From Muribaculaceae bacterium (GTDB taxonomy: Bacteria; Bacteroidota; Bacteroidia; Bacteroidales; Muribaculaceae), in the NCBI GenBank assembly GCA_023667285.1, contig JAMPAK010000001.1, positions 355,140 through 419,139 of the forward strand: DNA of 64,000 nucleotides, read 5' to 3'. The position numbers and the translations under genes were made by a program. Below the pieces are notes generated by a model. It worked only from the letters and a program-made list of their open reading frames with translations, did no database searches and had not been told where the DNA came from. Below are positions 1 through 64,000 of this stretch, piece after piece; positions within the stretch are counted from its first letter, which is position 1, and each line of letters begins with the position of its first letter.

Positions 1-239
1 AGGGCTTGCGATGGTCCTTTGGCGAGGCGGTAGTTGAGGTATTCCTGAAGGATTGCCGCGGAGTTTCGGCCGGGCGGGTCGATGACGAGGACGGGGCGTG
101 CGCGTTTCTGGCGCTCGAGGTAGGATATGACTTTGCGCTCGTTTTTCGTTAGGCGTCGGTTGAGGTATGTCTCGAAGCCACGTATCCCGAGGATGGGGGA
201 GTAGGTTTGTTTGCGGGAGGTGGTGATGAGTTTTTTCAT
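1..239 (-). CDS. Unrecognised protein, C-terminus cut by the window edge
   Basis: An open minus-strand frame runs from ATG at 239 to base 1 without a stop, giving at least 79 residues. It begins MKKLITTSRK and is very basic (many Lys/Arg), with a central VLVIDPPG stretch and no signal peptide. I recognise no family. A good -7 box (TACCTTTG, 267-274) lies 28 bases upstream of the ATG, which supports this as a real gene with this start. It is too incomplete to assign a function. Confidence 0.5.
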   Translation of the reverse strand, partial: MKKLITTSRKQTYSPILGIRGFETYLNRRLTKNERKVISYLERQKRARPVLVIDPPGRNSAAILQEYLNYRLAKGPSQA

Positions 240-266
240 GGTTTGGCTTCGAGAATAGTTAGGTTG

Positions 267-274
267 CAAAGGTA
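267..274 (-). promoter_or_regulatory. Bacteroidota -7 box (TAnnTTTG) for the left-edge gene
   Basis: The minus strand reads TACCTTTG, matching the sigma-ABfr type -7 consensus TAnnTTTG, 28 bases upstream of ATG 239. Inferred promoter; no clear -33 element was assigned. Confidence 0.6.
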
Positions 275-315
275 AGAATGATTAGAGGTTACAATAGTGT
301 GATAATGCCGATGAG

Positions 316-375
316 AGCCTTCGGGGTGGTTTCGGCGGCCTACGGACGCCGTTTGCTACCTGCGGTGGTGAGGCC
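316..375 (+). repeat. Interspersed GC-rich repeat, copy 1
   Basis: This shares about 55-60 bases with 58868-58928. Common blocks are agccttcggg, then ggt and ttc, then gcggcc, cgg, cgccgtttgc and cctgcgg, with substitutions between them and a 2-base indel. Both copies are intergenic. The 240-503 gap otherwise holds only the two promoters and a terminator-like hairpin. A 72-residue antisense frame (282-500) crosses it but is probably not coding. Confidence 0.6.
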
Positions 376-379
376 CCGG

Positions 380-413
380 ACACCCCGGGCGCTAACGGTG
401 AGGGTGTTTTTTT
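380..413 (+). terminator. Terminator-like hairpin after repeat copy 1
   Basis: Inverted repeat acaccc (380-385) / gggtgt (402-407) is followed by an uninterrupted T run to 413. It reads as a rho-independent terminator on the plus strand, yet no plus-strand gene precedes it in the window. It may belong to the repeat element or to an unseen short transcript. Confidence 0.4.
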
Positions 414-469
414 GTTGGTGGGGATTGCAGTTAATGCGTTGATGTGTTGTTTATTTGTGAAATAACTTT

Positions 470-477
470 TATCTTTG
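470..477 (+). promoter_or_regulatory. -7 box (TATCTTTG) for the esterase-GH51 unit
   Basis: TATCTTTG matches TAnnTTTG and lies 26 bases before ATG 504. It falls inside the longer open frame that begins at 444, so the upstream ATG would lie outside the mRNA. This supports 504 as the start. Confidence 0.7.
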
Positions 478-503
478 TGGAGATAAACCAAATTCTTCAC
501 GCC

Positions 504-1652
504 ATGAAAAATTTTTTTGTCCTTCTGGCTGTGGTGATGTGCGCTGTGGCGACCTCACAGGCGAAGGAAAATGAAAGGTATGAGCTGCAACGTGACATGC
601 CTCTGTTTCTCGACAGCATCAAGAGTGAGCTGACTTATCCGCTGGCCTGGGGCAACAGCGAGATAACTGACTTTGGGCTTTGGCGCTCAACTGCACACGA
701 TAAACTCATCGAGCTTATGCTCGCTCCTCCTCCACGCACTGCTGACTATGGCATGGAGGTGATAGGCGAGGATAAGAGGGATGGATATACGGCCAAGAAG
801 ATCAGATTTAATCTCACAAAATACTCGCGCGTGGAGGCATATCTGCTTGTGCCAGACGGCGAGGGCCCGTTTCCGGCTATCGTGGCTCTCCATGACCATG
901 GGGGACATTTCTCAATAGGCAAGGAGAAGATGATACGCCCCTTTGGCGTCGGCCAGGAGGTATATGACGACTGCGACAAGTGGGTCGAGGGTCTCTATGA
1001 GGGTCAGTATGTTGGTGACTACCTGGCCAAGAATGGGTATGTGGTCATCTCGACGGATGCTCTCTTCTGGGGGGACCGAGGCCGCAAAGAGGGGCATGAT
1101 GGCAACAAATTTGCCAATGTGGCCGGAAATTTCATGATGCTTGGCCGCAATCTGAGCGCATGGATGAATTTTGAGGATATGTATGCCACGGAGTTTCTCG
1201 CGTCGCTCCCTGAGGTAGATGCCGAGCGCGTGGGATGTGTGGGACTGTCGATGGGAGCCTACCGCTCATGGATGCTCTCAGCCCTATCGCCCATCATCAA
1301 GGCGGGGTGTGCGGTGTGCTGGATGACGACAACAGAGTCGCAGCTCTCGTGGGAGAGCGGACGCAATGAGCGTGGCGGCTTCGCCAACAATCTCATCGGT
1401 GTGCGCAATTATCTCGACTATCCACACATAGCATCTCTGGCATGTCCGAAGGCCATGTATTTCGTGAACGGTGAGACTGACAAGCTGTTTGCACCCAAGG
1501 CTGTCCGTGATGCATATGACACGATGCAGAAGGTGTGGGACAGCCAGAATGCCGGCGATAAACTGAAGACGTCGCTTCTGCCGATGGGACATGAGATGCC
1601 AAGGAGTGTCCAGGAGTCGTGTCTTGAATTTCTAAACTCAAATCTAAAATGA
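504..1652 (+). CDS. Exported alpha/beta hydrolase, probable carbohydrate esterase
   Basis: A 382-residue protein with an N-terminal signal peptide ([20 protein letters not shown]). The fold is alpha/beta hydrolase of the dienelactone hydrolase/Abhydrolase_7 kind. The nucleophile elbow GLSMG gives Ser249, and the likely triad is completed by Asp326 (GETDK) and His363 (MGHEM). An oxyanion-side LHDHGG motif is near residue 130. Start 504 was chosen because the frame extension to 444 contains the promoter box. The GH51 arabinofuranosidase starts 4 bases after the stop, so the pair is very likely co-transcribed. This context suggests removal of acetyl or other ester groups from plant polysaccharide fragments in the periplasm; substrate is inference. 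Confidence 0.8.
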
Positions 1653-1656
1653 AAAT

Positions 1657-3225
1657 ATGAGCATGATAAACAGAATTCCGGCCATTGTAGCCGCAATGCT
1701 TCCGTGCCTGACGGCCATGGGCGCAGAGAACGCAGAGAGAGCCACTGTCACACCTCTTATCAGCGACATAGACACAACGGTGACAATCCCGGCTGAGATC
1801 TACGGCCAGTTTGCCGAGCACCTGGGGTCGTGTATCTATGGCGGCCTGTGGGTGGGCACTGAGTCAGCCATCCCCAACACAGACGGATACAGAAACGATG
1901 TGCTAAACGCGCTCAGAGACTTGAAGGTGCCTGTGATGAGGTGGCCCGGAGGTTGTTTTGCAGATGAGTATCACTGGACGGATGGCATTGGCCCCAAGGA
2001 GGAGCGCCCTGTCATGGTCAATACAAATTGGGGCGGGACTGTCGAGGATAACAGTTTCGGGACACATGAGTTTTTCAATCTCTGCGAGTTGATTGGGTGT
2101 GAGCCATATCTGAGCGGAAATGTGGGGAGCGGCACTGTCGAGGAACTGTCCAAATGGGTTGAATATATCACGGCCAAGGAGGGTCCGATGGCTGAGAAGC
2201 GCAAGGCCAACGGACGCGAGAAACCATGGAAACTCAAATATCTCGGCGTGGGCAACGAGAGCTGGGGGTGTGGAGGCAATTTCACGCCTGAGGCATATGC
2301 CGATGAGTATCGCCGCTATCAGACCTACTGCCGCAACTACGACGGCAACAGGCTCTACAAGATAGCTTCAGGTGCCAGTGACTATGACTTGAACTGGACA
2401 AATACGCTCATGAAAAAGGCCCGCAACCATATGAACGGACTCTCTCTCCACTACTATACGGTGAAGGGCTGGGATGGCAGCAAGGGTGCCGCAACGGTCT
2501 TCACTCCGGAGGAGCACTACTGGACCATGGGTAAATGTCTGGACCTTGATGAGATTCTTGAGAACCATGATTCAATCATGACATGCTATGACCCAGACAA
2601 GAAGGTGGCTCTCATTGTTGATGAGTGGGGGACATGGTGGGATGTGGAACCGGGGACAAATCCGGGACATCTGTTTCAGCAGAACACTATGCGCGATGCG
2701 CTTGTGGCTGCCCTGAGCCTGAATGTTTTTCACCGCCACACAGACCGCGTGAAGATGGCCAATATCGCACAGATAGCCAATGTGCTTCAGTCAATGGTGC
2801 TCACCAAGGAGGACCAGATGGTGCTCACGCCGACCTATTATGTCTTCAAGATGTATGCCCCTCACCAGAATGCTACGGTGGTTCCCGTCAATGTCGAGAC
2901 CTCGACAAGGGTGGTGCCCGGAAATAGAGGTGAGCGGACAGTCCCGACCGTCAGCGCGACGGCCTCAAGGAAAGACGGTGAGATGAACATCACGCTCTCT
3001 AATATTGACATCGACAAGGATGTTGAGGTCAATATTCCGCTGGGCAAAGGCAAGTACAGCATTGAGGGAGCGGAGATTCTCACTGCAGCCAATATAGCGG
3101 ACTACAATGACTTCGGCCAACCGGAAAAGGTGACACTCAAGCCGTTTAAGGGAGCAAAAATCAAGGGGGATGAAGTAATCCTCACCCTCCCTGCAAAGTC
3201 TGTTGTGAATATCCGAATAAAGTAA
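1657..3225 (+). CDS. Alpha-L-arabinofuranosidase, glycoside hydrolase family 51
   Basis: A 522-residue exported enzyme (signal peptide about 1-22) that should release terminal L-arabinofuranose from arabinan or arabinoxylan. It has the GH51 (beta/alpha)8 barrel signatures: MRWPGG near residue 95, the acid/base Glu201 in GVGNESWG, and the nucleophile Glu323 in VDEWGTWW. The C-terminal beta domain follows from about 400 to 522. It lies directly downstream of the alpha/beta hydrolase and ends one base before the stop of the opposite-strand rlmB gene. No SusC/SusD pair or regulator is adjacent. Family assignment is secure; exact linkage preference is not readable from sequence. Confidence 0.93.
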
Positions 3226-3226
3226 C

Positions 3227-3982
3227 CTACATTATCTCGAGGTTGGCCGCCAGACGCTGGCGGACAACCTCGTATATCATCACACCGGCTGCAACAGAGA
3301 CGTTGAGCGACCCGATGGACCCGAACATGGGGATTGAGACTCTTGCAGTGGTCTCTTTCATGGCCTCGGGGGAGATGCCTATATCCTCGGCGCCCATGAT
3401 GAGGGCAGTGGGATCTGTGTAGGAAGCCTCAGTGTAGGGATAGTCAGCCTTCTCAGAGACTCCATAGACGGCATAGCCGTTCTCACGCAGGAAGTGCGCT
3501 GCCCAGGCTATGGAGGAGACACGACACACGGGAATGTGGAGCAGCGCTCCGGCTGAGGTCTTCACGGCATCGCCACCGACTGAGACACTGCCACGCTCGG
3601 GGATGACAATAGCATCGACCCCCGCGCACTCGCATGTGCGGGCTATGGCGCCGAAATTCCTGACGTCGGTGACGCCGTCGAGCATGACGATGAAGGGGAG
3701 TATCCCGGCCTCATAAAGTTCGGGGACGAGATGGTCGAGTCGGTGATATTCGATGGCCGACATCATTGCCAGGACTCCCTGGTGGTTGCGGCGCGTGATG
3801 CGGTTGATTCTCTCCATGGGGACACGCTGGACGACGACTCTCAGTTTTCTGGCCATCTGGGTGAGCTGTGAAGCGAGGTCGCCATGCAGGTCTTTGGCCA
3901 TAAAGATTTTGTCGACATTCTGTCCGGCCTCGAGGGCCTCCATGACGGCGCGGATGCCGTAGATATAGTCAGTGCGGTCCAT
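3227..3982 (-). CDS. rlmB: SpoU-family rRNA 2'-O-methyltransferase, RlmB/TrmH type
   Basis: A 251-residue SAM-dependent ribose methyltransferase, probably acting on a 23S rRNA guanosine. The N-terminal substrate-binding part (about 1-85) begins with IYGIRAVMEALE. The SPOUT knotted domain follows, with motif 1 NFGAIART, motif 2 LIMGAEDIG and motif 3 SIGSLNVSVAAG. Motif 2 is slightly atypical, since most relatives have MGxEG. The frame stays open upstream to 4111, but only ATG 3982 gives the family N-terminus. It is last in the dnaN operon, 43 bases after recN. Confidence 0.88.
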   Translation of the reverse strand: MDRTDYIYGIRAVMEALEAGQNVDKIFMAKDLHGDLASQLTQMARKLRVVVQRVPMERINRITRRNHQGVLAMMSAIEYHRLDHLVPELYEAGILPFIVMLDGVTDVRNFGAIARTCECAGVDAIVIPERGSVSVGGDAVKTSAGALLHIPVCRVSSIAWAAHFLRENGYAVYGVSEKADYPYTEASYTDPTALIMGAEDIGISPEAMKETTARVSIPMFGSIGSLNVSVAAGVMIYEVVRQRLAANLEIM

Positions 3983-4025
3983 GTGTGTATGTGACGGGAT
4001 TTTTGTGGGGGGATAGAATTGATGA

Positions 4026-5687
4026 TTATTTAGCGGTGAGGAGCGATTTTGCCGCCTTGACGGCTGCCGCATCAATCTCGGCTCCACTGAGCATGGCGGC
4101 GATGGCGTCAACGCGCTCGGCTGAGGAGAGACGTGTGATGCGCGTGTGGGTTGAGTGCTCGTCGTCCTCCTTATATACCCTGAAGTGGCTCTCGCCCTTG
4201 GCAGCGACCTGCGGAAGGTGAGTGATGGCGATGACCTGGATTGACGAGGAGATGTCTCTCATCATGCGCCCCATATGGTCGGCAACGTCGCCTGAGACTC
4301 CGGTGTCCACCTCATCAAATATGATGGCCGGGAGCTGCATCCTTGAGACGATGATGGCCTTAATCGAGAGCATGAGGCGCGATATCTCACCGCCAGATGC
4401 AGTGTCGCCCACTGGCATTAGGGGCTGATTCTTGTTGAAGGCAGCCATGAAGGAGACTGAGTCGATGCCTGTGGGGCCCATATCGGCCGGAAGCACCTGC
4501 ACCTCTACCTGAAGGTTCTTCATGCCTAAGGGGACGGCTGTCTCGCGCAGGGTCTCGGCAAAACGGATGGCCTCAGCCTTGCGGGCCTCTGAGATCTCGA
4601 GGGCTGTCTCACGCGCAAGGGCCTTGGCGCGCCGGGCCTCGCGCTCAAGAGAGGCGAGGATGTCGCCGCTGTTGTCGAGGTCGCGCAGACGGTCGCGCAG
4701 ACGGTCGCGCAACTCAATGAGGAGGTCGCTGTCGCTGATGTGGTGCTTGTGACACAAGGTATAGATGGAATTGAGCCGCTCTTCAATCCACTCCAGACGG
4801 GCAGGGTCAGCCTGAAGTGACTCAGACAGGGACTCGATGGTCGAGGCAATGTCAACGATCTCAATCCTGGCTGACTCCAAACGGGCAGGGATATCGTCAG
4901 CGGGAGGGAGCACACTGTCGAGCGACGTGCAGCTGTCAATGGCCTCACCTATCATCTCGAGGGCGTTTGGGGTGCCAAGCGAGAGGGCGTTTCCAGCTCG
5001 GGAGAGGGTCTGCTTGATGGAATTAAGGTTTAGGAGAATCTCACGCTCGGACTCGAGAGCTGCCTGTTCGCCGGGCTGAAGGGAGAGTTCGTCCAGCTGC
5101 TCGAGCTGGAAGCGTGTGAACTCCTCGTCCTCTCGTGAGCGCTCGACCTGGGCGCGCATTGCCTTGAGGCGGCGGACTGCATCGCGCAGAGCTCCATAGC
5201 GGGCAGCATACTCGCGCAGACGCCCTTCGTTTCCGGCAAGGACATCTATGACACGGAGCTGGAACTCCGGGCTTGAGAGGAGTTGGTTCTGATGCTGTGA
5301 GTGAATGTCGACCAGGCGCATGGCCACCTCGCGGAGTTTGGTGAGCGGCACGGGGGAGTCGTTGACAAAGGCGCGGGAGCGCCCTGTGGGTGAGACCTCG
5401 CGGCGCAGGATGCAGCGCTCGTCATCCCACTCTATGTCGGCTTCCTCGCAGTAGGCTTTCAGGCCGGGATATTCGCTGATGGCGAAGACGGCTTCGATGA
5501 CACTCTTGGCTGAAGGGTCAGCAACAACGCGGCTGTCGGCTCTGGCTCCCAGCAGCAGAGACAGAGCGCCGAGAATGATGGACTTTCCGGCGCCGGTCTC
5601 ACCTGTGATGACGTTGAACCCCTGATGGAATGTGATGTCTATCACATCTATCAGGGCATAATTTGAGATGTGGAGTGTTTCGAGCAT
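4026..5687 (-). CDS. recN: DNA repair protein RecN
   Basis: A 553-residue SMC-like ATPase of double-strand-break repair. The Walker A motif GETGAGKS is at 29-36, the RecN-typical DIHSQHQNQLL follows, and two coiled-coil arms flank the centre. The C-terminal signature (SGGEISRLML), Walker B (IIFDEVDTGVSG) and AITHLPQVAA are all present. It starts 6 bases after the DUF4835 gene. A 12-base in-frame tandem repeat (4679-4713) encodes repeated RLRD units in a coiled-coil segment. Confidence 0.95.
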   Translation of the reverse strand: MLETLHISNYALIDVIDITFHQGFNVITGETGAGKSIILGALSLLLGARADSRVVADPSAKSVIEAVFAISEYPGLKAYCEEADIEWDDERCILRREVSPTGRSRAFVNDSPVPLTKLREVAMRLVDIHSQHQNQLLSSPEFQLRVIDVLAGNEGRLREYAARYGALRDAVRRLKAMRAQVERSREDEEFTRFQLEQLDELSLQPGEQAALESEREILLNLNSIKQTLSRAGNALSLGTPNALEMIGEAIDSCTSLDSVLPPADDIPARLESARIEIVDIASTIESLSESLQADPARLEWIEERLNSIYTLCHKHHISDSDLLIELRDRLRDRLRDLDNSGDILASLEREARRAKALARETALEISEARKAEAIRFAETLRETAVPLGMKNLQVEVQVLPADMGPTGIDSVSFMAAFNKNQPLMPVGDTASGGEISRLMLSIKAIIVSRMQLPAIIFDEVDTGVSGDVADHMGRMMRDISSSIQVIAITHLPQVAAKGESHFRVYKEDDEHSTHTRITRLSSAERVDAIAAMLSGAEIDAAAVKAAKSLLTAK

Positions 5688-5693
5688 TTGAGA

Positions 5694-6611
5694 TCAGTTT
5701 TCGTCCCCTTTCTTTATCTGGTCGATGCGGTCAGTGTCCGTAGGATAGAGTGGGTAGAGGAGCTTTGAGGCATGGTCGCGTTCCTCTGAGGGTGCCTTGG
5801 AGTAGATGTTGACTAGTTCATCTAGCTTGGCATCGCGGAATATGGAGAGCCCTACAGACATCGGCGAGACTTTCTGGATGGCGGGGAGGATGTCGAGCGA
5901 CGTGTCGATGGCCTTGCGCCCTTTGTCGGGGCTGACCGACATCTGGTCGAGGCCTTTGAGATGATACTGGTAGTACAGGTCGCGGAGGGCACGGGTTGAG
6001 GGGTCGGTGAACGCGCTGAGGATAGCCGAGCGGTTTTTGTTGTCCTCAAACTGTTTCCATCCGCTCTCTCCTGACGACTGTGCTTGCTGGACTATGGTGG
6101 CGAGGCGCTCGAAATATGGGTCTCCGCCGTGTGAGGCAAAGGAGTCGAAGTCGACAGCCAGAATGAGATAAACATAGAAGTTGAGTATGGCTGTGAGCTG
6201 GCTCTCCATGTTCATCTCATTGTAGACGAGCGGCTCATTCTCCGTGTAGTTGAACTTGATGTTTGTGTCGCGAAAGTTGATGAGCGTGGTGGTGTATGAG
6301 GAGTTGTAGACGGGGCGTGTGGACTGCACTTGGAGGGTGCCCTCCATGCTGCCGTCGCCCTCGTCATATTTGGTGATGTTGAAGAAGAGCGTGCACTCTA
6401 TGCGTTCTGTGGGCGAGAACTGGGCATTGGTCCACTTGGTGGTGTTGACATACTCGCTGATGGCGCCCTGGAGAGTCTCGAAGATGGACTTGTTGGTGCC
6501 CTCGAGCTGCGAGGTGTTCACCTCGACACGACAGTTCAGTTCCTGGGCTCTGAGGGAGGGACTGAGGGCAAGGAGGATGGTTATGAAAATGAGGGAGAGG
6601 GTATGTTTCAT
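5694..6611 (-). CDS. DUF4835 family exported protein
   Basis: A 305-residue protein with a clear signal peptide (about 1-22, ending SLRAQ) and a mature part beginning ELNCRVEVN, the hallmark of DUF4835, a Bacteroidota-specific family of unknown function. No enzyme motifs are visible. It overlaps the coaBC stop by four bases (6608-6611) and is followed by recN after 6 bases, the usual arrangement in this phylum. Location is probably periplasmic; role unknown. Confidence 0.85.
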   Translation of the reverse strand: MKHTLSLIFITILLALSPSLRAQELNCRVEVNTSQLEGTNKSIFETLQGAISEYVNTTKWTNAQFSPTERIECTLFFNITKYDEGDGSMEGTLQVQSTRPVYNSSYTTTLINFRDTNIKFNYTENEPLVYNEMNMESQLTAILNFYVYLILAVDFDSFASHGGDPYFERLATIVQQAQSSGESGWKQFEDNKNRSAILSAFTDPSTRALRDLYYQYHLKGLDQMSVSPDKGRKAIDTSLDILPAIQKVSPMSVGLSIFRDAKLDELVNIYSKAPSEERDHASKLLYPLYPTDTDRIDQIKKGDEN

Positions 6612-7825
6612 GACTCTGGAAGTGAGGAGGCGATGATGCCGACAATGTCTGCGGCTATCTCGGCCTTTGATTTGAGAGGAATCTCCACGACATCGCCGTG
6701 GCGCGGGATGACGGTGACAGCGTTTGTGTCTGTGCCGAATCCGGCTCCGGGTGTGCGCATGGAATTGAGGACTATCATGTCGAGATTCTTGCGGTCGAGC
6801 TTGCGGCGGGCGTTGTCGAGCTCATGGTCTGTCTCGAGGGCGAAGCCGATGAGCCTTTGGCCGGGGCGCTTGGAGGCTCCAAGGGTGGCTGCGATGTCGG
6901 GGTTCTTGACAAGCTTCAATTCAGGGATCTCTGAGTCCTCGCGTTTTATCTTTGAGGTGGCCGGGTCGGCGATGGTATAGTCAGCCACAGCGGCACACAT
7001 TATGGCGATATCTGCTGTCGGGAAGGCTTCCTGGCATGCCTGGAGCATCTGGCGGCCGCTCTCGACATCGACGCGCTTGATGGCCGGATGGCCGATGGTG
7101 AGGCTTACCGGTCCGGTCACGAGAGTGACCTCTGCCCCACGGTCGGCACATGCACGGGCAAGGGCAAATCCCATCTTCCCGCTTGAGAAGTTGCCTATGA
7201 AGCGGACAGGGTCAATGCGCTCGTAGGTGGGGCCGGCTGTTATCAACACTTTCTTTCCGTCGAGGGACCCGGAGGCTTGGAAAAAGTCCTCAAGGACATT
7301 GAGTATATTCTCAGGCTCCTCCATGCGACCCTTGCCTACAAGGCCGCTGGCCAGAAATCCTGACTCAGGCTCGATGATATGGTTGCCATAAGAGCGGAGG
7401 AGGGCCAGATTGGACTGAGTGGATGGGTGGGCCATCATGTCGAGGTCCATGGCCGGGGCGATAAAGACGGGTGATTTGGCTGAAAGGTAAGTGGTTACAA
7501 GCATATTGTCTGCCACACCGTGTGCCATCTTCCCGATGGTCGATGCTGTGGCCGGGGCTATGACCATGCAGTCGGCCCAGAGCCCCAGGTCGACGTGGGA
7601 GTGCCACTCGCCGGTGTTGGCTGTGAAAAACTCGCTCACCACAGGCTTTTGGCTCAGGGCCGAGAGGGTTACGGGAGTGATGAACTGCTTTCCGGCCGGG
7701 GTGATGACCACCTGCACTTCTGCGCCTGCCTTGACAAGGAGCCGGAGGAGCGAGACGCTCTTGTAGGCAGCGATGCCGCCACAGATGCCGAGGACGATAT
7801 GTTTTCCTGAGAGGGGACTCATCAT
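6608..7825 (-). CDS. coaBC: Bifunctional CoaBC (phosphopantothenate-cysteine ligase / phosphopantothenoylcysteine decarboxylase)
   Basis: A 405-residue bifunctional CoA biosynthesis enzyme. The N-terminal flavoprotein decarboxylase (about 1-175) has GICGGIAAYKS, the active-site His77 (SHVDLG) and APATASTIGKMAHGVADN. The C-terminal ligase (about 185-400) starts VLITAGPTYERIDPVR and has GNFSSGKMG. Two decarboxylase positions differ from E. coli: the PxMN motif reads PAMD (Asn to Asp) and the lid cysteine of ACG reads ASG (Ser160). ATG occurs at 7825 and 7822; both overlap the upstream exonuclease stop. Confidence 0.93.
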   Translation of the reverse strand: MMSPLSGKHIVLGICGGIAAYKSVSLLRLLVKAGAEVQVVITPAGKQFITPVTLSALSQKPVVSEFFTANTGEWHSHVDLGLWADCMVIAPATASTIGKMAHGVADNMLVTTYLSAKSPVFIAPAMDLDMMAHPSTQSNLALLRSYGNHIIEPESGFLASGLVGKGRMEEPENILNVLEDFFQASGSLDGKKVLITAGPTYERIDPVRFIGNFSSGKMGFALARACADRGAEVTLVTGPVSLTIGHPAIKRVDVESGRQMLQACQEAFPTADIAIMCAAVADYTIADPATSKIKREDSEIPELKLVKNPDIAATLGASKRPGQRLIGFALETDHELDNARRKLDRKNLDMIVLNSMRTPGAGFGTDTNAVTVIPRHGDVVEIPLKSKAEIAADIVGIIASSLPES

Positions 7826-8586
7826 TTCTTGCCGCGGAGTTTGATGCGCATGAAGCAGTCCTTGGTGTTCTGAGCGAAGTCACCTTTCATAATCCAGTCG
7901 AGATAGCTGGGGTCTTTGCGTAGCACTTCCTCAGCCAACATTCCTTTATATTTCCCGAAGTTGACGACCTCGCGGTTCTGGTCGTCGTAGATGAGGCGTC
8001 CCATGAAGTCGACATTCTTGTTCTGGCGTGAGTATTCGCTGAGGCCCTCGATGTCTGAGGGGAGGTCGGGGTATCGCTCCACCTGAGCCTTGAGCACCTC
8101 GAGTGTCGCACGGGTGTCGGCGTTGGCTGAGTGAGCATCCTCCAGTTCCTTGCCGCAGTAGAATCTGTAGGCGGCCACGAGGGTGCGCTGCTCTTTCTTG
8201 TGGAAGATTGTCTGGACGTCGACGAAACGTGCCTTGGAGAAGTCAAACTTCACGCCTGCGCGCTGGAACTCCTGGTCGAGCATGGGGATGTCGAAGCGGT
8301 TTGAGTTGAAGCCGGCCAGGTCGCATCCGGTGAGTTCGTTTGCTAGCGACCGGGCTATCTGTCGGAACTCAGGCTCTCCGGCCACATCCTCATCTGTTAT
8401 TCCATGAACCGCTGTGGCAGCGGCAGGGATGGGCATGCCGGGGTTGACACGGCGTGTCCGCTCGGTCTCCTCCCCATTAGGCATCACCTTGATGAGCGAG
8501 ATCTCCACGATGCGGTCGTGGGTAATGTCGACACCTGTTGTCTCGAGGTCGAAGAAAACGATAGGCTTTTTAAGGGTGAGTGGCAT
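7822..8586 (-). CDS. DnaQ-like 3'-5' exonuclease with C-terminal DUF3820-like region
   Basis: A 254-residue DEDDh exonuclease. ExoI has Asp13 and Glu15 (FFDLETTG), ExoII is NSNRFDIPML, and ExoIII is AHSANAD. The exonuclease domain ends near residue 170. The last roughly 85 residues carry VNFGKYKGM and DPSYLDWIM, which resemble the DUF3820 module. It is encoded directly downstream of dnaN (4-base gap) and overlaps coaBC. It may proofread or process DNA with the clamp, but equating it with the Pol III epsilon subunit is inference. Confidence 0.85.
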   Translation of the reverse strand: MPLTLKKPIVFFDLETTGVDITHDRIVEISLIKVMPNGEETERTRRVNPGMPIPAAATAVHGITDEDVAGEPEFRQIARSLANELTGCDLAGFNSNRFDIPMLDQEFQRAGVKFDFSKARFVDVQTIFHKKEQRTLVAAYRFYCGKELEDAHSANADTRATLEVLKAQVERYPDLPSDIEGLSEYSRQNKNVDFMGRLIYDDQNREVVNFGKYKGMLAEEVLRKDPSYLDWIMKGDFAQNTKDCFMRIKLRGKK

Positions 8587-8590
8587 CTTG

Positions 8591-9724
8591 TCAGAAGTCA
8601 GTTACGTTCATTGGCATGAGAATCATGGTGAGAACCGTGTCAGGCTTGTCCTCGGAGGGGACAATGACAGCGGGACGCGAGCGGTCTGCCAGACGGAAGA
8701 TGATGTCGTCTGTCCAGATGGCTCCAGCGAGTTCGAGCAGGTAGCTTGACGAGAAGCCTATTATGAGGTCGGTGTCGCCGGTATAGGTTGCGGCGAGTGT
8801 CTCCTCGCCTGATGTGTTATATTCATTGTCGGCTGCCTTGATGGTGAGACGGTCGGGGCTGACGCGGAACTTGATGAGTCCGTGGCCCTCATCGACAAAC
8901 AGACTCACACGACGCACGGCAGTGGTGAATATCTGACGGTTGAGGGTGAGGTCGTAAGGGTTGTTCTTGGGAATCACTCTGTCATACTCGGGGAAGCGGC
9001 CTTTGATGAGGCGGCTCTCGAAGGTGAAGGTGTCGGTCTGGAATGTGACACCTTGGCCGGGGACGAGGGTTACCTTTATCTCATCGTCCTTGGAGAAGAC
9101 TGAGCGGAACACGTTGGTCGACTTGTTTGGCAGGATGAACGAGCCTTCGACTCCGGGCTGGTAGCTGCGGTCCTCAAACTTGACGAGCTTGCGTGTATCG
9201 GTGGCAACATAGACGATGCAGTCAGGCTTGATGTCCCAATAAACACCCATCATCTGGGGGCGGATTGTCTCTGTGCCTGTGGCAAAGGCAGTTGTCTCAA
9301 GGCCGCGGAGTATAGCCGCCCCTTTCATGTTGAGGACAATGTCTTCGTCAGACTCCTGGCGCTCCAGACGGGGATACTCGGCACCGTTGAGCCCCATGAA
9401 GTGATATGAACCGTTGGGATGTGTCATCTCGATGGAGAGAGTGGCGTCGTCGATGTTGAACTGAAGTTCCTGTTCGGGCATCACTCTGAGCAGCTCCACG
9501 ACGCGGCGCGCGTCGATGCAGAACTGACCATCTCCCTCGACATCCATGATGGGGATGCGGCCGCAGAGTGTGTTCTCGCCGTCACACGCGGTGATGGTGA
9601 GAGTAGCGCCCTTGATCTCAAAGAGGAAGTAGTTGAGGATGGTGAGGGCGTTCTTAGCGTTGATGACCTTGCTGACAGATGATGCGAAGGTGTGGAGGGT
9701 CTTGCTCGGAACTGTAAACTTCAT
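8591..9724 (-). CDS. dnaN: DNA polymerase III beta sliding clamp
   Basis: A 377-residue clamp subunit of the replicase. Start 9724 gives MKFTVPSKTL, the normal N-terminus; the frame runs open to 9838 but that stretch contains the promoter (9786-9793). Three clamp domains fit the length. The tail LTMILMPMNVTDF matches the conserved C-terminal (LI)MPM(R/N) hydrophobic motif. It is first in an operon of dnaN, exonuclease, coaBC, DUF4835, recN and rlmB. Confidence 0.95.
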   Translation of the reverse strand: MKFTVPSKTLHTFASSVSKVINAKNALTILNYFLFEIKGATLTITACDGENTLCGRIPIMDVEGDGQFCIDARRVVELLRVMPEQELQFNIDDATLSIEMTHPNGSYHFMGLNGAEYPRLERQESDEDIVLNMKGAAILRGLETTAFATGTETIRPQMMGVYWDIKPDCIVYVATDTRKLVKFEDRSYQPGVEGSFILPNKSTNVFRSVFSKDDEIKVTLVPGQGVTFQTDTFTFESRLIKGRFPEYDRVIPKNNPYDLTLNRQIFTTAVRRVSLFVDEGHGLIKFRVSPDRLTIKAADNEYNTSGEETLAATYTGDTDLIIGFSSSYLLELAGAIWTDDIIFRLADRSRPAVIVPSEDKPDTVLTMILMPMNVTDF

Positions 9725-9785
9725 ATATTCAGTTTGTTTTAGTTTCATTGATTGACGAAGGCCGGGGGTGAGCCATTCTAATCTA

Positions 9786-9793
9786 CAAAGGTA
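9786..9793 (-). promoter_or_regulatory. -7 box (TACCTTTG) for the dnaN operon
   Basis: The minus strand reads TACCTTTG, 62 bases before ATG 9724. The site shares the 9725-9938 intergenic space with the divergent apgM promoter; nothing else is evident there. Confidence 0.7.
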
Positions 9794-9926
9794 AGAATTT
9801 TTTTCGAGATTCCGGAGATTATGACCAAATTTAGTCACCCAAACTACCCTTTGATATAATATGCCTTTCAGCCAGAAAAGATGTAAATTCTTATAGAGAG
9901 TAAGGGTCTGGTGAAGAGTTTTTAGT

Positions 9927-9934
9927 TAACTTTG
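9927..9934 (+). promoter_or_regulatory. -7 box (TAACTTTG) for apgM, nearly on the start codon
   Basis: TAACTTTG ends 4 bases before ATG 9939 (a second ATG is at 9945). With the usual spacing, transcription would begin at or next to the start codon, implying a leaderless or near-leaderless mRNA. Confidence 0.65.
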
Positions 9935-9938
9935 TGTC

Positions 9939-11045
9939 ATGAATATGAAGAAGCTGCTTATAGTCTGTGACGGGATGGACGACAGCCCTCTGGAGTGTCT
10001 GGGGGGGATGACCCCGGGGCAGTATGCACGGACTCCCAACATGGACTTGCTTGAGTCGATGGGGAGTGTGAGGATGATTCAGACAACGCCATGTGGGATG
10101 AATCCAGGGAGTGAGGTGGCCATCACCACGCTCCTTGGCTATGACGCTCGGGTGGTCGCTCAGTCGAGGGCTCCGTTTGAGGCAGCAGGTGTGGGGTATA
10201 TGGCTGCTGATGATGAGCTTTTGCTGAGGTGCAACATCATCGGTGTGTCGGCCGATGGGGTTGTCACGTCACACGACGGAGGTGGCTTCACGGACTCAGA
10301 GGGCCGCATTTTTGTTGACCGGATGGCCGCAGGCATGAAGGATGAGAGAGTCAGGATAATAGCCGGGCAGGACTACAGACACATACTGGCTGTGAGGGGC
10401 GGAAGCAGGGAGATAGTCTGTACTCCGGCCCATGAGATGACAGGACAAAGGATTGCTGACCATCTTGTGAGAGCGGCGGCAGACACCCCATCGCTGATAG
10501 GGGGGATGACTCCGGCAGAGACTGCAACGTTGCTGAACGGATTGATAAAGGAATACGGCATCTGGCCATGGAGCCCCGGCTTCAGGCCTCTTATGGAACC
10601 ACTTGGGGTGAAGGGAGCCGCGGTGACGGCTGTGAATCTGGTGAGAGGGATTGCCCAATACAGTGGTCTGAGACTGATTGAGGTCGCGGGAGCAACGGGG
10701 AAACCTGCCACAAACTATGAGGGTAAGGTTGAGGCTGCGCTTGAGGCTCTTCGGACTGATGACTTCGTGATGCTCCACCTGGAGGGACCGGATGAAGCAT
10801 CACATGCCCGCAATCTTGACGGGAAAATCCGTGCAATCGAGATGATTGACAGCCGAGTGGTCGGTCCGGTTATCGGCAGACTCAGAGAATATGAGACACC
10901 TGTGGGCCTGACCGTGACCCCTGACCACGGCACATCAGTGACCACAGGCTCACATCTCCCCTTTCCCGTCCGAGCCATCAACGCCGTCTTCCAGCATGAA
11001 CTGAAGGGAATAAAGGGTACAGAGCGAGACACAGGGGACCTCTGA
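9939..11045 (+). CDS. apgM: Archaeal-type cofactor-independent phosphoglycerate mutase, divergent and short
   Basis: A 368-residue enzyme interconverting 3- and 2-phosphoglycerate. The visible metal and phosphate ligands are intact: Asp in VCDGMDD, the nucleophile Ser in PGSEVAITTLLGYD, Asp/His in GPDEASHAR, and Asp/His in TPDHGTS with a later His. Relatives are roughly 400 residues. Here a loop before IWPWSPG is missing, and recognisable homology stops near PFPV (about 10970). The last ~25 residues look unrelated and lie antisense to the 3' end of GH43 (96-base overlap). Alternative start 9945. Confidence 0.82.
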   Translation: MNMKKLLIVCDGMDDSPLECLGGMTPGQYARTPNMDLLESMGSVRMIQTTPCGMNPGSEVAITTLLGYDARVVAQSRAPFEAAGVGYMAADDELLLRCNIIGVSADGVVTSHDGGGFTDSEGRIFVDRMAAGMKDERVRIIAGQDYRHILAVRGGSREIVCTPAHEMTGQRIADHLVRAAADTPSLIGGMTPAETATLLNGLIKEYGIWPWSPGFRPLMEPLGVKGAAVTAVNLVRGIAQYSGLRLIEVAGATGKPATNYEGKVEAALEALRTDDFVMLHLEGPDEASHARNLDGKIRAIEMIDSRVVGPVIGRLREYETPVGLTVTPDHGTSVTTGSHLPFPVRAINAVFQHELKGIKGTERDTGDL

Positions 11046-12563
11046 ACTGAAAGTGAGATAGAGTGGATGCTTGCCGCTCAGGCCTGAGAGCGAGAGGGGG
11101 ATGGAAACCTGCTGACGTGTCCGAGCCATCGAGGATGAGAGTTCAATGGAACCTACCGGCTGAGGCTCACCTTTCCAAGGGGCTGTGGTGTAGACTCTGA
11201 TGATCCCGTCAATCCCTTCAGGAATCAGGTCGAGGATCAGAGACACATTTTTCTTTCCGGCGAGAGGCCGGAAGTTGAAATATTTGTAGCCCAGTATGGA
11301 GCCGTTGGTGTTGTTGACCACAGGGCTGACGTTTATCGAATCGTTATATGGGTCGTCCACCTTGTGGTCATCAATATAGACCGGAGGGAAGTATGGGCCG
11401 GTATAATGCACCTTGGGGTATTTCTGCACTGCAGGCTCGGGGCCTGTGAAATGAGACGCTATGGCTGCGGGATAGCGTCGCAGGGGGTTGAGTCCGGAGG
11501 TCTCAAATCCCTCCGAGGTATATTCTGCCTCGCTTATCATTACCTTTCCACCTGGACCCTCCTCGACAGAGACCTCGATGGGTGCCACCATGGCCTGGCG
11601 GGAATATTCATTGACCCCGCTCTGGCGATGATAGAACACATACCACCGGCCGTTGACCTCTATGATGCTGCCGTGGGTGTTGCCGTTAGGAGTGGCGGTC
11701 ACCATAGGGTTGCCCGTAGCATCAGTGTCGCGTCCACGCCCATCGATGATGGTTCCGCCGTATGTGTATGGGCCTAGGGGCGAGTCGCTGTAGGCATAAG
11801 CCAGGGTGTAGTTCGATGCAGGAAGACCAAAATCGCCTGGAGCCGACCAACGGCTGTAGACCAATACATACTTATCCTTGACCTTACGGATGGATGATGC
11901 CTCATAGAAGCGGAACTGTCCGTCGTCGCTTCGGCTCGATATGAGCCCATCTACAACCTCTGTGCCGGGCTTGACGGTCGACATGGTGGAGGGATCAATC
12001 TCAGCGGCCATTGAGCGGTCGAAACCCCAGTAGCCATACACGCGGCCATCATCATCGGCCAGGACCGCAGGGTCAAACCGGAAGACGCCATCGGTCTTCG
12101 TGGAATCCTCCTTGCTCCAGTTTATCACCTCAAAGGGGCCGTCAGGACGCGAAGCGCGGGCCACCATGCCGTTGCGGCCTCCCACCTGATTGTTGGGGTA
12201 GAGATAATACTCCTTCGATCCGTCTGAGCGAGTGAGCTCGGCGACATCCGGGGCATAGAGGACATCAGACTTGCCGTCGGGAGAAGAGACCTTGAAAATC
12301 ACACCGTCATATCGCCATGCATCAAGTGAGTCTGTCTGGGCTGACCACACCACGAGGTCCGTGCCGCAATATTGTGTGCGCAGCATGTCGTGGGAGCCAT
12401 AGAGATACAGACGCTTGCGGCCTGGATTGTCGGGGTCATCGAAGATATGAGGCTCGCCGTCTGGGATGTGCTCCCATAGAGGGAGGAACGGGTTGGCAGC
12501 GTCCGCTGAGATGGCTGAGACAGTGGCGAGGGCGAGGACCAGAAGTTTTTGCATGGTTCTCAT
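10950..12563 (-). CDS. Exported glycoside hydrolase family 43 with C-terminal binding-module-like domain
   Basis: A 537-residue exported enzyme (signal peptide about 1-22; ATG at 12563 or 12554). The five-bladed propeller carries the GH43 acidic residues: an Asp in HIFDDPDNPG (42-44 region), Asp164 in FRFDPAVL and Glu221 in FYEASS, with HGSIIEVNGRWYVFYH later. Residues about 400-525 resemble a CBM6-like beta-sandwich (HPLYLTF). The likely substrate is arabinan, xylan or pectic side chain. It starts 7 bases after the GH28 gene. Its 3' end overlaps apgM antisense. Confidence 0.88.
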   Translation of the reverse strand: MRTMQKLLVLALATVSAISADAANPFLPLWEHIPDGEPHIFDDPDNPGRKRLYLYGSHDMLRTQYCGTDLVVWSAQTDSLDAWRYDGVIFKVSSPDGKSDVLYAPDVAELTRSDGSKEYYLYPNNQVGGRNGMVARASRPDGPFEVINWSKEDSTKTDGVFRFDPAVLADDDGRVYGYWGFDRSMAAEIDPSTMSTVKPGTEVVDGLISSRSDDGQFRFYEASSIRKVKDKYVLVYSRWSAPGDFGLPASNYTLAYAYSDSPLGPYTYGGTIIDGRGRDTDATGNPMVTATPNGNTHGSIIEVNGRWYVFYHRQSGVNEYSRQAMVAPIEVSVEEGPGGKVMISEAEYTSEGFETSGLNPLRRYPAAIASHFTGPEPAVQKYPKVHYTGPYFPPVYIDDHKVDDPYNDSINVSPVVNNTNGSILGYKYFNFRPLAGKKNVSLILDLIPEGIDGIIRVYTTAPWKGEPQPVGSIELSSSMARTRQQVSIPLSLSGLSGKHPLYLTFSSEVPCVSLCTLYSLQFMLEDGVDGSDGKGEM

Positions 12564-12570
12564 GGTTCCA

Positions 12571-13929
12571 TCAATCTACCTGCACAAGACCCGGGGAATC
12601 TGAGGAGACTATGACCGGACGGGCATCAGGAGCTGAGGGGATAACACGGAGATTGCGGAAGGTGACACCCTCTGTGTGGTTGAGCCAGAAACCTTGAGCC
12701 GGGAGAATGCCCCACATTGTCGACTCAGGATATTCCTTGAGTTTCTCATCTGTCGGAGCCGGGGTCTCCCCTACTCCGCCTGCATGGCGGATGGTGATGT
12801 TGCGCAACTCGACGTCGCGCACCGGATGGCCGGCCACACCTGTGATGGAACTTCCGCCTGGGCCAGCCTCATCAATCATGATGTCGTGGAGAAGCACACC
12901 TGAGATTGAACCGATTTTCTCGACGGGGACATCGGGCGAATATGCACGGGCGCGGTCGGCGAGACGGATGAAGATGGGGCATTGTGTGCCGCGGATTGTG
13001 ACATCGGCGATATCGATGTTTGTCATGGTGCCACCGTCGACAATCTCGAGGGATATGGCCGAGTGGCCTATCCCACCCTCATAGCCGAAGAACTGGGTGG
13101 ACTGGTCGGCCGAGGGCTTGACGGTGACTCCGCGCACGATGATGTTGCGGAATCCACCATTGGTCTCAGTGCCGAGCTTGATGGCATTGCAGTGTGAGGA
13201 GACAGTGCAGTTAGATATGACCACATCCTCACAAAGGCGAGGAGAGGTGGATTTGAGGGTTATGGCATCGTCGTCAGAGTCGGCTATCATGTCGCTCACC
13301 ACTACGTCGTGACAGCCATCGAGGTCGAGGGCATCGTTGTTGTAGTTGTTGCGGTTGTAGACAGTGATCCCCTGAATCCTGACGCGGTCGCAGGCCAGGT
13401 AATGCTGCATCCAGCATCCGGAATTGCGCAGAGTCACGCCGCTGACGGTGACGTCGCTGCATTGAATGAATCTCAGCAGGTGAGGGCGTGTGATTCCCTC
13501 GTCGTTCCATGAGAGTTTTGGGAACGCCGCTCCACGGCCGTCGATGACACCAAGGCCAGTGATGGAGACATGGGAGGCAGAGTCGGCATAGATGAGCTGG
13601 ATTGTGGGTGTATGTGTGCGCAGGGAGACATATGAAGTCTTTACAGGGGTGTAGTCCTTGATGTCTGTTGAGCCATAGAGGGTGGCGCCGCTCTGAAGCG
13701 AGAGTTCCACACCACTTTTCAGGAATATGCTTCCGGTCTTGAAACTTCCGGATGGGACAAGCACAGTCCCGCCACCCTGCGAGGCACATGTGTCGATAGC
13801 CTTCTGAATGGCCAGGGTTGATAGACGGGTAGTGTCTGAGACGGCTCCATAGTCCACTATATTGTGGATAGTTGCAGAGGCCGAGGCACACGATGCGCCA
13901 AGGAGAAGCGTGAGGAAGAAATTTTTCAT
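12571..13929 (-). CDS. Exported glycoside hydrolase family 28 (polygalacturonase-like)
   Basis: A 452-residue right-handed beta-helix enzyme with a signal peptide (about 1-19). GH28 features are IVDYGAVSD at the mature N-terminus, NNDALDLDGC (NxD position), DSDDDAITLK (the DD pair) and CNAIKLGTETNGGF in place of the classical GHG stretch, as in exo-acting or rhamnogalacturonan-type members. Its ATG overlaps the sprA stop by four bases (ATGA), so it is translationally coupled to a secretion gene, an unusual setting for a pectinase. Confidence 0.9.
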   Translation of the reverse strand: MKNFFLTLLLGASCASASATIHNIVDYGAVSDTTRLSTLAIQKAIDTCASQGGGTVLVPSGSFKTGSIFLKSGVELSLQSGATLYGSTDIKDYTPVKTSYVSLRTHTPTIQLIYADSASHVSITGLGVIDGRGAAFPKLSWNDEGITRPHLLRFIQCSDVTVSGVTLRNSGCWMQHYLACDRVRIQGITVYNRNNYNNDALDLDGCHDVVVSDMIADSDDDAITLKSTSPRLCEDVVISNCTVSSHCNAIKLGTETNGGFRNIIVRGVTVKPSADQSTQFFGYEGGIGHSAISLEIVDGGTMTNIDIADVTIRGTQCPIFIRLADRARAYSPDVPVEKIGSISGVLLHDIMIDEAGPGGSSITGVAGHPVRDVELRNITIRHAGGVGETPAPTDEKLKEYPESTMWGILPAQGFWLNHTEGVTFRNLRVIPSAPDARPVIVSSDSPGLVQVD

Positions 13930-16900
13930 CGGGCTAACGAGAGATTAAGGTTGATGCCGAAAGAGGTATTAGTTGTTGGATAAGATGTTGAGGAGACTAT
14001 GGGAGTGTTGATCTGATGGTCAAAGAAGGCACCTATGGTGAGACGGCGCGACATCACATAGTTTGCAGCGAGATTGAAGTTGATGGTTCGTGTCCCGGAG
14101 GTTGCCTGGGTGTATGCTGTCTCGATGCGGCGTATGAGTGCCTGTGTCTCTGCAATGGAGAAGTCGCCGTTGAGGGTGAGGTCGTTTGAGATGCCCTGCC
14201 CGCTCCCCTTCATCTTGAGGACAGTGTTGAAGCCCACAATCTTATATCCGACGCCCACTGTGATGCCACGCTGGTTTGCCTCGACGACCTGTCCGGCCGA
14301 GGTATTGAGTGTGAGTGTGCGCGAGTCGCGATACTCTGCCGAGAATGTCATCTCATTCTTGAGTGTTACAGCAGCACCGATGAGGGGGGCAAACTTCTCA
14401 GTGATGGCCACAGAGGAGATATTGTAGGGGGAGGATGGGACAGGCTCACCGGTGGCCTCGTTGAGGGCGAAGCCAAGCTTGGAGCTACCCTCAGCCGGGA
14501 GCCAGTTGAGGAATGATGAGTAGGAGCCCACACTGTATGTGCACTGATAGGCATGGCTCAGGGTGAAACTCTTGAATATGTTGCGGAGATTGCCCATGTA
14601 GAGAAGTCCATCATAGGTGACACGCCAGTTGGGGAGGGCGGCCGCAAACGATGGGAACGGGTCGAGATACTGCTTGTGAGGGTCTCGTCCTGAGTATGCT
14701 GCAATGAATGCCGGAATAAGCACATCTGAGCTGGTCTGAGGAATAGCGCCCACCTGAGGATTGAAAGGATTGCCAGCATTGATGTTTCCATCCATGAAGC
14801 CTCCCTGTGGATAGTTGAGACCGATATACTGATTCTGTATCCGCTCTGCCATCACAGGGATATATGAGAGGAACTTATCGAAGGCTTCAGACTGATATCC
14901 GTTCTCAGGCTTGAAATGCTTGAGGGCGGTTTTCAACGCGACATGGGTCTTCGTATAGGATCCGGCCAGCGTGGTGGGCATGTTGTCATACATGAACTGG
15001 ATGGATCGTGTGCGGTTCTCAGTGCGGTTTGTGGTGAGGACAATCTTCAAGCCCTTTATTGGCTCGACGGTCAGCTCGATGTTGAGTTCGTTCGTGCGAG
15101 CGAAGTTTGCCGGGGAGGTCTGTCCATCGTCAGTGATGAGCCACCCACGGCTAAGGGCTTTGTCTATATAGTCGTCTCCGGCGAAACCAAACGCGAAATC
15201 AAGACCTGGGGCCATCGGACCGGCGCTGTGGGTCTGACCGAAAATATTGCCGATCTCCGGGCGGAAGAGGGGGATGGACATAGAGCGTGTGTTGCGGTAG
15301 CGCACAGCCAGGGAGCGCGGCGACATGACGAAACGCGCGCTATAGTCGCGGATCTCATGCCATAGCGACCGCTTTTCATTGAGAATCTCCTCTATGGTGA
15401 GTTTGATGTTCTGGTTGCCCCTCGTCAGCACCTCGATGGTGTTAGGGTCGACAACCCTGTGGGTGATCTTAAATGGATTGCCGGCATCATCGAGCGCCAC
15501 AATCTTGACCTTGGAGTTTCGCAGGTTATGCTTGACCGTCAGGGTTGTGTCTGGCTTGAGAGTGAATGTACGCTCATACTTCTTGGGCTTCGGCTTAGTC
15601 ACCGGGCCTTTCTTGGCGGCAAAGCGCTGGTTGATCTCCTTGGTGTATTTAAATTTGTTGTAGAGGGTCTCGAAGTTGATGCGCCCGTCAGTGTTGAAGG
15701 CAGCCTGATTAGCAATCGAGTTACCCATGGAGATGCCGTCCACTTCAGAACCGCGGTCCCAACGGTATGTGGCGTTATAGCTTGCGTTGGCTGTGATCCA
15801 ATCGAGGATAGGGATTCTGTTGAACGGCGCGCGATAAGATGCCACGAACGACTGGTTGTAGCTCCATGGTGTACCCATCGACAAGAGGCTCTGGAGGACA
15901 GTATCCTTCCACTCCTTATATTTGTCAGGGAAGAGTTTCTTGTTGACGGCTCCCATTGTCTCCTCGATGCGCGCGGATGTGTTGGAGTTGAAGTTCATGG
16001 TCAGGGACTTTGTCAGGTTCCAGGTGAGTGCAAACTGACGGTCCCAGATGAAGTTCTTGCTCACGGAGACCGGGAGCTGGAAGTCGACATCGGTCTCCGA
16101 GCGTGTCTGGAGCTCGTAGTAGTAGCGCGAGATGGTGGTGAGGAACGAGATGTTGGTGGGGAGATAGTTGAACTCCCATTCCCGCAGGAAGCGGAGGTTC
16201 TTGTTCTTTGAGTCGAACAGGGTCAGGAATGGGCGCACACCCTTGTTGTAAGGCGTATAGGAGTATTGCAGAGAGCCACGGTAGTCGTTGGTGTTCTCAT
16301 ACTCAGTGGTGGGGTCTGTGTGAGACTGTTTGTTAAATGAGAAGTTCAGTGTGAAGTTGGCCGGATCCCAGGGCATGGGGTTCTTTGACTTCACATCAAA
16401 CTTGAGTCCTGAGATGGAGAAACTCTTGACGGTGGTACGCTCTACGGCAAACGCCTCGATGGAGTCGCGCTGATGCTGGTTCACACAGTCATCAAGTGCA
16501 TCCTTTAGTTTGACATCCTGGTCGAGCGGATTGTAGAGGGGTGTTGTCTTTTCCTTTGAGACAGAATAGTAGATGGGAGCACGGAGTTTGGCCTTCTCGG
16601 GGAGGAAACGTCCGGCATCGACCTGCATGGCGAAGTTATATTGCTCGTAGTCGTCCATGCGGCGGGAGTTGAGAGCCTGGTCCACGGAGCCGAAACCGGC
16701 GGTCTCGATATGGGCTCCGAAATTGAGTGTGGCGATATCTGAGACACCGAGGTTGACTGTACCCTTGGCAGCCCATCCGCCTGAGTTGTTGAAGTCTGTA
16801 ACCTTGAGTTCGTTGAGCCATACGATGCCATCCTTGGCTGTGGGAGAATTGTTGCGCACGCCCACCAGGAGGACTCTCACCTCAGAGAGAGAGGGATTTC

Positions 16901-19900
16901 CCATCACGGTGATGCGGTTGCGCTCGTTGGCAGGGTCACGCGAAGTGAACGGCACGGCAAAGCCCACTCCCGGCTGCTGCTCGTTTCGGGCGCGGTTGCG
17001 CTCCTTCTTCAGGTCCACGAGAGTCTGGAGGTCGAAGTTCAGATAGTTGTTGCGCGGCCATACCTCCCAACGGCCGGAAGCGTCGTCCGAATAATGGCCC
17101 GGTGGAGTGAGGTCAAGAGGCACCTCGTACTCATAGTAGTTGCTCTTGACGTCCGAGCCGAGACGGATGAACACCGAGATCTCGCCGGACCGCAGGTTTG
17201 TGAGGTCGTCGATGAGTTTCTCAGCATGCACCCACATCTGCATGCGCTTGTAATTGCGTAGGTCAAGGATGGTATTGCGGTAGACAGCACGGGCATCACC
17301 GGCCTGCAGGCCGACAACCTTGAGTGCCATCGACTGCTCGTTGAGCTGAAGGATCTGGCTCTGGCCGGGATCCTGGATTCGGGTGACACCGGGTGGGAGC
17401 ACATAGTTGACCGGCTCACGGTCAGCGTTTTCCTCGATGTTGACCACTGAGATGTCGAGCTGACCCTCAGCCGGAGTGTCGCCACGGGTGTTGAGATTGA
17501 AGTCGTAGGGGCGCCACTCACCCTTGACCAGCTCGAGGGTGGCGAAGCGCAGGTGTGTCGGAGCCTTAAACCCGGTCATGAACATGCGGGCAAAACGGAT
17601 GGTGGAGAAATCAGTGATGTTTCCGACCACCTTCTGATAGTCGCTCAATGGTATCTTGAACTGATACCACACCACCTCCTGGGTTGAGCCGTCGTGATTG
17701 GCCACGATGCTCACCTGCTTGTCGGTGATATAGTTCTTTCCCACCTCGAGATCCTCAGGACGTATGGAGACCTTATATTGGAAATAGCGCTCATACTCAT
17801 TGAGTGTGTTGTCCTGGTTGATATCCTCGACATCAGGGAGCGAGCGCGACGACTGGTAGAGGGGATCCGGAGCATCATCTGGCGATAGAGAGTTGCCCTC
17901 CACGCCATTGTAGCGCTTGTAGCGCTCCAGCACTCCGAGTCGCTGCTCATCATAGTCGTATCCGCGGAAGAAGTGATAGTTGTCGCCCGCGGGGTCGTTG
18001 AAGGGGGAGAAAGCATCCTCCATCATTTCGGCCAGAGCCTCGGGAGCCAGTTTGGCACGGAGCTGGTCGAGATATCGGCCATAGGATGAGAAGGTGAACT
18101 CATCGTCGTTGCGCAGACCGTCGAGGCCCACATCCTGGATGGGACGCGAGCTGGTGCCGTTGTCAAACGCATATGTCAGTGAATTCTGGCGCGAGACACG
18201 GCCCCAGACAGTGCTGTCCATATACTGCTCGTTGCCGTCCACAGGGATGCCGTTCTCATAACTCTTCAGACCATCCTTGAGGATATCCTCGCTGATCTCG
18301 CCAAAGTTGAGATATAGGTCGCCACCCTCCAGATTGTCAGCATCGGGGTCAAGGAAGGGGGAAAGCATCCAGAACTGGACATACTCGATGTTTGAAGTCT
18401 CGAAATTTGTATTGTCCATCTTGCGCATGATGCCACCCCAGCGTTTCTCGGGACGCAGCAGATTGCCCCGGTCGTCAATCTCTGTGGCGTCGAGATTGTA
18501 GGGGCCACGCTCTGAGGGATAGAATGAGAGGTTGAGGGTCTGGATGGTGTTTGACTCCCCATATGCCAACTGACGGCCGGGGAATATCTCACGCGAAGTG
18601 ACCTCGCGGATGTACGGGTTGTTCATCTGCTTGGGGTCTGCCTTGATGTAGCCGGGACACATTGAGGAGTTGCGCGCAGTGAACATGCGGTCGATGAAAT
18701 ACCAGTTGAGGAGGGCGCGGTTCTTGCCGTAGGCCACATCGTTGGAAAGGGCGGCCTCAGGGAAGAGCGCATCGGCCGAAGGGTCGTAAGGCGTAGAGGC
18801 CAGGAACCATGAATAGGGTGACCGCAGGTCTATGCCTATCTGGGTCGACTCGAAGTCGTCGATATAACTTGAGCCCTTGTTGGAGCCTGACTTCTGTGCG
18901 TGGGGGATGAGTTGGGCAAATTCGGCCTGGAGGCTGAGGGTGGATGGAGAGAGGGCATTGACTGTGGGTATCTTGTTGAGAAGATTGGTGAGCCACATGA
19001 AGCGGGTGTTATACTGGGTGTTGAGTCCCCACATGGTGTTGTTGACCACCTCATCGCCAATATTGACCTTCTCCGTGAGCGATTTCTCAGAGAAGTGCAT
19101 GATAGTGGCGCCCACGTTGAAGTCTTTGTTGAACTTATAGTTGAGGTCGAGGCCCACGAGTGTCTTGCGCTGTGTCGAGAAGAGTGATTGGTTCTCGAGG
19201 GTGACGGAGATGCTCTGTCCTGAGTCGATGATGCTCTGGTTTGTGATGGTGACGATGCCCATGGCATAGTCGACGGTATAGTCAGAGTTCTCTGTCAGCG
19301 TGACACCTCCGGCCGTCACTATGACGGAGCCGCGGGGGACGTTCATGGCGTTGAGACGGATCTGGGAGCCTGACGATGCCTGATATTTTCCCTCGAGGGT
19401 AAATTTGTTCTTGTCTGCAAACTGGCGCGCCACGACGATAGTGGAGTCGTAGAGTTCCTGGTAGACGTATTGCTTTGCTATCTCAGGATTTCCGATTTTC
19501 TCAGCGAGATGCTGTCCGAAAGGCTCCACTACCGGGAATATCACCTTGCCCTGGGCGGCGAGAATCGTGTAGCCCTCGATGAAGTCAAAGAATCCATCGG
19601 GGTTTGAATTCTCGTTGGTGTCGATGCGGTCTAGGTTCATCACCTGGAGCAGCGGGAGATTTGAGATGGAGGGGATGGGGAGATAGCTGATCTCTGTTCC
19701 GGTTGTATCGCTCAGATACTTGATGTTGAGGCGGAAATTCTGTTTCTGCACCTGATATGCCCCGAGCGAGTAGACATTCTTCATCATGAGGTCCCACATG
19801 GGGAGACGTGTGTCTATCGTGGTCGACTTGAGCATCTTGAGATAGAGCGACTGGTCTGTGGTTGTGATATCGGCCGAGAACTCACCCACCTGATAGACCT

Positions 19901-21320
19901 GTCCGTTATACGTGTACTCATAGGCCACGGCAAGCACCTCGTCGGCGCTCAGTGCGCTCTTCAGGGAGATGTAGCCGAGAGTGGAGTTGAGGGTATATTC
20001 AGAGGATGTGAGCAGACGGGCTGACTCGACCTTCTCATAGTCCTTGCCTCCGTCTATCCCATAGGCCTGGAGAGGGGCCAGCGTCTGAGTGACCGTATTG
20101 ATGTTCCTGGCACCTGGATAGTCTGCCTTGATGACAGAGAGGAGGTTGTTTGAGGAGTTTGTGGGGATATCAATCGAGAGATTGGGCTGCCAGTATGTGC
20201 TGGAGAGGTGTGAGTTCTCACCGAGGTCCATGAAGCCCACGAAGTTGCGGCTCTGGTCGAAGCGGGAGTTCTTGTTGGTCACCCAGACTTCGATGCGGGT
20301 GATCTTTATTCCTGATGAGACAAATGGGAGTTTCGATGCGAAACGGTCGTAGTTGTCGCGGAAATAGTGGGCCAGGAAGAAGTGGCGGTTCTGGTCATAC
20401 TCATCGGCGCGCACTTTGAAATCGGTGGTCTGCGCGCCACCCTTGGAGTTGACGGTGGTCGACTGCGAGTTCTGCTGTGAGACCAGAGCCGTGGCGGTGA
20501 GCTTGCCAAACTGGAGTTTGGTCTTGATGCCGAAGAGGGCGGCGCTTCCTCTGATCAGGGAGGAGCCGGTGGTCATGGATACATTTCCGGCCTCGATCGA
20601 CTTGACAATATCGTCCTCCTTACCCTCATAGGCCAGCTTGAGGTTCTTTGAGTCGAAGTCAAAGGTGGCGTCGGTGTTGTAGGTCATGTTGAACTTCATC
20701 CTGTCTCCCACGCTCGCCTGCACGGTGGCCTGGATTTTCTGGTCGAAGTCAAAGTAGGTCTTCCGGCGTGAATTGAGCGACAGAGCCGGGTTGTCTGTCT
20801 TGTTCGACTTTATGCCCATGGAGAGCGTGACGGAGCCCTGGGTCTTCAGCGCCACGCCGCCGGGGCCAAATATCTTCTCGAGCGGCCCGAGGGCAAAGTT
20901 CATGTCCAGGATGTTGAAGGGCTCCTTGTCAGGCTTGGTGAGGGCCTCGGAATTGCGCATGCGGAAATATGACCGCATCGACTCGCGGTTCTGCCATGCG
21001 TTATACTGCTCAGGCGTCAGATAGAACGGGGTGACAATCTCCTGCTCGCCTAGACGTGTCCTGACCACATAGAAGCCCAGAGAGGGGTCATACTCAGCTG
21101 TGGTGGTGATGTTTGAGGGTGTGGACAAGTCAGCGGCAAACTCCTGCTCCATCAGGTCCTCGTAGCTCTGCGGAAGCACCTGCTGCACCGGGAAGGGCAT
21201 CATTATGGAGTCTGCGGCGTCCAGGGGTGTCTGTGGAGCCGTGATGACTGGAGCCGGAGGGGTGAACTCAGTGGAGATATACTGGGCATACACACGCAGT
21301 CCCGCCACCGCGACCGCCAC
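13926..21320 (-). CDS. sprA: SprA, giant outer-membrane translocon of the type IX secretion system
   Basis: A roughly 2,465-residue protein matching SprA in size, in the N-terminal region (SMRSYFRMRN, LDMNFALGPLEKIFGP, QGSVTLSMGIK), and in many Tyr/Asn-rich beta-strand segments. SprA forms the very large outer-membrane barrel through which T9SS cargo leaves. The in-frame GTG at 21320 leaves only a stub of a signal peptide (AVAVAGLRVYAQ). The frame continues upstream as LKHRFDIFIRLILPGLLV with a basic n-region and hydrophobic core, but no ATG, GTG or TTG exists before the in-frame stop at 21399-21401. A CTG at 21371 is the best candidate start. It sits after ruvA, as in many Bacteroidota. Confidence 0.9.
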   Translation of the reverse strand: MAVAVAGLRVYAQYISTEFTPPAPVITAPQTPLDAADSIMMPFPVQQVLPQSYEDLMEQEFAADLSTPSNITTTAEYDPSLGFYVVRTRLGEQEIVTPFYLTPEQYNAWQNRESMRSYFRMRNSEALTKPDKEPFNILDMNFALGPLEKIFGPGGVALKTQGSVTLSMGIKSNKTDNPALSLNSRRKTYFDFDQKIQATVQASVGDRMKFNMTYNTDATFDFDSKNLKLAYEGKEDDIVKSIEAGNVSMTTGSSLIRGSAALFGIKTKLQFGKLTATALVSQQNSQSTTVNSKGGAQTTDFKVRADEYDQNRHFFLAHYFRDNYDRFASKLPFVSSGIKITRIEVWVTNKNSRFDQSRNFVGFMDLGENSHLSSTYWQPNLSIDIPTNSSNNLLSVIKADYPGARNINTVTQTLAPLQAYGIDGGKDYEKVESARLLTSSEYTLNSTLGYISLKSALSADEVLAVAYEYTYNGQVYQVGEFSADITTTDQSLYLKMLKSTTIDTRLPMWDLMMKNVYSLGAYQVQKQNFRLNIKYLSDTTGTEISYLPIPSISNLPLLQVMNLDRIDTNENSNPDGFFDFIEGYTILAAQGKVIFPVVEPFGQHLAEKIGNPEIAKQYVYQELYDSTIVVARQFADKNKFTLEGKYQASSGSQIRLNAMNVPRGSVIVTAGGVTLTENSDYTVDYAMGIVTITNQSIIDSGQSISVTLENQSLFSTQRKTLVGLDLNYKFNKDFNVGATIMHFSEKSLTEKVNIGDEVVNNTMWGLNTQYNTRFMWLTNLLNKIPTVNALSPSTLSLQAEFAQLIPHAQKSGSNKGSSYIDDFESTQIGIDLRSPYSWFLASTPYDPSADALFPEAALSNDVAYGKNRALLNWYFIDRMFTARNSSMCPGYIKADPKQMNNPYIREVTSREIFPGRQLAYGESNTIQTLNLSFYPSERGPYNLDATEIDDRGNLLRPEKRWGGIMRKMDNTNFETSNIEYVQFWMLSPFLDPDADNLEGGDLYLNFGEISEDILKDGLKSYENGIPVDGNEQYMDSTVWGRVSRQNSLTYAFDNGTSSRPIQDVGLDGLRNDDEFTFSSYGRYLDQLRAKLAPEALAEMMEDAFSPFNDPAGDNYHFFRGYDYDEQRLGVLERYKRYNGVEGNSLSPDDAPDPLYQSSRSLPDVEDINQDNTLNEYERYFQYKVSIRPEDLEVGKNYITDKQVSIVANHDGSTQEVVWYQFKIPLSDYQKVVGNITDFSTIRFARMFMTGFKAPTHLRFATLELVKGEWRPYDFNLNTRGDTPAEGQLDISVVNIEENADREPVNYVLPPGVTRIQDPGQSQILQLNEQSMALKVVGLQAGDARAVYRNTILDLRNYKRMQMWVHAEKLIDDLTNLRSGEISVFIRLGSDVKSNYYEYEVPLDLTPPGHYSDDASGRWEVWPRNNYLNFDLQTLVDLKKERNRARNEQQPGVGFAVPFTSRDPANERNRITVMGNPSLSEVRVLLVGVRNNSPTAKDGIVWLNELKVTDFNNSGGWAAKGTVNLGVSDIATLNFGAHIETAGFGSVDQALNSRRMDDYEQYNFAMQVDAGRFLPEKAKLRAPIYYSVSKEKTTPLYNPLDQDVKLKDALDDCVNQHQRDSIEAFAVERTTVKSFSISGLKFDVKSKNPMPWDPANFTLNFSFNKQSHTDPTTEYENTNDYRGSLQYSYTPYNKGVRPFLTLFDSKNKNLRFLREWEFNYLPTNISFLTTISRYYYELQTRSETDVDFQLPVSVSKNFIWDRQFALTWNLTKSLTMNFNSNTSARIEETMGAVNKKLFPDKYKEWKDTVLQSLLSMGTPWSYNQSFVASYRAPFNRIPILDWITANASYNATYRWDRGSEVDGISMGNSIANQAAFNTDGRINFETLYNKFKYTKEINQRFAAKKGPVTKPKPKKYERTFTLKPDTTLTVKHNLRNSKVKIVALDDAGNPFKITHRVVDPNTIEVLTRGNQNIKLTIEEILNEKRSLWHEIRDYSARFVMSPRSLAVRYRNTRSMSIPLFRPEIGNIFGQTHSAGPMAPGLDFAFGFAGDDYIDKALSRGWLITDDGQTSPANFARTNELNIELTVEPIKGLKIVLTTNRTENRTRSIQFMYDNMPTTLAGSYTKTHVALKTALKHFKPENGYQSEAFDKFLSYIPVMAERIQNQYIGLNYPQGGFMDGNINAGNPFNPQVGAIPQTSSDVLIPAFIAAYSGRDPHKQYLDPFPSFAAALPNWRVTYDGLLYMGNLRNIFKSFTLSHAYQCTYSVGSYSSFLNWLPAEGSSKLGFALNEATGEPVPSSPYNISSVAITEKFAPLIGAAVTLKNEMTFSAEYRDSRTLTLNTSAGQVVEANQRGITVGVGYKIVGFNTVLKMKGSGQGISNDLTLNGDFSIAETQALIRRIETAYTQATSGTRTINFNLAANYVMSRRLTIGAFFDHQINTPIVSSTSYPTTNTSFGINLNLSLAR

Positions 21321-21393
21321 GAGGAGGCCGGGGAGGATAAGCCTGATGAATATGTCGAACCTGTGTTTCAGTGTCGTGGTCGGGGTGAGCGTT

Positions 21394-21990
21394 TCACATC
21401 ATGCCGAGAGCCTTCTTGATGGCTGCCTCCACCTTGATGTCAGGCTGTGCGTCGAATATGCGGCGCAACACTTTCTGTGACTGTGGTCTCGGAAATCCGA
21501 GGGCCACCATGGCGGCGAGTGCCTCCTCCTGGACTGCAGTGAGGGCCGGAGCGGCTGACGGCTGACTTAATAACGTGTCGTCCGAGGGTTTTATTTTATC
21601 CTTGAGGTCAACAATTATCCTTTGTGCCGTCTTTGCGCCGATTCCCTTGACTGCCTTGAGCAAGGTGTGGTCTCCTGAGGTGATGACCGCTCGCAGATCT
21701 TCGGGCTTGATGGAGGAGAGAATCAGGAGCGCCGTCCCGGGGCCGACGCCCGAGACTCCGATGAGAAGCCTGAACAGTTCGCGCTCCTCGCTGTCGATGA
21801 AGCCATAGAGTGTCCATGAGTCCTCGCGTATCACTTCGTGAATGAGCAGGCGCACCTCCCCTTTCATGCTGTGTATCTTCTCAAAGGAATTTAGCGATAT
21901 GAGGGCCACATAGCCCACGCCTGAAGCAGTGTCGATCACTACACTTGTCGGCGTGACCTCGGCGAGCGGCCCCTTGAGATATTCAATCAT
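21394..21990 (-). CDS. ruvA: Holliday junction branch migration protein RuvA
   Basis: A 198-residue DNA-binding subunit of RuvAB. It has the N-terminal OB domain (MIEYLKGPLAEV, IHEVIREDSWTLYGF), helix-hairpin-helix motifs (LIGVSGVGPGTA, LKAVKGIGAKTAQRI) and domain III near the end. ATG 21990 was chosen over 22023 because it gives the family N-terminus and because the upstream extension runs into the rpsP terminator. It is followed by sprA. Confidence 0.93.
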   Translation of the reverse strand: MIEYLKGPLAEVTPTSVVIDTASGVGYVALISLNSFEKIHSMKGEVRLLIHEVIREDSWTLYGFIDSEERELFRLLIGVSGVGPGTALLILSSIKPEDLRAVITSGDHTLLKAVKGIGAKTAQRIIVDLKDKIKPSDDTLLSQPSAAPALTAVQEEALAAMVALGFPRPQSQKVLRRIFDAQPDIKVEAAIKKALGMM

Positions 21991-22001
21991 AGGTATATTA
22001 T

Positions 22002-22041
22002 AAAAAACCACGGGGATGGCCATTGTGGGCTACCCCCGTGG
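22002..22041 (-). terminator. Rho-independent terminator of rpsP
   Basis: On the minus strand a perfect 8-bp stem ccacgggg/ccccgtgg (22034-22041 with 22008-22015) is followed by six Ts (22007-22002). It lies between the rpsP stop and the ruvA start. Confidence 0.85.
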
Positions 22042-22081
22042 ATGATTGTTCGGAGTTTCTGTGTCCGGGGCAGAGGGTTGA

Positions 22082-22624
22082 TTACTCTGCGGCGGCCTCT
22101 TCAGCAGCGGGAGCCTCAGCGTCAGCATTGGCAGCTGCCTCAGCCTCGGCAGCAGCGGCTGCGGCCTCGGCTTTCTTCTTGGCTACGGCCTCAGCCTTAG
22201 CCTTGTTCTGAGCCTGCTCGGCCTCAAGGCGAGCCTTAGCGGCCTGCTCCTTCTTGTCGGCCATAGAGGCGCGGAGGGTGTCGACTGACTTCTGCTTGGC
22301 GGCTTTCCAGGCGTCGAAACGGCGCTGTGCCTCAGCCTCGTCAAATGCGCCCTTCTTCACACCGCCCTGGAGGTGTTTCATGAGAAGCACACCTTCGTTT
22401 GAGAGGATTGTGCGGACTGTGTCTGTGGGCTGTGCGCCACAGTTGACCCAATACAAAGCACGCTCGAAATTGAGTGTTACTGTAGCAGGATTAGTGTTCG
22501 GATTATAAGAACCTATCCTTTCAATAAATCTACCATCTCGTGGTGCCCTGCTATCGGCGATAACAATAGGATAGAACGCATAGTTCTTGCGACCATGGCG
22601 TTGCAGTCTGATTTTTGTTGCCAT
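22082..22624 (-). CDS. rpsP: 30S ribosomal protein S16 with Ala-rich C-terminal extension
   Basis: A 180-residue protein whose first ~80 residues are S16 ([51 protein letters not shown]). The remaining ~100 residues form a charged helix and an Ala/Glu-rich tail, about twice the usual bacterial S16 length. Long tails of this kind occur in Bacteroidota. It is a single-gene unit with its own -7 box (22656-22663) and terminator (22002-22041). Confidence 0.95.
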
Positions 22625-22655
22625 TGATTGTGTTTTGTATGAGAAATTTCGGCCA

Positions 22656-22663
22656 CAAAATTA
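22656..22663 (-). promoter_or_regulatory. -7 box (TAATTTTG) for rpsP
   Basis: The minus strand reads TAATTTTG, 32 bases before ATG 22624. Confidence 0.65.
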
Positions 22664-22724
22664 CAAAATCCACCGTCCACCAACAAAAGTTTAACAACTT
22701 TTAACTAAACATAGGCTTACCTTT

Positions 22725-23945
22725 TCAACTCTCCGTGAGCCTCGACATGACAAGGCGGGAGGCGGCGACGGTGATGTCGGACGAGGTGACATCGAGGATA
22801 GAATCACGTATCTCCTTGTGGGTCAGTGCGCGTCCGCGATGGAGGGTGGCGCGCGCCACGGAGAGTATCTCCTGCTCGGTGTTGACCGATGAGACCGTCA
22901 TCTGGCCGAGATACTGTCGTTTGGCTGCATCGAGACGCCTGGGCGTGAGGCTGTCTGTCGACATCTCCGCAAGGGTCTGTGAGACCACACGCACACAACG
23001 GTTGACATCAGAAGGATCACAGCCGAAGTAGATGGTGAACAGCCCGCAGTCTGTCATCAGCGACGTTGAGGCATCTATCGAGTAGACGAGTCCCCGTCGT
23101 TCCCTGAGAGCCACATTGAGGATAGAATTCATGCCGGGGCCACCTATTATATTAGTAAGCAGTGCGAGCGCGTGGCGGTCAGGCGAGGCAAGTCCCCCGG
23201 TCCGGGCGCCCATCAGAGTGTGGGCCTGGTGAGTGTGGCGGTCAATCTGTTCTGTGAAAGTGTCCACGGGAGCGGGGAGGGAGCGGTGGAGAGGCTTCCC
23301 GGCGCGCGTCAGTGTGGAGAAGCAGCGCGAGGCTGTCCGCGACACCTCCTCGGGTGCGTCGGGGCCTGAGCAGAAGAGCACCATGCGCGATGGTGTGTAG
23401 CACTCCTCAATCCAGTGGCGGCAGACATCGGAGGTCAGGCGGGCCAGGCTTTCTCGTGAGCCAAGTATGGAGTGGGCTAGCGGGGAGCCGCGAAACGCCA
23501 GCTCGTCATAGTCATCGAAGATGCCATCCTGAGGGATGTCCAGATAGGTGTCTATCTCATCCTCTACGACAGCGCGCTCCTTCTCCAGCTCGCCTTCGGG
23601 AAAGATGGAGTTCTCCACAAGGTCGGCTATCAGATCGAAGGCACGGAGAGTGTTTCCGGCCGGATATGTGGAATAGACCACTGTCTCCTCCTTTGTTGTG
23701 TAGGCATTGAGCTCACCTCCAACGGCCTCCATGCGGTTGAGTATGTGCCAACCGCGGCGCCGCTGTGTACCTTTAAATATTGTATGTTCGACAAAGTGGG
23801 CCACACCCTCCACCTCAGACGTCTCATCGCGGCTTCCGGCATTGACCACCACGCCACAGTGACCCACCACCGCTCCCGGCCGGTGGATGCACACGGCCCT
23901 CATGCCTGACGGAAGGGTGAAATATGTGATATTGTCGTCCATCAT
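22725..23945 (-). CDS. M16 family zinc metallopeptidase
   Basis: A 406-residue insulinase/pitrilysin-family peptidase. The inverted zinc motif HFVEH is at residues 50-54 (His50, Glu53, His54), and a distal Glu ligand probably lies in VEDEIDTY near residue 130. NAYTTKEETVVY and the C-terminal inactive-half-like domain follow. No signal peptide is visible, so it is likely cytoplasmic. Start codons at 23945 and 23942 overlap the upstream ABC-F stop. Last gene of the GT2-folB-COG0523-ABC-F-M16 operon. Confidence 0.9.
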   Translation of the reverse strand: MMDDNITYFTLPSGMRAVCIHRPGAVVGHCGVVVNAGSRDETSEVEGVAHFVEHTIFKGTQRRRGWHILNRMEAVGGELNAYTTKEETVVYSTYPAGNTLRAFDLIADLVENSIFPEGELEKERAVVEDEIDTYLDIPQDGIFDDYDELAFRGSPLAHSILGSRESLARLTSDVCRHWIEECYTPSRMVLFCSGPDAPEEVSRTASRCFSTLTRAGKPLHRSLPAPVDTFTEQIDRHTHQAHTLMGARTGGLASPDRHALALLTNIIGGPGMNSILNVALRERRGLVYSIDASTSLMTDCGLFTIYFGCDPSDVNRCVRVVSQTLAEMSTDSLTPRRLDAAKRQYLGQMTVSSVNTEQEILSVARATLHRGRALTHKEIRDSILDVTSSDITVAASRLVMSRLTES

Positions 23946-25726
23946 TCGCGTTCTGAGAGTTCGAGCCAGCGCATCTCCTTGTCGTCCAGCAGGTTTTTGA
24001 CCTCCTCATAGCGGCGCGCTGCAGCCGCATAGTCACCCTTCACGGCTCCGGTGTTAAACTGGCTTTCCAGGTCAGCCTTCTCAGCCGTCAGAACGTCGAT
24101 CTCTGTGGTCAGAGCCTCAAGTTCTTTTCTTTCCTTGAAGGAGAGCCGTGCAGGGCGGTCTGCGGTGCGCTGACGGGTGGGCTTCTCCTTGCGCGGAGCC
24201 GCCTCCGCGGCCTCAGCCGCACGACGGGCCTTGAGCCATTCGCGATATTCGGAGTATGAGCCGGGAAAGTCACGGATCACGCCCTCGCCCTCCATTACAA
24301 ATAGGTGGTCCACTACAGAGTCAAGGAAATGCCTATCGTGAGAAATGACTATGACACACCCCTTAAACTCACGCAGATACTCCTCAAGAATGGCAAGCGT
24401 GGGGATGTCGAGGTCGTTTGTGGGCTCATCGAGTATCAGGAAGTTGGGCTGACGCACCAGGACGGCGGCAAGATTGAGACGGCGCCTTTCCCCACCGCTG
24501 AGTGTCGAAATATATTTCTGTTGGTCAGCAGGCGAGAATAGGAAGCGGGTCAGAAACTGCATGGGAGTGTAGCGCGAGATGCCGTCGAGGACTATGTCGT
24601 CCGTGATATCCGTGATGGCATCTATCACCTTCTTCCCTTCCGGGAGGTCGATTCCCTCCTGTGAGTAGTAGCCGAAACGGACGGTCTCGCCGACATTCCA
24701 CTCTCCGGAGTCCTGAGGGACAAGCCCCTGGAGCATCTTGATGAAGGTGGACTTTCCCACACCGTTCTCCCCGACTATGCCCACTTTCTCTCGTCGGGCA
24801 AAGGTATAGGAGAAGCCGTCGAGAATCACCTTGTCGCCGAATCGCTTTGAGATTCCCTCGGCTTCGAATATCTTAGAGCCGATATATGAGGAGCGGAAAT
24901 CCGTCGGGTCAATGGCACGGTCATCATATGAGACGGAGGCACGGCGCTTGAGCTCGTAGAAGTTGTCTATGCGAAACTTTGCCTTCCCTGCGCGGGCCTG
25001 AGGCTGACGGCGCATCCACTCCTGCTCGCGCCTGAGGGTGTTCTTGACCTTCGCCAGCTCAGCGTCCTGAGCCTCAAGCCACTCGGCGCGTCTGCGCAAG
25101 TAGTAGTCGAAATTGCCATCATATGTGAAAATCTGCCGTTGGTCTATCTCGATTATGCGCGAGCATACACGGTCGAGGAAATATCGGTCGTGCGTCACCA
25201 TGAGGAGAGTGACACGCTGACGCGTCAGGTAGTTCTCAAGCCACTCCACCGTTGAGATGTCCAGGTGGTTGGTGGGCTCATCGAGTATAAGAAGATCAGG
25301 TGCTGAGAGGAGAAGCCGCGCCAGGTCGACACGCTTCAACTGCCCGCCGGAGAGGGTGTCCACGCTCTGCGACATGTCTGTCACTCCGAGCTGCGACAAC
25401 ATCTGGCGGACGCGATCCTCACGGTTCCACTCATCGTGGCCGCTCTCAGGAATTACCGGCAGGAGGTTATCCATCAATGACTTTGAGGGGTCGAGCACAG
25501 ACAACTGCGAGAGGAAGCCCACACGGACACCGCTGCGGAATGTGATGGTGCCGCTGTCAGGACTCTCTCCTCCGGCTATGAGGCGGAGTAGGGTTGACTT
25601 TCCCGTGCCATTGCGCGCTATGATGCCTATCTTGTCACCCTCGCTGACACCGAAAGTGACATCGCCGAAGAGCAGACGGTCTCCATAGCTCTTGGTGAGA
25701 TTGTCTACAAGGAGGAGCGGCTTCAT
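23942..25726 (-). CDS. ABC-F family ATPase
   Basis: A 594-residue soluble protein with two ABC domains and no membrane segments. Walker A motifs are ARNGTGKST and GENGVGKST; signatures are LSGGQLKRV and LSGGERRRL; Walker B motifs are LILDEPTNHLD and LILDEPTNDLD. An inter-domain linker is followed by a charged C-terminal coiled coil (about 520-594), as in Uup/EttA relatives. ABC-F proteins act on ribosomes or, for Uup, in DNA repair; the subfamily cannot be fixed by eye. Overlaps its neighbours by four bases on both sides. Confidence 0.92.
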   Translation of the reverse strand: MKPLLLVDNLTKSYGDRLLFGDVTFGVSEGDKIGIIARNGTGKSTLLRLIAGGESPDSGTITFRSGVRVGFLSQLSVLDPSKSLMDNLLPVIPESGHDEWNREDRVRQMLSQLGVTDMSQSVDTLSGGQLKRVDLARLLLSAPDLLILDEPTNHLDISTVEWLENYLTRQRVTLLMVTHDRYFLDRVCSRIIEIDQRQIFTYDGNFDYYLRRRAEWLEAQDAELAKVKNTLRREQEWMRRQPQARAGKAKFRIDNFYELKRRASVSYDDRAIDPTDFRSSYIGSKIFEAEGISKRFGDKVILDGFSYTFARREKVGIVGENGVGKSTFIKMLQGLVPQDSGEWNVGETVRFGYYSQEGIDLPEGKKVIDAITDITDDIVLDGISRYTPMQFLTRFLFSPADQQKYISTLSGGERRRLNLAAVLVRQPNFLILDEPTNDLDIPTLAILEEYLREFKGCVIVISHDRHFLDSVVDHLFVMEGEGVIRDFPGSYSEYREWLKARRAAEAAEAAPRKEKPTRQRTADRPARLSFKERKELEALTTEIDVLTAEKADLESQFNTGAVKGDYAAAARRYEEVKNLLDDKEMRWLELSERE

Positions 25727-27021
25727 TTGTCAAGACAGGCGTCCAGAGCCTTGGTGATGGCCTCGCGGTCCATGTCGCGGCCGATAAAGACAATCTTTAT
25801 CATGCGGTCGCCATACTCGTCGTCCCAGTCCTTCATCATGCCGGGATTCTCTTCGAGGAGCTGGCGGAACTCATCCTCGGGTGCGGTTGCAAACCACAGG
25901 CCGGCCTCGCGCAGCTGCTTCTGACGCCCGGCACTCTCAAAGAGATAGCTCATGTCAGTGTTGTTGCTGAAATAGCAGATGCCTTTGGCGCGGATGACCT
26001 CCTTGGGCCACTGACGGGCGCAGAACCAGTCAAACTTATTGAGATCGAAGGCCGGACGGCGATAGTAGACAAATGTCCCGATGCCATATTCCTCAGCCTC
26101 GCCCTCCCCGTCGTGGTGGTGGTGATGGTGGTGATGTCCGCATGAGCACTCTCCTCCATGATGTGACTCGCACTCCTCATCGTGGTCGTCGTCATTATGG
26201 CCATGGTGGTGATGGTGGTGATGTTCATGCTCCTCCTCATCGTGGTCGTGGTGATGGTGGTGGTGATGCTCCTCTTCCTCGCGCTCTATCTCTGCATTGT
26301 CGCGGTCTATCTCGCGAATCCATGCAGCCGAGGTGGCCACGTCGTTGAAGACAAACTTGTGGGTGTTGATGATGCGGTCGAGGTCGACATCGGCATAATC
26401 ACACTCTATTATCTCGGCCTGTGGCTGAAGCGCGCGGACCACGGCACGGATATGGGCAAGCTCCTCAGGCGTCACCTCAGACGCCTTGTTGAGAAGGATG
26501 ATGTTGCAGAATTCAATCTGCTGGATAATAAGATTCTCTATATCCTCCTCGTCCAGATTCTCCTTCTTCAGTGAGTCTCCGGCGCCAAACTCGTCGCGCA
26601 GACGCAGAGCATCGACGACGGTGACAATGCAGTCAAGGCGAGGTGTCCCGTGCTTGGTGAAGTTCTCACCCATCTGCGGAATGGAGCAAATGGTCTGGGC
26701 TATCGGGGCAGGCTCGCAGACACCGCTGGCCTCGATGACGATATAGTCGAAACGGTCCATGGCCATGATGTCCTCAATCTGTTTCACAAGATCCATCTTG
26801 AGTGTGCAGCAGATACATCCGTTCTGGAGCGCCACGAGGCTATCGTCCTTCGTGTCGACGATGCCTCCACGCTCTATGAGGTCAGCGTCGATGTTGACCT
26901 CGCCGATATCGTTCACTATGACGGCAAATTTGATGCCGCGGCGGTTGGAGAGGATATGGTTGACAAGTGTGGTCTTGCCACTGCCGAGATAGCCGGTGAG
27001 AAGAAGTATGGGAGTGTTCAT
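25723..27021 (-). CDS. COG0523/CobW-family GTPase with His-rich metal-binding loop
   Basis: A 432-residue G3E GTPase. The P-loop GYLGSGKTT is at 10-18, the metal motif CICC at 69-72, NKASE serves as the base motif, and a CobW C-terminal domain occupies about 315-430. Residues 252-303 hold about 28 histidines mixed with Asp/Glu, plus a CSCG. Such proteins are zinc (sometimes cobalt or nickel) metallochaperones; the His block suggests zinc storage or delivery, which is inference. No Zur-box-like operator is evident upstream; it is in an operon with folB, 22 bases before it. Confidence 0.9.
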   Translation of the reverse strand: MNTPILLLTGYLGSGKTTLVNHILSNRRGIKFAVIVNDIGEVNIDADLIERGGIVDTKDDSLVALQNGCICCTLKMDLVKQIEDIMAMDRFDYIVIEASGVCEPAPIAQTICSIPQMGENFTKHGTPRLDCIVTVVDALRLRDEFGAGDSLKKENLDEEDIENLIIQQIEFCNIILLNKASEVTPEELAHIRAVVRALQPQAEIIECDYADVDLDRIINTHKFVFNDVATSAAWIREIDRDNAEIEREEEEHHHHHHHDHDEEEHEHHHHHHHGHNDDDHDEECESHHGGECSCGHHHHHHHHDGEGEAEEYGIGTFVYYRRPAFDLNKFDWFCARQWPKEVIRAKGICYFSNNTDMSYLFESAGRQKQLREAGLWFATAPEDEFRQLLEENPGMMKDWDDEYGDRMIKIVFIGRDMDREAITKALDACLDK

Positions 27022-27043
27022 ATTTTTTGAATTGCTTGTGGTT

Positions 27044-27406
27044 TCACCATTCTAAAACGATGGCTACTGATGATAGTTCGGCGGGGACAGGAGGGGTTAT
27101 CTTGGACACCCTGACCATTCCGCCTTCAATGAGAGGGAATTTCTTGAGAAGAGCCGAGCGGATGCGCGATGCCACATGCTCCAGGAGGGCTGAGGGGATC
27201 TCCATCTCGAGTTTTATGACCTCTATGGCCTCCGCATAGTTGAGGGTCGAGCCAACATCATCTGTGGCGGCCGCCTCCTCGAGGGGATAGCGGAGCCTGA
27301 CGGAGACCTCAAAGAGATTGCCCACACGGGTCTCCTGAGGGTCGACCCCATGGCGAGCCATCAGGCGCAGTCCGTTGATCTCGATTGTTCCTGTCATCAT
27401 CCCCAT
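27044..27406 (-). CDS. folB: Dihydroneopterin aldolase
   Basis: A 120-residue folate biosynthesis enzyme converting dihydroneopterin to 6-hydroxymethyl-dihydropterin and glycolaldehyde. It begins GTIEINGLRLMARHGV, has LNYAEAIEVI and LLEHVASRI with the active-site Glu/Lys region, and ends in the conserved KITPPVPAELSSVAI. The start may be ATG 27406 or 27397. Its 5' end overlaps the 3' end of the GT2 gene by about 10 bases. Confidence 0.92.
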   Translation of the reverse strand: MGMMTGTIEINGLRLMARHGVDPQETRVGNLFEVSVRLRYPLEEAAATDDVGSTLNYAEAIEVIKLEMEIPSALLEHVASRIRSALLKKFPLIEGGMVRVSKITPPVPAELSSVAIVLEW

Positions 27407-28596
27407 GAGTAGTTTGACTTGCGGTTGCTCAGGCCTCGCAGCTTATAATAGAGGGTATAGAGAGGATGGATCGACATGAACCACGGGAATGTGATGAAGA
27501 TTCCGCGCGACCACAGGGCCACGGAGGTCTTCTTCCATGCAAACATCAGGATGAGCCATGTGGCCATGAGAAGCACACATCCTGCTATCATCGGTATGTA
27601 AGACGGAAGCCCCACAATCGAGAGGGCCACTGTAGCTCCGATGGCTATCCACCAGGCCAATGTGCATGAGCTGAAGAAGGCCCGTGCGTGTCCGCGCACC
27701 TTGGAGGCGGTGAAGCCATAGCGGAGTTTGCGGGCGCGGTGAGATGCCGCCGGGTTCTCCTCGACAGCGAGCACCATGGAGTCAGCCGACAGTTCTACGG
27801 CGGTATTGCGAGCCGTGGCCACCTGGCTGACAAATACATCGTCGTCGCCATACTTAAGGTCGAGCGAGCGTGAGAATCCCTTGTTTCTGAAGAAGACATC
27901 ACGGCGGTAAGCCAGATTGTGTGATGTTCCGCGATAGGGTCTTCCGGCTATTGCCCACGAGAGATACTCGATGGCAGTCCTGACATTGTCGAAAGCATGA
28001 AGCCGTTTGCGTGGCTCACGAGTCTCATCGGCAGCCGCAGCCGGGGCGGCATACCCTATCACCACATCTGTGCCTGGAGTGAAGCGGCGGCACATGGCAC
28101 GGAGCCACAGACGCGAAGGTATCTGGCAATTGCCGGTAGTGTGGACCACGACATCATAACGCGCGGCCTTTATGCCCAGAGTCACCGCAAGTTTCTTGCG
28201 CGACAGGGAGCGGGAGTCGAGCGGGGTGAAGGTCATATATAGATTAGGGTGGTCGCGCTCAAGACGGGCTATCACATCCTTGGTCGAGGCCATGGCTCCA
28301 TCATTCACCACTATCACCTCAAATCTCCCCGGGTAGTCCTGGTCGAGTATCTGTGGTAGAAGCACCTCAAGATTAGGGGCGTCATCCTCCGAATAGACTA
28401 TCACCGAGACTGAGGGATAGGCCATCTCGCCCTCCTCAGGAAGGGGGAGGCCGCTGTCGTCGCTGACGCGGCTGCTCACCGTGGCCACATAGTGGCGGAA
28501 ACCCAGGAGCAGAAACAGGATGGCCACTATAAGCACGGCAAAGAGAGCCAAGACGGTGGGTGTAAATGAAAGTTCAAACATCGTGTTGAATTGCAT
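27397..28596 (-). CDS. Membrane-anchored family 2 glycosyltransferase
   Basis: A 399-residue inner-membrane protein. An N-terminal membrane helix (about 8-32) precedes a GT-A domain with SVSVIVYSEDD, DYPGRFEVIVVNDG and a later YGDDD acidic motif. Two or more membrane helices lie at about 300-370. The nucleotide-sugar donor and acceptor are unknown. ATG 28596 or 28581 could start it. It heads the operon that continues through folB to M16; the -7 box is at 28623-28630. Confidence 0.82.
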   Translation of the reverse strand: MQFNTMFELSFTPTVLALFAVLIVAILFLLLGFRHYVATVSSRVSDDSGLPLPEEGEMAYPSVSVIVYSEDDAPNLEVLLPQILDQDYPGRFEVIVVNDGAMASTKDVIARLERDHPNLYMTFTPLDSRSLSRKKLAVTLGIKAARYDVVVHTTGNCQIPSRLWLRAMCRRFTPGTDVVIGYAAPAAAADETREPRKRLHAFDNVRTAIEYLSWAIAGRPYRGTSHNLAYRRDVFFRNKGFSRSLDLKYGDDDVFVSQVATARNTAVELSADSMVLAVEENPAASHRARKLRYGFTASKVRGHARAFFSSCTLAWWIAIGATVALSIVGLPSYIPMIAGCVLLMATWLILMFAWKKTSVALWSRGIFITFPWFMSIHPLYTLYYKLRGLSNRKSNYSWG

Positions 28597-28622
28597 TTCA
28601 GATATATCTCAAAAACAAAATG

Positions 28623-28630
28623 CAAAATTA
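28623..28630 (-). promoter_or_regulatory. -7 box (TAATTTTG) for the GT2-folB operon
   Basis: The minus strand reads TAATTTTG, 26 bases before ATG 28596. Confidence 0.6.
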
Positions 28631-28711
28631 AAGAATTTCCGCGAAATCTCACCACTTTGGACGCAGGAAAATCACATGCATAGAATTTTTGGAGGATTGG
28701 AAAGTTATTGT

Positions 28712-28719
28712 TACTTTTG
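28712..28719 (+). promoter_or_regulatory. -7 box (TACTTTTG) for thrC
   Basis: TACTTTTG lies 19 bases before ATG 28739. The open frame runs upstream through the box to 28520, so the position of the box sets the start. Confidence 0.65.
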
Positions 28720-28738
28720 CGTGTGTAAACACTTTTGT

Positions 28739-30037
28739 ATGCAATTCTACAGCACAAACAGACAATGTCGGGAAGCGTCGCTGAAAGATGCGGTGATGGA
28801 CGGGCTTGCGCCTGATGGCGGGCTGTTTATGCCTGAAAGGATTCCGGTGATTCCCGGTGCCTTTTTCAATAATATTGCCGACATGAGCATTCGCGATATC
28901 GCATATGTCGTGGCCGACCTCATGCTCGGAGACGACATCGACTCTGCCGACATAAAACGCATCGTAAACGAGACTTTCACCTTCGATGTCCCCCTTGTGA
29001 GAATCTCGGAGGGGGTCTATTCACTTGAGCTGTTCCATGGCCCCACACTTGCCTTCAAGGATGTGGGTGTCAGGTTTCTGGCCCGTGTCATAAGCCACTT
29101 CTCCTCACCCGGCAAAGGGGGCGTGAAGGTGCTTGTGGCTACGTCGGGAGACTCTGGGGGGGCCGTGGCCCGCGGTTTCGGCGGAGTTGCCGGAGTGGAT
29201 GTCTACATCCTCTACCCTCAGGGGGTTCTCACGCCCCTCCAGCGCGCACAGCTGTCGCTCCCAGACTCCAACATACACCCCATCGAGGTGCTTGGGACGT
29301 TTGACGACTGCCAGCGCATGGCCCGCGAGGTCATCCTCGACCATGACATCCGCAGAGTGGCCGCACTGACATCTGCAAACTCTATAAACATCTGCAGGCT
29401 GCTTCCACAGATGTTCTACTTCTTCCACGCCTACGCCCAGTTGATACACCGGGAATGGCCGGGCGACGGCGTGGTGATATCCATCCCCTCGGGCAATCTC
29501 GGCAACCTCACAGCCGGACTTCTGGCATGGCGCATGGGGCTGCCTGTGAAGCGCTTTGTGGTGTCCAACAACTCCAACAGCGTCACGGCTGACTATCTAA
29601 AAGACGGAGTGTTCCGTCCGCGCAAGGCAGTGAGGACGGTGGCTTGTGCGATGGACGTGGGCAATCCCTCAAATATCCAGCGGATCATGGATATGTTCGA
29701 TGGAGACACCGGGGTTCTTTCACACCTGGTGGATGGTTACAGCATCCCTGACCGCGAGATTCTCGACACAATGTCGCAGACCCACTCCGCCAACGGCTAT
29801 CTGCTCGATCCTCACGGAGCCACAGCCCTGGCCGCCCTAAAGCGCAGCCTGAAAGATGGGGAGAAAGGAATCTTCCTCGAGACGGCACATCCGTCAAAAT
29901 TCCCCGCTCCGGTGGCTGAGGCTACAGGAGTCACCTTCAATCCGTCGGCCATCGCCGGACACCGCCCGTCCCACAGGAGAATCTCACCCTCGGCGGACGC
30001 AATGAAAAAAATTCTGATCTCCGATCTGAAACAATAG
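28739..30037 (+). CDS. thrC: Threonine synthase
   Basis: A 432-residue PLP enzyme that converts O-phosphohomoserine to threonine. The N-terminus (MQFYSTNRQCREASLKDAV, then GLAPDGGLFMPE) is typical. The PLP lysine is Lys107 in GPTLAFKDVG, and SGDSGGAVA and SIPSGNLGNL bind the cofactor phosphate and substrate. Although the frame is open from 28520, the promoter box and family alignment place the start at 28739. A small basic protein gene follows 54 bases downstream. Confidence 0.95.
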   Translation: MQFYSTNRQCREASLKDAVMDGLAPDGGLFMPERIPVIPGAFFNNIADMSIRDIAYVVADLMLGDDIDSADIKRIVNETFTFDVPLVRISEGVYSLELFHGPTLAFKDVGVRFLARVISHFSSPGKGGVKVLVATSGDSGGAVARGFGGVAGVDVYILYPQGVLTPLQRAQLSLPDSNIHPIEVLGTFDDCQRMAREVILDHDIRRVAALTSANSINICRLLPQMFYFFHAYAQLIHREWPGDGVVISIPSGNLGNLTAGLLAWRMGLPVKRFVVSNNSNSVTADYLKDGVFRPRKAVRTVACAMDVGNPSNIQRIMDMFDGDTGVLSHLVDGYSIPDREILDTMSQTHSANGYLLDPHGATALAALKRSLKDGEKGIFLETAHPSKFPAPVAEATGVTFNPSAIAGHRPSHRRISPSADAMKKILISDLKQ

Positions 30038-30091
30038 ACCAACGGCAAGCGTTGAATATATCAAAGAATTTAACACCTCACAATCATCAAT

Positions 30092-30457
30092 ATGGCTACG
30101 AACAAACGTATTCTCAAGAAAGAAATCCGCATGATCTGCGGCGCACTCGCCGGCGAGTGTGTGATAGCAAAAATCACTGTCCCGGGCATCAACCCCGAGA
30201 AACTCAACGAGATCATCTATGACATAGCAGACCTCCAGAGCAACGCCATCCGCATGATCAGCGTCAAATTCCCTCAGACAGAAAGCGCGTTTGCATCCAA
30301 GAAGGAGTATGCCGACGCCAAGCACAAATATTTCCATGCTGCCTTCCGCAAACTGAAAGGTGACTTCAACGCCCATGTAGACAAGATCCTCAAGGAGATG
30401 AACTCCGCCCTCCCCAAGGCTCAGAAGGAAGCCAATAAGGAGAAAGTTGAGAAGTAA
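30092..30457 (+). CDS. Small basic helical protein of unknown function
   Basis: 121 residues, about 20% Lys, no signal peptide and no recognised motif. It appears largely alpha-helical, with a Lys-rich N-terminus (MATNKRILKKEIRMICGALAGE) and a Lys/Glu C-terminal tail. The even composition and codon use support a real gene. It lies 54 bases after thrC and 11 bases before the acyltransferase, with no -7 box of its own, so it is probably co-transcribed. It may be nucleic-acid or ribosome associated; that is speculation. Confidence 0.75.
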   Translation: MATNKRILKKEIRMICGALAGECVIAKITVPGINPEKLNEIIYDIADLQSNAIRMISVKFPQTESAFASKKEYADAKHKYFHAAFRKLKGDFNAHVDKILKEMNSALPKAQKEANKEKVEK

Positions 30458-30468
30458 CCCCTCGGGAT

Positions 30469-30996
30469 ATGTTCAGCAGACTCATGCTCAAACTCTTCGG
30501 ATGGCGGGTCATCTGCACGGTGCCTGACTATCCTAAGTGCATCATATGCGTAGCCCCTCACACCTCCAACTGGGATTTTGTCCTGGGGAAATTTGCCTAC
30601 TGGTCTGTGGGGCGCAGGGCCGGATTCCTCATCAAGGATTCCTGGTTCTTCTTTCCTATGAGCCTGATTTTCAAGGCCCTGGGAGGAATTCCAGTGGCGC
30701 GGGGCAAGGGGAGCTCGCTGACACAGACTCTCGTGAAGAAGTTTGACGAGAGCACTCACCTCTCCATCGCCATCACTCCGGAGGGGACACGAAAGAAGGT
30801 TGCTGAATGGCACACGGGGTTCCTGCGCATCGCCACTGAGGCCCACATTCCTATTGTCCTCGGCGCCATTGACTCCGTCAACAAGGAGGTGCATCTCCAG
30901 AAGACATTCATCCCCACCGGCAACCTTGAGGCCGACATGAAGGCCGTACGCGAATACTATGCCCCATACAAGGGGATAAAACCTGAGAATTCCTGA
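30469..30996 (+). CDS. PlsC-like lysophospholipid acyltransferase family protein
   Basis: A 175-residue short member of the LPLAT superfamily. The catalytic motif HTSNWD (His31 to Asp36) and the phosphate-binding TPEGTR (about 103-108) are present; KALGGIPVAR is a third family motif. It probably transfers an acyl chain to a glycerolipid or similar acceptor at the inner membrane. It lacks an N-terminal membrane helix and is shorter than PlsC (about 240). Its stop overlaps the start of the amidase by one base. Confidence 0.88.
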   Translation: MFSRLMLKLFGWRVICTVPDYPKCIICVAPHTSNWDFVLGKFAYWSVGRRAGFLIKDSWFFFPMSLIFKALGGIPVARGKGSSLTQTLVKKFDESTHLSIAITPEGTRKKVAEWHTGFLRIATEAHIPIVLGAIDSVNKEVHLQKTFIPTGNLEADMKAVREYYAPYKGIKPENS

Positions 30997-31790
30997 TGAA
31001 AATCTGTGCAATCCCCCTCGACATCTCTTATGAGAACCCTGAGGAGAATATAGTTTCCGCCGCTCATGCCCTGAGCATGGTGGAGCCTGACACCGACATT
31101 GTGGTCCTTCCTGAGCTCTTCACCACAGCCTTTGTCCCTGACTCCAAGATGGTCGAGGCCCTGGCCGAGCCTAACGACGGGAAGACAATGCAGGCCGTGA
31201 GACGATGGGCTGCCTTCTTCGGATTTGCCATTGCCGGTAGTTTCCTGGCAGTCGATCCTGACGGCCGGCGCTTCAACCGCGCTTTCTTTGTAGAGCCGGG
31301 CGGCGACACAACCTTCTACGACAAGCGCCACCTCTTCCCCCTCTCCACTGAGGACAATGTGCTGACACCCGGACAGAAAATGCCCCCGAGAATCAGGTTC
31401 AGGGGATGGGACATCACCCTGGTGGTGTGCTTCGACATCCGTTTCCCGGTGTGGTGCAGGAACACTCCTCAACTTCCGGCCGATGTGATGCTCGTGCCGT
31501 CAAACTGGCCTCACTCCCGCATAGAGCAATACAAGATTCTCCTCAAGGCCCGCGCTGTGGAGAACCAGATGATAACCGTAGGCGCCAACCGCATCGGCCA
31601 CGACCCATTCGGAGAGTATGAACAGATGGACACAGACATGTTCGACTACCTCGGCAACTCCATCAAGGAGACCCGCCGCAACGGACTTGTCTATACCCTG
31701 CTAGAGCGTCATGACCTCGAGGAGGCACGACGCCGTTTCCCGTTTCTTTCCGTCTCAGACAAGTGGGAGATTGAATTGGAAAATCACTGA
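30996..31790 (+). CDS. Nitrilase-superfamily carbon-nitrogen hydrolase, omega-amidase type
   Basis: A 264-residue amidase with the Glu-Lys-Cys triad: Glu40 (VLPELFTT), Lys110 (FYDKRHLF) and Cys145 (VVCFDIRFPVW). Size and motifs fit the YafV/Nit2 omega-amidase group, which hydrolyses alpha-keto acid omega-amides such as 2-oxoglutaramate as metabolite repair. The GH28 gene starts 4 bases after the stop, so the two share a transcript although their functions seem unrelated. Confidence 0.88.
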   Translation: MKICAIPLDISYENPEENIVSAAHALSMVEPDTDIVVLPELFTTAFVPDSKMVEALAEPNDGKTMQAVRRWAAFFGFAIAGSFLAVDPDGRRFNRAFFVEPGGDTTFYDKRHLFPLSTEDNVLTPGQKMPPRIRFRGWDITLVVCFDIRFPVWCRNTPQLPADVMLVPSNWPHSRIEQYKILLKARAVENQMITVGANRIGHDPFGEYEQMDTDMFDYLGNSIKETRRNGLVYTLLERHDLEEARRRFPFLSVSDKWEIELENH

Positions 31791-31794
31791 CAGG

Positions 31795-33216
31795 ATGTCT
31801 ATCAGAGGCTACCTCACTGCCATCGCCGTCATGATATGCTCATGGGGTTGTGGCGCCGTGATTCCCGACATAGACTCAGTCGGAGCGGCCTTGTGTCCTG
31901 AGGAAATCGCCCCTATAGGAGAGGCGCCATTCGCGATGGCTGACCTTGCGCGGCCCGTTTTCCCTGACCGCGTCATCGACATAAGCAAAGCCGGCGCCAA
32001 GCAGGGACGGCTCTGCACAAAAACCATCCAGCGAGCCATCGACAGACTCTCAGCCTCAGGGGGCGGCACTGTGCTTGTCCCCGCGGGCCAGTGGCTCACT
32101 GGGCGCATAATCCTTAAAGACAATATCAATCTCCGGCTCGCCAAAGGCTCCACACTGAGATTCTCAGACAAGATTGATGACTATCTCCCCGTGGTCTTCA
32201 CCCGCAATGAGGGAGTGGAACTGATGAGCCTCGGAGCCATGATTTATGCCAACGGCGCCAGGAACATAGCTGTGACCGGCGATGGAACCCTCATGGGATG
32301 CGGACAGACTGATGAGAGCGAGATATGGAGAGAGCAAGGAAAGAACAATCCGGCCATTGAGCAGAGGGTCGACTGGCGCAAACCTGTCTTTGAGAGAATC
32401 TATGACGGCGCCACAGACTCAACGCGCATCCATCTCCCCATGTTTTTCGCCCCCATCAACTGCAGCAATGTGCTTGTCGAGGGTGTCATCTTCAAGAATG
32501 CCATCTACTGGAACATCACCCCGACATACTGCGACTCCGTCATAATCCGCGGTGTAACGGTCGACTCCGAAGGGGGACGTACCGACGGAATAGACATAGA
32601 CTCGTCGAGCAACGTGCTGATTGAGTACTGCACCATCTCGAGCGGCGATGACAACTACACCCTCAAGGCCGGAAGATGTGAGGACGGCGTGAGAGTAAAC
32701 CGCCCCACTGAGAACGTAGTCATACGCCACTGCCTCTCGCTCAAAGGCCCCGGCGGGCTAACTATCGGGACTGAGACAGCCGGAATGGTGAGAAACGTGT
32801 GGTGTCATGACTGTGTCATGGATGCCCCGAGCAACGGCTTCTACCTCAAGAGCAGGCGCACCCGTGGCGGAGGGTGTGAGAACATCACAGCTGAACGCAT
32901 CAGGATGAAGAACGTGAAAAGCGTCCTCACCATCGACCAGCTCGGTAATCCCGCCTGGATTGGCCTCCTGGCTGAGCGAAGGCCCGTCCCTGAGACAACA
33001 CCTCTTACCCCTGTGTGCCGAAACATCACCATGCGCGACGTCGAGGCCGAGCACTCTGTCAATGCCATCACCATCAAGGGCCTTGGCGAGACACCTGTGG
33101 AAGGCGTGAGGATAGAGCGCTGGAAGGTAAGATACCAGAACCCCATGAGGATTTTTGATGTCGGGGACCTCATAATCTCAGAGAGCGACTTCACACATAT
33201 CCCGAATGAACTTTGA
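31795..33216 (+). CDS. Exported glycoside hydrolase family 28 protein
   Basis: A 473-residue beta-helix protein with a hydrophobic N-terminus ending near SWGCGA, either a signal peptidase site or a weak lipobox. GH28 features are VIDISKAGAKQ, SGGGTVLVPAGQW, GRTDGIDIDSS, SSGDDNYTLKAG and GPGGLTIGTETAG in place of the usual GHG. The start was set at 31795 because the frame extension to 31711 lies inside the amidase gene. It probably acts on homogalacturonan or rhamnogalacturonan. It is separate from the GH28/GH43 pair at 10950-13929 and clearly divergent from that GH28. Confidence 0.88.
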   Translation: MSIRGYLTAIAVMICSWGCGAVIPDIDSVGAALCPEEIAPIGEAPFAMADLARPVFPDRVIDISKAGAKQGRLCTKTIQRAIDRLSASGGGTVLVPAGQWLTGRIILKDNINLRLAKGSTLRFSDKIDDYLPVVFTRNEGVELMSLGAMIYANGARNIAVTGDGTLMGCGQTDESEIWREQGKNNPAIEQRVDWRKPVFERIYDGATDSTRIHLPMFFAPINCSNVLVEGVIFKNAIYWNITPTYCDSVIIRGVTVDSEGGRTDGIDIDSSSNVLIEYCTISSGDDNYTLKAGRCEDGVRVNRPTENVVIRHCLSLKGPGGLTIGTETAGMVRNVWCHDCVMDAPSNGFYLKSRRTRGGGCENITAERIRMKNVKSVLTIDQLGNPAWIGLLAERRPVPETTPLTPVCRNITMRDVEAEHSVNAITIKGLGETPVEGVRIERWKVRYQNPMRIFDVGDLIISESDFTHIPNEL

Positions 33217-33266
33217 CAAAAGACACTTTGTTGAAATTCTATACGTTTCATCAATCTGTCTGAGTC

Positions 33267-34658
33267 ATGTCATCACAACCAGGTAAAAACATTTTCTTTG
33301 CAGCGCGCAGGGCGCTGGGCCATCACGCCACCGGAGGCAATGTGCTGATGTGTGCCACCGTGCTCGCACTCATTGTGGCCAATATTCCGGGGGTCAACAC
33401 CCTTTATAACGACTTCTGGTCTCAGGAGATGCGCCTGCAGATAGGCAGTTTCAATCTCTTCTCCCACGCCGGACACCCCATGACGGTCATCCAGTTCATC
33501 AACGATGCGCTGATGGCCATATTCTTCTTCAACATCGGACTGGAGATCAAACGCGAGGTCCTTGTGGGCGAGCTCTCATCCTTCCGCCAGGCTCTGCTCC
33601 CCATAATGGCAGCGATTGGCGGAATGATAATCCCCGTAGGGATTTTCTGGCTCATGGCAAAGGGTACTGACTATGCCGGTGGCGCCGCAATCCCCATGGC
33701 CACAGACATAGCCTTCTCGCTTGGCATCATAGCAATGCTCGGCTCGAAAGTGCCTGTCTCGCTCAAGATTTTCCTGACCACGCTTGCAGTGGTCGACGAC
33801 ATCGGCGGAATCATCGTGATAGCGGCCTTCTACTCCGGCCACATAGAGTCATCGTTCCTTGCCTTTGCAGCCATAGGGCTGTTGGTGCTACTGGCCGGGG
33901 GAGGATGGCTGAAAATCCAGTCCAAGATGTTCTATTTCATCATTGGAGGTGTGGTGTGGTTCCTGGTGCTCAACTCAGGCATACACCCCACGATAGCCGG
34001 TGTGCTGGTGGCTCTGTGTGTCCCGGCCGTCCCAGTCTATGCGCCCAACAAATATATCCGCATCATCCGCGACACTATAAGGAACTTCAAGGAAGATGAC
34101 GACTCCGACCTCGACTCGCGCACCATCCTGAGCCATGAGCAGCTCGACTGGCTCAAGGAGATTGAGTCTGCCTCTGACCGTGTCATCTCTCCGCTGCAGG
34201 ACATGGAAGACCAGCTCCACCCGCTCACTGACTATCTCATCATCCCGCTCTTTGCATTTGCCAACGCCGGGATCTTCCTCGGAGGGCTCGACCCCACATC
34301 CATCGTGAGCGGAATCAGCCTCGCAATTATCCTCGGTCTCGTCGTGGGTAAATTTGCCGGTATATTCACATTCTCATGGCTGACCGTCAAACTTGGACTT
34401 GCGCCCATGCCTTCAGGGACAAACTGGAAGATGATTGCGGCCATCTCACTTCTGGGTGGCATAGGCTTCACGGTCTCACTCTTCATTGCTGACCTCACCT
34501 TCGACAGTGGCGACCCCGCTCAGACAGCCATGCTCGACAGAGCCAAGCTCGGCATCATTGTCGGCTCCCTCATAGCCGGCCTCGGCGGCTACATCGGTCT
34601 CAGAAGCGTGCTTTCGAAAACCTCAGCTGGGTCTTCAGCAGAGGGAACGAAAGAGTAA
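33267..34658 (+). CDS. nhaA: Na+/H+ antiporter NhaA
   Basis: A 463-residue, roughly 12-helix inner-membrane antiporter. Signatures are FFFNIGLEIKREVLVGEL and MATDIAFSLGI, and the transport aspartates Asp177-Asp178 lie in TLAVVDDIGG. A hydrophilic insertion at about 260-310 is longer than in E. coli NhaA. It begins 50 bases after the GH28 stop. Its last 59 bases overlap, antisense, the 3' end of the exported unknown gene. Confidence 0.95.
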   Translation: MSSQPGKNIFFAARRALGHHATGGNVLMCATVLALIVANIPGVNTLYNDFWSQEMRLQIGSFNLFSHAGHPMTVIQFINDALMAIFFFNIGLEIKREVLVGELSSFRQALLPIMAAIGGMIIPVGIFWLMAKGTDYAGGAAIPMATDIAFSLGIIAMLGSKVPVSLKIFLTTLAVVDDIGGIIVIAAFYSGHIESSFLAFAAIGLLVLLAGGGWLKIQSKMFYFIIGGVVWFLVLNSGIHPTIAGVLVALCVPAVPVYAPNKYIRIIRDTIRNFKEDDDSDLDSRTILSHEQLDWLKEIESASDRVISPLQDMEDQLHPLTDYLIIPLFAFANAGIFLGGLDPTSIVSGISLAIILGLVVGKFAGIFTFSWLTVKLGLAPMPSGTNWKMIAAISLLGGIGFTVSLFIADLTFDSGDPAQTAMLDRAKLGIIVGSLIAGLGGYIGLRSVLSKTSAGSSAEGTKE

Positions 34659-35577
34659 GGATAGCACCCTCTGTCACATCCCCGTGAATATCGCGCACCG
34701 TCTCATCAAACTCCGCGTCAATCCACTCAAGGGTGTAATGATCCTTGAAGATTGTCGGGGTGAGGCGCCCCTTCCTCATGAACGGCTTCCAACGTGAGGC
34801 ATGAGTCTGCGCCCCACTGATATAGATAATGTCATATCCCCCACTCCCGTTCCTCACGAGAGCCAGACGATATCGTCCGCCCAGCCGTGCCAGATGAGGG
34901 TCATTCTCCCGGTCAAGATAATCCCAATACCCCTCTACCGGATCTGAGGAAGAGGCTAACTGTGAGTCAAGCGTGGACTCATCCCACCCCGTCGAGAGCG
35001 CTGCCTCCATCTGCGGCTCAGTCTCCGAGACAAGCAGAGAGACAGTCCCGGCACCGGCCACTGTGACCGATGAGGATGATGGCACAAATCCCTCTGGCAG
35101 CCTGAATGAACCAATCGGATTCACCCCACGGCTCCCGCCACTCACCTCCCCCACCCCATCGCCTACGGCAACAGCAAGAGTGCTGTATGTTCCTGAAGTC
35201 CCCACAAAGCCCTTGACCTCTTCGCTTGATATGACACTGTCTCCCAGCGATATGGTCATGAGCGTGAACCGGCGGTCAAGGATGTCGCCATAGGCCGTAT
35301 TTCCCCACCTCAGAGACACCCTGAGTGTGTCAATCCCTTCAGTTGGATTCAGCGACAGAGACCATGAACCGCGCGAGAAAACCTCTTGCTCCCTGAGGTC
35401 ACACAAGGCCACACGAGCCTCCACGCGGAATTTACCCCCCGGTGCAGCAACAGAGGGGAGAGTTATCACGGAATCACACAACTGGACAGGCGCCTGATGA
35501 TAGACCCGCTCCGTTCCGTGCCCTCCACTCATTAGCAAGGGGAGGAGAAGGGCGAAAATAGCGAGGAGATGTCTCAT
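34600..35577 (-). CDS. Exported protein of unknown function
   Basis: 325 residues with a signal peptide (MRHLLAIFALLLPLLMSGG). The mature part looks mainly beta, with a Gly/Ser-rich stretch in the middle. A C-terminal region (about 215-310) contains GYWDYLDREND, LGGRYRLALV and YDIIYISGA, which look domain-like but unfamiliar to me. It lies 18 bases downstream of the PurF-like gene and is probably on its transcript. It overlaps nhaA by 59 bases tail-to-tail. Confidence 0.75.
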   Translation of the reverse strand: MRHLLAIFALLLPLLMSGGHGTERVYHQAPVQLCDSVITLPSVAAPGGKFRVEARVALCDLREQEVFSRGSWSLSLNPTEGIDTLRVSLRWGNTAYGDILDRRFTLMTISLGDSVISSEEVKGFVGTSGTYSTLAVAVGDGVGEVSGGSRGVNPIGSFRLPEGFVPSSSSVTVAGAGTVSLLVSETEPQMEAALSTGWDESTLDSQLASSSDPVEGYWDYLDRENDPHLARLGGRYRLALVRNGSGGYDIIYISGAQTHASRWKPFMRKGRLTPTIFKDHYTLEWIDAEFDETVRDIHGDVTEGAILTLSFPLLKTQLRFSKARF

Positions 35578-35595
35578 GAGCCGGTTTCCCTTCCC

Positions 35596-37485
35596 TTATC
35601 TTTTCTCTGTATTTCCCTCATAATAATTTATGAAGGCGCGGTTCACGAGGCGTGTTCCGCCGGGTGTGGGATAATTGCCTGAGAAATACCAGTCGCCAGG
35701 ACACCCGGGTATGGCGTCATGAAGCCCCGCGATAGTCTGATAGACAAGTTCAACCTCAGCATTGATAGAGCCGTCGGCTGTCAGCATCTTGACAATCCTG
35801 GCTGAGATCTCCTCCTGAGTGAAAGCCGCATAGATGGCCTTGACACAGTTCTCAAGTTCAAAGTCCAGTCGTTTTTCCTGCTCGAGACACCTGCGATAGG
35901 TCTCATCCAGCACATTGGCCATCCCCTTTTCCTTGAGCAGGTCGACAGCCGCCCTGAAGGCAATGAACTCACCCATGCGCGACATATCGATGCCATAGTA
36001 GTCCGGATAGCGCACCTGGGGCGAACTGCTCACCACCACAATCTTGCGCGGATGCAGGCGGTCGAGCATCCTGAGGATAGACTGCTTGAGAGTCGTTCCC
36101 CTCACTATACTGTCGTCGATGACTACCAGATTGTCCACATCATTGGCGATAATTCCATATGTCACATCATAGACATGAGCCGCGAGGTCATTGCGTGAGT
36201 CACCCTCAGCAATGAATGTGCGCAGTTTAATATCCTTGATGGCCACCTTCTCCACGCGCAGTTTCTCGGACATGATGGCCGACAGTGTCGACGGAGTGAG
36301 CGTCCCTGCACTCTGCGCCTCAAGAATCCGGGCTGACTTCACCTTGTCGAGTTGCTCCTCGAGACCTTCCACCATACCGATGAAAGCGACCTCTGCCGTG
36401 TTGGGAATGAACGAAAAGACACTGTTGTGCAAGTCATTGTTGATGCTCCTCATTATGTCAGGCACAACATTTCGCCCCAGAAGTTTACGCTCCCTATAGA
36501 TGTCGGCGTCACTGCCGCGTGAGAAATATATGCGCTCAAACGAGCAGCGCGAGTTGACACCCTCCCCCAGGACATCTGTCACCTCCACATGTCCCGACTT
36601 CTTGACTATGAGCGCGCTGCCTGGAGCAAGTTCGCTGACCTCCCTGCGCGCCACATTCATGACCGTCTGTATGACCGGACGTTCCGATGCCAGCACAACA
36701 ATCTCATCGTCCATATAATAGAACGCGGGGCGGATGCCGTGGCGGTCTCTCAGCGCAAACATGTCGCCTGAGCCCGTAGCCCCACAGATGACATATCCCC
36801 CATCCCAAGACGGAGCCGTGGAGCGGAGGACACGTGTGATGTCGATATTATCCTCGATGGTGTGTGTGAGCTGTGGGTCAACCTGGCTATCCCTATACTG
36901 CCTGTAGATGCGGTGGTTCTCCTTGTCGAGAGCCTCGCCGAGCTGCTCGAGCAGGATGACGGTGTCTGAGTATATGCGCGGATGCTGACCGTGGTTCACG
37001 ACACCCTGGAAAATCTCATCCACATTGGTCATGTTGAAGTTCCCACACATCAGCAGATTGCGCGAGCGCCAATTGTTGCGCCTCAGGAAGGGGTGGCAAT
37101 ATGAGATGCCGCTCTTACCGGTGGTCGAGTAGCGGAGATGCCCCATATATATTTCGCCCAGGAAGGGGGCATAGGTCTCCACCTCCTCTCTTGTCGCCGC
37201 TGATAGGTTGAAGTCGGCCAGGGTCGAGTTGACCGTGCCGAAGATTTCCTGGATGGCATCCTTGCCCAGGGCGCGCTCCCTGAAGACATATTCATGACCC
37301 GGTGTCCCGTGGAGTTTGACCACACCGATGCCGGCGCCCTCCTGCCCACGGTTGTGCTGCTTCTCCATCATCAGATAGAGCTTATTCAGACCGTAGCTCC
37401 ATGTCCCATACTTCTTGCGGTAATAATCAAGTGGTTTGAGCAGGCGGATCATGGCCACGCCACACTCATGTTTGAGTATCTCCAT
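35596..37485 (-). CDS. PurF-like class II amidotransferase/phosphoribosyltransferase, 630-residue paralogue
   Basis: A 629-residue protein. The N-terminal Ntn glutaminase half has Cys8 after a seven-residue leader (KHECGVAM), HNRGQEGAG and GHLRYSTTG. The C-terminal phosphoribosyltransferase half has the PRPP loop VVIDDSIVRGTT. Glutamine-dependent amidophosphoribosyltransferase activity would be expected, but PurF is usually about 470-500 residues. The oxyanion-hole motif HNGN reads GNFN here. It has its own -7 box (37522-37529). An exported unknown follows. Confidence 0.82.
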   Translation of the reverse strand: MEILKHECGVAMIRLLKPLDYYRKKYGTWSYGLNKLYLMMEKQHNRGQEGAGIGVVKLHGTPGHEYVFRERALGKDAIQEIFGTVNSTLADFNLSAATREEVETYAPFLGEIYMGHLRYSTTGKSGISYCHPFLRRNNWRSRNLLMCGNFNMTNVDEIFQGVVNHGQHPRIYSDTVILLEQLGEALDKENHRIYRQYRDSQVDPQLTHTIEDNIDITRVLRSTAPSWDGGYVICGATGSGDMFALRDRHGIRPAFYYMDDEIVVLASERPVIQTVMNVARREVSELAPGSALIVKKSGHVEVTDVLGEGVNSRCSFERIYFSRGSDADIYRERKLLGRNVVPDIMRSINNDLHNSVFSFIPNTAEVAFIGMVEGLEEQLDKVKSARILEAQSAGTLTPSTLSAIMSEKLRVEKVAIKDIKLRTFIAEGDSRNDLAAHVYDVTYGIIANDVDNLVVIDDSIVRGTTLKQSILRMLDRLHPRKIVVVSSSPQVRYPDYYGIDMSRMGEFIAFRAAVDLLKEKGMANVLDETYRRCLEQEKRLDFELENCVKAIYAAFTQEEISARIVKMLTADGSINAEVELVYQTIAGLHDAIPGCPGDWYFSGNYPTPGGTRLVNRAFINYYEGNTEKR

Positions 37486-37521
37486 TGTCTTGAGAACCTA
37501 TATGTGATATGATAATGGGTG

Positions 37522-37529
37522 CAAAGGTA
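37522..37529 (-). promoter_or_regulatory. -7 box (TACCTTTG) for the PurF-like gene
   Basis: The minus strand reads TACCTTTG, 37 bases before ATG 37485. I could not assign a promoter for the divergent outer-membrane gene in the rest of 37486-37699. Confidence 0.65.
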
Positions 37530-37699
37530 AGAACTTATCCAGTTAATTTGACAATATAAAAGTAATTTAAACAGAATTTAACCAAACAGCCGTTTAAACC
37601 TATCGCAGACGCCGGAGTCAATAGTTATGTCTCGACCCCGAAAATGAGGGATGGAAAAAGAAATTTGAAACTCAAAAAACGTTTACAACGATACAAGAA

Positions 37700-40504
37700 A
37701 TGTCACGATTCACCCGCGTTCTCCTCACGCTCTTGTTCATATTGCTGTTTGTCCCGTCGCTCAAGGCCGTCAACATCACCGGTCTGGTGAAAGATGTTGC
37801 CACCGGCGACCCCCTCATGGAGGCTTCAATCCGCCTGCTGGCCGCTAAGGACAGCGCTTTTGTCAAAGGAGTCTCGACAAACATCAACGGACGGTTCAAG
37901 ATTGAAGGCGTCAAGGCCGGAAAATATATCCTTGTGGCATCTTACATCGGCTATGCCGACACAAAGCAGGACATCACCGTCGGAGCCTCAAACCTCCGCC
38001 TCGGCACGATTGAGATGAAAGAGACTTCAGAGCTCCTAGGCGTGGTCGAGGTCGTGGCTGTCAAGACCCCCATCAAGGTGATGGAGGACACCGTCGAGTA
38101 TAACGCCGACTCATATCACACGCAGCCAAACGCCGTCGTAGAAGACCTCCTGAAGCGTCTCCCCGGTGTCGAGGTCGACACTGACGGCTCGATTACAGCC
38201 AACGGCAAGACCGTCTCTAAAATCCTTATCGATGGCAAGGAGTTTTTCAGCGACGACCCGCAGGTGGCATCCAAGAACCTCCCCGCCAACATGATTGACA
38301 AACTCCAGGTCGTCGACCGCAAGAGTGACATGGCACGTCTCACCGGCGTGGACGACGGTGAGGACGAGACCGTCATCAACCTCACATTCAAGCGGGGCAT
38401 GAACCAGGGATGGTTTGGCACAGCCGAGGCCGGTTATGGAACCGACGAACGCTACATGGGCTCCTTCAACGTGAACCGCTTCTGGGATGGCAATCAGGTG
38501 ACACTTTTGGGCAACTTCAACAACACCAACCAGATAGGCTTCACAGACTCTAACGGCAACAGATTCCGTCGCTTCGGCGGCAACAACGGAATCACCATCT
38601 CAAAGGCTCTCGGCCTCAACTTCAATGTAGGCAAAGAGGAGATTATCCGCATCGGCGGCGACCTGATGTGGAGCAACACCGATGCCAAGACCATCCAGCG
38701 CCAGGAGAGAGAGAACACATATGAGGACTATTCTACTTGGAACAAGTCCAGCAAGCGTGCCCGTGACAAGGGCAATAACGTGCGCGGTGATTTCCGCATC
38801 CTTTGGAAGCCCGACTCATTCAATACCCTTGAGTTCCGCCCCAACTTCTCTCTCAACTTCAACCGTTCCACTGACAGCGAGGTCGAGTCATATTTCAACC
38901 GCGACTACACCAAGATGAGCGACAACACATCTGACGGAAACTCAAAGGGTGACTCATATGAGGCCGGAGGCCGTCTCATATACTCCCACAGGTTCAATCA
39001 GCGCAGAGGACGGTCGTTCTCCGTGAGCGGTCAATATCGCTTCTCTGATGTCACTGAAAAGGAGACCTCCTACAACGATTTCATCCGTTACATCACCGAG
39101 GAGGACCCTGACAACACTGAGGACGACAGCGAGCTGCTCAACCAATGGACTGACAACCACACCTGGAACAATCAGGTGATGGGACAGTTCACCTGGACCG
39201 AGCCTCTGGGAAATATCCAGAACGGCAACTACGTCATGTTCAGCTATCGCGCCAACTACCGTTGGAACAATGCCGACAAACTCGTATATAACATCCCCGA
39301 CCGCTACAACCTTGGCATCTACCCCCCCGTCGGCGAGGAGCCTGACATGGACTACTCAAACCGCTACCGCAACAACTATTTCAACCAGAACATCCGCCTC
39401 GGATATCGCAAGGTCACAGCAAAGGCCAACCTTGAACTTGGCATGGCGCTCGTCCCCCAGATGTCCAAGTCAATCTTCCTTGACAACTCCGATAAGAACA
39501 TCGACCGCTGGGTGTGGAACTTCGCTCCCTTCATGCGCTTCCGCTACAAGTTCAGCAAGCAGCGCTCTCTGCAGATGAACTATCGCGGCAACTCATCTCA
39601 GCCTTCCATGACTCAGTTGCAGCCAGTGCTCAACATCTCAAACCCCACAAACAAGATTCAGGGTAACCCCAACCTCGACCCCTCCTTCAGCCACAACATC
39701 ATGATGCGCTTCCAGGATTTCAACATCGAGAGCCAGCGAAGCATAATGCTCATGAGCCACTTCACCTTCACCCAGAACTCCATCATCTCCAAGACAAGTA
39801 CCGACGAGTATGGCGCCCGCCTCACAGAATATGTCAATGCCAACGGAGTCTGGAACGGCATGCTTATGAACATGTTCTCCATGCCTTTCAGAAACAAAAA
39901 ATGGTCATTCTCAAACAACATCTTCATTAACGCCAACCGCAAAGTCGGCTTCAACAACGGCCTGCGCAACGCTTCGCTCTCATTCCGCATCAATGAGTCG
40001 CCCTCCATCACATTCCGCCCTGACAACTTTGAGTTTGAACTGCGTCCGCGCTACTCCATTCAGACAACCCACAACACCCTCCAGTCTAGAAACGACCAGA
40101 CTGTCCACACTTATGGCGGCCGCTTCGACGGAACATACTACACCCCCTGGGGCCTAACCCTGCAAACCGATGTCAACTACTCGGCTACTGCCGGCTATGC
40201 CGCAGGCTTCAACACCAAGACCTGGATATGGAACGCCACCATCTCCCAGCAGTTCCTGCGCGACAAGTCTCTGACCCTAGCCATCAAGATATATGACATC
40301 CTCGACCAGCGCAGCTCCATCCGCCGCAGCGTCAGCGCCAACGCCATCACCGACTCGGAGTATAACACCTTGTCACGCTACGGAATGGTGACAATAAGTT
40401 ATCGCTTCAACACGTTCGGCAAAGGCAATGAGCCTCAGAGCCGCAACGGATTTGGCGGTCCCGGCCGATTCGGTGGTCCCGGCGGTGGACGTGGTCCCAG
40501 ATAA
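37700..40504 (+). CDS. Outer-membrane beta-barrel (TonB-dependent receptor-like) protein with CarboxypepD_reg domain
   Basis: 934 residues. Signal peptide 1-23; carboxypeptidase-regulatory-like beta-sandwich at about 25-110 (ITGLVKDVATGDPL, INGRFKIEGVKAGKY, SYIGY); a plug-like segment at about 120-230 (EDLLKRLPGVEVD, ILIDGKEFF); then a large barrel. The C-terminus is a Gly/Pro/Arg-rich tail (GFGGPGRFGGPGGGR). No SusD partner is adjacent, so it looks like the OMP_b-brl_3 group and not a SusC. The ligand is unknown. Single-gene unit with a strong downstream hairpin. Confidence 0.88.
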   Translation: MSRFTRVLLTLLFILLFVPSLKAVNITGLVKDVATGDPLMEASIRLLAAKDSAFVKGVSTNINGRFKIEGVKAGKYILVASYIGYADTKQDITVGASNLRLGTIEMKETSELLGVVEVVAVKTPIKVMEDTVEYNADSYHTQPNAVVEDLLKRLPGVEVDTDGSITANGKTVSKILIDGKEFFSDDPQVASKNLPANMIDKLQVVDRKSDMARLTGVDDGEDETVINLTFKRGMNQGWFGTAEAGYGTDERYMGSFNVNRFWDGNQVTLLGNFNNTNQIGFTDSNGNRFRRFGGNNGITISKALGLNFNVGKEEIIRIGGDLMWSNTDAKTIQRQERENTYEDYSTWNKSSKRARDKGNNVRGDFRILWKPDSFNTLEFRPNFSLNFNRSTDSEVESYFNRDYTKMSDNTSDGNSKGDSYEAGGRLIYSHRFNQRRGRSFSVSGQYRFSDVTEKETSYNDFIRYITEEDPDNTEDDSELLNQWTDNHTWNNQVMGQFTWTEPLGNIQNGNYVMFSYRANYRWNNADKLVYNIPDRYNLGIYPPVGEEPDMDYSNRYRNNYFNQNIRLGYRKVTAKANLELGMALVPQMSKSIFLDNSDKNIDRWVWNFAPFMRFRYKFSKQRSLQMNYRGNSSQPSMTQLQPVLNISNPTNKIQGNPNLDPSFSHNIMMRFQDFNIESQRSIMLMSHFTFTQNSIISKTSTDEYGARLTEYVNANGVWNGMLMNMFSMPFRNKKWSFSNNIFINANRKVGFNNGLRNASLSFRINESPSITFRPDNFEFELRPRYSIQTTHNTLQSRNDQTVHTYGGRFDGTYYTPWGLTLQTDVNYSATAGYAAGFNTKTWIWNATISQQFLRDKSLTLAIKIYDILDQRSSIRRSVSANAITDSEYNTLSRYGMVTISYRFNTFGKGNEPQSRNGFGGPGRFGGPGGGRGPR

Positions 40505-40575
40505 GAAATTGATTAAGGTATGATAAAGCATGATTTGTTTTACTATTTAGATAAGTTAGGTTAATTGTTCAGAAA

Positions 40576-40619
40576 GGGCCGTATCCCCGACGAGACGTCG
40601 CGGATGCGGCCCGACTTTT
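40576..40619 (+). terminator. Strong hairpin terminator after the outer-membrane protein gene
   Basis: An 11-bp stem gggccgtatcc/ggatgcggccc (one G-U pair) encloses an inner 5-bp stem cgacg/cgtcg, followed by gacttttc. The T run is short. Confidence 0.65.
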
Positions 40620-40672
40620 CCGGCTATATCTTCTGACTCCAAGTTTTATTTGCATCAAAAATGAAAAATGTT

Positions 40673-40680
40673 TAACTTTG
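40673..40680 (+). promoter_or_regulatory. -7 box (TAACTTTG) for the DUF1846 gene
   Basis: TAACTTTG ends 9 bases before ATG 40690, which excludes the in-frame TTG at 40678 as a start. Confidence 0.7.
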
Positions 40681-40689
40681 TGTCCCGTT

Positions 40690-42153
40690 ATGAAAAACGG
40701 ATTTGACAATGAGCGCTATCTCAGAATCCAGTCTGAGCATATCATGGAGCGCATAGCACAGTTTGGCAACAAACTCTATCTGGAACTCGGTGGAAAACTC
40801 TTCGACGACCATCACGCTTCGCGTGTGCTGCCCGGATTTCAGCCAGACAGCAAACTGCGCATGCTCTCGAAGATCGCTGACAAGGCTGAGATTGTCATAG
40901 TCATCAGCGCCGCTGACATCGAGAAAAACAAGGTGCGCAACGACCTGGGAATCACCTACGACATGGATGTGCTCAGGCTCCGCGGTGAGTTTGAGAAACG
41001 CGGCTTCCTGGTGAGCTCTGTGGTCATCACCCACTATAACGGCCAAAGCAGCGCCGACGCCTTCCGTGCGCGCCTCGAAAGGCTGGGCGTCCGCACATAT
41101 GTCCACTATCTCATCGACGGCTATCCCACCAACGTCGACCTTATCGACTCAGATGAAGGTTTCGGCAAGAACGATTATGTCGAGACCACACGCCCCCTTG
41201 TCATAGTCACAGCTCCCGGCCCGGGCAGCGGCAAGATGGCTGTATGCCTCAGCCAGCTCTACAACGAACACAAGCGCGGGATTGAGGCCGGATACGCCAA
41301 GTTCGAGACCTTCCCTGTATGGAGCCTGCCGCTCAAACACCCCGTCAACATAGCATATGAGGCCGCCACCGCTGACCTCAACGATGTCAACATGATAGAC
41401 CCATTCCATCTGGAGGCTTATGGCAAGACCGCCATCAACTACAACCGCGACATCGAGATATTCCCCGTCCTCAACGCCCTCTTCGAGGGAATATATGGCG
41501 AGAGCCCGTATAAATCCCCCACTGACATGGGGGTGAACATGGTGGGATTCTGCATCTCAGACGATGAGGTGTGCTGCCGCTCATCTAAGGATGAGATCAT
41601 CCGCCGCTACTTCACTGCCCTCAACCGCCTCGCCCAGGGCGACGGCAACGACAGTGAGGTAAACAAGATTGCCCTCCTCTTCAAGCAGGCCAAGATTGGG
41701 ATTGCCGACCGCCGCCCCGTGGCCGCTGCCCGCGAGAGAGCCGAGAGAAGCGGTGTCCCTTGCTCGGCAATCGAACTGGCCGACGGCACCATCATCACAG
41801 CCGAGACATCGGCTCTGCTCGGGCCGAGCGCAGCCCTCATCCTCAACGCCATCAAGCATCTGGCAGGCATCGACCATGACATCAAACTGATTCCTCAAGA
41901 CATGATTGAGCCTATCCAGTTCACCAAGACCCACTATCTGCGCTCCCACAACCCGCGGCTCCACACCGACGAAGTCCTGGTGGCGCTCTCTGTCCTCTCC
42001 ACCACAAACGAGAACTGCCACAAGGCTCTCGCCTGCCTGCCTCAACTCTATGGTTGTCAGGTCCACTCCACTGTGATGCTTGGCGAGGTCGACCGAAAGA
42101 TTTTCAAGAAACTCGGTGTGGGTCTAACCTGCGACCCCGCCAAGAAAAAATGA
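40690..42153 (+). CDS. DUF1846 family protein
   Basis: A 487-residue protein belonging to DUF1846, a family of unknown function. It matches over its whole length (GFDNERYLRIQSEHI, GGKLFDDHHASRVLPGF, NDLGITYDMDVLRL). The segment VIVTAPGPGSGKMA is a P-loop-like glycine-rich sequence, so nucleotide binding is possible. No signal peptide or membrane helix. Start 40690 is supported by the promoter. The convergent HSDR_N gene begins its 3' end 8 bases after the stop. Confidence 0.88.
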   Translation: MKNGFDNERYLRIQSEHIMERIAQFGNKLYLELGGKLFDDHHASRVLPGFQPDSKLRMLSKIADKAEIVIVISAADIEKNKVRNDLGITYDMDVLRLRGEFEKRGFLVSSVVITHYNGQSSADAFRARLERLGVRTYVHYLIDGYPTNVDLIDSDEGFGKNDYVETTRPLVIVTAPGPGSGKMAVCLSQLYNEHKRGIEAGYAKFETFPVWSLPLKHPVNIAYEAATADLNDVNMIDPFHLEAYGKTAINYNRDIEIFPVLNALFEGIYGESPYKSPTDMGVNMVGFCISDDEVCCRSSKDEIIRRYFTALNRLAQGDGNDSEVNKIALLFKQAKIGIADRRPVAAARERAERSGVPCSAIELADGTIITAETSALLGPSAALILNAIKHLAGIDHDIKLIPQDMIEPIQFTKTHYLRSHNPRLHTDEVLVALSVLSTTNENCHKALACLPQLYGCQVHSTVMLGEVDRKIFKKLGVGLTCDPAKKK

Positions 42154-42161
42154 CCTCCCGG

Positions 42162-42650
42162 TCACCCCAGATTCATATCGGCATATGACGGGATCTCAGC
42201 CAGAAACTCACACCGACCCGCCTCATAGTCGACACGCACACAGTAGTGCGACAGCCCGTTGCTCACTATCAGATAGCGGACATGAAGCACCATGTTGTAG
42301 CGCACTATCTGGTCGAACACACCGCGTGTTATGGCCACATCCGGAGCCTTATACTCAACAATGGCAAGAGGCAAAAGCGAGCGCGAGTATACCACTGAAT
42401 CACAGCGCTTCGTCGTGCCGTTAAGAGATATTGACTTCTCATTGGCCACAAGTGTCGGGGGAACCCCCAGGGTCCCTATCATATAGCAGACAAAGTGCTG
42501 TCTCACCCACTCCTCGGGAGTCAGCACAAGCCAGCGTCCACGGCGCGGGTCATAGACCTCAGCTCCGTCTCCCGTGTGGCGCAGCCTGAGTGTGGCCGGC
42601 GGGAGATTGAGCGGCCGGGCTATGTGGGTAAAATCGCTCGATTGTGGCAT
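42162..42650 (-). CDS. Stand-alone HSDR_N-type PD-(D/E)xK nuclease-like protein
   Basis: A 162-residue protein resembling the N-terminal nuclease domain of type I restriction R subunits (HSDR_N_2). The core residues are visible: Glu72 (ANEKSI), Asp84 (KRCDSVVY) and the ExK pair Glu99/Lys101 (VEYKAP), plus a QIVRYN helix. There is no helicase, modification or specificity subunit nearby, so it is not a complete restriction system. It is divergent from holA with its own -7 box. A housekeeping nuclease role is possible; function unknown. Confidence 0.82.
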   Translation of the reverse strand: MPQSSDFTHIARPLNLPPATLRLRHTGDGAEVYDPRRGRWLVLTPEEWVRQHFVCYMIGTLGVPPTLVANEKSISLNGTTKRCDSVVYSRSLLPLAIVEYKAPDVAITRGVFDQIVRYNMVLHVRYLIVSNGLSHYCVRVDYEAGRCEFLAEIPSYADMNLG

Positions 42651-42677
42651 AAGTGACGATTAAAAAATAACAGCAGG

Positions 42678-42685
42678 CAAAATTA
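42678..42685 (-). promoter_or_regulatory. -7 box (TAATTTTG) for the HSDR_N gene
   Basis: The minus strand reads TAATTTTG, 27 bases before ATG 42650. A weaker plus-strand match (TAAATTTA, 42737-42744) may serve holA. Confidence 0.55.
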
Positions 42686-42773
42686 AAGAATCGGCCTGAA
42701 AGTTCAAAAAAATTTGTCAGCCTTAGGGGTTTTTCGTAAATTTACACTGACTAATCCCATCAAATCGACATCT

Positions 42774-43814
42774 ATGGCCAAAAACGAGACACAGGATACA
42801 TTCTCTCAACTCCGGCGCGACCTCGCGGCAGGCAAAACTGCGCCCGTCTATCTGCTCCACGGCGAGGAGGGCTACTTCATCGACGAGCTCGTCAAGGATT
42901 TCGAGAGACTTGTGCCTGAGGATGAGCGCGACTTCAACCTCTACACTCTCTATGCTCCGGAGTCAGGGGTGGAGACCGCCATGGACATCTGCCACCGCTA
43001 CCCCATGATGGCAGACCGCCAGGTGGTCATCCTCAAGGAGTGTCAGGCCATCCGCGCCGACCAGCTGAACAAACTCCACCACTATGCCTCGCGCCCCAAC
43101 GAGAGCACCATCTTTGTGATATGCTCGAGAGGCGCGCTCGTGAAAGGAAAGGAACTCAACGCAGCCGTCAAGAAAAACGGTGTCATCTTCACCTCAAACA
43201 AATTCAAGGAAAACCAGATAGGCCCGGCCATAGCCGCCATTGTCAAAGAGAAAGGCCTCAACATCGAGCCTAAGGCCATGGTGATGTTGCGCGACTACAT
43301 AGGCACTGACCTCTCCCACCTCTACAACGAGATAGACAAACTCAGCCTCATCCTCGGCAAGGGTGCCATGATCACCCCCGAGGCTATCGAGCGAAATGTC
43401 GGCATATCGAAGGACTACAACAACTACGAACTCATCGACGCCCTCAACTCGCGCAATGCCAACAGAGCCTTCGCCATAGTGAGATATTTCAGCAACAACC
43501 CCAAGAGCAACCCCATGGTCATGACCGTCAATGTGCTCTTCAACCATTTTGCCAACATTCTCATCTACCACTACACGGCAGATAAGACAAAGTCGGGCTA
43601 CATGGATGCACTGGGATTCCGAAACGACTGGCAGCTTAAGTTCTTTGAGCCGGCCCCCCGGAGCTACAACGTCAGGCAGACCATCGAGATCATAACTGCC
43701 ATCAGAAAGTGTGACGCCATGTCAAAGGGAATAGGCTCACGCCAGGATGCATATGACCTCCTTAACGATCTCATCTTCCATATCCTCACGGCAAGAGGTG
43801 TGATCGAGGCATGA
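42774..43814 (+). CDS. holA: DNA polymerase III delta subunit
   Basis: A 346-residue clamp-loader subunit that opens the beta clamp. The N-terminal part has PVYLLHGEEGYFIDEL in the degenerate AAA+ position; later motifs include TDLSHLYNEIDKLSL and the C-terminal collar helices. ATG 42774 was chosen because it gives the family N-terminus; the frame extends to 42714 through promoter-like DNA. No signal peptide, cytoplasmic. Divergent from the HSDR_N gene. Confidence 0.92.
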   Translation: MAKNETQDTFSQLRRDLAAGKTAPVYLLHGEEGYFIDELVKDFERLVPEDERDFNLYTLYAPESGVETAMDICHRYPMMADRQVVILKECQAIRADQLNKLHHYASRPNESTIFVICSRGALVKGKELNAAVKKNGVIFTSNKFKENQIGPAIAAIVKEKGLNIEPKAMVMLRDYIGTDLSHLYNEIDKLSLILGKGAMITPEAIERNVGISKDYNNYELIDALNSRNANRAFAIVRYFSNNPKSNPMVMTVNVLFNHFANILIYHYTADKTKSGYMDALGFRNDWQLKFFEPAPRSYNVRQTIEIITAIRKCDAMSKGIGSRQDAYDLLNDLIFHILTARGVIEA

Positions 43815-43890
43815 ACGCCATCTGAGGCTACCGATAGCCACCGTAACAGTTGAGTCTGCCCTATTAGATATGTGAAAAATTGCATATTTG

Positions 43891-43905
43891 ACACAATCAT
43901 TGTAA
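43891..43905 (+). promoter_or_regulatory. PerR/Fur-type 7-1-7 operator overlapping the fur-gene promoter
   Basis: The 11-base palindrome ACAATCATTGT (43893-43903) is centred on C43898. Extended to 15 bases it matches the PerR/Fur consensus TTATAATnATTATAA at 10 of 14 positions by my count. It abuts and overlaps the -7 box at 43903-43910, an ideal position for autorepression. Binding is inferred. Confidence 0.5.
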
Positions 43906-43910
43906 CTTTG
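43903..43910 (+). promoter_or_regulatory. -7 box (TAACTTTG) for the Fur-family gene
   Basis: TAACTTTG ends only 7 bases before ATG 43918, implying a leader of a few nucleotides at most. Confidence 0.65.
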
Positions 43911-43917
43911 CAATGTC

Positions 43918-44352
43918 ATGAACGAGGAAAAACGCAAATCGGCCGCTCTCCGACTGCTCAACAAGCACCTGCAATCACACAGGCTACGCACATCGTCAGA
44001 ACGTCTTGCCATTCTCGACAAAGTGCTTCTGCTGAAACTCAACTTTACACCCGCCACTGTTGAGGACGGATTGAAGGACGATGGTTTCAGAGTGAGCCGC
44101 GCCACCATCTACAATACCCTGCATCTTTTCGAGGAGGCCGGGATTGTGATGTGCAAAGACGGCGTGTGGGAACTCAGGGGCGAGGACCCGGTGAAGATTA
44201 CCCTCGTCTGCTCCCGCTGCGGCCGAAGAAAACAGGTTCGCGACGCGGCTCTCTTCCGCGAGTTGGCGGCCAAGAGATTTCCATCGTTCACGACATCAGG
44301 CATTGACATCACAGTGAGCGGCTCGTGTCTGCGCTGCCGCAAGAATGGATAA
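43918..44352 (+). CDS. Fur-family transcriptional regulator lacking regulatory metal ligands
   Basis: 144 residues. The N-terminal winged helix contains RLRTSSERLAILDKV and the recognition helix SRATIYNTLHLF. Two zinc-type CxxC pairs (Cys98/101 and Cys137/140) are kept. The usual regulatory-site histidines are absent: the HHDH region before the first CxxC reads EDPVKITLV, and the helix-2 His position reads NFTP. DNA binding may therefore be constitutive or respond to something other than Fe, Mn or peroxide. purA follows by 25 bases. Confidence 0.85.
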   Translation: MNEEKRKSAALRLLNKHLQSHRLRTSSERLAILDKVLLLKLNFTPATVEDGLKDDGFRVSRATIYNTLHLFEEAGIVMCKDGVWELRGEDPVKITLVCSRCGRRKQVRDAALFRELAAKRFPSFTTSGIDITVSGSCLRCRKNG

Positions 44353-44377
44353 AAGAAATTTTAGAATAAACCAAGAT

Positions 44378-45646
44378 ATGAAAGTAGATGTGCTTCTCGG
44401 GCTCCAGTGGGGCGATGAGGGAAAAGGTAAGGTAGTCGATGTGCTGACCCCGCGCTACGACGTGGTGGCACGATTCCAGGGTGGTCCTAACGCCGGTCAC
44501 ACCCTCGAGTTTGAAGGTAAGAAATATGTGCTCCGCTCCATCCCGTCTGGCATCTTCCAGCACGGCCAGATCAACATAATCGGCAACGGTGTCGTGCTCG
44601 ACCCCGTCCTCTTCAAGCAGGAGGCCGAGGAACTCGAGAAGAGCGGCGTCGACCTGCGCTCCATTCTGCGCATATCCAAGAAAGCCCATCTCATCACCCC
44701 CACACACCGTCTGCTCGACGCCGCAAACGAGAAGGCCAAGGGAGGTAAGAAAATCGGCACCACAGGCAAGGGCATCGGCCCAACCTATACAGACAAAATC
44801 TCGCGCAACGGACTGAGACTCGGCGATGTCTTCCATAACTTCGACGAGAAATATGGCGCCCTCCGCGCCCTTCACCTCTCACGCCTCGAATCCATGGGCG
44901 CCACACCTGACAATCTCGACGATCTCGAGAAGACCTGGATGGAGGCCATCGAGTATATAAAGGGCTATGAGATTGTGGATTCCGAACATCTTGTCAACAA
45001 CCTCCTCGCCGAGGGCAAGAGTGTGCTGTGTGAGGGCGCACAGGGCACCCTGCTCGACATCGACTTCGGCTCATATCCCTTTGTCACATCATCTAACACC
45101 ATAAGCGCCGGAGCATGCTCCGGTCTCGGCGTGGCTCCCAACAAGATTGGAGAGGTCTACGGCATCTTCAAGGCTTATTGTACTCGTGTGGGGAGCGGAC
45201 CATTCCCCACAGAACTCTTTGATGAGACCGGAAAGACCATCCGCGACCTCGGACATGAGTATGGCGCCGTCACCGGCCGCGAGCGTCGCTGCGGATGGAT
45301 TGACCTTGTGGCTCTCCGCTATGCTATCATGCTCAACGGTGTGACCCAGCTCATCATGATGAAGAGCGACGTCCTCGACGGTTTTGATGAAATCAAAGCC
45401 TGCACCGCCTACAAGATTAACGGCGAGGAGACACGCCAATTCCCCTACTCCATCGAGGAGGGAATCGAGCCTGTCTACACCACCCTCCCCGGTTGGAAGA
45501 CAGACATGACCAAGATGCAGAGCGAGGAAGAGTTCCCCGCAGAGTTCAAGGCATACATCGACTTCCTCGAGAAAGAACTCGCCACACCCATCACTATTGT
45601 CTCCATCGGCCCGGACCGCAAACAGACCATCCTCAGAAAAAAATAA
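44378..45646 (+). CDS. purA: Adenylosuccinate synthetase
   Basis: A 422-residue GTP-dependent enzyme joining IMP and aspartate in AMP synthesis. Signatures are GLQWGDEGKGK at 8-18, GGPNAGHTL, the IMP-binding GTTGKGIGPTY, and TRVGSGPFPTEL with TGRERRCGWIDL. Start 44378 gives the standard N-terminus; ATG 44345 would overlap the fur-like gene. Probably co-transcribed with the upstream regulator and the downstream DUF1015 gene (39-base gap). Confidence 0.96.
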   Translation: MKVDVLLGLQWGDEGKGKVVDVLTPRYDVVARFQGGPNAGHTLEFEGKKYVLRSIPSGIFQHGQINIIGNGVVLDPVLFKQEAEELEKSGVDLRSILRISKKAHLITPTHRLLDAANEKAKGGKKIGTTGKGIGPTYTDKISRNGLRLGDVFHNFDEKYGALRALHLSRLESMGATPDNLDDLEKTWMEAIEYIKGYEIVDSEHLVNNLLAEGKSVLCEGAQGTLLDIDFGSYPFVTSSNTISAGACSGLGVAPNKIGEVYGIFKAYCTRVGSGPFPTELFDETGKTIRDLGHEYGAVTGRERRCGWIDLVALRYAIMLNGVTQLIMMKSDVLDGFDEIKACTAYKINGEETRQFPYSIEEGIEPVYTTLPGWKTDMTKMQSEEEFPAEFKAYIDFLEKELATPITIVSIGPDRKQTILRKK

Positions 45647-45685
45647 CTCCATCGACAAAGAACCTACCTTAAACAAAACACTGCC

Positions 45686-46933
45686 ATGGCTAAAGTAAAA
45701 CCGTTCAGAGGCATACGTCCCCCTCGCGATCTTGTCACCCAAGTGGCCTCGAGGCCATACGATGTGCTCAACTCAGAGGAGGCTCGTGAAGAGGCTCAGG
45801 GAAATCCCAAGTCACTCTATCACATCATCAAGCCTGAAATCGACTTCACGCCCGGGACAGATGAACACGCCCCGGAGGTATATGACAAGGCCGTAGAAAA
45901 CTTCACAGCCTTCCGCCGCAACGGATGGCTTGTCCAGGACAGCGAGGACAGATATTATATCTATGCCCAGACCATGGACGGAAGAACCCAATATGGCATC
46001 GTCGTCGCCGCCAATGTGGAGGACTACATGGAGGGACGCATCAAGAAGCATGAACTCACCCGCCGCGACAAGGAGGAGGACCGCATGAAGCATGTGCGTG
46101 TCAACAACGCCAACATCGAGCCGGTGTTCTTTGCTTTCCCTGACAACCCCGTGCTCCAAAAGGTCATCGACCGCGTCACCGCCGGAAAGCCCGAATATGA
46201 CTTCACAGCCCCCGACGGATTCGGCCACCACTTCTGGGTAATCGACGACCCGGAGACAATCAAGACCGTCACCGAAGAGTTTGCCAAGATACCTTCGCTC
46301 TACATTGCTGACGGACATCACCGCTCAGCCGCCGCCGCTCTCGTGGGGCATGAGAGGACCCTGTCCAACCCCAATCACAAGGGGGACGAGGAGTACAACT
46401 GGTTTCTCGCAGTGGCTTTCCCGGCCTCTCACCTCAACATCATCGACTACAACCGCGTGGTGCGCGACCTCAACGGTCTCACCCCCGATGAGTTCCTGCA
46501 GAAGGTGTCAGAACATTTCACAGTCGAGGACAAGGGGACAGACGAACCTTACCGTCCGCAGGCGCTCCACAACTTCTCACTCTATCTCGATGGCCACTGG
46601 TATTCACTGACCGCGAAGGAGGGGACATACAACGACTCCGACCCCATCGGTGTGCTTGATGTCACCATCTCGAGCGACCTTATCCTGCGCGACATCCTGG
46701 GCATCACAGACCTCAGGTCAGACAAGCGTATTGACTTTGTGGGTGGCATCCGCGGTCTCGACGAGCTAAAGCGCCGTGTCGATTCCGGAGAGATGGCCGT
46801 GGCTCTCGCTCTCTATCCCGTCAGCATGAAGCAGCTCATGGACATCGCCGACTCCGGAAACATCATGCCCCCCAAGACAACATGGTTTGAACCTAAGCTC
46901 CGCTCAGGCCTGGTGATCCACAGCCTAGACTGA
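45686..46933 (+). CDS. DUF1015 family protein
   Basis: A 415-residue cytoplasmic protein matching DUF1015, with family hallmarks FRGIRPPRDL, SRPYDVLNSEEAR, YIYAQTMDGRTQYGI, the conserved IADGHHRSAAA and the C-terminal PKTTWFEPKLRSGLVIH. The family's function is not established in my knowledge; members are often encoded near serine biosynthesis genes, but not here. A perfect 11-bp terminator hairpin follows the stop. Confidence 0.9.
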   Translation: MAKVKPFRGIRPPRDLVTQVASRPYDVLNSEEAREEAQGNPKSLYHIIKPEIDFTPGTDEHAPEVYDKAVENFTAFRRNGWLVQDSEDRYYIYAQTMDGRTQYGIVVAANVEDYMEGRIKKHELTRRDKEEDRMKHVRVNNANIEPVFFAFPDNPVLQKVIDRVTAGKPEYDFTAPDGFGHHFWVIDDPETIKTVTEEFAKIPSLYIADGHHRSAAAALVGHERTLSNPNHKGDEEYNWFLAVAFPASHLNIIDYNRVVRDLNGLTPDEFLQKVSEHFTVEDKGTDEPYRPQALHNFSLYLDGHWYSLTAKEGTYNDSDPIGVLDVTISSDLILRDILGITDLRSDKRIDFVGGIRGLDELKRRVDSGEMAVALALYPVSMKQLMDIADSGNIMPPKTTWFEPKLRSGLVIHSLD

Positions 46934-46962
46934 TCCGCCACTCTGAATTCACGACATCCACA

Positions 46963-47001
46963 CCCCGGCATAGGCCCCCCAAAAGTCTATGCCGGGGTTC
47001 T
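46963..47001 (+). terminator. Rho-independent-type terminator after DUF1015
   Basis: A perfect 11-bp stem ccccggcatag/ctatgccgggg (46963-46973 with 46987-46997) has a 13-base loop and is followed by ttctt. It closes the fur-purA-DUF1015 unit. Confidence 0.75.
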
Positions 47002-47150
47002 TCATAAAGTCAAAATCCATATATTTCAATTTAGATTCTCGCGTCAATCGGCACAATTGTACCATCTATCAATCAATCACTTGCAAATTATATAATTGAG
47101 ATTCCATTTAGATTGGCCTCTAAACTATGGTTTCACCCCTGCGGATTGCA

Positions 47151-47158
47151 TAACTTTG
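47151..47158 (+). promoter_or_regulatory. Orphan -7 box (TAACTTTG)
   Basis: TAACTTTG lies in the 372-base gap 46934-47305 with no gene start close behind it. A hairpin and T run end about 130 bases downstream. Confidence 0.55.
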
Positions 47159-47162
47159 TGGT

Positions 47163-47290
47163 GTGTAAAAAATCAACAACCTGTTCAGAGGTCGACCAAA
47201 ACGACTATAAGTAAGAATTTCATGTGACATGCAAAATTGCAAGTTCAAACCGGGCTGCCTCGCGATGAAGCAGTCCGGCATCATTTTTTT
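47163..47290 (+). ncRNA. Candidate small non-coding RNA
   Basis: About 128 bases bounded by the orphan -7 box (47151-47158) and a rho-independent terminator (stem 47250-47258/47270-47278, seven Ts 47284-47290). I find no credible open frame inside and no match to SRP RNA, tmRNA, 6S or tRNA consensus features. The 5' end is estimated from usual spacing. Confidence 0.45.
47250..47290 (+). terminator. Rho-independent terminator of the candidate small RNA
   Basis: The stem ccgggctgc/gcagtccgg (9 bp, one G-U) has an 11-base loop and is followed by catca and then seven Ts. It ends just before the next promoter. Confidence 0.75.
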
Positions 47291-47293
47291 CAT

Positions 47294-47301
47294 TAACTTT
47301 G
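47294..47301 (+). promoter_or_regulatory. -7 box (TAACTTTG) for the HAD phosphatase
   Basis: TAACTTTG ends 4 bases before ATG 47306, the tightest spacing in the window together with apgM; implies leaderless transcription. Confidence 0.65.
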
Positions 47302-47305
47302 CACT

Positions 47306-48145
47306 ATGAAGACCCTCTTTGTTACAGATATGGACGGCACGCTGCTTTCGACGGACAGCCGTGTGAGCCGCAGAAGCGCTGAGATCATATCGACCCTCAG
47401 CCGCCGTGGTGCGTTGATAACCGTGGCTACCGCCCGCACACCGGCAACCGTTGAGCCGCTCCTCGCCGATACTCTCACCCGTGTTCCGGCTATCGTGATG
47501 ACCGGAGCAGCCCTCTGGGACAGAGACAGACATAAGTTCCTGAATCCTGTTCTGTTCCCTGCACAAATGGCGCGCGAGACTGCGGCAGCCATGACCCACC
47601 ACGGAGTAAATCCATTTGTATACTCCCTCACCCCCGAAAATGGAATGCTAGTCCATCACTGCGGTCCCCTCACCCGTCGCGAGGACTCATTCTATCAAGA
47701 GCGTCGCAGCCTCCCTCTGAAAAAATTCATCTTTGACCCGGCCGAGGGATATGCTTCACCCTTCCCAGACACTATTCTATTACTGGGAATTGGAGAGACA
47801 GAAACAATCGGCCCCTTGGCCGACGACCTGCGGCAGAACCCCATGCTCTCTGTCTCAGCCTATAGCGACATCTTCAACCCACGGATATCATACATAGAAG
47901 TCTTCTCAGCCGGAGTCAGCAAAGCCGGGGCCGTGATGAGACTCAAGGAGATGACAGGAGCAGACAGAGTGGTGGTCTATGGCGACAATCTCAACGACCT
48001 CCCCATGTTTGAGGTCGCTGATGAAAGCGTCTCACCCTCAAATGCCAGGCCTGAGGTGATTGAGAGAGCGACGAGGGTGATTGGCCCCAATACGGCTGAT
48101 TCAGTCGCGCTCGACATGGCCGCTATTTTCCACACCCTTTCTTGA
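47306..48145 (+). CDS. HAD superfamily hydrolase, Cof/class IIB type
   Basis: 279 residues. HAD motif I is DMDGTL (Asp8 nucleophile, Asp10 acid/base); motif III/IV are the Lys in GVSKAGAV and GDNLNDLPMF; the class IIB cap lies at about 80-190. Members dephosphorylate sugar phosphates, nucleotides or pyridoxal phosphate; the substrate cannot be read here. Its last 23 bases overlap the convergent NUDIX gene. Confidence 0.9.
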   Translation: MKTLFVTDMDGTLLSTDSRVSRRSAEIISTLSRRGALITVATARTPATVEPLLADTLTRVPAIVMTGAALWDRDRHKFLNPVLFPAQMARETAAAMTHHGVNPFVYSLTPENGMLVHHCGPLTRREDSFYQERRSLPLKKFIFDPAEGYASPFPDTILLLGIGETETIGPLADDLRQNPMLSVSAYSDIFNPRISYIEVFSAGVSKAGAVMRLKEMTGADRVVVYGDNLNDLPMFEVADESVSPSNARPEVIERATRVIGPNTADSVALDMAAIFHTLS

Positions 48146-48701
48146 GCGCAAAATGCTTCCATAGGGGAGCAGCCATCAGAGCCTGTTTCAGATTGTCTGA
48201 GCGGAGCATCTCTAGCACCTCATCCTCTTCAAGAAGCTCAACCTTGATATCCTCAGTCTCATCAAGGTGCTGCTCAGTCTGGCGTGTCACACCGCGAGCA
48301 GTGAAACAATATGCCAGATTGTTCTGACTCCCCGGATTGGCTGAGATGACCATAGACAGTTCCCACTCTCCCCCTCCGAATCCGGTCTCCTCTAGAAGTT
48401 CGCGCTTGGCTCCATCGAGTGGATCCTCACCATCTTCAACCACACCAGCACAGAGTTCGGTAGCCACAATTCCGAGACCGTGGCGATACTGCTTCACCAT
48501 CACATACTTCCCTTCAGGGGTTATGGCAATGACATTTATCCACTTCGGATATTCAAGCACATAGTATTCAGGATGAATCACACCGTTGGGAAGACGCACG
48601 GTGTCACGGCGCACAGTGAGCCACGGACGGTTAAAGAGATACTCGCTCTTCACAACCGTCCATTTCATCGAATCGTCTGAAGAATTTGAATCTGGAGCCA
48701 T
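48123..48701 (-). CDS. NUDIX hydrolase, ADP-ribose pyrophosphatase-like
   Basis: A 192-residue protein (180 if ATG 48668 is used). The Nudix box is complete: G-x5-E-x7-REL-x2-E-x-G in GVVEDGEDPL to RELLEETG. The preceding YVMVKQYRHG is typical of ADP-ribose/ADP-sugar pyrophosphatases. It probably cleaves a nucleoside diphosphate-X compound to two monophosphates. Convergent 23-base overlap with the HAD gene. A weak minus-strand promoter-like TAATTTTC lies upstream near 48733-48740. Confidence 0.88.
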   Translation of the reverse strand: MAPDSNSSDDSMKWTVVKSEYLFNRPWLTVRRDTVRLPNGVIHPEYYVLEYPKWINVIAITPEGKYVMVKQYRHGLGIVATELCAGVVEDGEDPLDGAKRELLEETGFGGGEWELSMVISANPGSQNNLAYCFTARGVTRQTEQHLDETEDIKVELLEEDEVLEMLRSDNLKQALMAAPLWKHFALKKGCGK

Positions 48702-48749
48702 ATTTATGTTAATGATTATTAAATATTTGAGAAAATTATGGTTAATCTG

Positions 48750-48757
48750 TATCTTTG
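48750..48757 (+). promoter_or_regulatory. -7 box (TATCTTTG) upstream of gpmA
   Basis: TATCTTTG lies 234 bases before the gpmA ATG. A weaker TAGTTTTT (48959-48966) is closer. If the first is used, gpmA has a leader of roughly 230 bases. Confidence 0.5.
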
Positions 48758-48761
48758 TAAT

Positions 48762-48990
48762 GATACATATTTGTACTCATATACTGACCTCAACATAAAA
48801 ACGGTTGCCACTCAATCCATATTGCACAAAAGACCGTTCTCCTTCTCCCAAAGAGGTGAAATCTCACCCCCTCCCGGCAGCCGTGACGTCTCAGCATCCC
48901 CGTCCCATCCCCGGCGACGGGGATTCCTGTCAATAAACATTTATAACTCTCCGGACGTTAGTTTTTAAAACAACATCTGAAAATAGAGTC
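48762..48990 (+). other. Possible long structured 5' leader of gpmA
   Basis: Non-coding stretch with several inverted repeats: aacggt/accgtt around 48798-48835, ggtga/tcacc around 48856-48869, and a perfect 9-bp atccccgtc/gacggggat (48896-48904 with 48916-48924). No T run follows the last stem, so it is not a simple terminator. I recognise no known riboswitch. Confidence 0.35.
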
Positions 48991-49677
48991 ATGAAACATC
49001 TCATACTACTCCGCCACGGCCAGAGCCAGTGGAACCTCGAAAACCTGTTCACAGGATGGACCGACGTCGAACTCTCCCCCAAGGGACGCGAGGAGGCAGC
49101 CGAAGCCGGCCGGAAGATTGCTGAGTCAGGCATCCTTCCACGCTATTGCTTCACATCTTATCTCAAGAGAGCTATCCACACCCTCGACATAGCCCTCGAC
49201 TCCATGGACAGGGTCTGGCTCCCGGTGGTGAAGGACTGGCATCTCAACGAGCGCCACTATGGCGCCCTACAGGGCCTCAACAAGGCTGAGACAGCGGCCA
49301 AATATGGCGACGAGCAGGTCCACATATGGCGCAGAAGTTATGACGTTTGTCCCCCCGCCCTTGAGCCAGGCGATGACCGCTCCCCCATCCGCGATCTCAG
49401 ATACAGTGAGCTCTCAGCCAACGAGCTCCCCCTTACAGAGTCGCTCAAAGATACCGTAGCCCGTGTCAAACCGGTCTGGGAAGAGAAGATAATCCCCGCT
49501 CTCCAGCTCTACGGCAAAGTGATTGTGGCGGCTCACGGCAACTCCCTCCGCGCGCTCGTGATGATGCTCAACCATCTCACCCCGGAGGCCATTGTCCACG
49601 AAGAGATCCCCACAGGCACCCCACGTGTCTTCACCCTGGACGACCGAATGAAAGTCGTCGAAGACAAGTATCTGTAA
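48991..49677 (+). CDS. gpmA: 2,3-bisphosphoglycerate-dependent phosphoglycerate mutase
   Basis: A 228-residue histidine-phosphatase-superfamily glycolytic enzyme. LRHGQSQWN places the phospho-acceptor His at residue 9; NLFTGWTDVELS, LNERHYGALQG and AAHGNSLRAL (second catalytic His) are all standard for GpmA. It is non-homologous to the apgM-type mutase at 9939-11045, so the window encodes two unrelated phosphoglycerate mutases. Confidence 0.95.
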   Translation: MKHLILLRHGQSQWNLENLFTGWTDVELSPKGREEAAEAGRKIAESGILPRYCFTSYLKRAIHTLDIALDSMDRVWLPVVKDWHLNERHYGALQGLNKAETAAKYGDEQVHIWRRSYDVCPPALEPGDDRSPIRDLRYSELSANELPLTESLKDTVARVKPVWEEKIIPALQLYGKVIVAAHGNSLRALVMMLNHLTPEAIVHEEIPTGTPRVFTLDDRMKVVEDKYL

Positions 49678-49753
49678 GCCCCCCTGCTGAAAATGCAATA
49701 TTCCCCTCCGATTCCTCGTTTTAATGTGTGGATAACAATAGAAGAAAAGCAAG

Positions 49754-50386
49754 ATGACACATAAGACAGGAATGCTGTTTGACCTTGACGGAGTCCTGGT
49801 CGACAGCGAGGGAGAGTATTCCGTTTTCTGGGGCTCTATCGGCGACCGCTACCAAAAAGGGTCCGACTTCAAAGACCGCATCAAGGGGACAACCCTAACT
49901 GAGATTCTCGAGAACTTCCCTGAGGATGACCGCGAGAAAATCAAGGATGAGCTCTATCAGTTTGAGAGCCGGATGGACTATGTAGTCTATCCCGGGGTCA
50001 AGGAGTTCCTCGAGTCTCTGGCCGCCCACAACATCCCCACAGCCATCGTCACCAGCAGCGACAATGCCAAGATGGACAAACTCTTTGCCCGCCGCCCAGA
50101 GCTGCGCAATGCCGCCTCTAAGATTGTCACCGCCGACATGGTGTCCAAGAGTAAACCCGACCCCGAAGGATACATCCTTGGAGCCGGGCTTATCGGTGTG
50201 CCCGTGAGCGATTGCTATGTCTTCGAGGATTCCATAAACGGACTTCTTGCCGCCCGCGCCTCTGGCGCCACAGCAGTGGGCATTGCCACCACAAACCCCA
50301 TTGAGACCGTAGCCGAGCTCTCAGACATCTGCGTCAAGAGTTTCAGCGAACTGTCGTTGGAAATGCTCCTCGAATTCAGGGAATAG
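49754..50386 (+). CDS. HAD superfamily hydrolase, beta-phosphoglucomutase/phosphatase-like
   Basis: 210 residues. Motif I is FDLDGVL (Asp10, Asp12), an alpha-helical cap spans about 17-85, motif II is IVTSSDN, motif III has KSKPDPEGY and motif IV is VFEDSINGL. Members include beta-phosphoglucomutases and sugar-phosphate phosphatases; the substrate cannot be fixed from sequence. It lies 76 bases after gpmA and ends one base before the convergent nadC stop. Confidence 0.9.
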   Translation: MTHKTGMLFDLDGVLVDSEGEYSVFWGSIGDRYQKGSDFKDRIKGTTLTEILENFPEDDREKIKDELYQFESRMDYVVYPGVKEFLESLAAHNIPTAIVTSSDNAKMDKLFARRPELRNAASKIVTADMVSKSKPDPEGYILGAGLIGVPVSDCYVFEDSINGLLAARASGATAVGIATTNPIETVAELSDICVKSFSELSLEMLLEFRE

Positions 50387-50387
50387 A

Positions 50388-51236
50388 CTATTTCTTAGCC
50401 TTGAAACTCATGTCGAGCCCTTTGACTGAGTGAGTCAGGGCGCCGACTGAGATGAAGTCCACACCACACTCTCCATAGTCACGGAGGGTGTCGAGTGTGA
50501 TTCCACCCGATGACTCGACCTCAACACGCCCGTTGATGAGTTTCACGGCCTCACGAGTCCGCTCAGGCGTGAAATTGTCGAGCATTATGCGGTCTACGCC
50601 GGCCTCGAGAGCCTGCTGAATCTCCTCAGTGTTGCGCACCTCGACCTCAATCTTCAGGCCCTTCCCCTTCTCCTTGCAGTAAGCCTTGGCAGCTTCCACG
50701 GCCTGCTTGATGCCACCGGCAAAGTCGACATGATTGTCCTTGATGAGAATCATGTCGAAGAGTCCGATGCGGTGATTGCATCCGCCGCCGATGCGGACAG
50801 CCTCCTTCTCGAGCATACGCATTCCCGGTGTGGTCTTTCGGGTGTCAAGCACCTTGGTCTTCAACCCCTCGAGACGCTCCTGATAGCGGGCCGTCTGTGT
50901 GGCTATGCCACTCATGCGCTGCATGATATTGAGCATCACACGCTCTGTCTGGAGCAGCGAACGGACAGTGCCCTCAACCTCAAATGCCACATCGCCCGGC
51001 TTCACATGAGCGCCATCGTTGATATAGACGGTCATCTTGAGCTCAGGGTCAAACTTCTCAAACACCTTGCGCGCCACATCGACACCCGCAAGGATACCCT
51101 CCTCTTTGATGATGAGGCGCTGCACTCCGCGCTCGTCTGCCGGAATGGTGCTGAGAGTGGTGTGGTCACCGTCGCCCACATCCTCGGCAAACGCCAGAGT
51201 GAGGAGGTCGTCAATGAGTTGGTCTTTAGTTTTCAT
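50388..51236 (-). CDS. nadC: Nicotinate-nucleotide pyrophosphorylase (quinolinate phosphoribosyltransferase)
   Basis: A 282-residue de novo NAD enzyme converting quinolinate and PRPP to nicotinate mononucleotide. Motifs are EDVGDGDHTT near the N-terminus, TRKTTPGMR, GGGCNHRIGLFDMILIKDNH and the C-terminal VESSGGITLDTLRDY with VDFISVGALTHS. ATG 51236 was preferred to 51317 because it matches the family N-terminus and because the extension would run into the divergent rlmH gene. No nadA or nadB nearby. Confidence 0.95.
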   Translation of the reverse strand: MKTKDQLIDDLLTLAFAEDVGDGDHTTLSTIPADERGVQRLIIKEEGILAGVDVARKVFEKFDPELKMTVYINDGAHVKPGDVAFEVEGTVRSLLQTERVMLNIMQRMSGIATQTARYQERLEGLKTKVLDTRKTTPGMRMLEKEAVRIGGGCNHRIGLFDMILIKDNHVDFAGGIKQAVEAAKAYCKEKGKGLKIEVEVRNTEEIQQALEAGVDRIMLDNFTPERTREAVKLINGRVEVESSGGITLDTLRDYGECGVDFISVGALTHSVKGLDMSFKAKK

Positions 51237-51264
51237 ATCTGTTTGTATAAAATTATTTCTATCA

Positions 51265-51738
51265 ATGAAAATCGTTATCATAGCCGTGGGCAAGACATCC
51301 ACGCCATACATAGCCACCGCAGTCGACGACTACCTGCGCCGCGCCTCTCACCATGTCCCCGTCGAGATGACGATTATACCTGATCTCCGCTCCCCGCGCG
51401 GACTCTCTGAGGATGCCCAGAAGCAGCGCGAGGGTAAGTCCATACTGGCAGCTCTGCAGCCCGGCGATCTCGTGACACTCCTCGACGAGCGTGGCGCCGA
51501 GTTGAACTCGCGTCAGTTTGCCGCAGAGATCGAGCGAGCCATGGTGAGCGGACTTAAGAGGATAGTCTATGTGATAGGCGGCCCCTATGGATTCTCTAAG
51601 GAGGTCTATGACCGCTCTGACCGTAGACTGTCCCTCTCCAGGATGACCTTCACCCACGAGATGGTGAGACTCTTCTTTGCAGAGCAAGTCTACCGAGCCA
51701 CCACCATAATGAGAGGCGAGCCATATCACCACGACTGA
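51265..51738 (+). CDS. rlmH: 23S rRNA (pseudouridine1915-N3)-methyltransferase RlmH
   Basis: A 157-residue SPOUT methyltransferase modifying helix 69 of 23S rRNA. It begins MKIVIIAVGKTSTPYI; the knot region has VIGGPYGFSKEVYDR, and the C-terminus FTHEMVRLFFAEQVYRA with GEPYHHD is diagnostic. The long frame from 51037 is antisense to nadC and not used. It converges on the 58-residue membrane protein gene with 9 bases between stops. Confidence 0.95.
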   Translation: MKIVIIAVGKTSTPYIATAVDDYLRRASHHVPVEMTIIPDLRSPRGLSEDAQKQREGKSILAALQPGDLVTLLDERGAELNSRQFAAEIERAMVSGLKRIVYVIGGPYGFSKEVYDRSDRRLSLSRMTFTHEMVRLFFAEQVYRATTIMRGEPYHHD

Positions 51739-51747
51739 CCCGACGGC

Positions 51748-51924
51748 TCACAAGAAAATCATAATCACATAGACTATCGCCAGTCCCACGGCCGTGTAGG
51801 CCGCACTGCTCCTGAGCAGAGTGCGCCGCGCCCCCTTGCGCCGTGGCGACATCCACGTGTAGAGGCCCCCGGAAAATATCCCGAAGACGAAGGACGCCAG
51901 AATCCAGTAATACACGTTGCCCAT
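51748..51924 (-). CDS. Small two-helix membrane protein, 58 residues
   Basis: Short frame beginning MGNVYYWILASFVF. Two hydrophobic helices (about 5-25 and 41-58) are separated by a strongly basic loop (SPRRKGARRTLLR), so the loop should face the cytoplasm. Its start lies 9 bases after the ddl stop, so it is the probable fourth gene of the hydrolase/MurF-like/ddl operon. No family recognised. The TGA at 51748-51750 ends it just before rlmH's convergent stop. Confidence 0.7.
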   Translation of the reverse strand: MGNVYYWILASFVFGIFSGGLYTWMSPRRKGARRTLLRSSAAYTAVGLAIVYVIMIFL

Positions 51925-51933
51925 ACCCTCACA

Positions 51934-53118
51934 TCAAGCCTTGGCACCCTTCACTCCACCCTTGGCTCCACAGGTCATCGCAAAGATGTTCTGGTCATAG
52001 CTCACGGTTTTCTGTCCCTGCTCACGCTTGCGCTTGAGAGCCAGGCGCACCAGGCGGTCCATAAGTTCAGTGAAGGGGATGCCCGTGGCCTCCCACAGAT
52101 AGAATGAGAGAGAACCTGGGATAGTGTTTATCTCGTTGACATATATCTCGTTCTTGTCATCATCTATGATAAAGTCGATGCGGCTCACGCCATGACAGCC
52201 AAGCACCCTGAAAGTCTCGCCCGCCAGAAACTGTATACGCTTCGTGACATCGGCAGGAAGTTCGGCAGGGATGCGCTTCTGTGATGCCTGCATACCCTTG
52301 GCTCCCTTCGTGCCACCCATATACTTGTCCTCATACGAGAGAATCTCCGCACTCTTTATCGGCTCCTCGAGCACCGACGACTGATACTCATCGCAGTCGC
52401 CCAGCACCGAGCAGTTGATCTCCTTTAGATTGTCCACCATGTCCTCCACAATGATGCGCGATGAATATTTCTCAGCAGTGTCGATTTTCTCAATGAGCTG
52501 TTCACGATCAGCCGCGCGCCCTATGCCCACACTAGAGCCGAGATTGGCGGGCTTGACAATCACCGGATAGCCAATCTTGCTCTCGATGCGCTCAATCAGC
52601 TCTTCGCGCTTCGCAAACCACTCCTTGTCTGTGAACCACACATAGTCAATCACCGGGATTCCACACTCGCGCAGAATCATCTTCATTGTTATCTTGTCCA
52701 TGCCGTTGGCGCTCGCCAGGGTGTTGCACCCGGCATAGGGAATCCCTATGGTCTCCAGCACTCCCTCAAAGATGCCATCCTCAACGTTGGATCCATGAAG
52801 CACCGGGATGACCACATCGAGAGTAGTGACGACAGCCGAGCCGAACATAGGTTTCTTCACACGATAGAGGTTATAGTCGCCATAGCTTGGCTCCATGTAG
52901 ACCTGTGTGCACTTATCGAGAAGAGCGGGGATATCCTTGTAGTTCTTGATGTCAAATAGAGCATCGCCTGTATAATAGCGTCCCTGCTTGGAGATATAGA
53001 TGGGTGTCACGTCATATTTCTCGCGGTCGATGGCGGCCATGGCCTGCGAGGCCGAGATGACCGATATCTCATGTTCGGTGGAACGGCCGCCGAAGAACAC
53101 TCCGATGTTTGTTTTCAT
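51934..53118 (-). CDS. ddl: Divergent D-alanine-D-alanine ligase family protein (ATP-grasp)
   Basis: 394 residues, versus about 310-330 for canonical Ddl. The N-terminus GVFFGGRSTEHEISVISA and the ATP-grasp domain (VIVKPANLGSSVGI, VNEINTIPGS) are clear. The omega-loop region reads YEDKYMGGTKGAKGM and lacks the second Tyr of E. coli DdlB. The active-site end reads PGSLSFYLW where DdlB has PGMTSHSL. A Lys/Gly/Ala tail follows. It should ligate two D-amino acids or a D-amino acid and a hydroxy acid; specificity is uncertain. Operon with the MurF-like gene 44 bases upstream. Confidence 0.82.
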   Translation of the reverse strand: MKTNIGVFFGGRSTEHEISVISASQAMAAIDREKYDVTPIYISKQGRYYTGDALFDIKNYKDIPALLDKCTQVYMEPSYGDYNLYRVKKPMFGSAVVTTLDVVIPVLHGSNVEDGIFEGVLETIGIPYAGCNTLASANGMDKITMKMILRECGIPVIDYVWFTDKEWFAKREELIERIESKIGYPVIVKPANLGSSVGIGRAADREQLIEKIDTAEKYSSRIIVEDMVDNLKEINCSVLGDCDEYQSSVLEEPIKSAEILSYEDKYMGGTKGAKGMQASQKRIPAELPADVTKRIQFLAGETFRVLGCHGVSRIDFIIDDDKNEIYVNEINTIPGSLSFYLWEATGIPFTELMDRLVRLALKRKREQGQKTVSYDQNIFAMTCGAKGGVKGAKA

Positions 53119-53162
53119 TCTGAGATAATGGGATTTGAAGGATTGACCTTACTTGTATTGGA

Positions 53163-54749
53163 TTATTTAAATGTGTCAGGGAGATCATTCTCATAGAGCA
53201 CAGTGTCGCCGGGCTTGAGCATCCCGGCCAGCAATGTCTGCGACTCCGCAAACGACCCCACCGTATGAATCTTTGCTATGCGCGGCTCCACACTCTCGAT
53301 GCCAGAGACTATGGCGTCGCGGTTATACTCGCCCACAACGATGGCTATGTCGGCCGAGATGGCAATCCGTTTTCCGAACTCACGGTTCAGTTCCTCCTGC
53401 TTGTCGCCGAGCTCAATCATGCCCGGGGTAACCACTATGCGTCTCCCCTTGTCCATCATGGCAAGCACATCCAAGGCCATCCCTGAGCCTGTGGGATTCG
53501 AGTTGAAGGCATCATCGATGATGGTGACTCCCATTGGCGTTCGCTTCATGTTGAGACGGTGCTCCACCTGCTCAATCTGCCCCACAGCATAGCGTATCTT
53601 CTGTTCGGGCACACCGAGCCTCAGCGCCACGATGATGGCTGCAAGGAGGTTGCTGACATTACATTCACCCACCAGGCGTGTCGAGAACTCCAGCCGGCTT
53701 CCGTCAGGAGTGACCACTGTGAATTTTGTGCCTGAGGGGGTATATCTCACATCTGTGGCCACGTATTGTGCTGCGCCTGTCGAGGTGACGGCATAGCGTA
53801 TGCACTCCACATTCTCAACCTTCCGCGACGCTACATAGGGAAAGTCATCGTTGACCACTGCGAGGCCGTCGGCTGGGAGGGAGTCGACAAGCTCAAACTT
53901 GGTCTGCTGGACCCGCTCGATGGTCTTGAACGACTCAAGATGCTGCGGCCCAACGGCCGTGATTATTCCAATCTCCGGATGCACAAGGTCGCAGATTTCC
54001 TTGATATCCCCCGGCTGCTTGGCCCCCATCTCAACGATAAAGACCTCATTGTATGGCTTGAGATATTCGCGGACAGTGCGTATCACACCCATCGTGGTGT
54101 TATAGCTGCCGGGGGTCATCATCACATCGAAATGCTCCGCGAGTATGCGGTTGAGATAATGCTTTGTGCTGGTCTTGCCATAACTGCCTGTGATTCCTAT
54201 CACCTTCAGTCCCGGCATCGAGCGCAGGATGCGCTCCGCATCGTTGTAATACCCCTTATTTATCTTCGTCTCCACAGGTTTCAGAAGCCAGTTGGCTATG
54301 AGTATGAAAAGGTGTGAGAAGCAATAGACACCCAGGGCGGTTACGGCCGCAATGCTCACTCCACACTCCCCCTGTCCGGCCAAGAAATATGAGCCGGCTA
54401 TGACGACAATGGCCAGAAACGCGGTGACAGCATAGATGCGTTTTGCCCTCGGTGTCCAAACCAGCGGCTTCTTATAGCGCGCCGTGATGAGATTGATGAT
54501 ATTGAGTATCGAGACAAAGCACACAAGCCCCATGGAGACGAGGGGGAAACTGAGCGTTGAGAAGGAAGCCAGCACCACTGCCCCGCTCACCAGTCGGCGC
54601 AGGGAGGTAGTGTCCTCCGAGGCAGTGAGCCATCGGCGATATCGCTCGTTTCGATAAGAATTCTGCTGCAGCATCATCAAGCATCGCCTCAGTTCGTAGA
54701 CTGCGCCGATAAGTGCTATAATCAGGGTGATATACGTGAACAGATACAT
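53163..54749 (-). CDS. Membrane-anchored Mur ligase family protein (MurF-like)
   Basis: 528 residues. Residues about 1-155 form four or so membrane helices in place of the UDP-substrate-binding N-domain of MurF. The ATP-dependent amide ligase core follows: P-loop ITGSYGKTSTK, TPGSYNTTMG, VEMGAKQPGDI, the carbamylated-Lys region QQTKFELVD, and the C-domain (IIDDAFNSNPTGSG, TPGMIELGD). It ends YENDLPDTFK, unlike the KGSR-type MurF end. It probably joins a D-amino-acid dipeptide to a membrane-bound acceptor; that is inference. It sits between an alpha/beta hydrolase and a divergent Ddl. Confidence 0.85.
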   Translation of the reverse strand: MYLFTYITLIIALIGAVYELRRCLMMLQQNSYRNERYRRWLTASEDTTSLRRLVSGAVVLASFSTLSFPLVSMGLVCFVSILNIINLITARYKKPLVWTPRAKRIYAVTAFLAIVVIAGSYFLAGQGECGVSIAAVTALGVYCFSHLFILIANWLLKPVETKINKGYYNDAERILRSMPGLKVIGITGSYGKTSTKHYLNRILAEHFDVMMTPGSYNTTMGVIRTVREYLKPYNEVFIVEMGAKQPGDIKEICDLVHPEIGIITAVGPQHLESFKTIERVQQTKFELVDSLPADGLAVVNDDFPYVASRKVENVECIRYAVTSTGAAQYVATDVRYTPSGTKFTVVTPDGSRLEFSTRLVGECNVSNLLAAIIVALRLGVPEQKIRYAVGQIEQVEHRLNMKRTPMGVTIIDDAFNSNPTGSGMALDVLAMMDKGRRIVVTPGMIELGDKQEELNREFGKRIAISADIAIVVGEYNRDAIVSGIESVEPRIAKIHTVGSFAESQTLLAGMLKPGDTVLYENDLPDTFK

Positions 54750-54782
54750 AGTTGGTTGAGCAGTGAGAGAAGAGAATTTGAC

Positions 54783-55556
54783 TTACTTCAGAAAAGTTTC
54801 CAGCACAGCCTTGAAGCCCCTGGGATTGTCGAGAAAACTGTAGTGGCCACACCCGTCAAAGCTGACAAGACCTGCGTCAGGAACCAGGCTCTCCATCTTG
54901 CGCGCATCTGCCAGCGGTGTGGCGGTGTCGTCAGCGCCCCATATGAGGAGCGTGGGAGCCTTGATGAGCGGCAGCCGTGAGGTGAGGTCTTCGTTGACAA
55001 CCTTTGATAGGATGCGCCTCATCATCGGGGTGGCCTGCGCATAGTCTGACGACCCGGCCTTTGCCCTCCGGGCATCGAGCCTCCGCTCAGCCTCCTTGCG
55101 TCCGAGAGCCAGATACATCAGCCACTTCATGGCCTTGAAGGCATACACCTTGCGATAATATGTAAATGTGCGCCGTGGCTTTATGCCGGCGGCGTCTACA
55201 AGTATGAGTTTGCCAACCTCAGGATGACGCGATGCATAGAGAATGCCCACTCGCCCGCCGAATGAATGTCCCAGCAATGAGGGCCTCTCAATTCCCAGGG
55301 CTGAGACAAGGTCCTCGATGACCCGGGTGTACTCCTCGACTCCCCACACCTCCGGCGGCTCCTCAGAGCCTCCGAAACCAGGGAAATCAACATTTATGAC
55401 ACGCCACCCCTCACTGAGCGCTACTCGCTCCACAGACGCCAGGGTGGTGTGGTCACAACCCCAGCCGTGCATCAGCACGAGTGTCCGAGGCCCGGAGCCG
55501 TTGTCAGTGTAGTGGAGTCTTACTCCGCTTAGAGTGATATCCTTGTCCATACTCAT
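54783..55556 (-). CDS. Alpha/beta hydrolase
   Basis: A 257-residue cytoplasmic-looking hydrolase with HGWGCDH (oxyanion), nucleophile Ser in GHSFGGR, Asp in WGADDTATP and His in GCGHYSFLD. The fold is closest to generic Abhydrolase_1/6 esterases. No signal peptide. First gene of the operon with the MurF-like ligase, ddl and small membrane protein; the -7 box is 12 bases upstream. A role in editing or releasing the ligase product is plausible but unproven. Confidence 0.87.
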   Translation of the reverse strand: MSMDKDITLSGVRLHYTDNGSGPRTLVLMHGWGCDHTTLASVERVALSEGWRVINVDFPGFGGSEEPPEVWGVEEYTRVIEDLVSALGIERPSLLGHSFGGRVGILYASRHPEVGKLILVDAAGIKPRRTFTYYRKVYAFKAMKWLMYLALGRKEAERRLDARRAKAGSSDYAQATPMMRRILSKVVNEDLTSRLPLIKAPTLLIWGADDTATPLADARKMESLVPDAGLVSFDGCGHYSFLDNPRGFKAVLETFLK

Positions 55557-55568
55557 GAAATTGACCTA

Positions 55569-55576
55569 CAAAAGTA
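55569..55576 (-). promoter_or_regulatory. -7 box (TACTTTTG) for the hydrolase/MurF-like/ddl operon
   Basis: The minus strand reads TACTTTTG, 12 bases before ATG 55556. It shares a 98-base divergent region with the merR promoter. Confidence 0.65.
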
Positions 55577-55636
55577 CATAAATCCCCCCTCATCTCCAAC
55601 TTTTCCATCGAATTTTGCCATGAGGAGTTTTTTGGT

Positions 55637-55644
55637 TATCTTTG
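55637..55644 (+). promoter_or_regulatory. -7 box (TATCTTTG) for merR-mltG
   Basis: TATCTTTG ends one base before ATG 55646, which cannot then be transcribed from this promoter. ATG 55655 is therefore the probable start. Confidence 0.65.
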
Positions 55645-55654
55645 CATGTTATTT

Positions 55655-55990
55655 ATGCATCCGACCGACAAGCGATATTACAAGATTGGCGATGTGGCAG
55701 AGATGCTCGGCCTGCCTCAGTCAACACTGAGATTCTGGGAGACTCAGTTTCCCACTGCCGTACCACACCGCAACGCCAAGGGGACCCGCCTCTACACTCC
55801 GCGCGACATCGAGAACCTGCGCATACTCAAGTTCCTGCTTCACGACAAGGGGCTGCGCATCGAGGCTGCACGCGAGGAACTGAAGGTGAACCGCGACGGT
55901 GTCATCAAGCGCGCTGAGGCTCTGGCCTCGCTCCGCGATGTCCGCGACAAACTCCAGTCGCTTCTAGACTCACTCCATAAATTGAGATGA
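55655..55990 (+). CDS. MerR family transcriptional regulator
   Basis: A 111-residue protein. The winged helix-turn-helix begins YYKIGDVAEMLGLPQSTLRFWE, and the wing has RLYTPRDIENLRILKFLL. A C-terminal helix forms the usual dimer coiled coil (about 85-111). No effector domain or Cys cluster, so it is a minimal MerR. The ATG at 55646 is ruled out by the promoter. Its stop overlaps the mltG start (55987), and it is divergent from the MurF-like/ddl operon, which it could regulate. Confidence 0.88.
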   Translation: MHPTDKRYYKIGDVAEMLGLPQSTLRFWETQFPTAVPHRNAKGTRLYTPRDIENLRILKFLLHDKGLRIEAAREELKVNRDGVIKRAEALASLRDVRDKLQSLLDSLHKLR

Positions 55991-57105
55991 CTGAACAGAA
56001 ACCCACAGAAACTCCAAAATCCCCTGCTCCGCGTCCTAAAAAGCCAAAGACACCCGGGAGAAAAAAAGGGAAGAACAAGGAATCATGGCTTCACCGCCAC
56101 TCCATGGGGGTGATGATAGCGGTGATTGCCTTCTTTGCCGTGATTTTCGGAGTGTTTTGCTTCGCCTTCATCCCCCACACAGGTGCCGGTGATGATGGCG
56201 ACTGGGTCTATATCCCCAAGGGTGCCGACCGGGATGCTGTGAAGGATAGCCTGAAGTCATCCCTGGGATCCTCGATGGGAACTAGGGTCTACATGATGTG
56301 GTCGCTTATTGGAGGCACCCCAGGCGGGAGCAACGGTGCATATAGGATAGACAATGGGATGACGGCTCTGAAGGCAGCCCGCAGGCTGTCTACAGGCAGG
56401 CAGACTCCGGTGACGCTGTCGTTCAAAGGCCCGAGGACTATGGACCTGCTCGCCGCCCGTATAGCCTCACAGCTTGAATGTAGCCCCGAGGAATTTCTGG
56501 CTGCATGCGATGAGGTGCTTCCCGCAGAGGGATTCAACCGCGCCGGATATCCGGCCGCGTTCATCCCTGACACATATGAGTTCTATTGGAATTCCTCAGC
56601 CTCCGGCGTGGTGAGACGCCTGCTTGACTATCGCAATCGCTTCTGGACACCCGAGCGTGTTGCCAAGGCCAAGCGGGAGGGTTTGACCAAGGTGCAGGCA
56701 GCCACGGTGGCTTCCATCATTGAGGAAGAGACAGCCAAGAGCGACGAGCGCCCCAAGGTGGCTCGCCTTTACCTCAACCGCCTCCACAAAGGGATGAGGC
56801 TTCAGGCTGACCCGACGGTGAAATTTGCCACCGGCGATTTTTCACTGCGGCGCATCAAGGGTGAGCATCTCAAAGTCAACTCCCCTTACAATACCTATCT
56901 CCACGCCGGACTTCCACCTGGTCCCATCAGAGTGGCGGCGGCAGCCTCCATAGACGCCGTGCTTAATGCCCCTGACCACCCCTATCTATTCATGTGTGCC
57001 AAGGAAGACTTCTCAGGCTACCACAACTTCGCCACTGACTTTGCGGCTCACCGCGAGAATGCCCGCCGCTATCAGGCTGAGCTCAACAGACGCAATATAA
57101 AATAA
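55987..57105 (+). CDS. mltG: Endolytic murein transglycosylase MltG
   Basis: 372 residues. A Pro/Lys-rich cytoplasmic tail (1-38) and one membrane helix (about 40-63) precede the YceG domain. The catalytic Glu is in TVASIIEEETAK (about residue 246); PDTYEFYW, LQADPTVKFA and SPYNTYLHAGLPPGPI are family motifs. MltG cuts nascent glycan strands and sets their length. Four-base overlap with merR shows translational coupling. Another envelope-related gene next to the MurF-like/ddl operon. Confidence 0.94.
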   Translation: MTEQKPTETPKSPAPRPKKPKTPGRKKGKNKESWLHRHSMGVMIAVIAFFAVIFGVFCFAFIPHTGAGDDGDWVYIPKGADRDAVKDSLKSSLGSSMGTRVYMMWSLIGGTPGGSNGAYRIDNGMTALKAARRLSTGRQTPVTLSFKGPRTMDLLAARIASQLECSPEEFLAACDEVLPAEGFNRAGYPAAFIPDTYEFYWNSSASGVVRRLLDYRNRFWTPERVAKAKREGLTKVQAATVASIIEEETAKSDERPKVARLYLNRLHKGMRLQADPTVKFATGDFSLRRIKGEHLKVNSPYNTYLHAGLPPGPIRVAAAASIDAVLNAPDHPYLFMCAKEDFSGYHNFATDFAAHRENARRYQAELNRRNIK

Positions 57106-57140
57106 CACCAAAACACCATCCCCTATTCTCTCCAGTATAT

Positions 57141-57995
57141 ATGCAGATCCAAGACCCCAGACGCTCATTAGGATTCAGGCGTGACATCCATGTGTTTCGA
57201 ACACTGAAAGAGATTCCGTTCATCTCATTTCCGGCCAAGCTCGACAGCATGATTCTGGCCGTGTGTGGCAATGGTGAGGTGTCGGCCGAGATTGATGTGA
57301 CTCCGCGCAAGATGGGAAGCCATCATGTAATGGTGCTACGTCCGGGTCATGTCGTGGACCGATTCGAGACGAGCAACGACTTCAAGGGCTTTTTCATCAC
57401 AGTGACCGAGGAGTGTCTACACCACATGCTCCCATCGCTACAATACGTCATCCCCTACAGCCTCATATATAACGGTGACCCGATGATTAAGATCACATCT
57501 GAGGAATATGAGTCGCTCTCTCTGATTTACGACATGTTCAAGCGTCAGCTCCGCGATGTCGACCGTCCCTTCGGCACCATGGCTCTTGAGAGCCTGTGCG
57601 AACTGCTGTTCTACAATGCTCTGGGCATCTACGCGCTGCGCACAAGGGATCTGGGCCACAAGTCGCGCCGCGAAGAACTGCTCTCTCAGTTCATTGAGAC
57701 GCTGGAGAAGAATTTCAAGAACGAGCGGTCTGTGAATTTCTATGCCGACAGGCTGTTTGTGACCCCCAAGCACCTATCGTCGGTGCTAAAGGAGGTGAGC
57801 GGACGCACCGCGGGCGACTGGATAGACCAGAGGGTCATACTCGAGGCCAAACTGATGCTACGGTCCACCGGCATGAACATTCAGGAGATCAGTTCGTCGC
57901 TCAACTTCTCCAACCAGTCGTTTTTCGGCAAGTATTTCAAGCATCTCACGGGTATCTCACCGCGAGAATACCGCACTAATCTCTCCGACATATGA
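57141..57995 (+). CDS. AraC family transcriptional regulator
   Basis: 284 residues. The N-terminal ~170 form a cupin-like sensor region (HHVMVLRPGHVVD). The C-terminal ~100 carry two helix-turn-helix motifs: VNFYADRLFVTPKHLSSVLKE and NIQEISSSLNFSNQSFFGKYFK, with GISPREYR. The ligand is unknown; the fucose operon is only 4 kb away but separated by fabD and on the other strand. Four-base ATGA overlap with the exported TPR gene. Confidence 0.9.
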   Translation: MQIQDPRRSLGFRRDIHVFRTLKEIPFISFPAKLDSMILAVCGNGEVSAEIDVTPRKMGSHHVMVLRPGHVVDRFETSNDFKGFFITVTEECLHHMLPSLQYVIPYSLIYNGDPMIKITSEEYESLSLIYDMFKRQLRDVDRPFGTMALESLCELLFYNALGIYALRTRDLGHKSRREELLSQFIETLEKNFKNERSVNFYADRLFVTPKHLSSVLKEVSGRTAGDWIDQRVILEAKLMLRSTGMNIQEISSSLNFSNQSFFGKYFKHLTGISPREYRTNLSDI

Positions 57996-58804
57996 GAAAC
58001 TGCATCACCTTGGCACTCATGATGCTGTCAATGCTGAGTGCATTGGCCGAGACACCCTACATGGAGGCTGTCGGTGAGGCCGACAAGGCTTGCGCTAAGG
58101 GTGAGTGGCTCAAGGCTCTCGCAGCCCTCGACCGCGCCATGACTCTGGAGCCTGAGAATCCGGGCAACATAATGCTGCTGTGCAATGTCGGGCTTATACA
58201 GTTCAATCTGGGCCAAGACAGTATTGCCCTGGCCACTCTGGATGAGGCTCACACTCTCGCACCACGCTCTGTCACCATTCTCACCAATCGCGCCCGTGTC
58301 CAGGCTGCCCTCGGAAATGACCGTGAGGCCATGAAGGACTATGAACTCATCATGCAACTTGACTCCGTCGACACAGGCTCGCGCTTCAATCATGCCCTGC
58401 TCTCACTGCGCCACCGCAAGTTTGCCGCAGCCAGAGCCGACACCGAATGGCTCAATCTTCACGCCCCCGACAGCGATGAGACCCACATAGTCTCTGCGGC
58501 ATTTCTGTGCTCCATGGGCAAATATGAGGAGGCGATTCCACTCTATACACAGATTCTTGACACCTACAAAGTGCCTGAGTATTATGGGGCGAGGGCTTAC
58601 TGCAATCTCATGACCGGACGTCTTCAGGAAGCGTCAGATGATATAGCCATCGCCTTGGAGATGGCTCCTGACGATGGCGAGCTCTATCTCTACAGAGCCG
58701 CACTCAACAAGATGCGCTTCCGTCCTGAGGACGCCAAGGCCGATGCCCGCCGAGCAGTAGAGCTCGGCGCCGACCCACGCCGCGCCGCAGAGTTCATGAA
58801 ATAA
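57992..58804 (+). CDS. Exported tetratricopeptide repeat protein
   Basis: 270 residues with a signal peptide (about 1-19). Six or so TPR-like units follow, for example AKGEWLKALAALDRAMTLEPE, DSIALATLDEAHTLAP and GKYEEAIPLYTQILDT. No enzyme motif. It is translationally coupled to the AraC regulator, so it may scaffold a periplasmic complex under its control; the role is unknown. Confidence 0.85.
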   Translation: MRNCITLALMMLSMLSALAETPYMEAVGEADKACAKGEWLKALAALDRAMTLEPENPGNIMLLCNVGLIQFNLGQDSIALATLDEAHTLAPRSVTILTNRARVQAALGNDREAMKDYELIMQLDSVDTGSRFNHALLSLRHRKFAAARADTEWLNLHAPDSDETHIVSAAFLCSMGKYEEAIPLYTQILDTYKVPEYYGARAYCNLMTGRLQEASDDIAIALEMAPDDGELYLYRAALNKMRFRPEDAKADARRAVELGADPRRAAEFMK

Positions 58805-58867
58805 TTCCATCCCCCGATTGGGGCTTCAACGCAAAGATTTATATCCCTTGGTTTGGTCATTTGCAAA

Positions 58868-58934
58868 AGCCTTCGGGAAGGTAATTCAGCGGCCCGCGGG
58901 CGCCGTTTGCGGCCTGCGGCTGCGGAATTCCGCA
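58868..58934 (+). repeat. Interspersed GC-rich repeat, copy 2, with terminal palindrome
   Basis: This aligns with 316-375 over about 55-60 bases (agccttcggg, gcggcc, cgccgtttgc, cctgcgg blocks). It ends in a perfect 14-base palindrome tgcggaattccgca (58921-58934). It lies in the 58805-59034 gap together with the fabD terminator. Confidence 0.6.
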
Positions 58935-58963
58935 TACTTTTAGATTTGTCATTGGGCTTAGGG

Positions 58964-59011
58964 GAAAAGAAAAACCACCCTGCGACCTTCGGGGGAAGGA
59001 GCGGGGTGGTT
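58964..59011 (-). terminator. Rho-independent terminator of fabD
   Basis: On the minus strand an 11-bp stem (59001-59011 with 58973-58983, one G-U) with an inner ccttc/gaagg stem is followed by a T-rich run (TTTTTCTTTTCC pattern). It lies 24 bases after the fabD stop. Confidence 0.8.
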
Positions 59012-59034
59012 GTGTGGGTTGTTCAGGGGTATCT

Positions 59035-59913
59035 TTATTGACGGCCTGAGGTTGCAGCCTCGGGGGCTATCTTGGCCACCAGTCCCTGCAGCACCTTGCC
59101 GGGACCTACTTCGATGAACTCTGTTGCACCATCGGCCACCATGTTCTTGACACTCTGTGTCCAACGCACGGGGGCTGTGAGCTGAGCCACGAGGTTGGCC
59201 TTGATTTCAGAGGGATCGGTGTGGGGCTTGGCATCGACGTTCTGGTATACGGGCACAGAGGGTGTGTGGAACTCTGTCTTCTCGATGGCCTCTGCGAGCT
59301 CTGCGCGGGCAGGCTCCATGCAGGGTGAGTGGAAACCGCCACCAACCTTGAGTTTGAGGGCGCGCTTCGCACCGGCAGCCTTGAGCTGCTCGCATGCAGC
59401 GTCGATAGCCTCGACCTCGCCTGAGATGACGAGCTGTCCGGGACAGTTGTAGTTGGCGCAAACGACTGTGCCGTCAATGCCGGCGCAAATCTCCTCAACC
59501 TTCTCATCTGGAAGGGCGAGGACAGCAGCCATTGTCGAGGGGTTCATCTCGCAAGCCTTCTGCATGGCCTGCGCACGGGCTGACACCAGGCGCACACCAT
59601 CCTCAAAGCTGAGGGCTCCGGCTGCCACGAGAGCAGAAAACTCACCGAGCGAGTGGCCGGCCACCATCGAGGGGTCAAACTCATCGCCCATGGTCTTGGC
59701 GAGAATAACGGAGTGCAAGAATATGGCGGGCTGTGTCACCTTGGTCTGACGAAGGTCCTCGTCAGTACCCTCAAACATGAGGTCTGTGATGCGGAAGCCG
59801 AGGATATCGTTTGCTTTCTCAAACATCTCCTTAGCCACGGGGTTATTGTCATACAGGTCCTTGCCCATACCAACAAACTGGGCACCCTGTCCGGGGAATA
59901 CAAATGCTTTCAT
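59035..59913 (-). CDS. fabD: Malonyl-CoA:ACP transacylase
   Basis: A 292-residue enzyme loading malonate onto acyl carrier protein for fatty acid synthesis. It has VFPGQGAQFVGMG at the N-terminus, TQPAIFLHS, the nucleophile Ser88 in GHSLGEFSA, and the catalytic His in GGGFHSPCM. ATG 59913 replaces the open frame start at 59952, which overlaps the promoter box. Single-gene unit with its own promoter and terminator. Confidence 0.96.
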   Translation of the reverse strand: MKAFVFPGQGAQFVGMGKDLYDNNPVAKEMFEKANDILGFRITDLMFEGTDEDLRQTKVTQPAIFLHSVILAKTMGDEFDPSMVAGHSLGEFSALVAAGALSFEDGVRLVSARAQAMQKACEMNPSTMAAVLALPDEKVEEICAGIDGTVVCANYNCPGQLVISGEVEAIDAACEQLKAAGAKRALKLKVGGGFHSPCMEPARAELAEAIEKTEFHTPSVPVYQNVDAKPHTDPSEIKANLVAQLTAPVRWTQSVKNMVADGATEFIEVGPGKVLQGLVAKIAPEAATSGRQ

Positions 59914-59949
59914 ATCTGTGTGAATGATTAGTTTCGTGATTTTCGGCTG

Positions 59950-59957
59950 CAAAGGTA
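59950..59957 (-). promoter_or_regulatory. -7 box (TACCTTTG) for fabD
   Basis: The minus strand reads TACCTTTG, 36 bases before ATG 59913, in the 62-base gap after fucP. Confidence 0.7.
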
Positions 59958-59975
59958 AGAAATTTTTGCCAATTA

Positions 59976-61277
59976 TCAGTCATTCACACGCCTTATTCCG
60001 TAGAGAGTCACCACAATGAAGCAGATGAGGGGGAGGACAAACGAGAAATTCACGGCTGGGAACCCGGCCACAGAGCCACAGTCGATGATGCGGGCCTGGA
60101 GAGGTGGAAGCACTGAGCCTCCCAGAATAGCCATGATCAGTCCGGCCGCGCCAAATTTGGCATCGTCGCCCAGGCCGTTGAGGGCTATGCCATAGATGGT
60201 GGGGAACATGAGCGACATGCAGGCTGAGACAGCCACCAGGCAGTACATGCCCACACGGCCATCGCTGAAGATGACTCCCAGGGTGAGAATGGCTCCGGCT
60301 ATGGCGAGGATAGCGAGAAGACGCCCGGCATTGACAAATCGGAGCAGGTAGGTGCAGATGAAGCGGCTGCAGCAGAAGATAGCCATGGCCACAATATTGT
60401 AGCGCTGAGACAGCACCTCCGCACTCTTCTCGTCCATCCCCTCGAGCATGAAGACCCTTGTCCCATACTGGATGATGAAGGTCCAGCACATTATCTGTGC
60501 GCCGATATAGAAGAACTGGGCTATGACACCCTCGCGATAGCGGGGAATGGAGAATATGCGCTTGATGGAGTGGAAGAAGTGGACATCGTGGCTCTTGTCG
60601 CCATTGTGAGGCATGCGGGTCATGGCGATGACGGCAAAGATGACAAGCACCACCAATCCTATGAACATGTAAGGTTCGATGAGGACTCCGAGATCATAGT
60701 CTCTCACGGCCTCAAACTCAGCGTCAGAGAGTGAGGCGCGCCCGGCGCTGTCCATGGGGTTGAGTCGAGCCTGGATAAAAGTCATGGCCACCCACATTCC
60801 GGCCAACGATCCCACGGGATTGAACGACTGCGCCATGTTGAGGCGGCGTGTGGCCGTCTCCTCCGAGCCCATCGAGAGGATGTAAGGGTTGGCGCTCGTC
60901 TCCAGGAAGGAGAGTCCGCAGGTGAGAATGAAGTAGGCCAGCAGGAACGGATAGTAGGTGCCCGTCATCATGGCGGGATAGAACAGGAACGCACCCAAGG
61001 CATAGAGGCCGAGGCCCAGAAGGATGCCAGCCTTGTAGGAGTAGCGGCGGATAAAGATGGCGGCCGGGAAGGCCATGGCGAAATAACCGCCATAGAAGGC
61101 CACCTGGACAAGACTCCCCTCCGTGACACTCATTCGGAATATCTTGGAGAAGGCCTTCACCATGGGGTTGGTGATGTCATTGGCAAATCCCCAGAGGGCG
61201 AAACAACTCGTGATGAGAATGAACGGAAGGAGATAGTTCACGCCATTGTAGCGGAACATTGACTGTGACTCTTTCAT
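59976..61277 (-). CDS. fucP: L-fucose:H+ symporter (MFS)
   Basis: A 433-residue, 12-helix inner-membrane transporter of the FucP branch of the major facilitator superfamily. The first helix has LITSCFALWGFANDITNPMV and a later segment has LSFLETSANPYILSMG with RRLNMAQSFNPVGS, both typical of FucP. The four-base overlap with the mutarotase gene, and fucI upstream, fix the substrate as L-fucose with good confidence. Confidence 0.92.
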   Translation of the reverse strand: MKESQSMFRYNGVNYLLPFILITSCFALWGFANDITNPMVKAFSKIFRMSVTEGSLVQVAFYGGYFAMAFPAAIFIRRYSYKAGILLGLGLYALGAFLFYPAMMTGTYYPFLLAYFILTCGLSFLETSANPYILSMGSEETATRRLNMAQSFNPVGSLAGMWVAMTFIQARLNPMDSAGRASLSDAEFEAVRDYDLGVLIEPYMFIGLVVLVIFAVIAMTRMPHNGDKSHDVHFFHSIKRIFSIPRYREGVIAQFFYIGAQIMCWTFIIQYGTRVFMLEGMDEKSAEVLSQRYNIVAMAIFCCSRFICTYLLRFVNAGRLLAILAIAGAILTLGVIFSDGRVGMYCLVAVSACMSLMFPTIYGIALNGLGDDAKFGAAGLIMAILGGSVLPPLQARIIDCGSVAGFPAVNFSFVLPLICFIVVTLYGIRRVND

Positions 61278-61651
61278 GGTGTGTCCTCCAGTGTGTCTGC
61301 ATCATAAAGGTAAAACATCCTCTCCATGGGCTGCCATTTGTCTGCCGACGAAGCTCCGGGACCTGACTGCTGGAAGAGGGACATATAATCTTCCCACTCC
61401 TGCTGACGTGGGAGAGTGGCAAGCCGCTCCATGGCGGCGTCAAGGTCGAGAGAGGCGGGAGCCTCGAGAATCATCACCAACCGTGTGTCACGGATGTAGA
61501 TATCCATCCCGAGGATCCCCACCTCACGGATGCCCGCGATGACCTCTGGCCATACATTGCCCCGGGCATGGCGCCGACGATATTCGGCTATCAGGGCAGC
61601 ATCGTCGCGCAGGTCAAGAGTGCGGACATAACGTGTGGTCTTTTCTTCCAT
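61274..61651 (-). CDS. L-rhamnose/L-fucose mutarotase family protein (DUF718)
   Basis: A 125-residue protein of the RhaM/DUF718 dimeric alpha-beta barrel family, which interconverts sugar anomers. It has RYVRTLDLRDD, the conserved His-containing YRRRHARGNVWPEV, GILGMDIYI and the C-terminal MERMFYLYD. The frame is open to 61846, but that part is antisense-quality sequence inside fucI; ATG 61651 follows the fucI stop by 4 bases. In this operon it most likely acts on L-fucose. Confidence 0.88.
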   Translation of the reverse strand: MEEKTTRYVRTLDLRDDAALIAEYRRRHARGNVWPEVIAGIREVGILGMDIYIRDTRLVMILEAPASLDLDAAMERLATLPRQQEWEDYMSLFQQSGPGASSADKWQPMERMFYLYDADTLEDTP

Positions 61652-61655
61652 CGGC

Positions 61656-63434
61656 TCACTTGTATATGGGGCCGTAGGCAGCGCAGGCGCGATAGTCTGA
61701 GCCTTCCTTGTCCATTCCGAAAGCGTTCCAGGCAGCGGGGCGGAAGATGCCCTCGTCCTCGATGTTGTGCATGCACACAGGGATGCGCAGGATTGAGGCG
61801 AGAGTGATGAGGTCGCGCCCGATATGGCCGTATGAGATGGCCCCATGGTTTGCGCCCCAGTTGTTCATCACTGAGTAGACATCCTTGAAAGCGTCACGGT
61901 CAGGGCAGAGACGGGGAACGAACCATGTGGTGGGCCATGTGGGGTCTGTGCGCATGTCGAGCACCTTGTTTATCTCAGGGTCGATCTCCACAGTCCATCC
62001 CTCAGCTATTTGGAGAACCGGTCCGAGACCCTTGACAAGGTTGAGCCTCATCATGGTGACAGGCATGCCGCCCTTAGTGAGGAAGTTGCTTGAGAAGCCC
62101 CCTCCGCGGAAATAGTCGCGGTCAGCTGGATACCATGTTGTGGCCTTGAGGCAAGCCTCCATGTCCTGTTCAGTCATCTCCCATGAGGGCTTCATGCAAG
62201 GCTCACCCTTGGCATTGACGCTGGCGCCGGTGGCATCGAGAGTCGTGGCGCCTGAGTTGATGAGGTGGATGATGCCACCTGAGGCACGTCCTGTGAGTTC
62301 CTTGCCGGTGACACGCTTCACGGCCTCAGGGCTCCAGTAGGTGCGCACGTCGGAGAACATTTGGCCACACCCGGTGAGGAGATGGCCGAAAAGCATCGCG
62401 ACACCGTTGCAGGCATCGTTCTCAGTGGCCAGCACAAAAGCCTCGCGGATGCCGTTCCAGTCGAATGAAGTGTTCATGAGAGCCTCGGTGTAGTCGCCGT
62501 TGGGCTTCCAGTCTGTCCACTGGCGCTGGCCCTGGAAACCGGCTGCGATAGCGTTGTGGCCGTTGGCTTCCTCCTTGAATCCCATCTCGAGCAGACGGGG
62601 ATTTCCCTTCATGAGGTCGCGGACAATGAGAGTCATCTTCACGATGAACTCCCAGTCAGCATCCTTCTGCTCGCGGGTCTTCTTCTTCTCTGGGCGGTTC
62701 TTGAAGTCCTCACCCTCGTTGGGCTTGCAGTATTTCTCGGTCCAGGCCATAGCCCTGGCATACTCCTCATGGTCATAGATGCCCTCGTCCATGCGGCGGA
62801 GAATCTCGGTCTCGTCGACGCTCTCGTTGCGCATGCCCAGGTATTCCTGGAAGAAGTCAGGATTAACAATCGAGCCGGCAATGCCCATGCACATTGAGCC
62901 TATGGAAAGGTATGACTTGCCTCTCATGATAGCCACAGCCATAGCAGCGCGTGCGAACCGGAGAAGTTTCTCAGCTACATCGGCAGGTATGGTGTTGTCA
63001 TCGAGATCCTGGACATCGTGGCCATAGATGCCGAATGCGGGGAGGCCCTTCTGGGCGTGGGCGGCGAGGACTGCGGCCAGATAGACGGCTCCGGGGCGCT
63101 CAGTGCCGTTGAAACCCCACACGGCCTTTGGCCAGTGAGGATTCATGTCCATGGTCTCGGCGCCGTAGCACCAGCAGGAGGTGACGGTGATGGTGGCGCC
63201 TACTCCCTCGCGCTCGAACTTGGCTGCGCAGGCGGCTGTCTCGGGAACACGGCCAATAGTGCCGTCGGCTATGACACACTCGACGGGGGTGCCGTCAGGG
63301 TAGCGGAGGTTTGTGGAGATGAGGTCGGCCACGGCATGGGCCAGACACATTGTTTTTTCTTCGAGGCTCTCGCGCACGCCACCCTGGCGCGCGTCGATGA
63401 CAGGACGGATTCCAATCTTGGGATATTTGTTCAT
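61656..63434 (-). CDS. fucI: L-fucose isomerase
   Basis: A 592-residue enzyme converting L-fucose to L-fuculose, first intracellular step of fucose catabolism. It begins [23 protein letters not shown], contains [45 protein letters not shown] (metal-ligand region) and the C-terminal [13 protein letters not shown]. First gene of fucI-mutarotase-fucP, with its own -7 box. No fuculokinase or aldolase in the window. Confidence 0.97.
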
Positions 63435-63467
63435 GGTAATTTAAGGTTGATTCGTGAATGATAATCG

Positions 63468-63475
63468 CAAAGTTA
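63468..63475 (-). promoter_or_regulatory. -7 box (TAACTTTG) for the fucose operon
   Basis: The minus strand reads TAACTTTG, 33 bases before ATG 63434. Confidence 0.7.
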
Positions 63476-63530
63476 AGAATTTTTTGTCTATTTTTAGAAC
63501 CTAAAACGCCGGTTTGAGTGTAAAAATGGC

Positions 63531-63538
63531 TAACTTTG
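63531..63538 (+). promoter_or_regulatory. -7 box (TAACTTTG) for tatA-tatC
   Basis: TAACTTTG lies 34 bases before ATG 63573. Confidence 0.7.
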
Positions 63539-63572
63539 TGTCTGATATTACTCAAAGAGAACCAAAAACACC

Positions 63573-63767
63573 ATGATACCCTGCATATTCAACCTTGGCA
63601 CAGGCGAGATAATAGTGATTCTCGTAGTTGTGCTTCTGTTATTTGGCGCTAAGCGCATCCCTGAGCTGGCTCGCTCGCTCGGTAAGGGGGTCAGTTCCTT
63701 TAAGGAGGGCCTGAACGATGCCAAAAATGAGATAGAACGGCCAATAGAAGCCGACAAAGAGAAATGA
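63573..63767 (+). CDS. tatA: Twin-arginine translocase subunit TatA/TatE
   Basis: 64 residues. A short N-terminus, one hydrophobic helix (about 11-24), then the hinge [16 protein letters not shown] and amphipathic helix, the classic TatA layout. The tail is short and charged. It forms the pore of the Tat system, which exports folded proteins. Its stop overlaps the tatC start (ATGA). Confidence 0.93.
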
Positions 63768-64000
63768 ACCGGTCTACCTTCTGGGACCATGCCGAGGCCC
63801 TGCGCGGAGTGTTGCTCCAGGCAGTTGCCGCTGTTGTCGTGCTCACAGGAGTGTGTTTCGCGGCGATGCCGCGGCTGTTCGACCGTGTCATCCTAGCTCC
63901 GTGCCATCCGGATTTTCCGCTCTACGGGGTGCTTGGAATAGGCATGGAGGAGGTGAACCTCATTAATATCCGGCTCGCGTCACAGTTTTTCGTCCATGTC
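63764..64000 (+). CDS. tatC: Twin-arginine translocase TatC, cut by the right window edge
   Basis: 79 codons are visible and the frame runs off the window. The N-terminus [16 protein letters not shown] matches the conserved FxxHLxELR start of TatC, followed by the first membrane helix and a periplasmic loop ([15 protein letters not shown]). The conserved motif's Leu and second Glu are Ala here. Overlaps tatA by four bases. Confidence 0.9.

Follow-up and report, generated by a model that had tools for sequence, protein, structure and literature searches.

Four genes on the minus strand make up the locus of this Muribaculaceae genome, which lies in a window of 64,000 nucleotides, the whole stretch of DNA that was analysed. 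Reading of the open reading frames placed them in the order ABH, MurMem, long Ddl and small membrane protein, with intergenic gaps of 33, 44 and 9 nt, respectively (Table 1; coordinates include stop codons). The initial annotation had described four minus-strand genes behind one -7 box. This arrangement was found again, and the box, a consensus match, occurs only once on the minus strand between positions 51400 and 56000.

Table 1. Features of the ABH-MurMem-Ddl locus
Feature	Position	Strand	Basis or remark
TAnnTTTG (-7 type) box TACTTTTG, TTG at 55599	55569..55576	-	Consensus match only; putative promoter
Alpha/beta hydrolase (ABH), 257 aa	54783..55556	-	Pfam match, homologue alignment
MurMem, MurF-like ligase with membrane anchor, 528 aa	53163..54749	-	Mur middle and C-terminal domains, UDP-binding N-domain missing
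MurMem membrane domain, residues 1-160	54270..54749	-	4-5 predicted helices; motifs LQQNSYRNERYRRWL, KKPLVWTPRAKR
ENDLPD motif, MurMem C-terminus	53175..53192	-	Replaces KGS[RNH] of ordinary MurF
Long Ddl, 394 aa	51934..53118	-	Sole Ddl found in the genome
Shortened loop PGSLSFYLWE, long Ddl residues 334-343	52090..52119	-	Replaces PG[FMC][TS]..S
58-aa membrane protein, directly downstream of Ddl	51748..51924	-	Close relatives only

The small membrane protein was ruled out as a core component, since only four close relatives carried it beside Ddl when 104 stretches were searched. The MerR-MltG genes, whose adjacency had been pointed out before, are a local neighbourhood and not a general linkage; they were ruled out as part of the module because the flanking genes differ between loci. 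No other neighbour family was found in more than 10 of the 100 loci surveyed around the module. Carriage as plasmid cargo was also rejected, as none of 72,556 plasmid records had a place covering 80% of MurMem (E limit 1e-20).

Domains and motifs of MurMem

The Pfam domains Mur_ligase_M and Mur_ligase_C were matched by the MurMem sequence itself and by 55/55 aligned homologues. The N-terminal Mur domain, which handles the UDP substrate, gave no match in any of the 55 aligned sequences, in agreement with the loss of this domain claimed in the initial annotation. Against the MurF model TIGR01143, MurMem scored 235.6 bits over approximately 330 aligned residues, under the curated cut-off of 288.6, and in P0001 the match begins only at position 73. 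A Pfam match to Pico_P2A was under its cut-off and was dismissed. Hydropathy analysis with a threshold of 1.6 predicted four helices in MurMem (residues 2-20, 70-88, 105-123 and 133-151), which bears out the gain of about four membrane helices suggested earlier. Among the 55 homologues, four helices were predicted in 37, five in 15, three in 2 and two in 1, and the fifth helix lay near residues 49-68 in the three five-helix homologues inspected.

Within the membrane domain, Q28, Y32, T99, R101, R104, P158 and E160 were invariant in all 55 sequences. Residues K192, E240, H270, N367, R398 and D412, which we take to be the Mur catalytic residues, were invariant in 15 aligned sequences; among the 55, K192 and N367 were conserved at 90% or more and the other four were invariant. 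The ENDLPD motif was present in 55/55 MurMem sequences vs 0/28 ordinary MurF rows (23 distinct). MurMem formed one clade beside MurF in the tree, and its best relative of solved structure was MurF 1gg4. It is like MurF in its aligned middle and C-terminal domains, retained catalytic residues and neighbouring clade, whereas the missing UDP-binding domain, the predicted helices, ENDLPD in place of KGS[RNH] and the sub-cut-off score set it apart. On the best reading of these sequences, MurMem would be a MurF in which a membrane domain has taken the place of the UDP-binding N-domain.

Another ligase to be compared is MurT, which we take to be the peptidoglycan Mur-type ligase known without a uridine site and in which, to our knowledge, there are no membrane helices. 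MurMem is a Mur-type ligase like MurT, but it scored 21.2 bits against the MurT cut-off of 800, and its loci showed no GatD-like partner gene among neighbour families that recur in over 10 of 100 loci. According to an excerpt of PMC6085368, uridine is bound by the N-domain of Mur ligases, and MurT/GatD amidates lipid I and lipid II, not UDP precursors.

It is possible, if doubtful, that the acceptor of the same module is still soluble UDP-MurNAc-tripeptide and that the membrane domain docks MurF beside MraY, its two conserved motifs replacing the N-domain. The loss of the UDP domain could then mean only a new mode of UDP-substrate binding by the membrane domain, which would count against a lipid acceptor. 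Such a soluble acceptor would fit with MurC, MurD, MurE, MraY and MurG of this genome, which were all over the cut-offs of their models, and with the Arg/Lys-rich motifs of the membrane domain, which may suit pyrophosphate or a phospholipid, but it is at odds with the absence of the N-terminal Mur domain from 55/55 MurMem sequences and with the lipid-linked precursors on which MurT works in the excerpt cited above.

The long Ddl and the hydrolase

The long Ddl was over both curated cut-offs for D-alanine--D-alanine ligase (TIGR01205, 277.4 vs 245.65; NF002528, 333.7 vs 262), and 40/40 aligned long Ddls matched the two models at 1e-30 or better. It is indeed longer than usual, as noticed previously; however, its excess over nine short-kind Bacteroidales Ddls of 323-353 aa is 41-71 residues rather than 60-80. 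Length alone was discarded as a marker, since Ddls of 357-404 aa with an ordinary loop occur in non-MurMem genomes, and the linked kind is therefore defined by loop, clade and tail. The Ser-Leu loop is replaced by PGS[LF][SA]FYL in 40/40 aligned long Ddls. The motif PGS[LF][SA]FYLW was found in 24/24 distinct MurMem-linked Ddls, whereas the longer loop was retained in 25/25 other Ddls, so that the PGSLSFYLW end picked out in the initial annotation is diagnostic for the linked kind. Besides this shortened substrate loop, the long Ddl differs from standard D-alanine--D-alanine ligases by an omega-loop insert, a Gly/Lys-rich C-tail in most members and its place in one separate clade (support 100/99). 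The Lys-Tyr of the omega loop, a feature of D-Ala-D-Ala ligases, is retained. Excerpts of two structural papers describe Ser286 and Leu287 of the C-terminal loop as contacting D-Ala-D-Ala in a solved Ddl (PMC6899670) and Tyr216 as an omega-loop residue of Ddl (PMC7691350).

VanG and VanA are members of the broader family to which the Ddl belongs. A Van-type vancomycin-resistance operon producing D-Ala-D-Lac or D-Ala-D-Ser is nevertheless so improbable that we ruled it out: the listed Van models were far under cut-off (VanG, 230.7 vs 495; VanA, 161.2 vs 775), the flanking genes vary and the omega-loop Lys-Tyr is kept.

ABH matched PF00561 at 97.7 bits. Its residues S98, D210 and H238 were invariant in 28 aligned homologues and, from knowledge of the family, presumably form a Ser-Asp-His triad. 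The tight linkage of ABH, its invariant Ser/Asp/His set, the replacement in 24/24 linked Ddls of the loop whose Ser286 and Leu287 touch D-Ala-D-Ala, and ENDLPD at the KGS[RNH] position of MurF could all be accommodated if the dipeptide were masked. The long Ddl would then make D-Ala-X (X being a D-Ala ester or derivative or another amine), MurMem would attach it and ABH would unmask it to a normal D-Ala-D-Ala end; the far ends of the Ddl and MurMem sites would be altered because the dipeptide carboxylate is masked. We regard this as somewhat unlikely, as no linked enzyme to make masked D-Ala was seen (no other family exceeded 10 of 100 loci), the omega-loop Lys-Tyr is retained as in D-Ala-D-Ala ligases and any role for KGSR in MurF is itself conjectural. 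The combined route, in which a membrane MurF would finish the pentapeptide on a lipid-linked precursor with the C-terminal carboxylate of the dipeptide masked until ABH unmasks it, is unlikely; if true, nature would have another way of completing the peptidoglycan stem, and it would be the sole such route in the Bacillota and same-phylum carriers.

Co-occurrence and other MurF and Ddl genes

The family (119 genomes), order (247) and phylum (296) sets were drawn, and the remaining genome sets (56, 25, 53 and 44) were chosen by hand. The alignments comprised 54 of 71 eligible loci for MurMem, 39 of 57 for Ddl and 27 of 66 for ABH, each with this locus added. In the 296 phylum genomes, MurMem was found in 61 and ABH in 62, with both in 61; the long Ddl was found in 61, 60 of them shared with MurMem. 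This near-perfect co-occurrence holds even in genomes where the genes are unlinked. The exceptions were G678 from the hand-chosen set of 44 (MurMem without ABH), G237 (MurMem without any Ddl match) and G241 (ABH and long Ddl without full MurMem), and assembly gaps are likely behind them. The order ABH-MurMem-Ddl was found in 62 of 80 named loci from Bacteroidota and Bacillota, the best 80 of 577 confirmed. Co-occurrence and common gene order thus indicate that ligase, Ddl and hydrolase are one set, as the initial annotation had proposed, and the homologous sets it expected in other gut bacteria were found elsewhere in the phylum and in Bacillota. Our literature search found no prior description of this set; an excerpt of PMC9377095 refers to murF homologues solely in connection with expression data, and one of PMC12786226 presents a tree of Mur ligases in Erysipelotrichales but says nothing of membrane helices.

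A stand-alone MurF over the TIGR01143 cut-off was present in 23/23 chosen non-MurMem genomes vs 0/33 chosen MurMem genomes, the comparison covering 23 of the 235 non-MurMem genomes of the phylum set. Among these 33, G520 had a fusion-sized frame of 1019 aa scoring 289.1 vs the cut-off of 288.6. A set of 25 MurMem genomes, reached by way of named loci, yielded no MurF over this cut-off; it adds a net 24 genomes, as the hits of G677 are identical to those of G434 in the set of 33 and the two are seemingly the same genome. Four of the five strongest second-best TIGR01143 matches in the set of 25 were MurE.

Within Bacteroidales, a fusion-sized match to MurF, identified as MurF-Alr where it was read, was present in 17/19 MurMem genomes, including this one, and together with a stand-alone MurF in 17/17 genomes without MurMem. 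It was absent from the MurMem-carrying Bacteroidales genomes G467 (98% complete) and G488 (91% complete). MurMem was the only MurF-type enzyme detected in these two genomes, in genomes of the phylum that lie outside the class and in the Bacillota examined, so the set is most likely the housekeeping D-Ala-D-Ala branch in another form.

The MurF-Alr of this genome scored 993.8 against NF008897 (cut-off 804) and spans nearly the whole TIGR01143 model at 248.6 bits. It has diverged, with EAGI in place of EMGA and DKFTPDL in place of DAYNANP. MurMem and MurF-Alr share a MurF-type domain and occur together in this genome; unlike MurMem, MurF-Alr possesses the N-terminal part as well as an alanine racemase, and it is found both with and without MurMem. 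It could be the real MurF of Bacteroidales MurMem genomes, which would count against replacement. The initial annotation had taken the set for an extra system beside housekeeping MurF and Ddl, a view that is not supported. It had recommended a search for separate canonical murF and ddl, and had named the absence of any other copy as grounds for refutation. This search did return the fusion-sized MurF-Alr, but no second Ddl was found in this genome; an accessory role alongside a second Ddl was accordingly rejected. A reading in which, in Bacteroidales, the true MurF activity lies with MurF-Alr and some different envelope peptide is the product of the module is quite unlikely: the fusion in 17/19 Bacteroidales MurMem genomes would allow it, whereas the single Ddl found here, the missing fusion in G467, G488, the outside-class MurMem genomes and the Bacillota examined, and the pairing of fusion with stand-alone MurF in all 17 non-MurMem Bacteroidales, where MurMem would replace the stand-alone enzyme, argue against it.

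Proposed role of the three-gene set

We consider it probable that ABH, MurMem and long Ddl together replace, as one module, the D-Ala-D-Ala branch of peptidoglycan precursor synthesis, in which MurMem would ligate at the membrane, most likely to a lipid-linked tripeptide. The long Ddl would make D-Ala-D-Ala or a close variant, which MurMem, working on the cytoplasmic side of the membrane, would join to the tripeptide stem. We infer this ligation, which the genomic replacement of stand-alone MurF supports, and an acceptor that is most likely lipid I or II with tripeptide rather than UDP-MurNAc-tripeptide, for which MurT/GatD offers a precedent; ABH, as the third component, would probably hydrolyse an intermediate or product of the route. 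In many bacteria of the gut and the environment, the three-gene set seems to have taken the place of the standard MurF and Ddl.

Textbooks present MurF and Ddl as essential enzymes of the cytoplasm that work on UDP-linked precursors, and both are drug targets. Should entire groups of gut bacteria rely on a membrane MurF that lacks the UDP-binding domain, wall synthesis might follow a different order of steps in them, drugs that inhibit MurF or Ddl would not affect all members of the microbiota equally, and ABH would be a missing pathway component, a hydrolase without a known role in the D-Ala-D-Ala branch. Which precursor carries the completion of the pentapeptide becomes a directly testable question. 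A point against replacement is that further Ddl-like genes occur in some carriers: 10 of the 45 MurMem genomes among the 53 chosen had one or two additional matches to PF07478 (1e-25), and the extra Ddls from four of these 10 genomes carry the ordinary loop.

The four-gene run and the membrane part of the ligase

The four minus-strand genes behind one -7 box described in the initial annotation were recovered as an alpha/beta hydrolase (ABH), a membrane-anchored MurF-like ligase (MurMem), a long Ddl (these three termed the module) and a small membrane protein, with intergenic gaps of 33, 44 and 9 nt and a single upstream TAnnTTTG box (consensus match). The small gene was found 3' of the Ddl in close relatives only, four in number (L150, L169, L202 and L171). 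A MerR-type regulator gene, its end overlapping the start of MltG, runs divergently from the module (window 55646-57105).

Genes of the module and the small gene downstream
Feature	Position in window	Strand
ABH (alpha/beta hydrolase)	54783-55556	minus
MurMem, 528-aa Mur ligase	53163-54749	minus
Long Ddl, 394 aa	51934-53118	minus
58-aa two-helix membrane protein, downstream of Ddl	51748-51924	minus

The ligase had been said to have lost its UDP-substrate N-domain and gained about four membrane helices. Only the Mur middle and C-terminal domains were matched in the window protein and likewise in 55 of 55 members of a broad alignment (one also with a weak EI24 match), confirming the loss. The helices hold as a prediction: residues 1-160 of the window protein give four hydropathy peaks, and 52 of the 55 members have four (37) or five (15). 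Two Arg/Lys-rich stretches between the helices, LQQNSYRNERYRRWL and KKPLVWTPRAKR, are conserved, and Q28, Y32, T99, R101, R104, P158 and E160 are invariant in 55/55. A five-helix topology would place both stretches on the cytoplasmic side, and a four-helix topology would not place the first there; the positive-inside rule would favour the former.

Linkage of the three genes and their hosts

In the 80 best named loci, out of 577 confirmed, ABH lay directly upstream of MurMem in 74, the Ddl directly downstream in 66, and both in 62, so the genes co-occur and the homologous sets anticipated in other gut bacteria exist. In five exceptions (L184, L189, L191, L227, L232) MurMem is less than 600 bases from the stretch end. 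No other neighbour family occurred in more than 10 of 100 stretches. Hosts among these 80 loci included Muribaculaceae, other Bacteroidales, Lachnospiraceae, Butyrivibrio, other Clostridia, Pelotomaculum, Pseudalkalibacillus, Geomicrobium and Aquibacillus. An Erysipelotrichaceae MAG locus had MurMem without an adjoining Ddl. In L212, from a MAG labelled Thiomargarita (Pseudomonadota), MurMem stood alone in the stretch with ABH elsewhere in the genome, representing either a misassigned bin or a transfer. The module and neighbours of L215, from a MAG labelled Muribaculaceae, resemble Lachnospiraceae loci, and this label may be wrong.

Among 296 tool-drawn genomes of the phylum, MurMem was present in 61 (at least 265.7 bits; next match 139). 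ABH (E 1e-35 or better) was found in 62, namely all 61 and G241, whose genus code is common to three MurMem genomes. Long Ddl, defined by at least 402 bits and a match extending into the C-terminal tail (next match 372, tail missing), was found in 61, comprising 60 MurMem genomes and G241; the other MurMem genome, G237, gave no Ddl match at 1e-30. In 44 chosen genomes ABH scored at least 183 bits in 23 of the 24 with MurMem (all but G678); none of the 20 without it exceeded 105 bits. Since several MurMem genomes hold the three genes apart (for example G467, G488 and G469; outside the class G404, G222, G144, G341, G408 and G329), the linkage is more than positional. Pairwise distances of the three proteins correlated at 0.90-0.92 (65 loci), as related sequences alone would also give.

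In a quick 50-row tree, whose outgroup branches were long, MurMem formed one clade beside MurF (SH-aLRT 99). Long Ddl likewise grouped as a single clade (100/99) in a 56-row tree that included the diagnostic loop columns. Bacteroidales and Bacillota members were not cleanly separated and deep branches were weak; this intermingling suggests that the module moved by transfer.

Changed substrate sites and the candidate reaction

The altered active-site end first noticed in the window Ddl (PGSLSFYLW) proved general: PGS[LF][SA]FYL occurred in 40/40 aligned long Ddls, followed by W in 39, and a second comparison gave the motif with W in 26/26 MurMem-linked rows (24 distinct genes). PG[FMC][TS]..S was kept in all 25 other Ddl rows, 21 from non-MurMem genomes and four being second Ddls of MurMem genomes. 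The long Ddl loop is four residues shorter than in larger ordinary Ddls; the omega-loop Lys-Tyr is retained in the alignment. D-Ala-D-Ala contacts reported for a solved Ddl include Gly281, Ser286 and Leu287 (PMC6899670), and we equate this stretch with the changed loop. C-terminal ENDLPD is present in 55/55 MurMem; 28 ordinary MurF rows (23 distinct) show KGS then R, N or H. Both proteins are altered where the far end of the dipeptide is expected, a position we infer for MurF.

According to PMC6085368, the Mur ligase N-domain binds uridine, and MurT/GatD acts on lipid I and II, not on UDP precursors. Because MurMem has a membrane domain and no uridine-binding domain, the simplest reading is that its acceptor would be a lipid-linked precursor. 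ABH retains Ser, Asp and His in the alignment and is linked as tightly as MurMem and Ddl, so it likely catalyses a step. A dipeptide with a masked C-terminus, unmasked by ABH, would supply that step, a reading drawn solely from the changed loops that we regard as possible but doubtful.

Ordinary MurF and Ddl in genomes with and without MurMem

The MurF model TIGR01143 (curated cut-off 288.6 bits) was searched in 56 genomes of our choice, 23 without MurMem and 33 with it. Here and elsewhere, gene presence and absence were judged mostly on draft genomes. A stand-alone MurF above the cut-off was found in 23/23 genomes without MurMem (345-433 bits) and in 0/33 with it, one of which (G520) has a fusion-sized frame at 289.1. 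Next-best matches in the 14 MurMem genomes outside the class reached at most 152 bits, with no other match at E 1e-25 in five of them. A fusion-sized match occurred in 17 of 19 Bacteroidales MurMem genomes and not in G467 or G488. None of 25 genomes reached from named loci gave a match above the cut-off; the top match was MurMem itself in 24 and a fusion-sized frame (281.3) in a Barnesiella MAG, whose matches are identical to those of G434 among the 56, leaving 24 additional genomes. Of the five second matches with the highest scores, four were MurE by their own models.

The genome of the window (93.8% complete) holds MurC, MurD, MurE, MraY and MurG in one cluster, all above cut-offs (MurC by 0.3 bits), with neither murF nor ddl among the genes called there. 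The separate canonical ddl that the initial annotation proposed to look for was not found: the one Ddl was long Ddl (177.9 bits with the family profile PF07478), and the remaining matches reached at most 40.5 bits, a 1077-aa frame giving two of them and a 405-aa frame the third. A MurF-alanine racemase fusion, MurF-Alr, is located away from the cluster (L148:3841-6303; G000:C11:132840-135302). EMGA is replaced by EAGI in 13/13 aligned fusions, and the DAYNANP position reads DKFTPDL in L148, DKFTADL in L315, DAYTSDY in L314 and NDSYNSD-like in most others. In L148 these motifs suggest a diverged or non-catalytic MurF half. Persistence of MurF-Alr in most Bacteroidales MurMem genomes counts against a replacement and would fit its being the true MurF there, with the module making another envelope peptide; however, its MurF part is diverged, most strongly in the window's genus, and long Ddl is the one Ddl found in the window's genome, which makes this improbable.

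Across 45 MurMem genomes PF07478 (1e-25) gave one match in 35 and two or three in ten, so long Ddl is not everywhere the sole Ddl-like gene. Second Ddls in four of the MurMem genomes (L248, L249, L250, L251) have an ordinary loop, PG[FC]T..SR[YF]P, and are VanG-like by eye; further extra copies (e.g. G469, G411, G372) mostly score about 100 bits. Searches of open-licence PMC papers turned up neither a membrane-anchored MurF nor an ABH-MurMem-Ddl set. Long Ddl passes curated Ddl models and so falls under an existing name; the apparent novelty lies in the linkage, the lost domain and the replacement.

Full-length MurMem was found in 13 of 247 genomes of the order and a broken one in a fourteenth (G590), so the trait is patchy there. 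In the family it was found at E 1e-151 or better in 113/119 genomes, including G118 (N-terminal part missing) and G116 (internal stop). Five others, which share a genus code (G017, G040, G060, G095, G109), carry a stand-alone MurF instead, and the last genome of the family set, 62% complete, shows neither; ABH was absent at 1e-20 from the four tested among those five. In contrast to these congeners, G079, a sixth genome with the same code, carries MurMem, ABH and long Ddl, a natural within-genus swap of the module that is suited to comparing wall chemistry. In L157 (G109:C26) an MltG relative of 45% identity (9947-12394) lies a few kb from the ordinary MurF, and in the window MltG lies beside the module; this may reflect a swap at one site.
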